IMG/VR virus record: IMGVR_UViG_3300009158_000102
Coordinates: 1 to 37,993 of that record
Length of the DNA: 37,993 nt
Direction: 5' to 3' (one strand)
From: a virus
The translations under genes and the position numbers were made by a program. Each line of letters begins with the position of its first letter. The stretch's first letter is position 1. Below the pieces are notes generated by a model. It worked only from the letters and a program-made list of their open reading frames with translations. It did no database searches and had not been told where the DNA came from. Below are positions 1-37,993 of this stretch, one piece after another.

Positions 1-123
1 ACCGCAGGACTCGGCAGCGATGCCTCCTGCATCCGCTGGTTCTCACGTTGAACTGCACCGCGCCGTCCGCGCGTTGCTGGACGGCGTGAACGCCCGCTAC
101 GCCAAGAACCCGCGAGAGTGGAC
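1..123. repeat. Direct terminal repeat, left copy (circularisation overlap)
   Basis: These 123 bases are identical to 37871-37993. The simplest reading is that a circular or circularly permuted phage genome was cut open at an arbitrary point inside a gene. The gene interrupted here reads cleanly across the junction from 37854. Confidence 0.95.
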
Positions 124-295
124 TTGCCCGCACATGCAGGCGCTGGACGACATGACACAATCGGAGCCGCAGCCCACGCTCACCGACGAGGAGCGGGAGG
201 CATTTAAGTTGGCCTCTGAATGGTGCCGTGCATACGGCGGTGCCGTGTACGACGCGGGCCATGCTATTGAGCGATTCTTGGAGCGGACGAAATGA
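1..295 (+). CDS. Small cassette protein with LT-EERE / LERTK C-terminal module (5' end lies at 37854)
   Basis: Function unknown. On the circle the reading frame starts at ATG 37854, preceded by an AGGAG ribosome site, and ends at TGA 293-295, giving about 103 residues; an internal ATG at 20 is a less likely start. The N-terminus is encoded by the loop and right arm of the attC-like site at 37826-37915, so it is translated partly from recombination-site DNA. The C-terminal third (LTDEEREAF ... FLERTK) resembles the C-terminus of the protein at 37147-37428, in DNA as well as protein, which points to duplication or exchange between cassettes. The stop codon lies in a TGAGAC remnant of an R box. 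Charged and soluble, with no membrane segment. Confidence 0.75.
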   Translation, partial: PQDSAAMPPASAGSHVELHRAVRALLDGVNARYAKNPREWTCPHMQALDDMTQSEPQPTLTDEEREAFKLASEWCRAYGGAVYDAGHAIERFLERTK

Positions 296-311
296 GACGC
301 TGAAGTTCTGT
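293..311 (+). repeat. Hairpin-less attC remnant (R'' - spacer - R')
   Basis: This 19-base junction has a TGAGAC box (R''-like, one A short of the TGAGAAC expected for this cassette) overlapping the preceding stop codon, a short spacer, and GTTCTGT at 305-311 as the R' box of the next cassette. GTTCTGT is complementary to ACAGAAC at 449-455, the other end of that cassette. The L arms and loop seen in the intact sites are absent. Confidence 0.5.
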
Positions 312-335
312 GGACGAGCGAGACAATCAATGCTT

Positions 336-438
336 GGGGATGTAGTTCAGTGGTAGAACGCGAAATTAAGCCCCGCGACAGCGCTGGGTGTACTTCCCTT
401 TTCAGGCGTGAACCCCGGTTCGACTCCGGGCATCCCCA
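336..438 (+). tRNA. tRNA-like element with disrupted or enlarged anticodon domain
   Basis: The acceptor stem is GGGGATG (336-342) with CATCCCC (431-437). The D stem is GTTC (345-348) with GAAC (356-359) around a 7-base AGTGGTA loop. The T stem is CCCGG (414-418) with CCGGG (426-430) around the canonical loop TTCGACT. All three arms pair perfectly. Between the D and T arms lie 53-54 bases, where a class I tRNA has about 22 and a class II tRNA somewhat more. I find no clean 5-bp anticodon stem with a 7-base loop. GGG...CCC (386-388 with 396-398) and CTG...CAG pairings could form an extra hairpin. It may be a tRNA-derived RNA, a tRNA with an insertion, or a class II-like tRNA with an extreme variable arm. 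CCA is not encoded. It lies between GTTCTGT and ACAGAAC, which are complementary cassette ends, so it appears to be the cargo of its own cassette. Confidence 0.5.
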
Positions 439-448
439 TTTTTCATCC

Positions 449-497
449 ACAGAACGATGCGATCTGCGGCGCAGTCCGCAGCATCGCGTGGTTATGC
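449..497 (+). repeat. attC-like site 4 (short form)
   Basis: R'' is ACAGAAC (449-455) and R' is GTTATGC (491-497). Between them GAT-CTGCGG (461-469) pairs with CCGCAGCATC (476-485) around the 6-base loop CGCAGT, leaving one unpaired extra G opposite the gap. The regions next to the R boxes (GATGC and CACGC in the folded view) are unpaired spacers. This matches integron attC architecture. At 49 bases it is short for the class. Confidence 0.8.
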
Positions 498-517
498 TAG
501 GCCAAACGGAGGGCGAT

Positions 518-730
518 ATGTTGAGGGGCACATACAAGGCGAATAAGTTCGTTGGAGAAACCGAAAGTCAAGCCGTCGATGTTTTTTTGGCTGAGATCAT
601 TGAAGTCTGCCGCAAGCATGGGATGTCGATCTCTCACGAGGACGGGCAAGGCGCTTTTCAAGTCGTGCGGTTCAACGATTCGGATTCCGATTGGCTGATG
701 TTTGCCGCGAACAAGACAGAGACGGCATAA
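518..730 (+). CDS. Cassette-encoded hypothetical protein (70 aa)
   Basis: Function unknown. Start ATG 518 was chosen because a GGAGGG ribosome site lies just upstream and because everything before 497 belongs to the attC-like site and tRNA-like cassette. The protein (MLRGTYKANKF ... AANKTETA) is a compact, acidic, soluble alpha/beta-looking sequence without cysteines of note or membrane segments. The stop TAA (728-730) is embedded in the R'' box GCATAAC, the usual arrangement in integron cassettes where ORFs nearly fill the cassette. The cassette runs from about 492 to 731 and its two ends, GTTATGC and GCATAAC, are complementary. Confidence 0.7.
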   Translation: MLRGTYKANKFVGETESQAVDVFLAEIIEVCRKHGMSISHEDGQGAFQVVRFNDSDSDWLMFAANKTETA

Positions 731-813
731 CACGCAGGATCAATGGCCGCGACGAAAGGATTCACTATGCCAAGACGGGTAAAGGAGCGGTCCATTGCAT
801 CCGCTGGTTATGG
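725..813 (+). repeat. attC-like site 5
   Basis: R'' is GCATAAC (725-731) and R' is GTTATGG (807-813). The left arm GGAT-CAATGG (737-746) folds on the right arm CCATTGCATCC (792-802), leaving one extrahelical G, flanked by unpaired spacers ACGCA and CAGC. The loop (747-791) contains an AAAGGA ribosome site and the ATG at 770 that starts the next ORF. Confidence 0.85.
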
Positions 814-1297
814 GCGTCCGCACTTCATTCGACGCCAGAAGCTTTGCGAGCTGTCGTCTGGAATGCGTGAACGTGCTGAGTGGGCCAGGGCGACCGCGGT
901 AGAGAATCCGGCGTCGGTTGACGTTGACGACGAAATGCTTCCGTGGGTCTACAACGAAGCCGAAGGGATGTGGTTTAGTTTCGACGGCAACTATTCGGCG
1001 TTGAGCCCAGCTGAGAAGTGGGAACGGAAGGTGGAGCGCGATGCAAAGCTGGCCGACGAGGAAGCCGCCTACCAACGCTGGAGCGCCATTCGGCAGCAAG
1101 TGCTTGAACGCGATGGGCACACCTGTCAGCTTTGCGGGTTTGTGGCGACATCGAACCTGCACATTCACCACATCCTAAAGCGGACAGATGGCGGAACGGA
1201 TCACCTCGACAACTTGCTCACGCTTTGTCCGTCTTGCCACAGCAAGGCGGATCGGAAGTTCTACAACCCCGACTGGACTCAGCCCCCGGTCGAATAA
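770..1297 (+). CDS. HNH endonuclease, cassette-encoded
   Basis: The C-terminal half is a classic HNH nuclease: after 'VLERDGHTCQLCG' come the paired cysteines, the IHHI histidine motif, 'HLDNLLTLCPSCH' with its asparagine and second cysteine pair, and a short tail. Such proteins cut DNA using one divalent metal, with structural zinc held by the two CxxC pairs. The N-terminal about 90 residues are unassigned, with a WV.NEAEGMWFSFDG stretch. ATG 770 has the best ribosome site (AAAGGA, 8 bases upstream); ATG 743 and ATG 863 are alternatives. The first 15 or so residues are encoded by the attC-like site at 725-813. The cassette ends in CCATAAC (1300-1306), complementary to its GTTATGG start. It could be a homing-type or anti-competitor nuclease; it lies far from the terminase genes, so a packaging role is less likely. 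Confidence 0.85.
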   Translation, partial: PRRVKERSIASAGYGRPHFIRRQKLCELSSGMRERAEWARATAVENPASVDVDDEMLPWVYNEAEGMWFSFDGNYSALSPAEKWERKVERDAKLADEEAAYQRWSAIRQQVLERDGHTCQLCGFVATSNLHIHHILKRTDGGTDHLDNLLTLCPSCHSKADRKFYNPDWTQPPVE

Positions 1298-1299
1298 AC

Positions 1300-1318
1300 C
1301 CATAACCAGTGTTTATGC
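1300..1318 (+). repeat. Second hairpin-less attC remnant
   Basis: CCATAAC (1300-1306), five bases, then TTTATGC (1312-1318, GTTATGC with one change). The 19-base layout matches 293-311. CCATAAC pairs with the GTTATGG that opens the HNH cassette. A further GCATAAC at 1345-1351, complementary to GTTATGC, and a degenerate GTG-ATTATCG at 1396-1405 may be a last decayed site with no gene. Confidence 0.45.
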
Positions 1319-1416
1319 TGACCCGCATAATCGCGGCCCCTGCTGCATAACACCCCGCCGAATCGGCGCCGCACGGCCGCGAGGCGCGAAACCGGGTGAT
1401 TATCGTGACCCGCATA

Positions 1417-1704
1417 TCACGCCGAGCGTTGCCGGCTCGCGCGCTTCGACGCCGGCTCGTCTCTGGTAAGCCGGTCGAGCGTGATGCCTAGGGCGTCGGC
1501 GATGGCTCGGGCGGTCGAGACCTTTGGATCTTTCAAGGTGTAGAAGACCGTCCGCGACAGGCCGGCACGCTCCGCGAGTTCGTCGAGGTGGATTCCTCGC
1601 CGCTTTGCCATCGCCTCGACCCGAAGGAATAGGGCCGACGCCTCCCGCGTCCGCGGCCTCCCGCCAGGGTGTCTATCGCGTGGGCTGGGCATGACGAGTT
1701 CCAT
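1417..1704 (-). CDS. Cro/CI-type (XRE) helix-turn-helix regulator
   Basis: A 95-residue protein read from ATG 1704 (ATG 1692, MPSPR..., is equally possible). After a basic proline/arginine-rich leader comes a compact XRE domain: 'AMAKRRGIHLDELAERAGLS' as the first helices with the turn, then 'VFYTLKDPKVSTARAIADAL' and 'GITLDRLTR'. It is divergent from the integrase at 1905, the usual lysogeny-control layout, so a repressor or integrase regulator is likely. It is short for a CI repressor and lacks a peptidase domain, so it would not be cleaved by RecA-type induction. The longer upstream extension of the frame, to 1848, is cysteine/arginine rich and probably non-coding. Confidence 0.8.
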   Translation of the reverse strand: MELVMPSPRDRHPGGRPRTREASALFLRVEAMAKRRGIHLDELAERAGLSRTVFYTLKDPKVSTARAIADALGITLDRLTRDEPASKRASRQRSA

Positions 1705-1904
1705 CCCGTCGAGGTTACCCCGGTTTCCCCGGGCTTTCCTCGTTGGCGTCCCCGGACAGGATCGCAACGGTTGACAGTGGCGGGGGCAGGAGCGAACCCT
1801 ACATAGGCGGATCGACCGGCACGACCGGCACGACCAGAACCCCAGCACGGAAGGACAAACACCGCACGGATGCGTGACCTATAACCCACAAGGGAGGGCA
1901 CGCG
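1705..1904. promoter_or_regulatory. Divergent control region between regulator and integrase
   Basis: This 200-base gap separates the leftward XRE gene from the rightward integrase and should hold both promoters and operators. CGACCGGCA occurs twice in tandem (1813-1821, 1822-1830) followed by a third, degenerate CGACCAGAA (1831-1839). An AAGGGAGG ribosome site precedes the integrase ATG. No confident promoter hexamers were found. Confidence 0.4.
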
Positions 1905-2819
1905 ATGAGACTCGACGACTTTCTGAACCAGATTTACGTTCCGCTGAAACTTCGCGGCCGCAGCCAGGAATCGATCCGGCTTCTTCGGCATGCGATCACC
2001 CAGTTCTCGCGGTGGCTCGGTCGCCCGGCGGTGCTCGAGGATTGCGACGACCTGGTGGTGAGCCAGTTTCTTGCGAAGCGCGGCGAGAAGCTCGCCCCGG
2101 AGTCGGTAGCCCGCGAGCGGTCGGGGCTTCTGGCGATCTGGAATCTGGCCCAGGCTCGCGGCATGGTGCGGCTCCGGCCTTGCGTCTCGACCGAGCTCGT
2201 GCCCGAGCGGACGCCGCGGGCACTGACCGAGGAGGAGCTCGCGCGGCTCTTCGCCGTGGCGGAACGGAGCACTGGCTGGGTCGGGCCGGTTCCGGCGAAG
2301 GTGTTTTTCCCGACGCTTATAGCGGTGCTCTTCTACTCCGGCGAGCGCATCACGGCGACGCTGTCGATCGCCCGAGACAGGTATCGGCGGCCGTGGCTGA
2401 TCGTGCCGCCGCACACCCGGAAGGGGAAGAAACGCGAGCGAATCTATGAGCTCCCGCCGTGGGTGTGCGACATGCTCGACGAGATGCTGAGTTATCACCG
2501 GGCCGAGCGGGTGTTTTTCTGGGGCGCGACGATGACCGCGCTCCGGAAACGCTGGAAGACGCTCACGCGGCGGGCCGGGCTCGGCGACGGGCGGGATGTT
2601 CAGTTTCACGTTCTCAGGCGTAGCACCGCCTCACATCTGGACGCTGCCGGCGGGGATGCCACGGCATACATGGGACACAGCAGCGACACCGTGACCAGGC
2701 GGAGCTATTTGGACGTTCGGATCACGGGAGCCAAGAAGCCGAAGGCTTGGGAGTTGCTCCCGACGATCAGGCCCGGCGACAATCCGGGGCCGGTCGCAAA
2801 ATCGCCCGTGGCGCGGTAG
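1905..2819 (+). CDS. Tyrosine recombinase / phage integrase
   Basis: 304 residues. An N-terminal core-binding SAM-like domain (about 1-95) is followed by a catalytic domain with the expected residues: Arg148 in 'FYSGERIT', a lysine in the 'HTRKGKK' beta turn (about 173-176), His235 and Arg238 in 'HVLRRS', His258 in 'YMGHSS' and nucleophile Tyr268 in 'RRSYLD'. The start ATG follows GGGAGG closely. It would integrate and excise the phage. It is not an integron integrase: the stretch between the 'YELPP' motif and HxxR is about 50 residues and lacks the long insertion typical of IntI. It sits next to the attC-like array but nothing shows it acts on it. The attP site was not identified. Confidence 0.9.
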   Translation: MRLDDFLNQIYVPLKLRGRSQESIRLLRHAITQFSRWLGRPAVLEDCDDLVVSQFLAKRGEKLAPESVARERSGLLAIWNLAQARGMVRLRPCVSTELVPERTPRALTEEELARLFAVAERSTGWVGPVPAKVFFPTLIAVLFYSGERITATLSIARDRYRRPWLIVPPHTRKGKKRERIYELPPWVCDMLDEMLSYHRAERVFFWGATMTALRKRWKTLTRRAGLGDGRDVQFHVLRRSTASHLDAAGGDATAYMGHSSDTVTRRSYLDVRITGAKKPKAWELLPTIRPGDNPGPVAKSPVAR

Positions 2820-2845
2820 GTTGAGGCCCCCAATCGGAGGACACC

Positions 2846-3589
2846 ATGCGAATGATCGCCGCGGTTGTGGCCGTCTTGCTGCTCGGGCAGATGACGGCGG
2901 AGGATCGAGCCGAGCGGCTCGCGAAGATGGCACAGCGGATCGACGTGCAGGCGGCCGCCGGTGAGGTCGGGGAGTGGCAGAACGTGCTGCGGTATGCCCT
3001 CGGCAACCGCGACGCCGATTTGGCGAAGAAAGCCCGCGAGGGCGTGAAGAATGCCAAGCGCGACCTGACGCGTGCAAAGGCGAAGAGCCAGCGCGACTAC
3101 ATGGAGCGAGCGAATCGCGTCACCGAAGACCAGGGCAGGCTGGAGGGCGAGCGGCAGGATCGGACGCCGGATCACGGCCTTTCGCCGGGCGAGTATTTCC
3201 TGGAGCGAATCCGGCACGCCGGGCCGCTGCTGATCGGGGGCGTCGCTCTCCAGGAGAACGAGATCGGGCACCCGGAGGTCACGGTTTGCGTTGGGAACTT
3301 GACCGACCGCACGATCGAAGCCTTCGACGTGGAGGTTGAGTGCTGGAACGCGTTCGATGAGCCGATGGCCGTGCTCGGCCGAAACGAGTTTGGGGCGACC
3401 AGCCAGGAGCCGATCCGCGAATCGGAGGTCACGACGGCGACGTGGATGATCCCGCTCCGGGAGAACACCGCGAAGGTGGCCGTCCGGGTGGTCCGCGTGA
3501 AACCCGCCTACGGGAACGTGTGGGAGCAGACCCGCGAGGAAGCAGAGCGGGCGCCGGGGGCGATCGTCACGGCGAAAATGCGGCGGTGA
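2846..3589 (+). CDS. Secreted or periplasmic hypothetical protein, possible lysogenic-conversion gene
   Basis: 247 residues with an N-terminal signal-like segment (RMIAAVVAVLLLGQMTA), then a charged, lysine/arginine/glutamate-rich helical region (about 20-110, possible coiled coil), then a beta-rich domain (about 115-247) with 'VTVCVGNLTDRTIEAFDVEVEC', which resembles immunoglobulin-like or FxLYD-type domains of secreted proteins. The ATG is preceded by GGAGG. It is on the same strand as the integrase, 26 bases downstream, so it may be expressed from the prophage. Envelope modification or superinfection exclusion is plausible but unproven. It ends 10 bases from the convergent gene at 3600. 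Confidence 0.7.
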   Translation: MRMIAAVVAVLLLGQMTAEDRAERLAKMAQRIDVQAAAGEVGEWQNVLRYALGNRDADLAKKAREGVKNAKRDLTRAKAKSQRDYMERANRVTEDQGRLEGERQDRTPDHGLSPGEYFLERIRHAGPLLIGGVALQENEIGHPEVTVCVGNLTDRTIEAFDVEVECWNAFDEPMAVLGRNEFGATSQEPIRESEVTTATWMIPLRENTAKVAVRVVRVKPAYGNVWEQTREEAERAPGAIVTAKMRR

Positions 3590-3599
3590 GCCGCTACCG

Positions 3600-4271
3600 T
3601 CACCCGACGACCCGTAGCCCTGCCGGCAGATAGCACGTCTCGCGGATCGCCTCGACGAACGCGGCCGACGGGGCCATCGCTTCCTCGACGGTCAGCAGCC
3701 GGTCGCCCGGGGCCAGGGCCAGCGGGCCCGGCCGCGAGTAGGGCGAGCGGTCATACCATCGCCTGGTTCGCATCACGACCCCGTAGAACGCGAGGTACAC
3801 GTTGGCGGCCCTGGTATACCAAAACGGGTCTAGGGGCAAATCTGGAGTTCGCGAGAGCGTCGCGATGGCCATCGTCTCGCATTCCCGCTCCATCGCGAGG
3901 ATCAGCCCGACCGCGGCCCGCAGCTGCTCGGGCGTCATTTCCACGACCCCGGCCAGCCACGCGTCGAATGCCTGTTGTGGGCACGCGCCGCCGGCAAGCT
4001 TGGCCGTCCATGCCGACGTTGCCGCCTGCGATTGCCGGAAGTGCATGTATTCGTGGAGGAACACCGACAGCCAGACCTCGGTGCTCCCGCCGGTCGCGAC
4101 GACGAACTCCGCCTGGTCCTCATCGAAGTAGCCGCCGACCGGGGAGCCGTGGCAGTCGGCTTGCTCTGCGTCCACCAGCCGCACCTCGATCTCCGCCTCC
4201 TCGAGCTCGGCGATGACCGTCTCGATCCACGCGCAGGTTTCCGGCGGCAGGTCGCGGACGGCGGCGGGCAT
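3600..4271 (-). CDS. Metallopeptidase-like protein with HEYMH motif
   Basis: 223 residues. 'SVFLHEYMHFRQSQ' (about 87-100) is an HExxH zinc-binding motif inside a hydrophobic helix, the hallmark of zinc peptidases. A downstream helix 'LAMERECETMAIATL' (about 146-160) offers glutamates as a possible third ligand, as in gluzincins. The N-terminal half contains acidic helices and a strand pair around 'GYFDEDQAEFVVATGG'. No signal peptide is seen. It is the last gene of the leftward auxiliary block, just downstream of the PQ-loop gene. Activity is inferred from the motif only; many phage proteins with HExxH are of unknown substrate. Confidence 0.65.
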   Translation of the reverse strand: MPAAVRDLPPETCAWIETVIAELEEAEIEVRLVDAEQADCHGSPVGGYFDEDQAEFVVATGGSTEVWLSVFLHEYMHFRQSQAATSAWTAKLAGGACPQQAFDAWLAGVVEMTPEQLRAAVGLILAMERECETMAIATLSRTPDLPLDPFWYTRAANVYLAFYGVVMRTRRWYDRSPYSRPGPLALAPGDRLLTVEEAMAPSAAFVEAIRETCYLPAGLRVVG

Positions 4272-4275
4272 GGTG

Positions 4276-4551
4276 TCACCTCCGGGGGAGTTTGAAAAAC
4301 GCGATCACCGCCACGAAGACGATGTTGGCCGAGTAGTTGACGATCAACGGCCATTCGCTCATCGGGGCCACGTAGGCCAGCGTGAGGATCTCGCCGATCC
4401 CCCACATGCCCAGGAAGCCCCACGAGATTCCGGCCGACGACCGGGTGCGCCACGACTGCACGGCCTGCGGCAGACCGCAGAACGCGAGGAGCGCGGCCCC
4501 GGCCCAGCCGATCGACTCCTGGACGGTGGCGGTGGTGAGCGGCTCGATCAT
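4276..4551 (-). CDS. PQ-loop repeat membrane protein (SemiSWEET-like)
   Basis: 91 residues, start ATG 4551 overlapping the desaturase stop by ATGA. Three transmembrane helices are evident: about 13-30 ('IGWAGAALLAFCGLPQAVQS'), 42-62 ('SWGFLGMWGIGEILTLAYV') and 66-87. 'GLPQAVQSWRTRSSAGISW' is a PQ-loop motif: proline-glutamine at the end of helix 1, then the basic loop and a conserved 'S-GIS--F'. This is the architecture of the single-bundle SemiSWEET/PQ-loop family, which form dimers and include sugar transporters and other small-solute carriers. The substrate cannot be told. Translational coupling to the lipid desaturase suggests co-expression in the host membrane. Confidence 0.75.
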   Translation of the reverse strand: MIEPLTTATVQESIGWAGAALLAFCGLPQAVQSWRTRSSAGISWGFLGMWGIGEILTLAYVAPMSEWPLIVNYSANIVFVAVIAFFKLPRR

Positions 4552-5072
4552 GCCGTTTGCCTCTCCGGGCGCGGGTGGATGCCGGCCAGACCGACCACGG
4601 CTTCGAGCCCCCGCCAGAACCCGAGCATGGAGAGCGTGGGATTCAGCCAATCGGACATCACGCAGAAATCGGTGGCGAAGGGGCTGGAGTGGTGCGCGGC
4701 GTGCCCGTCGGGCGACGACAGCACCCCGAGGAGCTGGAGCCCGCGGATCGGTCGGGAGCACCGCTGGTGGGCCCACCCGTGGATTTCGTTGGCCTGGGTG
4801 GCGAACGCCGCGACCAGGGCTAGCCAGTGCTGCCCGAGGGCCAGGGCCGCGCCGGCGATGGCGGCCGTCGGCAGGACGGTCGTCCAGTTGCGGGTCCAGT
4901 AGCCGCCCTGGAGGAACGCCCGGGGCTCCGAATGGTGGCGGATGTTGGGCGCGACGACATGCGGGCCCAGGATCGGCCAGGCGGGGTTCCCGTAGCGGTC
5001 TTCCCACCAGTGCACGATCCCGGTGGCCAGGTCGGCTGCCAGCCATGCGGACAGGATGTAGGCGGCGATCAT
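4548..5072 (-). CDS. CarF/PEDS1 (Kua/TMEM189)-family lipid desaturase
   Basis: 174 residues, start ATG 5072 overlapping the upstream kinase stop (ATGA). Family features are unmistakable: 'GIVHWWEDRYG' (His21), 'APNIRHHSEP' (His46, His47), 'NEIHGWAHQ' (His98, His102) and 'DGHAAHHSSP' (His124, His127, His128), followed by 'MSDWLNPTLSMLGFWRGLE'. These eight histidines are the di-iron ligands expected for the family. Hydrophobic segments at about 1-20, 64-93 and 108-120 make it an integral membrane protein. Characterised relatives (bacterial CarF, animal PEDS1) form the vinyl-ether double bond of plasmalogens; plant FAD4 desaturates a plastid phosphatidylglycerol acyl chain. Which lipid is the substrate here is unknown. 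The length suits a minimal domain. It is intact, in a phage auxiliary operon, which suggests remodelling of host membrane lipid. Confidence 0.88.
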   Translation of the reverse strand: MIAAYILSAWLAADLATGIVHWWEDRYGNPAWPILGPHVVAPNIRHHSEPRAFLQGGYWTRNWTTVLPTAAIAGAALALGQHWLALVAAFATQANEIHGWAHQRCSRPIRGLQLLGVLSSPDGHAAHHSSPFATDFCVMSDWLNPTLSMLGFWRGLEAVVGLAGIHPRPERQTA

Positions 5073-5617
5073 GCGGCTCTCCCCGTGTAGGCCGTCCAGG
5101 CGCTGAGCACGCGGCGGCGGAGCTCCTCGACCGTGCCGTCGTTCGTGATGACGGCGTCGCAATCCTCCGGGCCGATCTGGTGGTCGCTCTTGTGCGAGCC
5201 GCGCCCGAGCCCCGGCCGGTCGATCCACCACACCTCCCCGCCGCGGTCCCGGACGGCCGCGACCTCGTTGGGGAATCGGGTGCCGCAGATCGCGAACACG
5301 TCGGCCCAGCGCGACGCCTGGAGCCGGTCGATGCGGAGCATCGTCAGCCGCACCCACAGGTCGGGATGCACGAGCTCGCGGCCCCATTCCGTGCCCAGCG
5401 TGCGGAGCAGCTGTCGCGGCACGAGCTCGAGGCCCCCGGCCGGGATGCCGGTCTCTTTCTGGGTCCGGTCGCGGAGCAGATCTTCGTCGATGTCGAACAT
5501 CGCCGCGATCCCGCGATAGATGGGATCGGCCCATTGGATGTGCCGCGCCCCCGGCACGAGCGATGCCGCGAGCGTCTTTCCGGAGCCGATCGAGCCGGCG
5601 AGTCCTACGATCCGCAT
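5069..5617 (-). CDS. Deoxynucleoside monophosphate kinase-like protein
   Basis: 182 residues from ATG 5617. The N-terminus 'IVGLAGSIGSGKT' (P-loop, about residues 5-15) is followed by 'ARHIQWADPIYRGIAAMF', a substrate region like that of phage dNMP kinases and dephospho-CoA kinases, then 'ICGTRFPNEVAAVRDRGGEVWWIDRPG', the 'R-PNE' signature seen in phage dNMP kinases. C-terminal 'DAVITNDGTVEELRRRV' is the usual last strand and helix. The likely role is phosphorylation of dNMPs to dNDPs for phage DNA synthesis. It overlaps its upstream neighbour by 13 bases and its downstream neighbour by 4. Confidence 0.85.
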   Translation of the reverse strand: MRIVGLAGSIGSGKTLAASLVPGARHIQWADPIYRGIAAMFDIDEDLLRDRTQKETGIPAGGLELVPRQLLRTLGTEWGRELVHPDLWVRLTMLRIDRLQASRWADVFAICGTRFPNEVAAVRDRGGEVWWIDRPGLGRGSHKSDHQIGPEDCDAVITNDGTVEELRRRVLSAWTAYTGRAA

Positions 5618-5991
5618 GCCGCGGTCTCCTTCATCGTGTCGAGCCATCGCTTCAAGTCCCAGAACTCGTAGAACACGGGCCGCCCGAGCGACAGGAACAG
5701 CCGCACCTCCGCATCGGCCCCGCTGGATTCGTGCTGGCGGTAGTCGATCACGGCGTCGGTGGCCGTCAGCCGCAGACAGGCATCGCAGCGGAGGATGATC
5801 TCGTTGTCGTAGTCGACCCAATCGCGGTAGGGCCGCGGGTTGTGCAGGTGCTGGAAGTGGCTCCAGAGCGGCGCGATAGGGATCACGCCCAGGTCATAGA
5901 GGCAGTCCCACATCCGCATCTGGAACCGCGTGTTGATCGCGGCGTCGCCCTTGGTGTAGGGGCTCGCGATGTAGACCCATGGGCGGCTCAT
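5605..5991 (-). CDS. DUF4406 / nucleoside 2-deoxyribosyltransferase-like protein
   Basis: 128 residues from ATG 5991, coupled to the metallophosphoesterase above it by an ATGA overlap. 'WVYIASPYTKGD' at the N-terminus, 'MWDCLYDLGVIPIAPLWSHF', 'DYDNEIILRCDACLRL' and the closing 'GADAEVRLFLSLGRPVFY' follow the Rossmann-like pattern of DUF4406 and nucleoside 2-deoxyribosyltransferase relatives, common in phages. The family can cleave or exchange nucleoside bases; the reaction here is unknown. Placement beside a dNMP kinase supports a nucleotide-metabolism role. The in-frame extension to 6159 lies inside the neighbouring gene and is not used. Confidence 0.75.
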   Translation of the reverse strand: MSRPWVYIASPYTKGDAAINTRFQMRMWDCLYDLGVIPIAPLWSHFQHLHNPRPYRDWVDYDNEIILRCDACLRLTATDAVIDYRQHESSGADAEVRLFLSLGRPVFYEFWDLKRWLDTMKETAACGS

Positions 5992-7010
5992 GACTGCCTC
6001 ACCTTCCCGCCGGCGATGCGGAAGTTCTCCACGTCGAACTGGCCGTCGGAATCGGTTCTGACGATCGCGGCGCCGTGGTTCCACTTGTTCAGCCTCGCGT
6101 AGTCCGGATGCAGATCGCAGAGGCACCCGGTGCTCCAGCAAAACACCTCCCGGCCCCACATGTCGGGTTCGCAGTGGCCGCTGGTGCGGTGGCCGTGGCC
6201 TTCGAGCACGGTATGGTGGAGCCGCAGGAATGCCCCCCGGGCCTGGTTGACCGGCGCGGAGATTCCGCTGCCCTTTTCATGGCCATGCAAGAGCGGGAGT
6301 TTGCCGGCAAGGATCGGCCGCTTGTCGCCGACCAGGGCGATGCCGTGGCGGTCGAGCTGGAGCCAGTTGTCGAGGCCCATGATGGGGTCGTCGGAAATCT
6401 CCGGGGCGTGCTGGTGGAGCCACAAGTCCCACCTCTCTTCATGGTTGCCCTTTTTCAGCACGATCGGGATATCGGGAAACTCCTGCCGCAGCCACGCGAG
6501 CATCTGCCGCTGGGCCTCAACCTCCGCCTTGAAGTTCCGCTTTGCCGGGTTCTTGTCCCACCGCGAGATCGAATAGAAATCGCCGATGTCGCCGTTGAGC
6601 ACCAGGGCGTCGATCCGCGACTCCTTGCAGTGCTCGACCGCCAGCCGTAGGGCGGCCTCGTCGTGGTAGGGCACATGGATGTCGGATAGCACGCCGATCG
6701 CTCCCGTCACTTCGAGCACGTAGGGCTCCCACGGCTCGGCGCGGCTCGCGGGCATCGCCTCGACGGGGGCGTTGCGTTGCGGTCGCATCGTGCCGCTGCC
6801 AGACGACATGATCGCTTTGCGGTTCTTCTTGCCCTGGAGGCCCAGGTGATAGCGAATCCGCATGTAGGCTTGCTCCAGCGTGATTGCGCCGTTGGCCTCC
6901 GCCTGCAATCGCCGGCCGAGCGTCCGCGCCGGGGCGTCGGGGTGGAGCTCGACCAGCCGGCGGGCGATCTTCGTGATCTCGTCGCCGGCTGTTTTTCCTT
7001 TGACTGACAT
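5988..7010 (-). CDS. Calcineurin-like metallophosphoesterase with N-terminal HTH-like region
   Basis: 340 residues. Residues 1-60 are a basic helical region resembling a helix-turn-helix ('TLGRRLQAEANGAITLEQAY'). The catalytic domain carries all metallophosphoesterase blocks: 'LSDIHVPYHD' (Asp110, His112), 'LNGDIGDFY' (Asp141), 'KKGNHEERW' (Asn189, His190), 'LLHGHEKG' (His242, His244) and 'LEGHGHRTSG' (His272, His274). It should bind two metals and hydrolyse phosphomonoesters or diesters. Phage enzymes of this type act on nucleic acids or nucleotides; the substrate is not predictable. The ATG is preceded by GGGAGG, and an 88-base gap separates it from the gene upstream, so it may have its own promoter. 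Confidence 0.85.
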   Translation of the reverse strand: MSVKGKTAGDEITKIARRLVELHPDAPARTLGRRLQAEANGAITLEQAYMRIRYHLGLQGKKNRKAIMSSGSGTMRPQRNAPVEAMPASRAEPWEPYVLEVTGAIGVLSDIHVPYHDEAALRLAVEHCKESRIDALVLNGDIGDFYSISRWDKNPAKRNFKAEVEAQRQMLAWLRQEFPDIPIVLKKGNHEERWDLWLHQHAPEISDDPIMGLDNWLQLDRHGIALVGDKRPILAGKLPLLHGHEKGSGISAPVNQARGAFLRLHHTVLEGHGHRTSGHCEPDMWGREVFCWSTGCLCDLHPDYARLNKWNHGAAIVRTDSDGQFDVENFRIAGGKVRQS

Positions 7011-7098
7011 GCTGCCTCCCTGCGTCAGTTTGGGCCCTACGGTTTCACGATATTCGCGGTGAGCAACTTCGAAAACGGGAGAATCGCGTGGCGTGCCT

Positions 7099-7416
7099 TC
7101 ATTGGTTTTGTGTGGTTTCTGTGGGCTCGGATGCCGTGGATCCAGGGGGCATTCCGAGCCACTTCTCCCCGACTTTGTTCAGCAGGGCCTGCCGCTTGTC
7201 GCACCCGCAGGGGCCGCCCACGATTGCCTCGACGCGGTCCTTCGTGATTCCGACCGCGGCGAGGCCGGCGGCAGCCAGGTCGCCGAGGCCGGGGCCTGGC
7301 TGCACGCTGCACAGGCGGCGAATCGGCGGCTTTGCGCCGCACAGACGAAACCCGCACCGCCGGCACGTCCCGCATTCCGCGTCGTAGGCGAAGTCGCAGT
7401 CCGTCACCATTGCCAA
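7099..7416 (-). CDS. Cysteine-rich hypothetical protein
   Basis: 105 residues, function unknown. The N-terminal half holds 'ECGTCRRCGFRLCG', and a later 'PCGCDKR' adds two more cysteines, so a metal (zinc) site is likely. The middle 'PGPGLGDLAAAGLAAVGITKDRVEAIVGG' looks like a short helical segment that could be membrane associated or a small helix-hairpin. The start overlaps the upstream gene by 13 bases. It is the last gene of the virion block, so it may be a minor virion or tail-tip protein. Confidence 0.6.
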   Translation of the reverse strand: MAMVTDCDFAYDAECGTCRRCGFRLCGAKPPIRRLCSVQPGPGLGDLAAAGLAAVGITKDRVEAIVGGPCGCDKRQALLNKVGEKWLGMPPGSTASEPTETTQNQ

Positions 7417-7994
7417 GTTATGCCTACGGTGACGTTGAAAAAGGCTTTGTAGGTGGGCAGGGACCCGCAGTTGACTGGCCCGCCAAATGGATTGTAGAGG
7501 TCACTATCAAAGCCGTTTCCGGTATGCGCTGCCGTGAGTGTTTCCGAGGCCGTTGACCCATACTCCAATGCGCAAAGCGTTGATGTTAGCGATACCTCCA
7601 TGTCGTATCGCTGGAAGCAAGGAAATCCAACGTCGCAAAACTTCATATACAATCGCGAGTTATAGAGCCCGCCTTCCGTCGCGCACCTGATTTCATAGAC
7701 AACTTTCGTGCCGTCTGCCAGCGTCGTGCTATACATGAAATAGTCAGCAAGGTTCTTGCCGGCGTATGACAAGACATACGTTCCGCCCACTTGCGCAGCC
7801 GCACCTGCCGCCGTGCAGCTACCAACGCTACCGCTTGCAAGGCTTCCAAGCGTCACCGCTGCTGTCACGGTCAGCGGGGCATAGCCGTATGGGTCAGCGC
7901 ATGTGCAGGCCTTTGGCGGGCAGCAGCAGTCCGTGTGGGTCGCCAGGGACGAGCCAACCTTGAGCAGCGACGACCCTTGCTTGATCAGCGGCAC
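7404..7994 (-). CDS. Hypothetical cysteine-rich, beta-rich protein
   Basis: 196 residues, not recognised. The N-terminus 'MPLIKQGSSLLKVGSSLATH' is followed by a cysteine cluster (CCCPPKACTC), then a threonine/serine/glycine-rich beta region with scattered cysteines (for example 'CATEG', 'FCDVGFPC') and a C-terminal 'KAFFNVTVGITWQW'. No signal peptide. Codon use here is less GC-biased than in neighbouring genes (for example 7540-7760), which may mean recent acquisition. It lies directly downstream of the tail-tip genes, consistent with a receptor-binding or tip protein. Confidence 0.6.
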   Translation of the reverse strand: MPLIKQGSSLLKVGSSLATHTDCCCPPKACTCADPYGYAPLTVTAAVTLGSLASGSVGSCTAAGAAAQVGGTYVLSYAGKNLADYFMYSTTLADGTKVVYEIRCATEGGLYNSRLYMKFCDVGFPCFQRYDMEVSLTSTLCALEYGSTASETLTAAHTGNGFDSDLYNPFGGPVNCGSLPTYKAFFNVTVGITWQW

Positions 7995-8002
7995 AGTGAC
8001 AC

Positions 8003-8887
8003 CTACGGGCAGGAGGTTGTCGTGATCGTCACGTCAGTTGGGTCTGGCGAATCAATGAACGTGCTAATCTTCTTTCGCGTGAACACGAGGCCCGAGCCCA
8101 TAAGAGACACGCCAGTAATCACGTCGAGCTGCGTCGGCTCGGCCCAGACGAGATACCAGTACCCATTCGCCCCGCGGGCGACCTCGACCCACCGGCCGGA
8201 CGGAACGGTAACCATCTTGTTTACGCAGTTGTCTAGCGTGGCCGACGATGTCGTCTCGCTGGGCGGCGTTCCGGCTTCCCAAAGGGCAATCGTCGCCGTC
8301 GTGTCCTTCGTCCAGGTCGTCGTCGTCTTCCCGAGACGCAACGAATCACCGCCTTCGCCCATGCGCACGGCACACCACTTCGTCCCCGTGCCGCTCGGCT
8401 TGTAGAGAATCCTCGCGGAGCCGCTGCCACCCGACGTTAGCTGCGTCCGGTCCGAGTTCTTCACGTCGCAAAAACCGTGCGCCGCATCGACGACATCAAT
8501 CTGCACCTGGCACACGCCCGAGATCCACGCCCGGCCGACCTTCCCGTTGGCGATCGGCTCCAGGCAGATCAGGAACTTCCCTTTGTGGTCGGCGGTCGTT
8601 GGCGTTACCCCGGTGAACGCGACCTGATTCTGGAACGACGCGAGCGCGGCCGACGGCGTGAAAATCACCCCGCTGATCCCGAGCACGCCGAACCGCGAGA
8701 CGGTGGACCCGCTGGAGTTCTTGACGAGCACGATGTCGGCCTGGCGGAACTGCTGCGGGCCGTTTGCCGGCAGCGTCGCGCCACCCTGCCGGTGGGCCTC
8801 CGCGGCATCCAGGCACGCGTTCCAGGCCGCGGCCGGGATTTGCAGCTTGTCGCCGCTCGATGCGCGTTTGAATGGATCGCCGGCCAT
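8003..8887 (-). CDS. Hypothetical tail-region protein
   Basis: 294 residues, no recognised domain. The start 'MAGDPFKRASSGDKLQIPAAAWNACLDAAEAHR' is a helical opening often seen in phage structural accessory proteins. The rest is beta-rich with regular 'G..V...' strands and a C-terminal 'TDVTITTTSCP'. It sits two genes after the tape measure, where siphoviruses encode distal tail, hub or tip proteins, so a tail-tip role is inferred from order only. Confidence 0.6.
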   Translation of the reverse strand: MAGDPFKRASSGDKLQIPAAAWNACLDAAEAHRQGGATLPANGPQQFRQADIVLVKNSSGSTVSRFGVLGISGVIFTPSAALASFQNQVAFTGVTPTTADHKGKFLICLEPIANGKVGRAWISGVCQVQIDVVDAAHGFCDVKNSDRTQLTSGGSGSARILYKPSGTGTKWCAVRMGEGGDSLRLGKTTTTWTKDTTATIALWEAGTPPSETTSSATLDNCVNKMVTVPSGRWVEVARGANGYWYLVWAEPTQLDVITGVSLMGSGLVFTRKKISTFIDSPDPTDVTITTTSCP

Positions 8888-8889
8888 GG

Positions 8890-9669
8890 TCAGAGCCCCA
8901 GGAGCGTGAAGTCGGCCGACTCATAGACTCGCTCGACATAGGCCGCGATGGGCCGCTTGACGAGCGCGTTTGCCGAGGTGTCCTCCGCGTCCGCGAATCG
9001 CACCCAGAGGTATTCCCAGCCCTTTTTCGCCGAGACCGTGATGCCGCCGCCGATCGATAGGCTGGAGACGTTCGGGCTGGCCGCGAACTTGAACGCGATC
9101 TCCCAATCGTCGATGCCCGTCTTCGTGCCGCTCGCGCCCAGGAACAGCACCTCACCAGCCGCGAACCCGCGGAACGCGGCGTTGTTGGTCTTCCCGGTGC
9201 AGTTGAAGAGGTTCATCTTGTACGTGCCCGTGACCACGGAGCCCTGCACCCTGTATGTCTCGGTGAAGTTGAACACGGGCACGGTGACATCGGTGCCGTC
9301 GACCGAGTCGCCATTTACCCCGATCGCACCGTAGAAGTCTGGCGCCGTGGCTCCTGAAGGAGCATGGCGGCCGATGGTTTGCAGGGATTGCGTGATGTGA
9401 GCGGTGCCGCCGCCCGTCTCAAACGTGTATTGGCTTTCCCGGCGCGATTCATAGGGAACGGTGCAGGCCCAGACCCCGCCCCCGAGCGGCTCGGCCGACA
9501 CCTCCATTCGGCGGAGGTCGTTGACCGTGGCAGGGGCTTCGGCGAGCAGCGCGTCAAGCACGTCGGCTTCGCTAGTCGTGCCCGTGACGATGTATTTGAG
9601 CTCGCCGGTCGAGATCAGACCGTCGGAGAATCGGCGCGAATCGAAGGCCTCGAAGATGCTGACGCTCAT
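8890..9669 (-). CDS. Hypothetical tail protein immediately downstream of tape measure
   Basis: 259 residues, start overlapping the tape-measure stop by 4 bases. The sequence is beta-rich ('LKYIVTGTTSEADVLDALLA', 'VPVFNFTETYRVQG', 'WEYLWVRFADAED') and soluble. The position directly after the tape measure is the usual place of the distal tail protein; no family motif is visible, so the assignment rests on gene order. Confidence 0.6.
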   Translation of the reverse strand: MSVSIFEAFDSRRFSDGLISTGELKYIVTGTTSEADVLDALLAEAPATVNDLRRMEVSAEPLGGGVWACTVPYESRRESQYTFETGGGTAHITQSLQTIGRHAPSGATAPDFYGAIGVNGDSVDGTDVTVPVFNFTETYRVQGSVVTGTYKMNLFNCTGKTNNAAFRGFAAGEVLFLGASGTKTGIDDWEIAFKFAASPNVSSLSIGGGITVSAKKGWEYLWVRFADAEDTSANALVKRPIAAYVERVYESADFTLLGL

Positions 9670-11246
9670 TGGAAGACGACTCCCGCTTGCTTGACGCCGT
9701 TGTCGATGCTTTTGAGCAGATCGGCCGAGCGTTCCGTGGCCTTGGCCGTGCGGTCGGCGAGCGAGCTCGAGCCAAGGCTTCGGGCCGCCAGCGCGTTGAA
9801 GGTGCCCTTGCTCTCGATCTTGGATTTCTCCTGCGAGAGCATCGCGGGGATCGCGACGCCGCTGCCGCGGGCGTCGGTGCGCTCCATTTGCTCGCGCTCT
9901 TTCTTGGCTTGCTCACGGGCCTTGTTGAACTCGCCGCGGGCGCCCTTGACCTTCCCCTCCGCTTCTTGACGCTGCCGCTGGAACTCCGCCTGGCGGCCGT
10001 CGTCCGCCCGCTGCTGGTCTTGCCCTAGGTTGGCTTGGGCGTCCTGCCGGTTTCGCTCGATCTCTGCCTTGCGGTTTTTGCGGCTCTCGTTTCGGTTCCC
10101 GATGACCGTATTTTGCTGGTCGTCGGCGGCTTTCCACTTGGCGTTGGTCTCGTTGTCGATCCGATTGATTTCCGCGTTGACGTTGATGTCTTTGTCGAAG
10201 AGCGCCTTCAACTGCACCCACGCTTTTTTGATGAATCCGATGGAGCTGGCCCAGGTTTTCGTGAGGACGTTGGTAAAGATGGCCCAGGTGTCGGCCAGGA
10301 AGTCGACGGTTTCCACCCAGCCGTTTTCCACCATCGCCCACGCGTCGATAAAGTAGCCGGCGGCGGTGAATGACGCGTTGCTCCAGACCTGGAAAAAGAA
10401 ATCTTTCGCGTTGATCCAGAGTTGGTTGAGCGCGTTGACGCCCTTTTCCCACTGGAGTTTCAGCCCGAGCCACAGGATTTTCGCGGCCAGCTCGATATCG
10501 CCCGCCATGAGAGCGTCGGCGATTCCTTGGAATGCGGCGCTGGCGTCGTCCCACAGCGACATGAAAGCGTCGGACAGCCATTTCATGGCTTGCTCGCCGA
10601 CGCCCGACGTGTAGAGCAGGTAGGCCCCGAGAGCCACGACTCCCGCGATGACCATCCCCATCGGCGTGAGGATAGCCGCAAGCACGGACCCGATCACGGC
10701 CATGGCGGTGGCGGCGATCGACGCCACGGTGGAGAGCACCCCGAACACGCTGCCGACGGTCGCGATGACCTTTCCGATGACGACGAGCGCCGTGCCGGCC
10801 GCGACGACGATGGAGGCGAACCGCGCGATCCCTTGAATGAGAACACGGTTCGCCCGCACCCACGCCGTGGCCCGCTCGACGACCCTGGCCAGGGCGCTCG
10901 GCCACCGCGAGAGCAGCGGCAGCACCGCCGACCCGACGGCGTCGCGGAACGCCTGCATGGCGTTTGACAGCCGCAGCAGCGCCCCAACGTAGGCTTGCAC
11001 ATTGCTGGCGTCGCGGCGGGTGGCGAACCGCCCCGACTCGACGGCCGAGCGTGCGAACGAATGGGCCATCGCCGCCAGCGGGGCGCTGACCGCGGCGCCC
11101 ATGGCCGCGATCTTGGCACCCTGCCAGGCGACGCTATGACCGAAGTCTTTCAGCGCCACGCTGGCGTTGTGCAGCGGGCGGGAAATGCCGTCGCGGAGCG
11201 TAAGCTCGATGTAGGCCGCGCCCGCCCGAATCGCCGAAGATGACAC
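9666..11246 (-). CDS. Tail tape-measure protein
   Basis: 526 residues. It is largely helical with a long central hydrophobic stretch (about 140-220, several segments of Ala/Val/Ile/Gly such as 'FASIVVAAGTALVVIGKVIA' and 'VIAGVVALGAYLLY') as in membrane-inserting tape measures, a tryptophan-rich middle ('LWINAKDFFFQVWSNASFTA') and a strongly charged coiled coil at about 375-445 (many Gln/Arg/Glu/Lys). With the rule of about 1.5 angstroms of tail per residue this predicts a tail near 80 nm. It follows the frameshifted tail chaperone, as in most siphoviruses. Confidence 0.85.
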   Translation of the reverse strand: MSSSAIRAGAAYIELTLRDGISRPLHNASVALKDFGHSVAWQGAKIAAMGAAVSAPLAAMAHSFARSAVESGRFATRRDASNVQAYVGALLRLSNAMQAFRDAVGSAVLPLLSRWPSALARVVERATAWVRANRVLIQGIARFASIVVAAGTALVVIGKVIATVGSVFGVLSTVASIAATAMAVIGSVLAAILTPMGMVIAGVVALGAYLLYTSGVGEQAMKWLSDAFMSLWDDASAAFQGIADALMAGDIELAAKILWLGLKLQWEKGVNALNQLWINAKDFFFQVWSNASFTAAGYFIDAWAMVENGWVETVDFLADTWAIFTNVLTKTWASSIGFIKKAWVQLKALFDKDINVNAEINRIDNETNAKWKAADDQQNTVIGNRNESRKNRKAEIERNRQDAQANLGQDQQRADDGRQAEFQRQRQEAEGKVKGARGEFNKAREQAKKEREQMERTDARGSGVAIPAMLSQEKSKIESKGTFNALAARSLGSSSLADRTAKATERSADLLKSIDNGVKQAGVVFQ

Positions 11247-11247
11247 G

Positions 11248-11556
11248 TCATGCCCTTTCGTCGAGGAAGATGGCCTTTAGGATCGTGATGGGGGCTTTGA
11301 TCCGCGGTGCTGGTGTGGGGTCGGTGAAGGGGTTGAAGTCGTCGTCGGAATACGGCGACGGCTTGGTCTTGTGGTCGCGGTGAATGTTGGCCATCGTGCT
11401 GCACACCCGAGCCGTCCTCCGCCATTCGTCTCGTCTTCGTCCGTCTGCCATCCACGCCAGTTCCCGCATCGACAGCGGGCCCGGGTCTACCCCGACAACG
11501 CCGGCGAGCTGGTAGACGAGCTTCCACGCGTCGGCGGCGGTGAATCGAGGTCGATC
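11248..11556 (-). CDS. Tail assembly chaperone, frameshift extension (gpT-like)
   Basis: This reading frame lacks a credible start of its own. It overlaps the end of the chaperone ORF at 11487-11984 and is reached by a -1 shift. From about 11556 it reads 'DRPRFTAADAWKLVYQLAGV', then 'LAWMADGRRRDEWRRTARV', 'NIHRDHKTKPSPYSDDDFNPF' and ends at 11248 just before the tape measure. 'W..A...' plus a final polar 'DDFNPF' segment are typical of the extended chaperone (lambda G-T analogue). A shift at the codon CCG (11558-11556) in the run GCCCCGAT would join the frames, but the exact slip is not determinable. Confidence 0.65.
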   Translation of the reverse strand, partial: DRPRFTAADAWKLVYQLAGVVGVDPGPLSMRELAWMADGRRRDEWRRTARVCSTMANIHRDHKTKPSPYSDDDFNPFTDPTPAPRIKAPITILKAIFLDERA

Positions 11557-11984
11557 GGGGCGTTGAGAATCTCCTCGAACCTCCGCTCGATCGCCGGATC
11601 GTTCAGCCGCACCACCGCCAGCTCGCTCGCCCGCTCCCGCAACTGCTTCGCTTTCTCCCACGCCGTCCGCGCCGCTGGGCGGCGGGACGGGTGGGAAATA
11701 GAAAAAAGCGACTCCGCGAGCGCCTCCTCGGCCGCCAAGAGCACATCCCCCGACATCGCCTGGCCGAACTGCTCGTCGGTCAGGTTCCGCGCGTCTGCCT
11801 CCGGCTTGCAGATCGCGTAGAGCACGTCCACGAACAGCACCACGTCGCCCATGAGCTTCCCCATGAGCGAGCCCTCGACGAACTCCATGAGGTCGACGGA
11901 GAGCAGCGTGCGGACTCGTTTGACCGTGTGGGTGCTGATCGCGAGCGACCAGACCCGGCCAGCGGTGTCGGTGAAGGTTTGCAT
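11487..11984 (-). CDS. Tail assembly chaperone (gpG-like)
   Basis: 165 residues from ATG 11984, directly after the tail tube gene. The protein is mostly helical: 'MQTFTDTAGRVWSLAISTH', 'TLLSVDLMEFVEGSLMGKLM', 'VLFVDVLYAICKPEADARN', 'MSGDVLLAAEEALAESLFSI', and ends in 'EEILNAPIDLD' followed by a serine/proline run that looks like shifted coding. It would bind the tape measure during tail assembly. The alternative long frame start at 12425 lies over the tail tube gene and is not used. Confidence 0.75.
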   Translation of the reverse strand: MQTFTDTAGRVWSLAISTHTVKRVRTLLSVDLMEFVEGSLMGKLMGDVVLFVDVLYAICKPEADARNLTDEQFGQAMSGDVLLAAEEALAESLFSISHPSRRPAARTAWEKAKQLRERASELAVVRLNDPAIERRFEEILNAPIDLDSPPPTRGSSSTSSPALSG

Positions 11985-11986
11985 GC

Positions 11987-12445
11987 TCAGCTCCCAGTTG
12001 AGGTGAACCAGGTCGGGGCGATGGCCACGCCAGAGTTGTCGAACGCCGGCGTGGGCTTGGCCGACACGTCGAACGTCAGGGCCCCTTCCAGCGGCTGACC
12101 GGCCTGGAAGTTGAACACTTCGCAGATCGCCCGGAGGCCCTGCGAGCCGGCCGTGGTGATCGGGCCGTCGAGCGCGAGCAGCTCGATCGACGCGCCGTTG
12201 AGGTAGCTGCCGAGGAGTGCCGTGTAGTCGGCATCCACGGCCACCGCCCGCAGCTGGAAGTCGATCGACGCGTCTTTGAGCGCGCCCTTGCGGGTCTTCC
12301 AGGGGTTGGCCCGGCTGGACGTTTCCGCTTCGGTCTTCGAAAGCGCGACCGTCACGTCGCCGACGTTTGGAATCTCGTTCCAGACCGGCGACGCGTTGGT
12401 TCCGGTGTTGCGGTAGAGCTTGCAATCCAATCCGATCTTTGACAT
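11987..12445 (-). CDS. Major tail (tube) protein
   Basis: 152 residues. 'MSKIGLDCKLYRNTG', 'WNEIPNVGDVTVALSKTEAE', 'SSRANPWKTRKGALKDASID' and 'GALTFDVSAKPTPAF' follow the beta-barrel pattern of siphovirus tail-tube subunits (the TP901-1-like family), including the 'TR' and 'GALKDASI' loop. The subunit polymerises into hexameric rings on the tape measure. The size and position, just above the chaperone and tape measure, fit. A GGAGGG ribosome site precedes the ATG. Confidence 0.85.
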   Translation of the reverse strand: MSKIGLDCKLYRNTGTNASPVWNEIPNVGDVTVALSKTEAETSSRANPWKTRKGALKDASIDFQLRAVAVDADYTALLGSYLNGASIELLALDGPITTAGSQGLRAICEVFNFQAGQPLEGALTFDVSAKPTPAFDNSGVAIAPTWFTSTGS

Positions 12446-12470
12446 CGAAAATCCCTCCTTGGGGGTTTGG

Positions 12471-13109
12471 TTAGCGGACGCTGTTGGCCCAGAGGGCCGG
12501 GAGTCGGTCGAGGTTGTTCATGAGGGCAGGCCCCATGAATGGGCGTGCGGGGTAGTTGGCGATTCCGCCGTGGGCGGCGACGGCCGCGCGGGCGCGTCGC
12601 TTTTCGGCCTGGAGCCGCGCCTTGCGCGTGTTTCCGAAAGCGTTCTCGGGCGCGGTGTAGATGAACCGGAGGCTCTTATCCACCTGGGCAGGGCTGGTGA
12701 ACTTGATGTAGGCGGTGCCGCTGGAGTCGGGGATCGGGCCGTGGCCGCCGACCTCGAGCTTCCAGTTCGTTCCGGCGATGACGGCCTCCGACTCCGAAAC
12801 CCCGCGGAGCGACCGCGGCCGTTGCGTGCCGCCGTGCTCGTGCACGCGGGCCACGTCGGAAATCAGCGTCGCGCTCGGGCCGATGACCACGGTGTGGTCG
12901 CCTTCCACCGCGAACAGGATCGAGTTGCGGAGGGCCCCCCGGCGGGTGCTCGGCGGGCTTCCCGGCTGGCTGGCTGTCTGCCGCGTCCGAATCAGCCGGC
13001 GGGCGGCGAGCCGCAGGCCCGCGCCGGCGTGGCGCAGGTTCTGAAACGCGGCCCGGCGGACGGCCTTTCGCACGGCGTCGGTGTTGTCGACCACCCGGAC
13101 GGCTGTCAT
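12471..13109 (-). CDS. HK97 gp10-like neck / tail completion protein
   Basis: 212 residues. 'ALRNSILFAVEGDHTVVIGPSA' (about 65-86), 'VARVHEHGGTQ' and a C-terminal 'YPARPFMGPALMNNLDRLP' are the landmarks of HK97 gp10-type proteins, which sit at the head-tail junction. The middle region (about 105-185) is longer than the minimal family, with 'IPDSSGTAYIKFTSPAQVDK'. It overlaps the small membrane gene upstream by ATGA. Expected to complete the tail or neck. Confidence 0.75.
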   Translation of the reverse strand: MTAVRVVDNTDAVRKAVRRAAFQNLRHAGAGLRLAARRLIRTRQTASQPGSPPSTRRGALRNSILFAVEGDHTVVIGPSATLISDVARVHEHGGTQRPRSLRGVSESEAVIAGTNWKLEVGGHGPIPDSSGTAYIKFTSPAQVDKSLRFIYTAPENAFGNTRKARLQAEKRRARAAVAAHGGIANYPARPFMGPALMNNLDRLPALWANSVR

Positions 13110-13432
13110 TCGGCGGCCCCCTGGCGGGGCGGGCGGTCGAGTCGCGACAGGATTTCCTGCTGACCGGCGGCGATCTCTTCCAGAATCTTCGTCTGTTGCA
13201 CTCGGTTGTCGGTGAGCTGCTCCAGGGCGTCGGCCTGCCGCTCCTGGGTCTTGGTGGTGCTCGCCAGGAATGCCGAATGGGCGGTCACCGTAGGCACCAG
13301 AACGGAGTCGTGGAGGCGGTCGGTCGCCGCGCCGACCCAGTAGAGGACGACCGACAGGATGGCCGTCGGCACGCCGACGACCCTCACGAACTGGATCCCG
13401 AGCTCAAGCCGATCCCGTGTCTGCTGTGTCAC
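13106..13432 (-). CDS. Small membrane protein with coiled-coil tail (holin/spanin-like pair member)
   Basis: 108 residues from GTG 13432, chosen because it gives a GTGA overlap with the upstream stop. A transmembrane helix ('VVGVPTAILSVVLYWVGAA', about 15-33) is followed by a helical, glutamine/glutamate-rich tail ('TTKTQERQADALEQLTDNRV' onward) likely to form a coiled coil. It overlaps the gp10-like gene by 4 bases. A one-TM protein with a long helix paired with another one-TM protein suggests holin or spanin function, but no family signature is present. Confidence 0.6.
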   Translation of the reverse strand: MTQQTRDRLELGIQFVRVVGVPTAILSVVLYWVGAATDRLHDSVLVPTVTAHSAFLASTTKTQERQADALEQLTDNRVQQTKILEEIAAGQQEILSRLDRPPRQGAAE

Positions 13433-13776
13433 GATCGCACCTCCTGCCGCTTCCGCCACCAGCGCACGATCAGGGCCTGGACGATCGCGGAGATCGCCCA
13501 CGTCAGCAGGAACGTCGTGAGGGCGAACCCGCACCGCTCCGAATACAGGTCGAGCACCCGCCGCTCGGTTCGCTCGCGGAGCACGCGTTCGTAGTCGGTG
13601 CCCTCGCCGGCCACGTCCATTTCCACGTCGTCGGGCATCTGCCGCATGGCCACCGCCGTGATGGCGTCGGCCTGGTCGCGGCCGAGGGCCGCCCGGCGGA
13701 GCGGGTGCAGGGCCAGGCGGCGCCAGACGGCTTCGCGGGCTTCGGCGAGGTCGAGGTTGGAGGGGCTGGCGTTCAT
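13429..13776 (-). CDS. Small membrane protein, C-terminal transmembrane helix
   Basis: 115 residues from ATG 13776, overlapping the protease gene by ATGA. A long acidic helical N-terminal part ('DQADAITAVAMRQMPDDVEM') leads to a single C-terminal membrane helix ('GFALTTFLLTWAISAIVQAL') and a basic tail 'VRWWRKRQEVRS'. Together with its downstream partner it may be a lysis or envelope gene. The longer in-frame extension to 14574 is over the protease gene and is a shadow. Confidence 0.6.
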   Translation of the reverse strand: MNASPSNLDLAEAREAVWRRLALHPLRRAALGRDQADAITAVAMRQMPDDVEMDVAGEGTDYERVLRERTERRVLDLYSERCGFALTTFLLTWAISAIVQALIVRWWRKRQEVRS

Positions 13777-14633
13777 CGGTGCTGGCACCTCCCGCCGGGG
13801 CACGAGCACCGCGCGGCCGCCAGCTGGGGGGCGGAGCCGGGGGCGGCCGGCACCGCGGCCAGGAACAGCCGGAGCCGCGTCGAGCAGCTGCCAGCCGTCA
13901 GCCCCCGGGCCTCGCCGAACAGCACGCCGGCCAGTTCGCCCGCCGCGTTGAACATCGGGCCGCCGGAGTCGCCGTTTCTGGCCGTGGCCCGGCACTCGAC
14001 GAACTCCTTCGGGTGGGCCGGGGTCGGCGAGAGGTATTCGGTCACCACGCCGGTCTGCTCCAGGTAGCGGCCCTCCATGCCGAATCCGGCGATCGTCAGG
14101 CGGTCGCCGAGCCGCGGGGCCTGGGCCGCGATCTGCACCGGATAGGCGGCGGGCCGCGGCACGGCGATGGCGGCCAGATCCCAGGCGTCGTCCCACGCGA
14201 GCACGCGGCCGGGGGTTTGCGAGCCGTCGGGCCATGCCACCTTCACGTCGTTGCGCTTGTCGCGGACGACGTGCCAGTTCGTGAGCACGATCCCGGTCGT
14301 GCCGGTCACCCGCACGAGCACCCCCGAACCCATGTCGAGCGACGGGCCCGCGTGGCCGGCGGTCACCCTGGCGACGACGGGCCGGGGGCGGCCGACGGTG
14401 CGCTCGGATGGCCGTGGCTCGACGCCGGCCGGGTCGGGGGCCGCCGCGGCGAACACGGGCTCCACGACCGGGGCCGGAACGGGATCGGGCACCGTGCCCG
14501 TGCCCTCGCACACGGGGCACGGCATGAGAATCGGCGGCTCGCCGGAGACCCGGCGGCCGTCGCAGCCCGCGCACTCGGCGCCGCCGGTGTCGGATGCGAT
14601 GAGGAGGATGAGGATCGACGCAAGGAGTTTCAT
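13773..14633 (-). CDS. Secreted trypsin-like serine protease with cysteine-rich N-terminus
   Basis: 286 residues. A signal peptide (about 1-18, 'KLLASILILLIASDTGGA') is followed by paired CxxCxG motifs ('CAGCDG', residues 21-26, and 'CPVCEGTG', 39-46) like a DnaJ-type zinc-binding hairpin, then a proline-rich linker and an S1 trypsin-like domain with His121 ('VLTNWHVV'), Asp152 ('AWDLAAI') and Ser223 ('NGDSGGP'). It would be exported and act in the host envelope or on the virion surface. The substrate is unknown. It sits between a papain-like protein and two small membrane proteins. Confidence 0.88.
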   Translation of the reverse strand: MKLLASILILLIASDTGGAECAGCDGRRVSGEPPILMPCPVCEGTGTVPDPVPAPVVEPVFAAAAPDPAGVEPRPSERTVGRPRPVVARVTAGHAGPSLDMGSGVLVRVTGTTGIVLTNWHVVRDKRNDVKVAWPDGSQTPGRVLAWDDAWDLAAIAVPRPAAYPVQIAAQAPRLGDRLTIAGFGMEGRYLEQTGVVTEYLSPTPAHPKEFVECRATARNGDSGGPMFNAAGELAGVLFGEARGLTAGSCSTRLRLFLAAVPAAPGSAPQLAAARCSCPGGRCQHR

Positions 14634-14637
14634 GGGA

Positions 14638-15534
14638 TCACCCGGCCGCTGGCCGGCTCCAATCGTCGGGGAGGGTCACGGATGCGATCGCAAACGATCC
14701 ACGCCATGCGGAGCGAGCCGTTCGCTCAGAGTCGTATCTGGTGATCGTGTAGGAGTCCGGATAGGCCATGAGCCGCTCGTCGGCGATCCACTGGCACCAC
14801 GGCACCGCGTGGCCGTTGCGGCCGACCGAAACCGCGTAGCCGTGGAGCACCAGGCAGACCGCTTGCTCATAGGACGCCGGGAAGATCACCTCCAACGGCC
14901 GGAAGTTCTTCGCCGTCTCGCGCCACCCCTCCGGGAACCGGCCGAGCGACACCCACGGGCCCGCCGACTGGTTGGAGTTGCCCCCGCCGCTGGTGCCCGT
15001 GAGCGCGTGGGCGAAGCCGTAGTCGGCCGGCTGAAGCGTCTCGGGCAGGAAGCCGCGACGCACCGCGATTTCGAGCACGGCCCGCACATTCGCGCCGCCC
15101 CACTTCGACGGGTTGGCCTCCGCATAGATGCTCAGAGGCGACACCCACACCGAACCGAACCGGCTCGACTCTGGGTAGCGGGCGTCGGCCTGCGGCCCGT
15201 TGGGGTAGATCACGCCGCGGGCGCGGTTGCGGGCGGCCTCGAAGTTGGCCCGCAGCGAGTGGCAAGTGCACTCATGCGTGCCCGGTCGGCCGTCCCCCGG
15301 CCCCTGGTTGGTGTAGCGGTCGAGGAAGTTCATCGCCCACGTCTTGGCCGCATCGTTTTCGCGGGCCTTCGCTTCCCAGTCGCGCGGCTCGATCCACAGG
15401 GCATCCGGGAACTCGCGGGCCGCAGACCCGCACACGTCGCGGAGCGCGTCGTCGGTGTCCTCCGCGGCCAGGTGGTCGGGGTAGCCGTCGTGCTGCTGGA
15501 TCGGGAACACGTCGATCAGGCTCGGGTCGATCAT
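14638..15534 (-). CDS. Papain-like cysteine-protease-fold protein (possible peptidase or lysis protein)
   Basis: 298 residues, function not certain. 'YTNQGPGDGRPGTHECTCHS' (about 74-93) resembles the oxyanion glutamine and catalytic cysteine helix of papain-type enzymes, and 'LHGYAVSVGRNGHAVPWCQW' supplies a histidine in the right relative place, followed by 'DSYTI'. These are suggestive, not conclusive. It has no signal peptide. It overlaps its upstream neighbour by 4 bases and stands in the middle of the structural block, so it may be a virion-associated peptidase or a cell-wall enzyme. Confidence 0.6.
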   Translation of the reverse strand: MIDPSLIDVFPIQQHDGYPDHLAAEDTDDALRDVCGSAAREFPDALWIEPRDWEAKARENDAAKTWAMNFLDRYTNQGPGDGRPGTHECTCHSLRANFEAARNRARGVIYPNGPQADARYPESSRFGSVWVSPLSIYAEANPSKWGGANVRAVLEIAVRRGFLPETLQPADYGFAHALTGTSGGGNSNQSAGPWVSLGRFPEGWRETAKNFRPLEVIFPASYEQAVCLVLHGYAVSVGRNGHAVPWCQWIADERLMAYPDSYTITRYDSERTARSAWRGSFAIASVTLPDDWSRPAAG

Positions 15535-15941
15535 TCCACGGCCCTCCCGATCTCGTCGGCGGTGGTCGGGGCGGCCACGATCGACAGCACCGCGGAGCCT
15601 GACAGCACGACCAGGGCGGGCAGACCCTTTGCCTTGGCGGCATCGACGGCCGGCTGATACTGGGCGGGCACCTTGTCGGCCCCGTTGACCGTGTCCACCT
15701 CAAAGAGTGTGGCCACGACCGATCGCTCGCGGTTGAGCTTGTCGAGCCCCACGGTGACGCCGGCCGGGATGGCCGCGTCGCTTTTTTCATACACGTAGAC
15801 CGCGGCGCTTGCCTTGGCCGGCACCACGGGAACGACGGGCACGACCGTCGTCGGCCTGGTCCAGACGGGGATCGTCGGCATCGGCGGGAGGCCGATGAGC
15901 AGCACGAGTCCGGCGGTGAGGAGGAACACGGCCCGGATCAC
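15531..15941 (-). CDS. Secreted or membrane-anchored hypothetical protein
   Basis: 136 residues from GTG 15941 (GTGA overlap with the gene upstream). The N-terminal hydrophobic segment 'IRAVFLLTAGLVLLIGLPPM' is a signal anchor, followed by a proline/valine-rich linker and an alpha/beta domain ('AAVYVYEKSDAAIPAGVTVG', 'LPALVVLSGSAVLSIVAAPT') with an overall thioredoxin-like strand order but no CxxC. Function unknown; the gene order places it with exported proteins. Confidence 0.6.
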   Translation of the reverse strand: MIRAVFLLTAGLVLLIGLPPMPTIPVWTRPTTVVPVVPVVPAKASAAVYVYEKSDAAIPAGVTVGLDKLNRERSVVATLFEVDTVNGADKVPAQYQPAVDAAKAKGLPALVVLSGSAVLSIVAAPTTADEIGRAVE

Positions 15942-16186
15942 GGCGTGGAGCCCTCTGGCTTCAGGAGCTCGGCATGCAGCTGGAGCGCGATCTGCACCGC
16001 GGGGGTTTTGCCCTGGGTGCGGAGCCGCGTCGCGAGATCCGAGACGATCCGCACGTCGTCGGTGGGCACCTTGGCGCCGCCGCCGGGCCGCGGCACGAAC
16101 TTCGTCGCGGCGCGGACGGCCAGCACCACGCCCGAGATCAGGCACGCGGCGGCGACGACGACCTGGAGGACGGTGAAGAGGTTCAT
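15938..16186 (-). CDS. Small membrane protein, holin-like
   Basis: 82 residues from ATG 16186. A single N-terminal membrane helix ('FTVLQVVVAAACLISGVVLA') is followed by a basic, soluble helical tail with 'KTPAVQIALQLHAELLKPEG'. It overlaps both neighbours by 4 bases. Size and topology resemble class III-like holins or tail membrane proteins, but there is no family match I can support. Confidence 0.55.
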   Translation of the reverse strand: MNLFTVLQVVVAAACLISGVVLAVRAATKFVPRPGGGAKVPTDDVRIVSDLATRLRTQGKTPAVQIALQLHAELLKPEGSTP

Positions 16187-16476
16187 CGGGTTCCCTCCGC
16201 GGCGGCAGCTGCGGCGGCGGCCGCCTCGCCGAACGACACCACGAACCGCACCAGGGCCTCGCCCTCGGGCGTTTTCAGAATCGCGGCGATGTGGTCGACC
16301 AGCTGGTCGTCGAGCTTGGTCTCCGTCTTCGACGCCAGCCATTCGGCCAGGTCGGCGAAGATGAGCGACCGCTTCGCGGCGTCGGGCTCCGCGAGCCACC
16401 GCTGCCCGAAGCCGAGCACGGGCATCCATTGGTTGACCAGCCGGATCTGCTCGACGATCGATGTGATGGGTGGCAT
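16183..16476 (-). CDS. Hypothetical helical protein
   Basis: 97 residues, soluble, alpha-helical, ending in a run of nine alanines (about 84-94) followed by EGTR. Function unknown. 'VEQIRLVNQWMPVLGFGQRW' and 'LDDQLVDHIAAILKTPEGEA' suggest helices. It is coupled to the small membrane gene by ATGA. The alanine run may be a flexible linker and reflects GC-rich codon expansion. Confidence 0.6.
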   Translation of the reverse strand: MPPITSIVEQIRLVNQWMPVLGFGQRWLAEPDAAKRSLIFADLAEWLASKTETKLDDQLVDHIAAILKTPEGEALVRFVVSFGEAAAAAAAAAEGTR

Positions 16477-16492
16477 GGGGGCTTCCTTGGGG

Positions 16493-16927
16493 TTATCTGT
16501 GCAGCGTGTAGGTGAAGGTGACCACCGACGTGAAAAGCCGCTTCTCGGTGAGGTGGGCCGGCGAGAAGATCGCCTTGTTCTCCGCGCGGGTGAAACTCGC
16601 GGACGGAAACGCGGCGAGGGGCCGGGCGGCCATCACGGCGTCGATCACCTCTTGCGTTAGGTGCATGAGCGGATCGACCGAAGCCGGGTCGGTTCCGGCC
16701 ACCTTCCGCTGCACCGCGACATCGACGGAAACGGAGTGATTCGTTCGCGCCCGGTCGAGGTTGGTCATCGCGTTCCCCTCCGGCACGACCGTCACGCGGA
16801 CGCCGTCCATTTCTTTGAGGTCGAACGCCGGCGCGTAGTCGCGTTTCAGCGACACCGGGAGCGAGAACGTGGCGGCCTCGAGCTGCTCCAGAACCGCGTC
16901 GGCGATGTCGACGATGACGCTGGGCAT
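16493..16927 (-). CDS. Tail terminator / minor tail protein candidate
   Basis: 144 residues. 'LVDIADAV'-like N-terminus followed by 'DLKEMDGVRVTVVPEGNAM', 'RTNHSVSVDVAVQRKVAG' and a closing strand 'FTSVVTFTYTLHR' form the alpha/beta pattern of tail-terminator proteins in siphoviruses. It overlaps the preceding gene as TGATG. The assignment is from order (neck side of the morphogenesis block) and general pattern, not from a firm signature. Confidence 0.6.
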   Translation of the reverse strand: MPSVIVDIADAVLEQLEAATFSLPVSLKRDYAPAFDLKEMDGVRVTVVPEGNAMTNLDRARTNHSVSVDVAVQRKVAGTDPASVDPLMHLTQEVIDAVMAARPLAAFPSASFTRAENKAIFSPAHLTEKRLFTSVVTFTYTLHR

Positions 16928-17340
16928 CAGGCACCGCTCCCGATCTGGCGGGTGTGAATCCGGATCGTCTGGCGGAACGCGTCGGCGTATTTCCAGTGCT
17001 GGCCCTGGCTCCCGAGCGGTAGCACCTCATACACGTAGACCGTGCCGTCCTGGAGCTCCTCGACGCGGTCGCCGACCTCCGGGAGCGCCTCGACGCCGTC
17101 GATGGCCAGGTCGCACACCCGCACGAGGTAGTCGCGGGCCTCCGACCGGACCACGATCCCGTAGCCGTCGTCCTGCTGGTATTCCGTGCGGCCGATGGTG
17201 GCGAGCAGTTCGACCGAGCGATCGCCGCGGCGGTAGGTCACCGGGCTGGTCGCGTAGTCGTGCCGCTGGCGGCCGAGCCAATCGGAGGTGGTGCGGAAGA
17301 GGTTGGTCATGGTGTCATCGTTGGCAGTGGCCACGTTCAT
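16927..17340 (-). CDS. Head-closure / head-tail connector candidate
   Basis: 137 residues from ATG 17340; ATG 17310 ('MTNLFRTTSDWLGRQRHDYA') is a plausible alternative, and neither has a strong ribosome site. 'SDWLGRQRHDYATSPVTYRR' followed by 'YGIVVRSEARDYLVRVCDLA' and a C-terminal 'DGTVYVYEVLPLGSQGQHWK' resembles phage head-completion proteins of the beta-barrel type. It is immediately upstream of the tail terminator candidate, where such a gene is expected. Confidence 0.6.
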   Translation of the reverse strand: MNVATANDDTMTNLFRTTSDWLGRQRHDYATSPVTYRRGDRSVELLATIGRTEYQQDDGYGIVVRSEARDYLVRVCDLAIDGVEALPEVGDRVEELQDGTVYVYEVLPLGSQGQHWKYADAFRQTIRIHTRQIGSGA

Positions 17341-17359
17341 CGCTCGGCGCGAGCGGGCA

Positions 17360-18724
17360 TCAGAATCTCGACGTGAGGGCCGCTTGGATCGTCGTGGCGG
17401 CGAGTGCACATCCGGCGTCGTTCAGGTGGATACCGTCGCCGGTGTAGGTGTTGATCTGCGTTACCGGATTGAACATCGTCCCCGTGCCAGAAACGAACGC
17501 GTTCTTCGATCCGCCGATCGACGACATGGTGGACGCGAGCGCGGTTCGGAGCGTGGCGAGGTTCGACTCGTTGGTGGTGTTGCCGGTGGGGAATGGCGAC
17601 AGAACGACGCACCATGTGGACGGGTAGAAAGTGTTCCAGTAGTTGATCCATGCCGTGAGGTTGGCTTGGGTAGTCGCGGTCGTGACGCCCTGGATCACGT
17701 CGTTGATTCCGTGCTCCCAGAACACCATGAACGGCGGATCGTTGACCGTGTAGCGTCCCGTGAACGCCCGCAGGTATTCGTGCTGCGTGGACTGGCTCCC
17801 CGAGATCGCCTTGTTCAGCACGCGGGTGTTGATCTGCTTTGTGTCGCGGAACCAGTTCCGAATGAGGTATGGGTAGGATTGCGCGTATGAGGTTCCCGTC
17901 CCTGCCGTGATTGACGTTCCGTTCCAGACGATCGTCGGAAGGTCCGCGGTCACGTCGAAATCGCACTGGTATCCCTGAGCCGACCAGCAAAGGTGAACAG
18001 CCGACTTTGCGCGGACAGTCACGCGAAGAGCAGTGAACGATGCGCCGTTAGCAACGGTGGCCGTGCTGGTGGCAGAGAGGGCCGTGCCGGTGAGCGTCAC
18101 CGTCCAGCCCGACCCGCTTGCTGAAACAACCTCGCAGTCGGACGGAATGGTGTCGGTGAGCGTGGTGGTGCCAGACGCCGACGATCCAGACGAGTTCGTG
18201 ACCGTGATGTCATAGTAAAACTCGCGCTGATTCCCGGCGTCAGTCGTAGTTCCCTTGGATGCCGTGAGCGCGTTGCCGCCAGAGTTTGTTGCGAGCGCTC
18301 TAGTGAGGCTGGGGTCTTGGCTCGGAACGGAGAGCATCGCGCTGCTCATGTTCCGCAGGCTGTCCGGGCCGAGAAACTGGTTCAGCGGGATCGTCACGCC
18401 AGACGGGCCGACGTTGAAATATGTCACCGTCTGCGACGACGCCGGTAGTGCCGCACCGCTGAGATAGAGGCATGGCGACGCGAACTGGACAACGACCGGC
18501 ACGTTCGCCGTGAGTGTCACCGAGTCGATCCAGACGGCGCGGTAGTTGTAGTTGGCTGATCCGAGCGACCAGTCGCCGAACGGCAAACCGCCGGCGAAGT
18601 TGCGGCCATAGTAAAACAGTCTTGCCTGTCCGCCGTTATGGAACGGAAACCCCTCGTGCATGACGCGATCTTTGATCGCGGCCAGGCTCTTCGTTGGGAA
18701 ACGTGCTGGCAGTCCGGATGGCAT
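17360..18724 (-). CDS. SGNH/GDSL hydrolase with beta-sandwich domain (tail spike or fibre-associated esterase)
   Basis: 454 residues. The N-terminal half is a beta-rich structural part, including 'FYYDITVTNSSGSSASGTTT' (about 168-187), which matches DUF11-like repeats. The C-terminal half is an SGNH hydrolase: 'VWNGTSITAGTG' gives the serine, 'FWEHGINDVIQ' the Gly-x-Asn-Asp block, and 'DGIHLNDAG' the Asp-xx-His of the catalytic site. Such enzymes remove acetyl or acyl esters from carbohydrates, so it may deacetylate a host surface glycan. It is not signal-peptide bearing, so it is virion-borne or lysis-released. It is next to a collagen-like fibre protein. Confidence 0.8.
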   Translation of the reverse strand: MPSGLPARFPTKSLAAIKDRVMHEGFPFHNGGQARLFYYGRNFAGGLPFGDWSLGSANYNYRAVWIDSVTLTANVPVVVQFASPCLYLSGAALPASSQTVTYFNVGPSGVTIPLNQFLGPDSLRNMSSAMLSVPSQDPSLTRALATNSGGNALTASKGTTTDAGNQREFYYDITVTNSSGSSASGTTTLTDTIPSDCEVVSASGSGWTVTLTGTALSATSTATVANGASFTALRVTVRAKSAVHLCWSAQGYQCDFDVTADLPTIVWNGTSITAGTGTSYAQSYPYLIRNWFRDTKQINTRVLNKAISGSQSTQHEYLRAFTGRYTVNDPPFMVFWEHGINDVIQGVTTATTQANLTAWINYWNTFYPSTWCVVLSPFPTGNTTNESNLATLRTALASTMSSIGGSKNAFVSGTGTMFNPVTQINTYTGDGIHLNDAGCALAATTIQAALTSRF

Positions 18725-18737
18725 AGGTGTCCTCGTT

Positions 18738-19370
18738 TCAGTCGGCGAGCGCGGCGATCCAGAGCCGCGAGCCGTTGGGCCAGAGTTGGTAGACCGTGTT
18801 CGTCGCGCCCTTGTTCTCGTCTGCCGTCACTCTGACGGTCGTCAGCACGGAGGGCGTTCCGAGAGCGAGCATGGCCGCGTAGGTGGCGACCTGGGCGAAG
18901 GCGGCTTTGGCGTCGAGTGCAGCCTGAAGGCCGGTGATCGTCCCGACGGCCTGCGTCCCTGTGTGGGTCGAGCGGTCGCGGAGCTGGGCGTCTGTGGAGT
19001 TGGCCGTGGCGGCCGTCGCGATGCCGTTCAGCTTGGTCCGAAGGGCGGTAGTGAAGGCATAGACCTGGGGTGCGCCGTCGGCCGTGAACTGCAAGTAGCC
19101 GAGCGTGATCGCCTCACCGTTGATGGCGCTTGTTGAGCTATCGGCGCCGACGAACGTCTGGACCCCGTTGAGGTTTGGTGCGAACGTGCTTGGCTTACCC
19201 GTGATGCCGGCCCAGGTTGTCGTTCCGGCCGGGCCGGCAGCGCCTTGCGGCCCGGTGGCTCCGGTTGGCCCCTGCGGCCCGGCGGGCCCGATGCCGCCCG
19301 AAACAACCTCCACGGAGATTTCGGACCCAGCTTGTCCGCAGTCGGCCGAGACGATTATCTCGTCGCTCAT
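18738..19370 (-). CDS. Collagen-like fibre protein
   Basis: 210 residues. Residues about 27-50 are a short collagen-like Gly-x-y repeat ('GIGPAGPQGPTGATGPQGAA'), preceded by an N-terminal domain and followed by a long serine/threonine/alanine-rich region with 'THTGTQAVGTITGLQAALDA' (the 'HTG-Q-' motif common in phage tail-fibre repeats) and a beta-rich C-terminal 'NTVYQLWPNGSRLWIAALAD'. This is the standard design of phage fibre or receptor-binding adapter proteins. It likely forms a trimer with the SGNH protein encoded next. Confidence 0.8.
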   Translation of the reverse strand: MSDEIIVSADCGQAGSEISVEVVSGGIGPAGPQGPTGATGPQGAAGPAGTTTWAGITGKPSTFAPNLNGVQTFVGADSSTSAINGEAITLGYLQFTADGAPQVYAFTTALRTKLNGIATAATANSTDAQLRDRSTHTGTQAVGTITGLQAALDAKAAFAQVATYAAMLALGTPSVLTTVRVTADENKGATNTVYQLWPNGSRLWIAALAD

Positions 19371-19374
19371 GGTT

Positions 19375-19734
19375 TCACCGCTTCACGCAAACGACTCGAC
19401 CGATGAAGATGGTCCGCTTCTTGTCGCCCGGGGCCGTCCATCGAAACGACCATCGCGGGCCGGTGGCCGCCGACAGGGCCGTGGTTTGCGACCGCGTCAG
19501 CGACAGGCTGTATCGCGTCGACGCCACGCCGCTGATCGTCAGGTACTCCGTCGAGATCGCGAACGTCTGGAGCACCGTGCCGGTCGCGCTGATGACGTCG
19601 GCCTCGACCGCATAGCCCGTCAGGTTGCCCTGAAACGTCAGCCGGAGCGGGAAGTCGTCGCCGGCGACGAATTCGAGGCGCATCGTCCGCGCCCGCTGGC
19701 CGACAGAAACGACTGATTGATCGCAGCACGGCAC
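19375..19734 (-). CDS. Fibre- or baseplate-associated hypothetical protein
   Basis: 119 residues from ATG 19734; ATG 19683 ('MRLEFVAGDDFPLRLTFQGN') is an attractive alternative because it starts the well-folded part. The core is an all-beta domain: 'GYAVEADVISATGTVLQTFA', 'ASTRYSLSLTRSQTTALSAA' and 'PRWSFRWTAPGDKKRTIFIG'. This looks like the N-terminal domain of baseplate upper or fibre-attachment proteins. It ends 4 bases before the collagen-like gene. Confidence 0.6.
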   Translation of the reverse strand: MPCCDQSVVSVGQRARTMRLEFVAGDDFPLRLTFQGNLTGYAVEADVISATGTVLQTFAISTEYLTISGVASTRYSLSLTRSQTTALSAATGPRWSFRWTAPGDKKRTIFIGRVVCVKR

Positions 19735-19775
19735 CGCTCACCTCGTCGCTCGGGGAATGACTCACCAGGGCGGGG

Positions 19776-19814
19776 CAGGGGGCCGCGCCGAGCTTGGGCA
19801 TGCGCGGCCCCCTG
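19776..19814 (-). terminator. Perfect 13-bp stem-loop downstream of decoration gene
   Basis: CAGGGGGCCGCGC (19776-19788) and GCGCGGCCCCCTG (19802-19814) pair without mismatch around a 13-base loop. On the minus-strand transcript it lies 22 bases after the decoration gene stop and before the fibre-associated gene. There is no U-tract, so it is more likely an RNA-processing, attenuation or stability hairpin separating capsid from fibre genes than a standard terminator. Confidence 0.5.
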
Positions 19815-19835
19815 CAACCGAACGTCAGACCGCGA

Positions 19836-20165
19836 TCAGGCCGGGCAGAGCCGCACGCGGGCCTTGAGCTGGCCGGAGGTCTTGGCCACGGCCGCACGGC
19901 CGATCAACACGTCGGTGTTGGTCGTCGTGATGAGGCCCGAGCCGGCGTTCCAGTAGAGGAGCGCGCCGGCTGAGAACGTCGTGCCGCTGGCACAGTTGAT
20001 GTCGAACACGCCCTGGACGTGGAGCGTGCCGGCGGTGCCGTTGGCTACCGGCACCTTGGTGCATCCGATCTGCGTGCCCTGCACGACCACCGCGCCGCCA
20101 GCAAGGTCGCTGCCGGCGGTGAAGTCGATCGTATCCGGGCCCGAAACGTAGTCCGCGACTGCCAT
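19836..20165 (-). CDS. Capsid decoration protein (DUF2190-like)
   Basis: 109 residues. 'VADYVSGPDTIDFTAGSDLA', 'GGAVVVQGTQIGCTKVPVAN', 'TLHVQGVFDINCASGTTFSA' and 'GALLYWNAGSGLITTTNTDV' with a C-terminal 'KARVRLCPA' follow the DUF2190 pattern of small beta-rich phage proteins (decoration or head-fibre type). Gene position, directly after the major capsid protein, agrees. Role: binds the outside of the capsid and stabilises it. Confidence 0.8.
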   Translation of the reverse strand: MAVADYVSGPDTIDFTAGSDLAGGAVVVQGTQIGCTKVPVANGTAGTLHVQGVFDINCASGTTFSAGALLYWNAGSGLITTTNTDVLIGRAAVAKTSGQLKARVRLCPA

Positions 20166-20224
20166 GGGAAGGTCTTTCTTTCTGAGGTGTTGGGAATGGG
20201 TTGAAGGTCAGCCGATCAGGGGGC

Positions 20225-22303
20225 TCAGGCAGCGCCCTTGCTCTTCACCCCGGCGCGGTACTCGCCCAGGGCCACGCCGAAGTCGTAGAACACCCGCCAC
20301 GAGACGCCGAGCGTTTCGGGGGTGGCGTCCATCCCGAAGAACTCGACGGTCGGGGTCTCCAGCCCGCCGAGATAGGCGATTTCGAGCGCGGCCACGTCGG
20401 CGGGGTCGCCGAGGAGATACCACGCGGTCGAGCTCGCCCCCGACAGCGTCGAGTTGGAGAGCCACGGCGACACGTAGGGCACGAACGAACCCTGCCAGAC
20501 GTTCTCGTTGGGGGCCTTCGACGACGTGGGGCCGAGCAGGTACTTCGAGTTCATGAGGGCTTTCGCGGTCTCCTCAAGGGCCGTCGGCACGACGAGGATC
20601 TTCGGCTCGACCATGATCGGCAGACCGTCGGGGCCGACCTGGTCGCGGAACAGCTGCACCGCGGTCGAGAGGCTGGACGACTGGAGATTCGTCGAGGCAC
20701 CCTCGAAGTAGTTGTTCCGCGCGGACGTGAAGAAGCTCGATCCGGCACCCGTGGCGTTGAGGGCCGTGAAGAGCACCTTCTCGCGGCTGTGCATCGCCTT
20801 TCGGCCGAGCGCCTGGGCGTTGTCGGCGAAGGCGTTGAGGTCGTCGTTGATGAGATCCTGCCGGGTGATGCTCAGCACCGCACCGCGGGTCTGCACCTGG
20901 CGAGTGCGCGACTCTTCGGCCATCCGGAGGTGCTTCAGCTCACCGTCCTTGCCGACGAGTTGGAGCTCGCCGTTCAAGGCCAAGCTGTAGACCGTGTTGG
21001 GCTGGAAGTTGTTGTGGCTCTTCTTCGCGGCGATGGCGGCCGCCACGCTGGGAGCCGTCTGGAACGCGGTCTGGATCGCCTTGTTGGCGACGTTGCCGAC
21101 GATGCCCGAGAGCTCGCTCGTGGAGAACGCGGCCTTGATCCACGGCAGGGTTCCGGGATCGGCGTCGATCGACACGCCCTTGGAGGCGGCGATCTGCTCG
21201 GCGTGCCACCGCAGGCCACGCCGGCGGAGCTTGCTGGCCCGGTCGAGCGTTTCCTCGGTGTAGCTGTTCTCGACGTTCAGGCCGGCGGCCATGCACAGGC
21301 TCGCCTCGATGATCTTCTCGTTCACGGTGCTCTCCTTGGAGTGGATGGCCGGCAGGGCGGGCCGCGAAGCGCGGATCACCTCCAGCTCGACCTTGTTCTT
21401 GTCCCAGCCCTCGGCGATGGCCTTGGCGGCGATCGAGGAGTGCTTTTCGCCGCAGGTGGCCTGGATCATGCCGATGCGCTCGGCTTCGGCCGCCGCCTGG
21501 GCGCGGATGGTCGCCACGGTGCTGGCGGCGATGGCCGCGTCACCAGCGGAAGCCGCGACGGGCTCGCGCGGGGGAGTGTCGGTGGCGGCTGGCGGCGGGG
21601 TCTCCGTCACGTCGTCGTAGGCGACCTGGAGCGCGGCGGTCTGCTCCGGCGTGAGGTCCGCGTAGACGAAACCGAGCGATTCGACCCAAGCCTGGAAGTC
21701 CATGTTGCCCTCGTTGTTGGCGGCCGCAGCCGCGATGGAAACGGTCGTGGAAGCGTCCGCCCCGTTGGGCAGAATCGCGATATGGCGAAGACGGGTAGCC
21801 TTGAACAGCAGGAAGCCGGAAGGGCCGGCGGTGATGTCGCGGCCGTTGACGGTGACGGTCTGCCCCGGGCGAACGCGGGCCGGGGGCTCCGTGGGCTCGG
21901 CGCCGATGGAGGCCTGGAGCGGCACCCCTTCGCTCGCCAGGCGGATGGCCGTGGCCGCGATCGCGTTGGTGCGGGAGATCCGGCCGGTGGCCGTGAGCCG
22001 CTGGCCGTCGACGGCCTGGACGGTCGCGGAGCCGAGCGTTGCGGCCAGGGTGTTGGTGTGGCCGTCGAGCAGCACCACGGGGCCGTCGGCCTCGACGCCG
22101 GCGACATCGCACACGAGCGGGCCGATGCCGGCCACCGACATGACGCCGCCGTTGTAGGCCTCGATGCTGACTGCCACCGGGGCGTCGGGGTCGGCCTGAG
22201 CCGCCTCGATCTGCACGATCGCAGCGGCGTTCAACGTGAACGGCTGCGACGCTGCCGCGAGGATCATTCGGTCACGGCGTCGGCGGGCGCGGCGATCCAT
22301 CAT
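20225..22303 (-). CDS. Fused prohead protease and Mu gpT-like major capsid protein
   Basis: 692 residues. The N-terminal about 210 residues ('GPLVCDVAGVEADGPVVLLD', 'GHTNTLAATLGSATVQAVDG', 'AIRLASEGVPLQASIGAE') resemble the Mu gpI / U35-type prohead protease. A flexible, acidic, proline-rich linker (about 210-260) and a helical, glutamate-rich scaffold-like section (about 260-330) come next. The C-terminal about 350 residues ('CMAAGLNVENSYTEETLDRA', 'KSHNNFQPNTVYSLALNGEL' and 'TLGVSWRVFYDFGVALGEYR') match the Mu gpT-like major head subunit with HK97-type fold. Protease, scaffold and capsid are thus made as one polyprotein that must be cleaved during head maturation. It overlaps the portal gene by ATGA. 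Confidence 0.85.
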   Translation of the reverse strand: MMDRRARRRRDRMILAAASQPFTLNAAAIVQIEAAQADPDAPVAVSIEAYNGGVMSVAGIGPLVCDVAGVEADGPVVLLDGHTNTLAATLGSATVQAVDGQRLTATGRISRTNAIAATAIRLASEGVPLQASIGAEPTEPPARVRPGQTVTVNGRDITAGPSGFLLFKATRLRHIAILPNGADASTTVSIAAAAANNEGNMDFQAWVESLGFVYADLTPEQTAALQVAYDDVTETPPPAATDTPPREPVAASAGDAAIAASTVATIRAQAAAEAERIGMIQATCGEKHSSIAAKAIAEGWDKNKVELEVIRASRPALPAIHSKESTVNEKIIEASLCMAAGLNVENSYTEETLDRASKLRRRGLRWHAEQIAASKGVSIDADPGTLPWIKAAFSTSELSGIVGNVANKAIQTAFQTAPSVAAAIAAKKSHNNFQPNTVYSLALNGELQLVGKDGELKHLRMAEESRTRQVQTRGAVLSITRQDLINDDLNAFADNAQALGRKAMHSREKVLFTALNATGAGSSFFTSARNNYFEGASTNLQSSSLSTAVQLFRDQVGPDGLPIMVEPKILVVPTALEETAKALMNSKYLLGPTSSKAPNENVWQGSFVPYVSPWLSNSTLSGASSTAWYLLGDPADVAALEIAYLGGLETPTVEFFGMDATPETLGVSWRVFYDFGVALGEYRAGVKSKGAA

Positions 22304-23769
22304 CGGCCTCCCCCGGCCGGAACGGCCGCTTGTTCAGCGAGATCGGACAGGGCCCCGGCACGGCTGGCGGCCGTGGTGACGGCGGTCGAGTCGGGCAGCG
22401 CGAGCCCGAGCTCGCCGAGCAGGGCACGCTCGCGAGCGATCTGCCGCATGCCGGCTTCCCAATCCTTGCCGCGGTTCGCCCACTCCTCGGCCAGCGAGGT
22501 CGTGAGGTTCCCGAGCCGGGTGGCTTGGGCGTTGGCTTCCTTGTTCGGGTCGACGTGCTCGCGCCCTTCCCAAATCCACTGGTGGGTGCACTCGGCCAGC
22601 GGCGGGAACCCGTCGGGGATCACGCCCGGCTCGCGGGCGGCTTCGTCGAGCCACGCGGCGAAGATGCGGTCGATGACCTCCTCCTCGACTTCGGAGTGGT
22701 CGACGTGCTGGGCCCGGCCGAACATCTGGTTGTCGAGGCGGCCGGAAGCGTAGTTGTAGGCCGACGAGTTGCCCCGCGCGATGTTGCTGGGCACGTTCTC
22801 GCAGCGGGCCGCCTCGTCGATGAGCTCCGCCTTGAACTCAGAGTAGGTCGTCGTCGGCTGCTCCGCCTTCAGCTGCTCGAGGCGGTAGCCGCCGGGAAGC
22901 GTGGTGAACATGTTCCGCTCGAACTCGACCGCCTCGAACGCCTCGCCCTCGACCGATTCGCCATCGTCGGGGGCGCCGTCCGTGTAGAGCACCCCGGCCT
23001 GCATAGCGGCGGCTTCGGCGGCGCCGAGCACGGCCAGGGTGTAGCGGCGGAGCTTCGAGAAGAGCGGCAGGGCCGGGGCGATGATCGACACGCCGCGCTT
23101 CTGGCCGGGCCGCTCCAGGCGGAACCAGTGGATCACGTAGGCCGCATCGACCTCGTCCACCTCCATGCTGTGCAGCACGTCACCCGGGTGGGTGCGGAGG
23201 ATGTGGTAGGTCTCGGGGTTCCCAAACGCGTCGAAGACGATCCCGTCGACGGCGTTTTCGTTGACGAGCCCGGGGGTCGTGACCTGGTCGGCCTCGACCA
23301 GCCGCAGGTCGAGTTTGATCGGGTGGTTGATTTTGGGGTTCGACACGAGCACGGCGAAGGCCTCGCCGTCGCGGCTCAGGCACTGCCGCATGCACCGCAG
23401 CTTCCGGGCGAGCTTCGCGGCCTTGGCCCACGATTCCCACTGCCGTTCAATGGGGGCCGCGTCGAAGCCCTCGGGGGCCGCGACCTGGAGCGTGGGACCG
23501 GTGCCGATCAGGTCGTTGGCGACCGTGCGCACCAGGCCCGCGGCATAGCAGTTGTTGGCCACCTCATACCGGGCGCGGCTGCGGATCGTCTGCCGCACCA
23601 ATGGCGACATCGACGCGTTGGCGCTCAGCTGGTCGGCGGCCGCCCAGTGCTTGCGGTTGTCGTCGGTCGTGCGGGCGGCATCGTAGCCGGCGCGGATCAC
23701 CCGCACGGCCTGCCGCACCACGCGGCGCGGAGCCGAGAAAGCGCCGAGGATGGTGGCGAACAGCCCCAT
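22300..23769 (-). CDS. Portal protein (lambda gpB-like)
   Basis: 489 residues from ATG 23769 ('MGLFATILGAFSAPRRVVRQ'). The family pattern is clear: 'AARTTDDNRKHWAAADQLSA', 'SPLVRQTIRSRARYEVANNC', 'SIIAPALPLFSKLRRYTLAV' and 'FKAELIDEAARCENVPSNIA' with a stalk-like C-terminal helix. It forms the dodecameric ring that admits DNA and joins to the tail. It overlaps the gpW-like gene by a single base and the capsid polyprotein by four. Upstream in-frame coding to 24009 is not used. Confidence 0.88.
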   Translation of the reverse strand: MGLFATILGAFSAPRRVVRQAVRVIRAGYDAARTTDDNRKHWAAADQLSANASMSPLVRQTIRSRARYEVANNCYAAGLVRTVANDLIGTGPTLQVAAPEGFDAAPIERQWESWAKAAKLARKLRCMRQCLSRDGEAFAVLVSNPKINHPIKLDLRLVEADQVTTPGLVNENAVDGIVFDAFGNPETYHILRTHPGDVLHSMEVDEVDAAYVIHWFRLERPGQKRGVSIIAPALPLFSKLRRYTLAVLGAAEAAAMQAGVLYTDGAPDDGESVEGEAFEAVEFERNMFTTLPGGYRLEQLKAEQPTTTYSEFKAELIDEAARCENVPSNIARGNSSAYNYASGRLDNQMFGRAQHVDHSEVEEEVIDRIFAAWLDEAAREPGVIPDGFPPLAECTHQWIWEGREHVDPNKEANAQATRLGNLTTSLAEEWANRGKDWEAGMRQIARERALLGELGLALPDSTAVTTAASRAGALSDLAEQAAVPAGGGR

Positions 23770-23969
23770 CAGACGGCCCCCGGGGGAACGATCCGCGTGA
23801 ATCGCATTCCGCGGTGGGGCTTGGCCTGGGCCCTTTTGCTGGCGAGGTAGCGGTCGGCCGCGATCTGGTCCTGGATCGCGTGTTGCTCGAAAGACCCCTG
23901 GTCGCCCGTGGCCTTTGCAGGCCCGGATGCGTTCTCGCGGATCGCGTTGGTGATGGTCTCGTCGGGCAC
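23769..23969 (-). CDS. gpW-like head-tail joining protein
   Basis: 66 residues from GTG 23969 ('VPDETITNAIRENASGPAKA'), chosen because AGAGG lies 8 bases upstream; an upstream GTG at 23999 would give 76 residues with no clear ribosome site. The sequence is a small helical protein with 'HAIQDQIAADRYLASKRA' and a C-terminal 'GMRFTRIVPPGAV'. Size (lambda gpW is 68) and location between terminase and portal genes (lambda order A, W, B) support it. Role: helps the completed head accept the tail. Confidence 0.7.
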   Translation of the reverse strand: MPDETITNAIRENASGPAKATGDQGSFEQHAIQDQIAADRYLASKRAQAKPHRGMRFTRIVPPGAV

Positions 23970-24009
23970 GCGCCGTACCTCTGGAGTTGATTTCTCCACA
24001 GAGAATCAA

Positions 24010-24115
24010 CGCAATCGGCGCGCGAAGTGGCGGCGCGAATCCTCGGATTTTCGGAAAAGTGCCATATGTGGCACTGAGCCGGCCCGGGGCGGGGCGTATC
24101 AGCCAGTTCTGGCAC
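24010..24115. promoter_or_regulatory. Regulatory gap before the virion operon, with hairpin and shared motif
   Basis: A 106-base non-coding gap at the head of the portal-capsid operon. It has an inverted repeat GTGCCA-TATG-TGGCAC (24059-24074) directly next to TTTTCGGAAAAGTGCCA (24048-24064). The same motif, TTTTCGGAAAGTGCCA, lies at 36647-36662 beside the early promoter. On the minus strand it reads TGGCACTTTTCCGAAAA. A late promoter or operator is likely. Confidence 0.5.
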
Positions 24116-24301
24116 TCACGGCATCCGCCGCTTCACTGCCGCTTTGGTGGTCGACTCGTGGGTCGTGAGTCGCCGCCCGCAGTGCCTGCACTCCTTGTAG
24201 CGCCGCACCATGCCCTCGCGCACGCGCCGGGTGTGGGTGGTCCGGAGATCCTGGCATCCGCACCCCCGGCAGCGGATCCCGACATCGTCTGTCGCGCTCA
24301 T
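24116..24301 (-). CDS. NrdR-like zinc-ribbon small protein
   Basis: 61 residues from ATG 24301, overlapping the terminase stop by ATGA. 'CRGCGCQDLRTTHTRRVREG' then 'YKECRHCGRRLTTHESTTKA' is a CxxC...CxxC zinc ribbon whose spacing and 'RRLTTHE' tail match the N-terminal zinc ribbon of NrdR and related regulators. It lacks the rest of NrdR (the ATP cone). A DNA-binding regulator of the adjacent late region is a fair guess. Confidence 0.7.
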   Translation of the reverse strand: MSATDDVGIRCRGCGCQDLRTTHTRRVREGMVRRYKECRHCGRRLTTHESTTKAAVKRRMP

Positions 24302-26409
24302 GCCGTCCCCCGTTTCCTGGCTTGGAGTTCTGCGAACGAGACCCGCTTCCGCTTCGCGCCCCGAAACCCCTCGGCCCCCGCCAGCCGCACGCCGAGCATC
24401 GACGCCGCCACGGCGCAGCCGGTGAGGCAGTCGAGGAAGTGGTTGTCGGGCTTGCCGGGCCGCTCTTTCCACTCGTCGACCGTCCGCCCCTTGGCCGTGT
24501 TGGTGACGCGCGTTTCGGCCGTCAGCTGGTCGGCGAGCATCCGGTGCCACTCGGGCTTGTCGCCGAAGAGCGACAGGCTCCCGGCGTCACCTCGAGGAAC
24601 GGCGAGCCGCGCGTGCACGAACGACTTCCAGTAGTTCACATCCATCTCGACGTTCCGGATGATGCGTTTCTTCGCCGTGGCCTGGACGCGCCAGTAGTGG
24701 CCCACCAGGTCGCCGGGCTTCTTCGCGTACATGGCAAACGGCGTTTGCGAGGCCTTCACGCCGTACCCTCGCGATGGCATGACGATGCCGTGGAGGCCCG
24801 ACTCGTGGCAGAACTGGTAGACCGCGTCGGGCAGATAGCCGGCGTCGACGATCGCCCGTTCGATGCGCATCACCGAACCATCCTCCCGCTTCCACTCGCG
24901 GGCGAACTGCTCCTGGTGCAGCATTCGGAGTCCCTCCATCAATCGCCCTTCCGGGCTCTTGGCCTTGGTGACATCCGACAGCCGCTTCGTGATCTCGCGG
25001 AGCGTGAAATACATCCGCCGCTGATCTGGGAAACAGCCGTAGTCGACCACGTAGCCCGTGAAGGTTTCGTCCCACGCGCACACCATCCAGTAAAGCGCCT
25101 CTCCCTGGCAGTCGCTGAACATCGTGAGCCGCGTGCACCCCAGCGGGATCGTGCCGCGTTTCTTGCCGCTGAGCTTCTCGGCGATCTCTTGGGCGCTCAG
25201 GTCGGTGGCCTCGACCTGCACCTCCGGGATCGGTTCGTTCTGGTACTCCGCCGCGAATGCCCCCTCGCCGCGGTCGATGCGGATGTTCCACGCGTGCTGG
25301 ATGGCCGAAATCTCGTCGTCGTGCTTCCGCTCCGGCCACGCGACCTCCGCCCCTTCGTCCATCGCGGCGCGGTTCTTGCGATAGAACGCGTCGGCGGCCC
25401 CCGTGCCGGTTCCGTCGCGCTGCCCCTTCCGCCGCAGCTCGGCGTATTGCTCCCACAGCTCGACGTTGGTCGGCCACGCGTAGACGAGTTTCATCCGCTG
25501 GCCCTGCCACGCCGGATGCCGCTTCCGGTCGAGCAGCCGCTCCGCTAGGTCGTCGGGGCTCACCACCGTCACCGTGGCGAGTCCGGCGATCCGCACGTTG
25601 GGGCCGGCGAGCCCGAGGATCGCCCCTTTGAGCACCCGCTCGCGGTCGGCGACCTGCTTGGGGCTTCTCGCGGAGTCGTCCGTTTGCGGGTCGTCGATCA
25701 GCACCAGCGATGGGCGGATCGTTTTCCCGTCTCGCGGCCGCTTCGCCTTCATGCCGCGGACGGCTCCGGTGATGCCGGCGACCTTGATGATTCCGCCCGA
25801 TGCGTCCGACCCCGGAATCGTCGGCAGGCGGATCTCGCGATCTTTCCAGATGATGTACGTCGCCTTGGCCTGAAATGTCTGGCCGCGTGCGCGGTTGTTG
25901 ATCCGTTCCATTTTGACGATCGGGAACACGATCTCGGGAAAGTCGGCGAGGAGAAGCTCGTTCGTTTCGTATTCGGTTTTCAGCGAGTCGAGCATGCCGG
26001 CCGCGTGATCCTCGGTGGATCCGATGATGGCCGTGAAGTCTCGGTGCCCGTAGTTTTTCGCCCACTCGGCGGCCACTTCGACGATGCTCGTTTTTCCGCT
26101 CCCGCGCGGCATTGCGAATGCCAGGAGCTCGCCGTCGAGCACGGCGGCCTCCACCGCTTTGAGCACCTTCAAGTGGTCGGCAGACCATTTCAGCGAGAAT
26201 GTCGCGGAGTGGTACGTTTCGCAATACAGCTTGAAGTTCCGCCGACAGGCATCACGCCGCTTTTGGTTTTCGACCGGCGGCAGCTCGCCGATGTCGCGGC
26301 CGGATTTACTGGCGGCCTTGTCGCGTGCCGCCTCGCGTTGGCGACGCGTGTTGTGCCGCTTGGCTGACTTGTCTACCCGCGTCGAGCCGTTCCCGCCGAA
26401 CAGCGTCAC
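24298..26409 (-). CDS. Terminase large subunit (GpA-like)
   Basis: 703 residues. ATPase domain: Walker A 'AMPRGSGKTSI' (Gly103-Lys106 region) and Walker B 'LVLIDDPQ' (Asp239-Asp240). An N-terminal lysine/arginine-rich extension with 'VENQKRRDACRRNFKLYCET' leads in. The nuclease domain has 'LTMFSDCQGEALYWMVCAWD' and 'RAIVDAGYLPDAVY' acidic patches and a C-terminal 'PDNHFLDCLTGCAVAASMLG', where the Asp of 'NHFLDC' is a typical metal ligand in this family. It powers DNA packaging into the head. The GpA family is often associated with cos-type ends; the cos site itself was not found. Confidence 0.88.
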   Translation of the reverse strand: MTLFGGNGSTRVDKSAKRHNTRRQREAARDKAASKSGRDIGELPPVENQKRRDACRRNFKLYCETYHSATFSLKWSADHLKVLKAVEAAVLDGELLAFAMPRGSGKTSIVEVAAEWAKNYGHRDFTAIIGSTEDHAAGMLDSLKTEYETNELLLADFPEIVFPIVKMERINNRARGQTFQAKATYIIWKDREIRLPTIPGSDASGGIIKVAGITGAVRGMKAKRPRDGKTIRPSLVLIDDPQTDDSARSPKQVADRERVLKGAILGLAGPNVRIAGLATVTVVSPDDLAERLLDRKRHPAWQGQRMKLVYAWPTNVELWEQYAELRRKGQRDGTGTGAADAFYRKNRAAMDEGAEVAWPERKHDDEISAIQHAWNIRIDRGEGAFAAEYQNEPIPEVQVEATDLSAQEIAEKLSGKKRGTIPLGCTRLTMFSDCQGEALYWMVCAWDETFTGYVVDYGCFPDQRRMYFTLREITKRLSDVTKAKSPEGRLMEGLRMLHQEQFAREWKREDGSVMRIERAIVDAGYLPDAVYQFCHESGLHGIVMPSRGYGVKASQTPFAMYAKKPGDLVGHYWRVQATAKKRIIRNVEMDVNYWKSFVHARLAVPRGDAGSLSLFGDKPEWHRMLADQLTAETRVTNTAKGRTVDEWKERPGKPDNHFLDCLTGCAVAASMLGVRLAGAEGFRGAKRKRVSFAELQARKRGTA

Positions 26410-26768
26410 AGGCCGATCTCCGTGATGTTTTTCAGCACCTTCCGGGCGCCGTCGAAGTCGCCGACCTCGAGCATCCTGCGATACAGCTCACGGTAGGACA
26501 CGAGCACCCAGCCGCGGAGTGCGTCGGAATCGGGCGTGCCCTCGCTTGCAAGATGAGCGCGCACCAGTGCCATCGTCTCGCGATGGTCGGTCGTGGGGTA
26601 TTTGGCGCGGAGCGCTTCGAGGACGTCGTGCTCGCTCGCGCCGCTTATCAGCCATTGGATGACGGCGATCGGCGGCGGCGGCGCTGGTTCATCCGTGCTT
26701 GTGCCACCATGCGGTTGCGTTGGTGTGACTTCCGTCAGCGATGTTTCGCTTTTGCGTTTTCCAGACAT
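26406..26768 (-). CDS. Candidate small terminase subunit
   Basis: 120 residues, coupled to the large subunit by ATGA. The acidic, proline-rich N-terminus ('EPAPPPPIAVIQWLISGASE') is followed by a helical domain with 'SGASEHDVLEALRAKYPTTD', where a short helix-turn-helix-like element can be drawn, and 'VGDFDGARKVLKNITEIGL'. No firm family signature is visible; the assignment rests on position and size. It also overlaps the PLD gene upstream by 80 bases, unusual for this genome. Confidence 0.5.
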   Translation of the reverse strand: MSGKRKSETSLTEVTPTQPHGGTSTDEPAPPPPIAVIQWLISGASEHDVLEALRAKYPTTDHRETMALVRAHLASEGTPDSDALRGWVLVSYRELYRRMLEVGDFDGARKVLKNITEIGL

Positions 26769-27426
26769 CGTCCATGGCCTCCATGAGAAACGCCGCGAGC
26801 TCAGGGTCGTGGGCGACCGTGAAGTCTTCGAGCCGCGGGTTATGGTTTAGGTTCATGCTCGTCCGTGAGACAACCTGCCACCGTTCATTCCGAATCACCG
26901 AAAACTTCGCGTGCGTCCGCGTGACGCGGATTGCGTCCGGGCCGAATGCCTCCCGGATTCTGGCGGCCAGCTGCGGGGCGCGGCGAACGAACGTCACATC
27001 GACCAGCCACCGGGCCGCAGTGAGTTTCCCGGATGCGATCATGTCGAGCATTTTCGACACGTCGGTGTTGGCGGCGGTCCAGGTGGATACGTGGAGCTCT
27101 GCGGGCCCAGTGATTTCGACAATGGCCTGGATCATGTCGGTCAGGGAAAACTGGCCTTTGGTGAGTCCGAAGATCTCGCGGCCGTCGAGGTTCAGCGACG
27201 ACACCGCGGCCGCAGCGGATTCGGCTCGGCGAAGATCGTGGATTTCGCGTTTCCGCTCGCGCACCAGGGCGACATGCCCGCGGCGGATCACGTCCGGATC
27301 GACGACGGGTTCGTGTTTGTCGAATAGCAGCGGGTTTTGGCGAAGCGGCGGCACGTCTGGCATGGTGGTATCCGTGTGGAAACTAGGTTTCTCGGGGGTC
27401 GTTTCGCGGCTGGTAGGATTCGGCAT
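26689..27426 (-). CDS. PLD-fold (HKD motif) protein
   Basis: 245 residues. 'RTHAKFSVIRNERWQVVSRT' carries a single HxK motif with downstream 'SMNLNHNPRLEDFTV', the signature of the phospholipase D superfamily nuclease fold. One HKD is present; such proteins usually dimerise to build the active site. An N-terminal region with 'RRAESAAAAVSSLNLDGREI' is helical. Phage members include nucleases and regulators of packaging. Adjacent to terminase genes, so a packaging or DNA-processing role is suggested. Confidence 0.7.
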   Translation of the reverse strand: MPNPTSRETTPEKPSFHTDTTMPDVPPLRQNPLLFDKHEPVVDPDVIRRGHVALVRERKREIHDLRRAESAAAAVSSLNLDGREIFGLTKGQFSLTDMIQAIVEITGPAELHVSTWTAANTDVSKMLDMIASGKLTAARWLVDVTFVRRAPQLAARIREAFGPDAIRVTRTHAKFSVIRNERWQVVSRTSMNLNHNPRLEDFTVAHDPELAAFLMEAMDDVWKTQKRNIADGSHTNATAWWHKHG

Positions 27427-27571
27427 CGCTCCGCAGCACCAGGAACACGCCGTCGACCTCGACGTGTTTGATTCGGTTTTCGTGGATGAGCCGGCGAATG
27501 TAGGCCCGCGTCACGCCGGCCAGTTTCGCGGCGGTTCCGACTCGAACGTAGTGGGCAGGATCGATTCGCAT
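27383..27571 (-). CDS. Excisionase/MerR-type helix-turn-helix protein
   Basis: 62 residues from ATG 27571. 'YVRVGTAAKLAGVTRAYIRR' followed by 'LIHENRIKHVEVDGVFLVLR' is a winged helix-turn-helix of the excisionase/AlpA-like type, with the polar wing. Likely a DNA-binding regulator. It overlaps the downstream PLD gene by 44 bases. It is far from the integrase, so a transcriptional role may be as likely as excision control. Confidence 0.8.
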   Translation of the reverse strand: MRIDPAHYVRVGTAAKLAGVTRAYIRRLIHENRIKHVEVDGVFLVLRSDAESYQPRNDPRET

Positions 27572-27573
27572 GG

Positions 27574-28065
27574 TCAGGCGGGGATAGCGTGTTGTTGAAC
27601 CGGCGAGGACACCGGGCTGGTGAATCCGCGGTCGGTGAACAGCTGCACGTCGGCGGGATCGGTCCCGTCTACTCGCACAATCCTCCCCGCGTCGTCGGCG
27701 AGGAAGTAGCTTCCGACGACCGGGCGGCCGGTCCGACGATAGCGAAGGTTCGCGGCGTTCCGCGGTCCGCCGTCGGCGGGAACTTCGCCGGCCACGCGGT
27801 AGGCAAACCGTCGCTCCAGCTCGAGCGATTCCATTTCGGCGACGCGGGCGGCGTGCTCGGCTTCCGCGCGAACGCGGTTTCCGTTTGACGCGGTTCGTCT
27901 GCCGTATCGGGCCGCCCCGGCGCAGACGACGCCCCAAAACTCCACCGCTCCGGTTTCGCCGTCGGCGCACCGAGCCCGGACCGCGACGCGGCGACGGGGG
28001 CAGTTCGTCCCGCAGTGCTCGCATTTTCCTTCGTCGGCCATCCCGAGGATCTCGATCTTCGTCAT
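27574..28065 (-). CDS. Hypothetical protein with zinc-binding N-terminus
   Basis: 163 residues from ATG 28065. 'MADEGKCEHCGTNCPRRRVA' (about 9-28) contains CxxC..xC that could bind zinc, and 'VRARCADGETGAVEFWGVVC' adds more cysteines. The second half ('RYRRTGRPVVGSYFLADDAG') is unassigned. The gene is first after a sigma70-like promoter at 28094-28122, so it opens a transcript that also includes the HTH and terminase genes. Confidence 0.6.
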   Translation of the reverse strand: MTKIEILGMADEGKCEHCGTNCPRRRVAVRARCADGETGAVEFWGVVCAGAARYGRRTASNGNRVRAEAEHAARVAEMESLELERRFAYRVAGEVPADGGPRNAANLRYRRTGRPVVGSYFLADDAGRIVRVDGTDPADVQLFTDRGFTSPVSSPVQQHAIPA

Positions 28066-28093
28066 GATTCGCGTTCCATTTCGTGGTACGTAC

Positions 28094-28122
28094 ATCGTAT
28101 CCGAATGGATACTATACGTCAA
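28094..28122 (-). promoter_or_regulatory. Sigma70-type promoter with overlapping operator-like palindrome
   Basis: On the minus strand: TTGACG (28117-28122), a 17-base spacer, TACGAT (28094-28099). The inverted repeat GTATCC-GAAT-GGATAC (28097-28112) covers the -10 edge and spacer, a good place for a repressor. It drives the genes from 28065 leftward. Confidence 0.65.
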
Positions 28123-28128
28123 CCGGAT

Positions 28129-28152
28129 TCCGATGGTTCGATCGGATTTTTT
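28129..28152 (+). terminator. Stem-loop followed by T6, plus strand
   Basis: TCCGAT-ggttcg-ATCGGA followed directly by six Ts (28147-28152), oriented to stop rightward transcription. No rightward gene precedes it, so it may protect the leftward promoter from antisense reading or simply be an operator. Confidence 0.4.
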
Positions 28153-28238
28153 GGGGTGGGCCAAGTCTCTGCCGACGGGAGGGCAATCCGCAGGCCGTGG
28201 CCCCGCCGCCGCCTGGCCGGGAGAACCTATTTCGTCCG

Positions 28239-28727
28239 TCAGCCGCCGCCCAAGCCCCGCGCCTCCATCCGCTCGCGGAGCGACGCGAGCCATCCGCGGA
28301 GCGTCGCGCGCGGCACACCCATCACGCGGGCCGCTTTGGTGAGCGTCATGGATTCGAGGAGAGCACAGAGCCTCCGAACTTCCGGCGACTCCCGCGACAG
28401 GCACACGTCGATATCGTGCCGCAGTTCCAGTTGCTCCTGGTCGGTGATCCGGTCTCGCGACGCGATGCCGGAGTGGGCCGACACCGTCGGAAGATTCGAG
28501 CACCGTCGCGCGGCTCGATCGTGTCGGACGATTCCCGCAAGCGCGTGCCGGATCGAGACGACGACAACCGCCCACGGGGCCCGGCCGTCCCGGATCTCCG
28601 CAGACACCGCAAGCATCACGCGTTGAGCAACGTCCTCGGGGTCGGCGTCCATCCGTGCCGAGAATCGTGCCGCCGCCCGCGTCGCGTATCGCAGCACGTC
28701 CTGGGCCGCGGGCACGGTGGACATCAT
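28239..28727 (-). CDS. Sigma-70-family (ECF-like) RNA polymerase sigma factor
   Basis: 162 residues, starting with ATG-ATG at 28727 overlapping the RuvC-like gene. Region 2-like: 'DADPEDVAQRVMLAVSAEIR', 'APWAVVVVSIRHALAGIVRH' then 'DRAARR'. Region 4-like: 'RESPEVRRLCALLESMTLTK' and 'AARVMGVPRATLRGWLASLR', an HTH ending in 'RERMEARGL'. The two-domain layout and spacing fit small ECF-type sigma factors. It would redirect host RNA polymerase to phage promoters. Order (after replication genes, before terminase) matches a middle or late regulator. Confidence 0.7.
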   Translation of the reverse strand: MMSTVPAAQDVLRYATRAAARFSARMDADPEDVAQRVMLAVSAEIRDGRAPWAVVVVSIRHALAGIVRHDRAARRCSNLPTVSAHSGIASRDRITDQEQLELRHDIDVCLSRESPEVRRLCALLESMTLTKAARVMGVPRATLRGWLASLRERMEARGLGGG

Positions 28728-29206
28728 GCGACACCACCCGCCAGATGGAATGTGGCCTCGTGCTCGGTCTGCTCGAGGTCGTGCGCCGTCACCGCCACGG
28801 CCAGGGCCGCCCATCGGTGCTGGCTGATCCCGAACAGCGGGCCCGGGTTTTTCTTCGTGCCGACCTCCCCGAACCGATCGATCAGCGCCTGTCGGATGTT
28901 TCCATCCTTCGCCCGTGGCGACGCGCACAAGTGCAGTTTCACATCGCGACGCGGCACCAGGCGGAACGGCTTCGCGTGCTCGGAGAGCACACCCACCGCG
29001 AACACCGTCTCGAACACTTCGCGGCCGACAGCCATTCCGAACGACTCGACCCATTCGCACGCGATGGTGGACGATGCCGAATCCAGGTGAAGGGCGAGAT
29101 CCCGATTCAGCATGTCGCCGCACGAGACCACCCGCTCGCCGTCCCAGACGACGAACGCCGACTCCCGCGGTCCCGGGTCGATGCCGATCACCATGCTCGC
29201 CTCCAT
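28724..29206 (-). CDS. RuvC-like (RNase H-fold) nuclease / Holliday junction resolvase
   Basis: 160 residues. 'MVIGIDPGPRESAFVVWDGE' has the first catalytic Asp (10) in the RuvC 'G-DPG' turn; 'ACEWVESFGMAVGREVFETV' supplies the glutamate (Glu51 or Glu54), and a C-terminal 'HRWAALAVAVTAHDLEQTEH' sits where the last acidic residues act. 'KLHLCASPRAKDGNIRQALI' matches the RuvC middle region. It probably resolves recombination branches before packaging. It is coupled to the sigma-like gene by ATGA. Confidence 0.75.
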   Translation of the reverse strand: MEASMVIGIDPGPRESAFVVWDGERVVSCGDMLNRDLALHLDSASSTIACEWVESFGMAVGREVFETVFAVGVLSEHAKPFRLVPRRDVKLHLCASPRAKDGNIRQALIDRFGEVGTKKNPGPLFGISQHRWAALAVAVTAHDLEQTEHEATFHLAGGVA

Positions 29207-29248
29207 GCGTGCTTCTAGCGTCTATGCCAAGCGCAACTTCGACAAGGG

Positions 29249-30154
29249 CTAACCGGTGCCTACCTTCGGCGAGCTCTTCGCCCGCCAGGCGGAATACTGC
29301 TCATCCGTCATGTTCCTGCACGCGTCGTCCCTCCACATGAGCGTTGAGACGACGGGCGACCGTTGCTGGTAGTCCGGCCGGCTACTGGTGGCGCCGCCAC
29401 CTTTTTCCTGGGACTTCGTCAGCCACCGCAAAACGAAAGCCCGCCATTGCTTTTTGTGGGCCTTTGCGGGGTTGGCTATGAGCCACTGGTGCATCCGAGC
29501 AAGCTCGGCCCGGAGATCGCAAGCAGGAAACGCCACGGCCCACTGGCCTCGGTCAGCGTCCGCGATTCCCTGCCATCCGCCATCCGGTGTCCACCGAATC
29601 GCGTCATGGGTCCGCGGACGCTTCCGCCTTTGCGGAGCGTCCGTGGAAACAACAGGCGCAGCCTGTTGTTCTTTCTGTCCCTGGGTAAGGGGAAGGGGAA
29701 GGGGAAGGGTGGCATAGGAATCGCATTGCGATCGCAATGCGTCACGCATGCCCGACGCATGCGAATCGCAATGCGTCACGCATGCGCCGCGCATGCCGTT
29801 CGCATCCTCCCACCTTGCCTGGGCCGCCTTTTGTGCCGCATCCCGTCGCTTATCTGCCTGCTCCAGGGCGTAGGTTCGCTCACGCTCAAGCCGGAGGTGC
29901 GAAAGCCGCTCCATCGGAGTGCCCTCATCGAGCACCACCAGGCGGCGGCGGATTGCCTGCCAGTCGGTAGGTGTCATGCCTCCACCGATCCGGCAGCACG
30001 TTTCCACGTCGTTGGGTAACCCGCCGTGTTCCCAGGCGTAGTAAAGCAGACGGTGGTACGCCCCAAACTGGGCGTTTGTCATGTCCACGCATGACGAAAC
30101 AATGTCGGCGACAAACACGCCCAGCACCGGTATACGTTGACGCTGAGGCCTCAT
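29249..30154 (-). CDS. DUF1376-type replication initiation protein
   Basis: 301 residues. The N-terminal DUF1376 region 'VFVADIVSSCVDMTNAQFGA' and 'YHRLLYYAWEHGGLPNDVET' is a winged-helix domain found in phage replication proteins. The middle is low-complexity and encodes the iteron-like repeats (29722-29785). A C-terminal helical domain ('CDLRAELARMHQWLIANPAK', 'AHKKQWRAFVLRWLTKSQEK') follows. As with lambda gpO, the protein probably binds an origin within its own gene and recruits host helicase; no phage helicase gene was found. Confidence 0.75.
   Translation of the reverse strand: MRPQRQRIPVLGVFVADIVSSCVDMTNAQFGAYHRLLYYAWEHGGLPNDVETCCRIGGGMTPTDWQAIRRRLVVLDEGTPMERLSHLRLERERTYALEQADKRRDAAQKAAQARWEDANGMRGACVTHCDSHASGMRDALRSQCDSYATLPLPLPLTQGQKEQQAAPVVSTDAPQRRKRPRTHDAIRWTPDGGWQGIADADRGQWAVAFPACDLRAELARMHQWLIANPAKAHKKQWRAFVLRWLTKSQEKGGGATSSRPDYQQRSPVVSTLMWRDDACRNMTDEQYSAWRAKSSPKVGTG
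29648..29785. other. Candidate replication origin inside the initiator gene
   Basis: Elements in order: a 10-bp stem with 3-base loop (AACAACAGGC 29648-29657, GCCTGTTGTT 29661-29670), (GGGGAA)x3 at 29689-29706, a perfect 20-base palindrome CGCATTGCGATCGCAATGCG (29722-29741), and two exact 21-base direct repeats containing ATCGCAATGCGTCACGC at 29731-29751 and 29765-29785, 34 bases apart. Further GCATGC steps fill the gaps. This resembles the lambda ori layout of iterons within the O gene. Confidence 0.6.
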
Positions 30155-30510
30155 ACGGCACCCCAGTTCATTTCGTGGGCAATGCCATCATGGTCGATGA
30201 TCGACAGGCCCGGGCCTCCGTTTCCGTTCTTCTGCCAAAGCCTGCTTAGGAGGCGGTGGGTTTGCAGGTTATCGATCCGGTTTGCCGTCATGCTGTCCAA
30301 AATCATTGAGTGGAGATCGTCCTGCTGATCTGGAGTAGAGTCTTCGATGAGCGAATGAAGGTCACGCGCAAGCGCCGCGGCCTTTACCGGGTCGAACACC
30401 TTCTCGACCTTGAGGCTTCCGCGAATCGGAGGGACAGGCCGTCCTGTCTCCCTAATCTTCGGCCGGCGCCCGATCTCTTTGAGCCACTGCGGCAGGTCGT
30501 CGTCTCGCAT
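30151..30510 (-). CDS. Hypothetical protein
   Basis: 119 residues from ATG 30510 with GGGAGA upstream. Acidic, soluble; 'DDLPQWLKEIGRRPKIRETG' then 'KAAALARDLHSLIEDSTPDQ' and a C-terminal 'DHDGIAHEMNWGAV'. No recognised domain. It overlaps the initiator gene by ATGA, so it may help replication. Confidence 0.6.
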   Translation of the reverse strand: MRDDDLPQWLKEIGRRPKIRETGRPVPPIRGSLKVEKVFDPVKAAALARDLHSLIEDSTPDQQDDLHSMILDSMTANRIDNLQTHRLLSRLWQKNGNGGPGLSIIDHDGIAHEMNWGAV

Positions 30511-30530
30511 CCTTGCTCTCCCTATGTGAT

Positions 30531-30812
30531 TCAATCCCGAGGCCAGCACGCGCAGTTCCGGCACCCCGGTAGCTGCCGATAGATCGCGCCATACGCGAAG
30601 TCGTATGCGCGCTCCGATCTGAGCAACGTGCTCTCAGCGCTCCATCCGACGAGCCTCACCAGCTGCGGCTTGTAGAGCTCGCACCACACCTCGTTCGCGC
30701 AGAACCAATCCGATAGATTTGAATGTGCCATGAGAGCCAGGCGCATGAGCACGCGCAGCCTTGGCTCAAGCTCAAGGATCTTCTCAAGCGTGAGCGTGTC
30801 GTCACCGGCCAT
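30531..30812 (-). CDS. Hypothetical protein
   Basis: 93 residues, helical ('LTLEKILELEPRLRVLMRLA'), with a C-terminal cysteine cluster 'CRNCACWPRD'. Unrecognised. A 20-base gap separates it from the gene below. The frame is intact and codon use matches neighbours. Confidence 0.55.
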   Translation of the reverse strand: MAGDDTLTLEKILELEPRLRVLMRLALMAHSNLSDWFCANEVWCELYKPQLVRLVGWSAESTLLRSERAYDFAYGAIYRQLPGCRNCACWPRD

Positions 30813-30825
30813 TCGTTTTTGCCTT

Positions 30826-31122
30826 TCAGTTTCGTCCGCCTTCAGCGCCCCTAACCTCGTCTGCCCGTTGCTTGAAACGCCGCAGCCCTTCGGCCAAATC
30901 TGGACGCTCTCTCATGGCCCATTCAATCGGCACTAGCACTTTGTTTCCGTGCGCGATCGTCGATTCGCCGTCAAATGAACAAGCGAGAAACGCACTATTC
31001 GCACTCATTCCCAGCATCATGGAGTTCACAAATAGTTTTCCGTCTTCCGAGTAGGCGCAGAGGCCAAGCCCGCGAGGAAAGTTTTTTGGTCTCGCCATGG
31101 GAGTCAGTTCAAACACTTCCAT
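30826..31122 (-). CDS. Hypothetical protein
   Basis: 98 residues, 'MARPKNFPRGLGLCAYSEDG' then 'SANSAFLACSFDGESTIAHG'. No family recognised. ATG 31098 ('MARPKNF') is an alternative start. It overlaps the upstream gene by 14 bases. Codon use here, like 30531-30812, is less GC-rich than in the flanks, so both may be recent acquisitions. Confidence 0.55.
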   Translation of the reverse strand: MEVFELTPMARPKNFPRGLGLCAYSEDGKLFVNSMMLGMSANSAFLACSFDGESTIAHGNKVLVPIEWAMRERPDLAEGLRRFKQRADEVRGAEGGRN

Positions 31123-31483
31123 TCTTCGCCCTCCACAACCGCCCCCCGGCCGTCCCGTGCCCCTTTGCCCGCGTCACGAACCCCACGGCCTCGATCAGCC
31201 CGCCCCCGGCGAGGGACTTCAACACGGGCCCGAACGCCCGGCCGTCGTGCGGCACGATCCCGGCGCGGGTGCAGTGGTCGACCAGCTGCTCGCCGCTCCG
31301 GGCCACGCCGTCGGCCAGGAGTTCGAGGATTGCACACCGGGCCGCGGCCGCGTCGAATCCGGCAACGCGCTCGGCCTTGGCGAGACAGGCCTCCCCGGCG
31401 GCGGCGCCGGTGGCCGCGGGCTTCGCCTGGGTGAACAGCGGGCCGAAGTCTGGCGGCGGGGTGATCCAGTGTGGCGTGCTCAT
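31109..31483 (-). CDS. Hypothetical winged-helix-like protein
   Basis: 124 residues from ATG 31483. 'AARCAILELLADGVARSGEQ', 'LVDHCTRAGIVPHDGRAFGP' and 'LKSLAGGGLIEAVGFVTRAK' resemble a winged helix-turn-helix with its wing. A DNA-binding role is possible. Coupled by ATGA to the gene above. Confidence 0.6.
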   Translation of the reverse strand: MSTPHWITPPPDFGPLFTQAKPAATGAAAGEACLAKAERVAGFDAAAARCAILELLADGVARSGEQLVDHCTRAGIVPHDGRAFGPVLKSLAGGGLIEAVGFVTRAKGHGTAGGRLWRAKNGSV

Positions 31484-31710
31484 CGCAGTTCCCCCCCGAC
31501 TCGGTGCCGCCCACCCATCGGCAGGCACTTCCCGGATCGCCACTTCGACACCTTTGAGAACGTCGAAACGTCTGGCTCGGCCATGCGCTTCTCGATGTGG
31601 ATCCTCCGCAGCTGGGCCGCGATCGCTTCGACGGCCGGGGCCAGCTCCAGGCCCGCCATGCTCGCGGCATCCTCCGCCGGGCTCACGATTGGCTCCTCGC
31701 TCCGGATCAT
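31480..31710 (-). CDS. Small hypothetical protein
   Basis: 76 residues from ATG 31710. Helical N-terminus ('SPAEDAASMAGLELAPAVEA') then 'RMAEPDVSTFSKVSKWRSGK'. No family recognised. Overlaps both neighbours by ATGA. Confidence 0.55.
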   Translation of the reverse strand: MIRSEEPIVSPAEDAASMAGLELAPAVEAIAAQLRRIHIEKRMAEPDVSTFSKVSKWRSGKCLPMGGRHRVGGELR

Positions 31711-31904
31711 GCCGCGCCCTCCGTGAGAAACCGCATCCGCTCGGCGATTAGACGCCTCAGCACCCGGTCGTGGGCCCGCGACAGCGGCCACTCCTTCCGG
31801 ATCGCGTCCCAGTGCTCAAGCTCGCTCACGCTCGCTGACGTGCGAACGTGGCGGTCGAGCCGCTCATAGATTTTCTGCTCCGGCATCGTGTCGGCGATGT
31901 TCAT
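31707..31904 (-). CDS. Small hypothetical protein
   Basis: 65 residues from ATG 31904. Charged and helical ('MPEQKIYERLDRHVRTSASV', 'SRAHDRVLRRLIAERMRF'). No family recognised. A GGAGA site precedes the start, and it overlaps both neighbours by 4 bases. Confidence 0.55.
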   Translation of the reverse strand: MNIADTMPEQKIYERLDRHVRTSASVSELEHWDAIRKEWPLSRAHDRVLRRLIAERMRFLTEGAA

Positions 31905-32131
31905 GTTCTCTCCTTTGCTGCGGCGATGACCGCCTTTCGGTGCTCTTCCGTGTAGTGCCAGTGGCCGTACCGCTTCACCGTCGGCGGCGGCAGCGGAGCG
32001 AGGATCCGGCGGATCTGATACCGCGTGAGCCGCGCCCCGGCGTGAAATGCCGCGGCTTCGAGGTCCGACATTCGGAACCATTCCCGCTTTCCGTCCTTCC
32101 GCATCTGCCCGAACGTAGGCCAGTAGGTCAT
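31901..32131 (-). CDS. Small DNA-binding-like hypothetical protein
   Basis: 76 residues from ATG 32131. 'FRMSDLEAAAFHAGARLTRY' and 'QIRRILAPLPPPTVKRYGHW' look like a helix-turn-helix followed by a basic wing, suggesting nucleic acid binding. Not assigned to a family. Overlaps both neighbours by ATGA. Confidence 0.55.
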   Translation of the reverse strand: MTYWPTFGQMRKDGKREWFRMSDLEAAAFHAGARLTRYQIRRILAPLPPPTVKRYGHWHYTEEHRKAVIAAAKERT

Positions 32132-32388
32132 GCCACGCCCTCCGGGGTCCGCTTTTCCAGGCTCACGTTCCGCTCGTCGAGCTCGCGGTTCACGTCGCGG
32201 AGGATTCCGATCAGCGACCGCTGCATCGCGTCGGATTTCCGGAGCCGCTCGATCTCTTGCTCGGCATCCGATGCGACGCATCTGGCCGCGTCGCGGTCGG
32301 CCTCCATCCGTTCCAGCTCGGCCTGCATCCGCTCCAGTTGCTCCAGGAGGTCGAGGTTGAACACCCATCGAACGAAGTGCCGCATCAT
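32128..32388 (-). CDS. Coiled-coil hypothetical protein
   Basis: 86 residues. From about residue 12 to 78 there is a continuous heptad-like coiled coil ('LLEQLERMQAELERMEADRD', 'AEQEIERLRKSDAMQRSLIG'). Its N-terminus 'MMRHFVRWVFNLD' could be a membrane-proximal helix. No function assigned. Overlaps both neighbours by ATGA. Confidence 0.6.
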   Translation of the reverse strand: MMRHFVRWVFNLDLLEQLERMQAELERMEADRDAARCVASDAEQEIERLRKSDAMQRSLIGILRDVNRELDERNVSLEKRTPEGVA

Positions 32389-32927
32389 GCGTCACCCTCC
32401 TCGTCGTCCTGGTCGTCATCGGGCTCGCCGCTGGAGTCGGCCGCAGCCGCATTCCGCGATTGCTCCTGCCGGCCGATCCAGTCGAGGATCTGGTCTTCCC
32501 ACTTCTCCGCGACTGCCCGACCAATCCCTGGGAGGTCTTGAACTCCTCCGGGGAAGTCCGTGTACCGGCCAGACCGCAGTTCCTCAAAATCCCCAACGGT
32601 GAAGATTCCTTCCGCGTCAAGCAGTTCCGCCTGGCGGTCGGTCAGCGTCAGGGCCTCGCCGATCTCCGTCTGCATGAAATCGTCCGCGAGCGGAAGACCC
32701 AGCTGCGGATCCGGGCCGCGGCGGATCGACTCGCGGAGCCGCGACACCGCTTCGCTCCACAGGCTTTTCGCCGCGCTGGCCGCGGACTTGGCCGCCTCAT
32801 ACTCGCCTTCCAGGCGGTCGCATGTGGATTCCAGCGAGCGGATCTCCCGGTAGTGCTTCGACTCGCGATCCGACATCGTCGCGACGGCCTCGACGCCGGC
32901 CGCGGGCTTCGACTTCTTCTTGCTCAT
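32385..32927 (-). CDS. Helix-hairpin-helix protein
   Basis: 180 residues. A coiled-coil first half ('EIRSLESTCDRLEGEYEAAK') is followed by 'TLTDRQAELLDAEGIFTVGD' and 'GGVQDLPGIGRAVAEKWEDQ', a helix-hairpin-helix motif for non-specific DNA binding, and an acidic tail. It lies directly downstream of the YqaJ exonuclease in the recombination block, so it may assist that process. Confidence 0.65.
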   Translation of the reverse strand: MSKKKSKPAAGVEAVATMSDRESKHYREIRSLESTCDRLEGEYEAAKSAASAAKSLWSEAVSRLRESIRRGPDPQLGLPLADDFMQTEIGEALTLTDRQAELLDAEGIFTVGDFEELRSGRYTDFPGGVQDLPGIGRAVAEKWEDQILDWIGRQEQSRNAAAADSSGEPDDDQDDEEGDA

Positions 32928-34618
32928 GCGTCACCCCCGACAGTGGAAAGGGAAGCCCCGTGCCGCATCCGGACGGCCTGGGCGTGGTTGGCCAGCCGGC
33001 GGCAGATGGCCGCGAACTGGCTCTCGGTGAACAGCAGCGCCCGGCGGTTCGTGCCGACCGGGGTCACGCCGAGCGTGCCGCCGACGAACGCGGCCGACAT
33101 CGTGATCCCGAGCCGGGTGTTGATCTCGCCCAGACTCAGCGTCGCCGGTTCGTTGGCCGGATCGGAATCGTCGGAATCGCCCTCGCTCAGAACGGCCCCC
33201 GTGGCCGGTTCGATGACCGGATCCCGGCGCGGGGCCGCCCGCTTCTCTTCCTCGACCCGAGCACGTTCCGTAGCCCATCGAATGGCCGCTTCCTTGGCCG
33301 CTTCCGTGGCCGCTTTCTCCCGCTCGGCGGCCTCCGCTGTGGCCTTGGCCAATCGGCCCCCCACGATCTCGCGGAACGCGGCCGGCTCCATGCCCACCAG
33401 CCGCCCGGCGTCGGGGAAGAGCGACTCGCGGCCCGCGGCCAGGTCGTGGAGAGCCGCGGCATTCGTCCGCACCACCCGGGCCGCGGCGTCGGCCGCGATC
33501 TTCGCATCCGCCAGGGCGTGATCGACCGCGTCGTGCATGGCGGTGATCGACCGCTTGCCCTTGATGGCCCCGGCGAAGTCCGCGACCACGCCGGAGACCG
33601 TGAAGGGCTCCACCTCCGCGGACAGCGTCGCCAGGTGCTTCGCCAGTGCCCGCTTGGCGTCGGTGACGATCGCGATTCTGATCTCGTCCTTCCGGGCCTT
33701 CACGAGCTTTTCCAGGTCGAGCCGCACACGGCGCGACTCGGCCGCGATGTCGTCCATCGTGCGGAAGAGCTCCTCGATCGACACGGTCTGGCTCAGCGCG
33801 TGCCGCTTTTGGGCCTCCAGCCGCTCCTCGACATCCCGGCACCACTTCACCGACAGCTCTGCGTCCGCGAAGTCCTGGTCGGTGGCCAGCGTCCGGTTGA
33901 CGCTTCGGATGGCCGCCAGGGCCGTTTCTCGAAACGCCGGGAGGTTGCTCGCGATGACCGCCCCTTCGACCTCGATCCGCAGGGCCGGGAGCGTGTCGGG
34001 CGAGGATCCGACGACGGCCGGCGCCGCGTCGGCCTCGACCTCGAACGTCCCTAGGTCGCGGACGAACTGCGCCCAGCCGTCGGCGATCAGGCTCCGGAGC
34101 CCGTGATCCGGCAGATACCAGCGGTGGTGCTCCTCGATCAGATTCCCGGCACCGTCCCAATCCGACGCCATGAACAGCACCCGCTCGGCGCCGCTCACCA
34201 GCAACTGCTGCTCCATCTGCACCCGGTAGTGCAGGGGCAGATCGGCCCCGGTCTGGAACGCGGCCCGCAAGTCGGCGTTGAGGGCCTTGTGCTCGAACGC
34301 GGCGTCCTCGGCCAGCGTCAGCCCGTCGAAACTCGCCGAGAATCGGCCATTGGTCCCCGTCACCGGATAGAGCGGCTCCCCGATCACCTCCTCCGCCAGC
34401 GGCCTCGCGAGCGCCTCGAGCCGGTGGCCGTTGTTGAACCGCTTCTGCGCCGCGGCGTCGACCTCCGGCGTGAGCCCCGTTTTCACTTCCCGCAGCAGCT
34501 GCCGGCGGCTCTTGTAGGGCGAGCAGCCGAGCATCGCCGGGGCGTCGGACGCGTTGAAATGCTGCGCCCGGTGGGCGAGCCATTCGGGCGAGCCTTGGGC
34601 GAGCGATACGATGTTCAT
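32924..34618 (-). CDS. YqaJ-family recombination exonuclease with C-terminal extension
   Basis: 564 residues from ATG 34618. The N-terminal YqaJ/lambda-exo fold shows 'GSPEWLAHRAQHFNASDAPA' with the 'R...AS' start, 'NGHRLEALARPLAEEVIGE' (Glu68), 'SASFDGLTL' (Asp98), 'AFEHKAL' (Glu109, Lys111) and 'HYRVQMEQQLLVSGA' (Gln residues). These are the catalytic blocks. The C-terminal half is helical and acidic (about 290-500), much longer than the minimal exonuclease, with a possible coiled coil 'RLAKATAEAAEREKAATEAA'. It would degrade one strand of broken DNA for annealing by the Bet protein. Confidence 0.85.
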   Translation of the reverse strand: MNIVSLAQGSPEWLAHRAQHFNASDAPAMLGCSPYKSRRQLLREVKTGLTPEVDAAAQKRFNNGHRLEALARPLAEEVIGEPLYPVTGTNGRFSASFDGLTLAEDAAFEHKALNADLRAAFQTGADLPLHYRVQMEQQLLVSGAERVLFMASDWDGAGNLIEEHHRWYLPDHGLRSLIADGWAQFVRDLGTFEVEADAAPAVVGSSPDTLPALRIEVEGAVIASNLPAFRETALAAIRSVNRTLATDQDFADAELSVKWCRDVEERLEAQKRHALSQTVSIEELFRTMDDIAAESRRVRLDLEKLVKARKDEIRIAIVTDAKRALAKHLATLSAEVEPFTVSGVVADFAGAIKGKRSITAMHDAVDHALADAKIAADAAARVVRTNAAALHDLAAGRESLFPDAGRLVGMEPAAFREIVGGRLAKATAEAAEREKAATEAAKEAAIRWATERARVEEEKRAAPRRDPVIEPATGAVLSEGDSDDSDPANEPATLSLGEINTRLGITMSAAFVGGTLGVTPVGTNRRALLFTESQFAAICRRLANHAQAVRMRHGASLSTVGGDA

Positions 34619-35451
34619 CGGGCACCCCCTTCCACGTCGGCCGCAGGCTCCCAGGCGTCGCCGCGGTCGACGGCCACGGCGTCGATGATCTCGCCGTCGG
34701 GGGCCACCGCCGCGCCGAGAAGCATGATCTCGTCTCTCTGGCCGACGGTCAGCGACCACCGCGTGCCGGCCATGGCCAGGAGCTCGTCGGCCGTTTTCTT
34801 GCCGGCGTCGACCGCCTTCCGCCAGGCCGGGAACTGCTTCTGCCACTCGGCCTCCGACAGCGTCGGCAGCTGCTGCATCGCGCGCGGCTCGGGAACGACG
34901 TTTCGCGTCTCGCGGAAGTCGGCCGCCTCCGCTTCGTCCGGTTCCATGATCCCGGAGAATCCGAACGCGTAGCGGATGCCCTGGATGACCGCCTTGTGCC
35001 GGAGCATCCGGTGGGCCATCTTCCACGGGTCGGTCGGCCGGATGCACTCCGCCAGATACTCCGTCACGACGATCGGGTGCGACCGATCCTTTCGGTGGAC
35101 GCGGGCCGTCGCCGAGACGAGCTTCCCAGCGTCGTCGTGCTCGAACTCCACCTCCAGGCCGTCGAACTGGGGATGGTTGTTGGCCATCGTGAGCCAGCCG
35201 TCGACCGACACGATCGGCTGAATGCCGCCGCCCTTTCGCGGAAACGCGAATATCTCCCTGGTGGCGGGATTCAACGCGTATTCCTTGGCCACGAGCAGGA
35301 AGTGGGCAAACTCCTCGCGGGTGGCGCCGGCCAATCCGCAGGTGGCCCGCACCGTGGCCTCAAACGCGGCCGGGTCCATTTCGTATCGCTCGGCCATCGC
35401 CACCGTCACCGACCGCTTGGCCGGCTGCACTGCAATCGCGGAATCGCTCAT
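34615..35451 (-). CDS. Bet/RecT-family single-strand annealing protein
   Basis: 278 residues. 'ATREEFAHFLLVAKEYALNP' and 'ATREIFAFPRKGGGIQPIVS' with 'VDGWLTMANNHPQFDGLEVE' form the family core. 'PWKMAHRMLRHKAVIQGIRY' and 'AFGFSGIMEPDEAEA' complete it. It forms rings or filaments on single-stranded DNA and anneals complementary strands. It is coupled to the exonuclease by ATGA, the classic two-gene recombination system. Confidence 0.88.
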   Translation of the reverse strand: MSDSAIAVQPAKRSVTVAMAERYEMDPAAFEATVRATCGLAGATREEFAHFLLVAKEYALNPATREIFAFPRKGGGIQPIVSVDGWLTMANNHPQFDGLEVEFEHDDAGKLVSATARVHRKDRSHPIVVTEYLAECIRPTDPWKMAHRMLRHKAVIQGIRYAFGFSGIMEPDEAEAADFRETRNVVPEPRAMQQLPTLSEAEWQKQFPAWRKAVDAGKKTADELLAMAGTRWSLTVGQRDEIMLLGAAVAPDGEIIDAVAVDRGDAWEPAADVEGGAR

Positions 35452-35600
35452 CGATCACCCCCCTCATAGATCAGCCGCTGGACCTGCTCCCAGTGCCGCG
35501 CGGCCGAGCGGCCGCCGAACGACATGGAAGCGACGAACACCACCGACGCCGACGCCAGGGCCACGCCGCTGGCCAATCAGATCACGAACGCCGCAATCAT
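35448..35600 (-). pseudogene. Small membrane gene with in-frame TGA at codon 8
   Basis: A 153-base frame tiled by ATGA overlaps at both ends (start ATG 35600 overlaps the upstream stop, stop TGA overlaps the Bet start at 35451). Codon 8 is TGA (35579-35577). Read as tryptophan it gives 'MIAAFVIWLASGVALASASV', an uninterrupted membrane helix, followed by 'MSFGGRSAARHWEQVQRLIY'. Without recoding, only a 25-residue protein from ATG 35525 or a TTG restart after the TGA is possible. A single base change explains it equally well: a TGG to TGA mutation. Confidence 0.55.
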
Positions 35601-35818
35601 TGGTCACCCCCCTTTGCGTTCAGGCTGGCCCGCACGTTGCGGGCCGAATCCTTGACGATCACCCGGAGCATCGGATCCTGCCGATAGCACCGCGAGCCCA
35701 CGGGTAGCTCGCTCGAAAACAGATCCTCGACGGCCCGCACCAGGCGGAGCACTTGGGCGTTGAAGATCGCGGTCGCGTTGGGCCTGACGTTGTTTTTCGC
35801 CCGGTTCAGCTGTTTCAC
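35597..35818 (-). CDS. Small hypothetical protein
   Basis: 73 residues from GTG 35818 (GTGA overlap). 'VKQLNRAKNNVRPNATAIFN', 'AQVLRLVRAVEDLFSSELPV' and 'LRVIVKDSARNVRASLNAKG' suggest a basic helical protein. No family recognised. The in-frame upstream extension to 35986 is a shadow. Confidence 0.55.
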   Translation of the reverse strand: MKQLNRAKNNVRPNATAIFNAQVLRLVRAVEDLFSSELPVGSRCYRQDPMLRVIVKDSARNVRASLNAKGGDQ

Positions 35819-36075
35819 GACGGAAGCCTCCGCACGATCTGGCTTTGCGAGACGAGCATTTCCCAGCGCTCCAGGCAGGTTTCGACGACGACATCGCCGC
35901 GGGTCGTGACCTGGATCACCCAGGCCGCGGTCGTCTGGCGAAAGCCCCGCTCGGGATCGACGAACAGCACCAGGTCGCCGCGGCACAGGCCGCGTTGCTC
36001 CTCGACCTCGGCGAAAGCCCCGTCGGCCTCCGCATCGCCCGGCTGGCGGTCGTGCGCAGACGCGATCGGGCTCAG
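35815..36075 (-). CDS. Hypothetical protein, probable CTG start
   Basis: 86 residues if started at CTG 36075, which would overlap the CsrA stop as CTGA, mimicking the ATGA/GTGA joints elsewhere. 'AEADGAFAEVEEQRGLCRGD' and 'LVLFVDPERGFRQTTAAWVI' have good coding bias. A GTG start inside the frame would give a 51-residue protein. The open frame continues upstream to 36477 through the csrA gene, but that part is csrA shadow. Confidence 0.5.
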   Translation of the reverse strand: MSPIASAHDRQPGDAEADGAFAEVEEQRGLCRGDLVLFVDPERGFRQTTAAWVIQVTTRGDVVVETCLERWEMLVSQSQIVRRLPS

Positions 36076-36269
36076 TCGACTCGCGGCCTGTCCCCGTCCC
36101 TCACCATCGCCTCGTAGAGCTCTTCGCGAAGGATCTCCGTGCTCGAGTCCGCCTCGAAGCCGAGCCAGACCTTCCCGCCGCGCACCTCGATCAGCGTCAC
36201 ACGGATCGGCCCGGAATCCGGCGGAATCACCACAATCCGCTCGCCCACGGTTCGGAGGAGTTTCAGCAT
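36072..36269 (-). CDS. csrA: CsrA-family translational regulator
   Basis: 65 residues from ATG 36269 with GGAGG upstream. 'MLKLLRTVGERIVVIPPDSG', 'PIRVTLIEVRGGKVWLGFEA' and 'STEILREELYEAMVRDG' follow the CsrA pattern: the first basic strand with Arg6, the central 'VRGGKVWLGFEA' and 'LREELYE' with Arg48 as the second RNA-contact arginine. The protein dimerises and binds GGA-containing hairpins at ribosome sites. It is among the first genes of the leftward operon, so it could act early on host or phage mRNA. Confidence 0.88.
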   Translation of the reverse strand: MLKLLRTVGERIVVIPPDSGPIRVTLIEVRGGKVWLGFEADSSTEILREELYEAMVRDGDRPRVD

Positions 36270-36529
36270 CCCGGGCGCCCTCCATGGCGACCGGGGCTGA
36301 ATGCACCCGCAGGAGTCGACGGATCCTCCGTCGGTGCATCCTTGCAAACATCCTGCGGATGCGACGTTGTGCTGGCGTCCATCTGGCGAACTCCTTCGCC
36401 ATGCTCTCGTCGATGAGTCGCTCGTCGAGCGGCTCGGCCGTGAATCCCGTGTTGAATCCCGCGATGCGATTTCGCATGGCGTGCTCCCATGAAACGGGAC
36501 GCCACGCTGCTGGCCGTGCGTGCGGTCAT
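36263..36529 (-). CDS. First gene region of leftward operon: two overlapping candidate frames
   Basis: Two frames compete. (a) ATG 36529 (AAGGGA site) reads 88 residues to TGA 36263, overlapping csrA by 7 bases; its start is arginine-rich and shadow-like, but its last 39 residues ('MDASTTSHPQDVCKDAPTED' from ATG 36382) look coding. (b) ATG 36477 (GGGAG site) gives 'MRNRIAGFNTGFTAEPLDER' and 'LIDESMAKEFARWTPAQRRI' with strong GC3 bias, but no stop until 35815. A frameshift between (b) and the end of (a) near 36382-36390 would make one clean gene. Function unknown. Confidence 0.4.
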   Translation of the reverse strand: MTARTASSVASRFMGARHAKSHRGIQHGIHGRAARRATHRREHGEGVRQMDASTTSHPQDVCKDAPTEDPSTPAGAFSPGRHGGRPGC

Positions 36530-36613
36530 GTTGGCATCCCTTGCCTGGAGAAGTCCGTTTTCGCTCCGCGTGATGCGTCGCGGTGATGCCCACCGCGGGC
36601 GTCACGAGGAGGA

Positions 36614-36642
36614 GTTGTAGGAACTCTCAAAACTTCTGTCAA
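36614..36642 (-). promoter_or_regulatory. Leftward early promoter
   Basis: On the minus strand: TTGACA (36637-36642), exactly 17 bases, TACAAC (36614-36619). It lies upstream of csrA and the whole leftward operon, with a leader of about 80 bases that includes an inverted repeat CGCGGTG-ATGCC-CACCGCG (36579-36597). The nearby motif TTTTCGGAAAGTGCCA (36647-36662) is shared with 24048-24064. Confidence 0.7.
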
Positions 36643-36702
36643 GCAGTTTTCGGAAAGTGCCAAAACCGCTAGAATCGTGCACGCTACGGCATGGAGGGAC
36701 CA

Positions 36703-37008
36703 ATGCTGGCAGGGCTGACAGCGACGGAAATCCGCGAGGCCGCGGAGGAGCTCTATTGCCCCGACGCGTTTCGTGACGCGCCGGGGCAGATCTTCCTCGA
36801 CCAGTTCGAGGCCGCGGATCCGCCGACGACGTTTCTCCGCGTCTCGTTTCGGCGGTTCACCGAGCGAGCCGCGCGGAAGCTCACCGAGCTCGGCGCCGTG
36901 CTCCAGGAGCGACACGGCGAGCAGTCGAATCTGGTTTTCTGCGTCTACCTCGGTACGATCGACCCGACGACGTTGGCGCGGCATTCGATACAGATGGCCG
37001 ATCGGTGA
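36703..37008 (+). CDS. Hypothetical protein divergent from the leftward operon
   Basis: 101 residues from ATG 36703, where GGAGGGAC lies just upstream (ATG 36691 is less likely). 'TATEIREAAEELYCPDAFRD', 'TTFLRVSFRRFTERAARKLT' and 'FCVYLGTIDPTTLARHSIQM' suggest an alpha/beta protein. A possible -10 TAGAAT is at 36670-36675. The stop TGA (37006-37008) begins a TGAAC, so it could be the first cassette of the array, but no clear 5' R' box precedes it. Confidence 0.55.
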   Translation: MLAGLTATEIREAAEELYCPDAFRDAPGQIFLDQFEAADPPTTFLRVSFRRFTERAARKLTELGAVLQERHGEQSNLVFCVYLGTIDPTTLARHSIQMADR

Positions 37009-37033
37009 ACGGCGTGAACAGAGCCGATGGCTG

Positions 37034-37095
37034 TCCCGGTCGGGAAAGAAGTGGCCAGGGTGGTGGCGAAGTGATCGGAAATGTCCCGTCCGGGA
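37034..37095. repeat. Two TCCCG-NN-CGGGA hairpins
   Basis: TCCCGGTCGGGA at 37034-37045 and TCCCGTCCGGGA at 37084-37095, each followed by AAAG, in the spacer between 36703-37008 and the first intact attC-like site. They could be remnants of duplicated site arms or transcription signals. Confidence 0.4.
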
Positions 37096-37101
37096 AAGAC
37101 G

Positions 37102-37190
37102 AGAGAACGCCAGAGATGAATGGCTGCGAACACAGGAGCATGAGACATGACAGACGAGAATGAGCAGTCCATTCCATCGCGTGGTTCTCA
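37102..37190 (+). repeat. attC-like site 1
   Basis: R'' is AGAGAAC (37102-37108), R' is GTTCTCA (37184-37190). GAT-GAATGG (37115-37123) pairs with CCATTCCATC on the right arm, one extrahelical G remaining, flanked by unpaired spacers. The loop carries AGGAG (37134-37138) and ATG 37147, the start of the next gene. Confidence 0.85.
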
Positions 37191-37428
37191 AGGGGAGCCA
37201 GTCGCGTGGGGTGTAGCCACCAGTGGCGGGTTTGTGGTCTATGCGATGCGAACCAGATCAGAGGTGGCTAGGTACGTTGCCGACGAAACTAACATTGTTC
37301 CGCTCTACCGCTCGCCCACGCTCACCGCCGAGGAGCGGGAGGCGATCAACTGGGTGCTCGGAGACGTGGCCGACATCACCGGGCCTGTGGAGGACACGTT
37401 GCGGGGGCTGCTTGAGCGAACGAAGTGA
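37147..37428 (+). CDS. Small cassette protein with LT-EERE / LERTK C-terminal module
   Basis: 93 residues. The ribosome site AGGAG and ATG lie in the loop of attC-like site 1, so the first about 15 residues are encoded by the site. The middle 'GFVVYAMRTRSEVARYVADE' is a compact alpha/beta stretch. The C-terminus 'PTLTAEEREAINWVLGDVAD' and 'LLERTK' is paralogous to the protein ending at 295. Its stop TGA is inside the R'' box TGAGAAC. Function unknown. Confidence 0.75.
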   Translation: MTDENEQSIPSRGSQGEPVAWGVATSGGFVVYAMRTRSEVARYVADETNIVPLYRSPTLTAEEREAINWVLGDVADITGPVEDTLRGLLERTK

Positions 37429-37513
37429 GAACGCCAGCGATCAGCGGCCCGCGACCGCTGACTTACTATTTCGGCAGACGGCATCGCGGGTCCGTTGCAT
37501 CGCGTGGTTATCC
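37426..37513 (+). repeat. attC-like site 2
   Basis: R'' is TGAGAAC (37426-37432), R' is GTTATCC (37507-37513). GAT-CAGCGG (37439-37447) pairs with CCGTTGCATC, with one mismatch and one extrahelical G, and a second stem CCCGCGA/TCGCGGG extends the fold. The R'' is complementary to GTTCTCA at 37184, the start of the preceding cassette. Confidence 0.85.
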
Positions 37514-37537
37514 CGATTGCACCTTTAGGAGAACGAC

Positions 37538-37786
37538 ATGACGAACGTCGAGAAGCATCTTGCAAGGCTTGGCTTGAAGGTCCGCGACCGCGTGACCGGC
37601 ATGGAAGGCGTGATCACCGGGGTGAACTTTGACCTCTACGGGTGCATCCAAGCCATCCTGCATCCGGGCATGGACAAGGACGGAAAGGTCCGCGACACGC
37701 TATGGTTCGACATTGCACGGCTCGAAACCATCGACGAGAAGCCGGTGATGAGTCGGCCAGACTTCGACGCCGGGCCGGTGGCATAG
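37538..37786 (+). CDS. Cassette-encoded KOW-like hypothetical protein
   Basis: 82 residues from ATG 37538 with AGGAG upstream. 'LGLKVRDRVTGMEGVITGVN', 'FDLYGCIQAILHPGMDKDGK' and 'RDTLWFDIARLETID' resemble a small beta-barrel seen in phage proteins of unknown function ('V-D-VTG-EGVIT' turn). Start and stop both lie inside its own cassette, unlike its neighbours. The cassette ends in GGATAAC, complementary to its GTTATCC start. Confidence 0.7.
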   Translation: MTNVEKHLARLGLKVRDRVTGMEGVITGVNFDLYGCIQAILHPGMDKDGKVRDTLWFDIARLETIDEKPVMSRPDFDAGPVA

Positions 37787-37825
37787 GGACTCAAGGGGCC
37801 GGGCGAAAAGCCTGCGTTCTTGAGG

Positions 37826-37915
37826 GGATAACACGCAGGATCAGGAGCATCGCATGAGTGATTCAACTACACCGCAGGACTCGGCAGCGATGCCTCCTGC
37901 ATCCGCTGGTTCTCA
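37826..37915 (+). repeat. attC-like site 3
   Basis: R'' is GGATAAC (37826-37832), R' is GTTCTCA (37909-37915). GGAT-CAGGAG pairs with CTCCTGCATCC, leaving one extrahelical G. The loop has GGAG and ATG 37854 of the next cassette gene. The right arm also appears at 24-45 because of the terminal repeat. Confidence 0.85.
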
Positions 37916-37993
37916 CGTTGAACTGCACCGCGCCGTCCGCGCGTTGCTGGACGGCGTGAACGCCCGCTACGCCAAGAACCCGCGAGAGTGGAC
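37854..37993 (+). CDS. 5' part of the cassette gene that continues at base 1
   Basis: The frame starts at ATG 37854 ('MSDSTTPQDSAAMPPASAG') and runs off the window end; bases 37871-37993 duplicate 1-123. It is the same gene as 1-295. The initiator and first about 19 residues are encoded inside attC-like site 3. Confidence 0.75.
   Translation, partial: MSDSTTPQDSAAMPPASAGSHVELHRAVRALLDGVNARYAKNPREW
37871..37993. repeat. Direct terminal repeat, right copy
   Basis: Identical to bases 1-123. See the left copy. It marks closure of the genome into a circle. Confidence 0.95.

Follow-up and report, generated by a model that had tools for sequence, protein, structure and literature searches.

What is an array of attC sites doing in a phage genome that encodes no integron integrase, and by what means would its gene cassettes move? 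The window analysed here, 37,993 nucleotides in length, is the IMG/VR virus record IMGVR_UViG_3300009158_000102. Its array runs from 37102 through the circle junction to 1352. We consider it quite probable that this region is an integron platform that has become adapted to phages and lacks an integrase of its own; its cassettes would be mobilised by IntI acting in trans.

The phage genome and its likely hosts

The two ends of the record carry an exact repeat of 123 bp (1-123 = 37871-37993), and it thus represents a circular phage genome of 37,870 bp. The junction of the circle falls within the attC array, as could happen in a chimeric assembly. However, a contig from another sample (L007) spans from RecE (32924) over the junction to 731, which bears out the complete circle claimed in the initial annotation. 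That the array results from chimeric assembly or from chance repeats is extremely improbable, the latter also in view of the covariance model E-values and the many related sites described below.

Phage genes of the window encode a terminase, a portal protein, a major head protein/protease, a tape measure protein and RecE. The terminase has nearly full-length relatives, with at most 56% identity, in sampled genomes of one planctomycete's class, and matches at E<=1e-20 occur in 78 of the 298 genomes of that sample. Against annotated phages the identity is about 25-27%, and the aligned part makes up between a half and two thirds of the protein. These relatives, together with the similarity of the attC and attI sites, point to Planctomycetota as the likely hosts.

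36691-37008, plus strand: phage gene directly before the array, kept in an array-less related phage (L084)

Two near-identical 18-nt repeats, TGTCCCGGTCGGGAAAGA, lie just ahead of the first attC site (37032-37049 and 37082-37099).

attC sites

Sites related to those of the window were gathered from viral contigs and, with a relaxed attC pattern, from bacterial genomes, where the matches were mostly to Planctomycetota. The relaxed pattern was used because the strict phage attC pattern, with 79 matches in viral contigs, had none in 84,980 GTDB genomes. Both the viral and the host sets were fetched with attC patterns and may be biased by them.

A covariance model (R1) was built from 59 bacterial attC sites, mostly from Planctomycetota chromosomes and none from the window. 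It recovers exactly five sites in the window, all on the plus strand, with E-values from 4.6e-22 to 4.4e-9. The next match has an E-value of about 0.5-0.6 (the repeat of site 3 excluded). The five sites coincide in position with those annotated initially:

37102-37190, plus strand: attC site 1, with hairpin fold, E=4.2e-15; the distal end of the array as seen from attI
37426-37513, plus strand: attC site 2, E=4.6e-22; its left box TGAGAAC complements the right box of site 1
37826-37915, plus strand: attC site 3, E=7.5e-13; its end recurs at 1-45 via the terminal repeat
449-497, plus strand: attC site 4, a short form of 49 nt without an internal start codon, E=4.4e-9
725-813, plus strand: attC site 5, E=2.8e-14

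The initial annotation had proposed a covariance search and folding of the sites. The former, with a model derived from bacterial sites, scores all five on the plus strand; on folding, the sites are imperfect palindromes whose R and L arms leave a base extrahelical. The extra G (GAT- versus GATG), said there to occur always in the same place, indeed lies on the same arm in all five. Among 239 detected sites, for which the viral loci were fetched by attC pattern, the extra base is G in 233. A motif detector finds the same five sites in the window and one false positive, shuffled sequence giving about 0.3 per window. The helix of bacterial attC sites covaries strongly; since the detector pre-selects the outer pairs, independent support comes from the inner pairs and from sites picked by motif alone.

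The R boxes of neighbouring sites are perfect complements: GTTCTCA/TGAGAAC (sites 1-2), GTTATCC/GGATAAC (sites 2-3) and GTTATGC/GCATAAC (sites 4-5); GTTATGG/CCATAAC pairs site 5 with a closing box at 1300. Three of the four links between neighbouring sites are thus intact, and a decayed site at 293-311 interrupts that from site 3 to site 4. The same matching is common in the collected arrays, where it is perfect for 203 of 256 viral neighbours (shuffled maximum 51) and for 130 of 165 host neighbours (shuffled maximum 18). The classical R' consensus GTTRRRY is not followed, the right boxes of viral sites being mostly GTTCTSN or GTTATSN; host attC sites of the same lineage likewise deviate from it.

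R1 has no match at E<0.01 in the Planctomycetota DNA (398 kb) that surrounds relatives of the window terminase. At ten genomic loci that encode a close relative of the terminase, the covariance model shows no array and the motif detector two isolated candidates. A search of the array against Rfam produced no attC match and no credible RNA family beyond the tRNA-like gene described below.

A candidate attI site

The array closes at 1300. The box there is the complement of the right box of site 5, and behind it comes sequence common to many viral arrays.

1300-1352, minus strand: attI-like site, with the closing R box CCATAAC (1300-1306), an L-like box and further inverted boxes

This site was found again in dozens of viral contigs. 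A pattern built without the attC part matched 38 viral stretches. An attC site was detected next to 27 of them; in every case it lay on the side expected and its box was a perfect complement. Most of the remaining 11 stretches end too near the attI-like site to be informative, and in three (L310, L311, L315) no attC was detected although kilobases of sequence are available. The array-less phage L084 also carries the attI-like site, with no array there.

The attI-like site resembles the attI found beside intI in Planctomycetota, as a comparison of TTATACGGACCGTATAAATACAA↓GTT (host L278) with TTATACGGGTCCGTAGAAACACTG↓GTT (phage L259) illustrates. At the stringency used, the phage attI pattern had no match in 392 Planctomycetota genomes, and its recognition by host IntI is therefore putative. 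Judged by sequence similarity and box matching, the array therefore has a candidate attI at one end. Because this site recurs and resembles the attI of Planctomycetota, the locus would be an attI-plus-array platform without integrase and not only a CALIN. The initial annotation, which had read the region as a CALIN, was right about an attC array without IntI and had not listed the attI-like end.

Genes and elements of the array

The sites separate the following genes and elements:

37147-37428, plus strand: cassette gene 1 (93 aa), starting within attC site 1; a recurrent family among phage cassettes
37538-37786, plus strand: cassette gene 2 (82 aa), starting downstream of site 2
37854-37993 and on across the circle junction, 1-295, plus strand: cassette gene 3, starting within site 3
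293-311, plus strand: candidate collapsed attC remnant, TGAGACGCTGAAGTTCTGT, read from the sequence by the R-box rule
336-438, plus strand: tRNA-like gene (Rfam RF00005, 50.1 bits), between boxes GTTCTGT (305) and ACAGAAC (449)
518-730, plus strand: cassette gene 4 (70 aa), starting after site 4
743-1297, plus strand: cassette gene 5, an HNH nuclease (Pfam HNH, 8.6e-11), starting within site 5

By its collapse, the site at 293-311 would have joined the tRNA-like gene to gene 3 in a single unit, in the manner of fused cassettes. The tRNA-like gene has 44 nt in place of the 17-nt anticodon arm, and ARAGORN calls it Gly(tcc) only if a 27-nt intron is allowed. The nuclease region of the HNH cassette scores 62 bits against the IscB family, under the cut-off of 175. 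The DNA of cassette gene 2 resembles a stretch of Pseudomonas phage F_TK1718sp/PAK. In all, the DNA of the window array has two short matches in annotated phages, covering part of the array, and the DNA of another array has none there.

A Pfam search with 150 viral cassette proteins identified DUF551 (14), DNA methyltransferases, HNH nucleases, HTH proteins and others; most match no family there. Beside the arrays, the viral contigs encode, among others, portals, replication proteins and terminases of several families, and the carriers are thus diverse phages.

Gene orientation and start codons

In known integrons, the choice of attC strand sets gene orientation for expression from the promoter Pc (PMC8946536). 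Orientation was scored here with the extra base as a compass, taking the clearly longest open reading frame between sites, with GC3 above GC2. Relative to the asymmetry of attC, genes run in opposite ways in the two sets, 145:12 in viral and 8:101 in host arrays (Fisher p=4e-49). The phage cassette genes point toward attI, and all four intervals of the window have genes in this phage direction, none in that of classical cassettes.

An ATG inside the long site, in a frame that stays open past the right arm, was found in 217 of 312 viral sites and in 15 of 287 host sites, and 194 of the 217 viral leader-bearing sites have a Shine-Dalgarno-like motif. The leaders end mostly in PASAG, VASAG, AASRG and similar motifs (e.g. 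...PASAGS, ...PSRGS). In the window, leaders are present in sites 1, 3 and 5 and absent from sites 2 and 4. Site 1 contains a Shine-Dalgarno box, an ATG (37147) and the leader MTDENEQSIPSRGS; site 3 has an ATG at 37854 and the leader MSDSTTPQDSAAMPPASAGS; site 5 has an internal ATG at 743 (or 767), in frame with ...SIASAGYG. We infer that the attC-encoded leaders are translated.

The source of the integrase

The window encodes one candidate recombinase near the array:

1905-2819, plus strand: XerD-like tyrosine recombinase, not IntI

As the initial annotation had maintained, no IntI is encoded here: this recombinase has no match to the integron-integrase model TIGR02249 and is probably the phage integrase. 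The window thus contains at least two attC sites with no IntI nearby, the arrangement of a CALIN, and lacks the intI gene of a complete integron.

One possibility is that this recombinase moves the cassettes, as the integrase of an integron-like system. Its gene is about 600 bp from the attI-like site, and twenty recombinases of array-bearing phages form one family. However, several kilobases separate the gene from the array in other array phages, and the attI-like site resembles the attI found beside host IntI. Moreover, of 31 records encoding relatives of this recombinase, four contain attC sites and 27 do not, although many of the records are fragments. We regard this explanation as unlikely and disfavour the phage's own enzyme as the cassette recombinase.

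IntI scored over the cut-off in 24 of the 35 planctomycete genomes carrying such sites, and in none of 50 viral records of a first set and one of 50 of a second, partly overlapping set. The one positive viral record, the related G508 (L348), encodes its IntI at 1920-2915 on the minus strand; the protein scores 290 bits, above the cut-off, and its neighbour is a phage-type array at 4440-8534. G508 also has genes for terminase, DnaB, major head protein, Erf and exonuclease, and is thus a phage. Since IntI is rare in viral records and the recombinase family is not tied to arrays, movement of the cassettes by IntI in trans is the most likely mode.

The platform would then consist of an attI-like site and cassettes in which an attC site is followed by a gene. 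If known integrons are a guide, a Planctomycetota-type IntI, supplied in trans by a chromosomal integron of the host or by an IntI-encoding phage, may act on the folded attC strand, with the crossover at the AA↓C box (minus strand: G↓TT), and cassettes would be inserted at attI. Most of the long sites contain, in the attC loop and right arm, a Shine-Dalgarno-like motif, a start codon and an N-terminal leader that is in frame. A cassette would thus extend a phage transcript by a gene at its 3' end, and Pc would not be needed.

Cassette pools and movement

The initial annotation had suggested that the virus could exchange cassettes with host integrons. The comparison does not support such trade, since the phage and host cassette pools look separate and phage genes are inverted relative to host cassettes. 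In the compared sets, phage and host cassette proteins barely overlap; a search for the same cassettes in host genomes matched two contigs only, L159 and L115, neither of them planctomycete. L159 is labelled Cyanobium and L115 Uhrbacteria; the matched ORFs are in phage orientation, and both may be phage contigs. Exchange among phages fits better. Cassettes recur in unrelated arrays.

These observations also bear on whether the array is an ordinary phage CALIN, that is, a fragment of a host integron that the phage acquired by accident. Such arrays are already known in phages (PMC9892861), and the model built from host attC sites finds the sites of the window. However, gene direction is the reverse of that in host arrays, starts are encoded in attC, the attI-like end occurs in many diverse phages, the cassette pools look separate, and the strict phage attC pattern is absent from GTDB genomes. 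Chance acquisition is therefore rather unlikely.

For shared genes, the informative pairs were few; conservation favoured the attC site on the 5' side by 6:1 in viral and by 7:1 in host pairs. Within shared cassettes, attC is conserved at 75-90% and the gene at 93-100%, a difference not accounted for by a clean crossover. Near-identical cassette genes were seen in L014, L022, L023, L051 and L072, although their attC sites diverge by 10-25%. Some of this divergence falls in unpaired spacers, and one change in the stem is compensatory.

That sites are more variable than the genes they accompany, and that the phage has RecE, would agree with arrays reshuffled by homologous recombination between similar sites, the hairpins now serving mainly as translation or RNA elements. 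Most long sites have a Shine-Dalgarno-like motif and an ATG in their loop, which would suit such a role. On the other hand, the matched variable R-box bases of neighbours and the attI-like end need cuts at the box, and we find this explanation very unlikely. Under recombination by IntI in trans, the preferred reading, cassettes would be inserted at attI. In one sample, contig L007 ends at one border of the last cassette of the window and contig L081 begins at the other, as expected if this cassette varies in the population. In a count of contig ends against boxes, which is weakly informative, six lie within 8 nt of a left box, none at a right box and 51 elsewhere.

Comparison with known integrons

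Arrays of attC sites in phage genomes, mostly without intI, were described by Qi et al. in 2023, and the attC sites of three virulent phages were functional with IntI1 in an assay (PMC9892861); that paper makes no mention of tRNA or Planctomycetes. Window-type arrays are similar in having attC sites in phages without intI. They differ in their inverted genes, in attC-encoded starts and leaders, in an attI-like site common to many phages, and in being carried by planctomycete-type phages.

The chromosomal integrons of Planctomycetota (Pirellulales and relatives) have the same attC design, as captured by R1, and the same attI design. However, they contain intI, their genes run away from attI, and few of their attC sites have an in-frame start codon. 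The Planctomycetota integrons L276-L299 show two layouts, with the array downstream or upstream of intI.

Treponema-type integrons likewise have an atypical relation between transcription and the integron, and their intI clusters with that of Blastopirellula marina (PMC3607928). There intI is turned into the cassette direction, whereas in the phage arrays it is the genes whose direction is reversed with respect to attC and attI. With ORF-11 in attI1 of class 1 integrons (cited in PMC4670013), a recombination site similarly gives cassettes translation signals. ORF-11 is a separate short ORF in attI that allows re-initiation, whereas many phage attC sites have a start codon and an in-frame leader. 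A search of the open-access literature found no inverted arrays, attC-encoded starts or Planctomycetota phage integrons. Phage CALINs are thus known, and the inverted, leader-encoding, attI-bearing form looks new.

More generally, it is reasonably probable that phages of Planctomycetota keep an integron branch of their own, with an attI platform, usually no integrase, inverted cassettes confined to phages, and attC sites acting as start and N-terminal-tag modules, circulated by host or phage IntI. The phages retain the sites and reverse the genes, the recombination site encodes the protein start, and a cassette would thereby be self-starting for translation. If confirmed, viruses would have a route of their own for exchanging genes as modules, and the arrays would be a natural case of a single DNA sequence that must serve both recombination folding and a reading frame.
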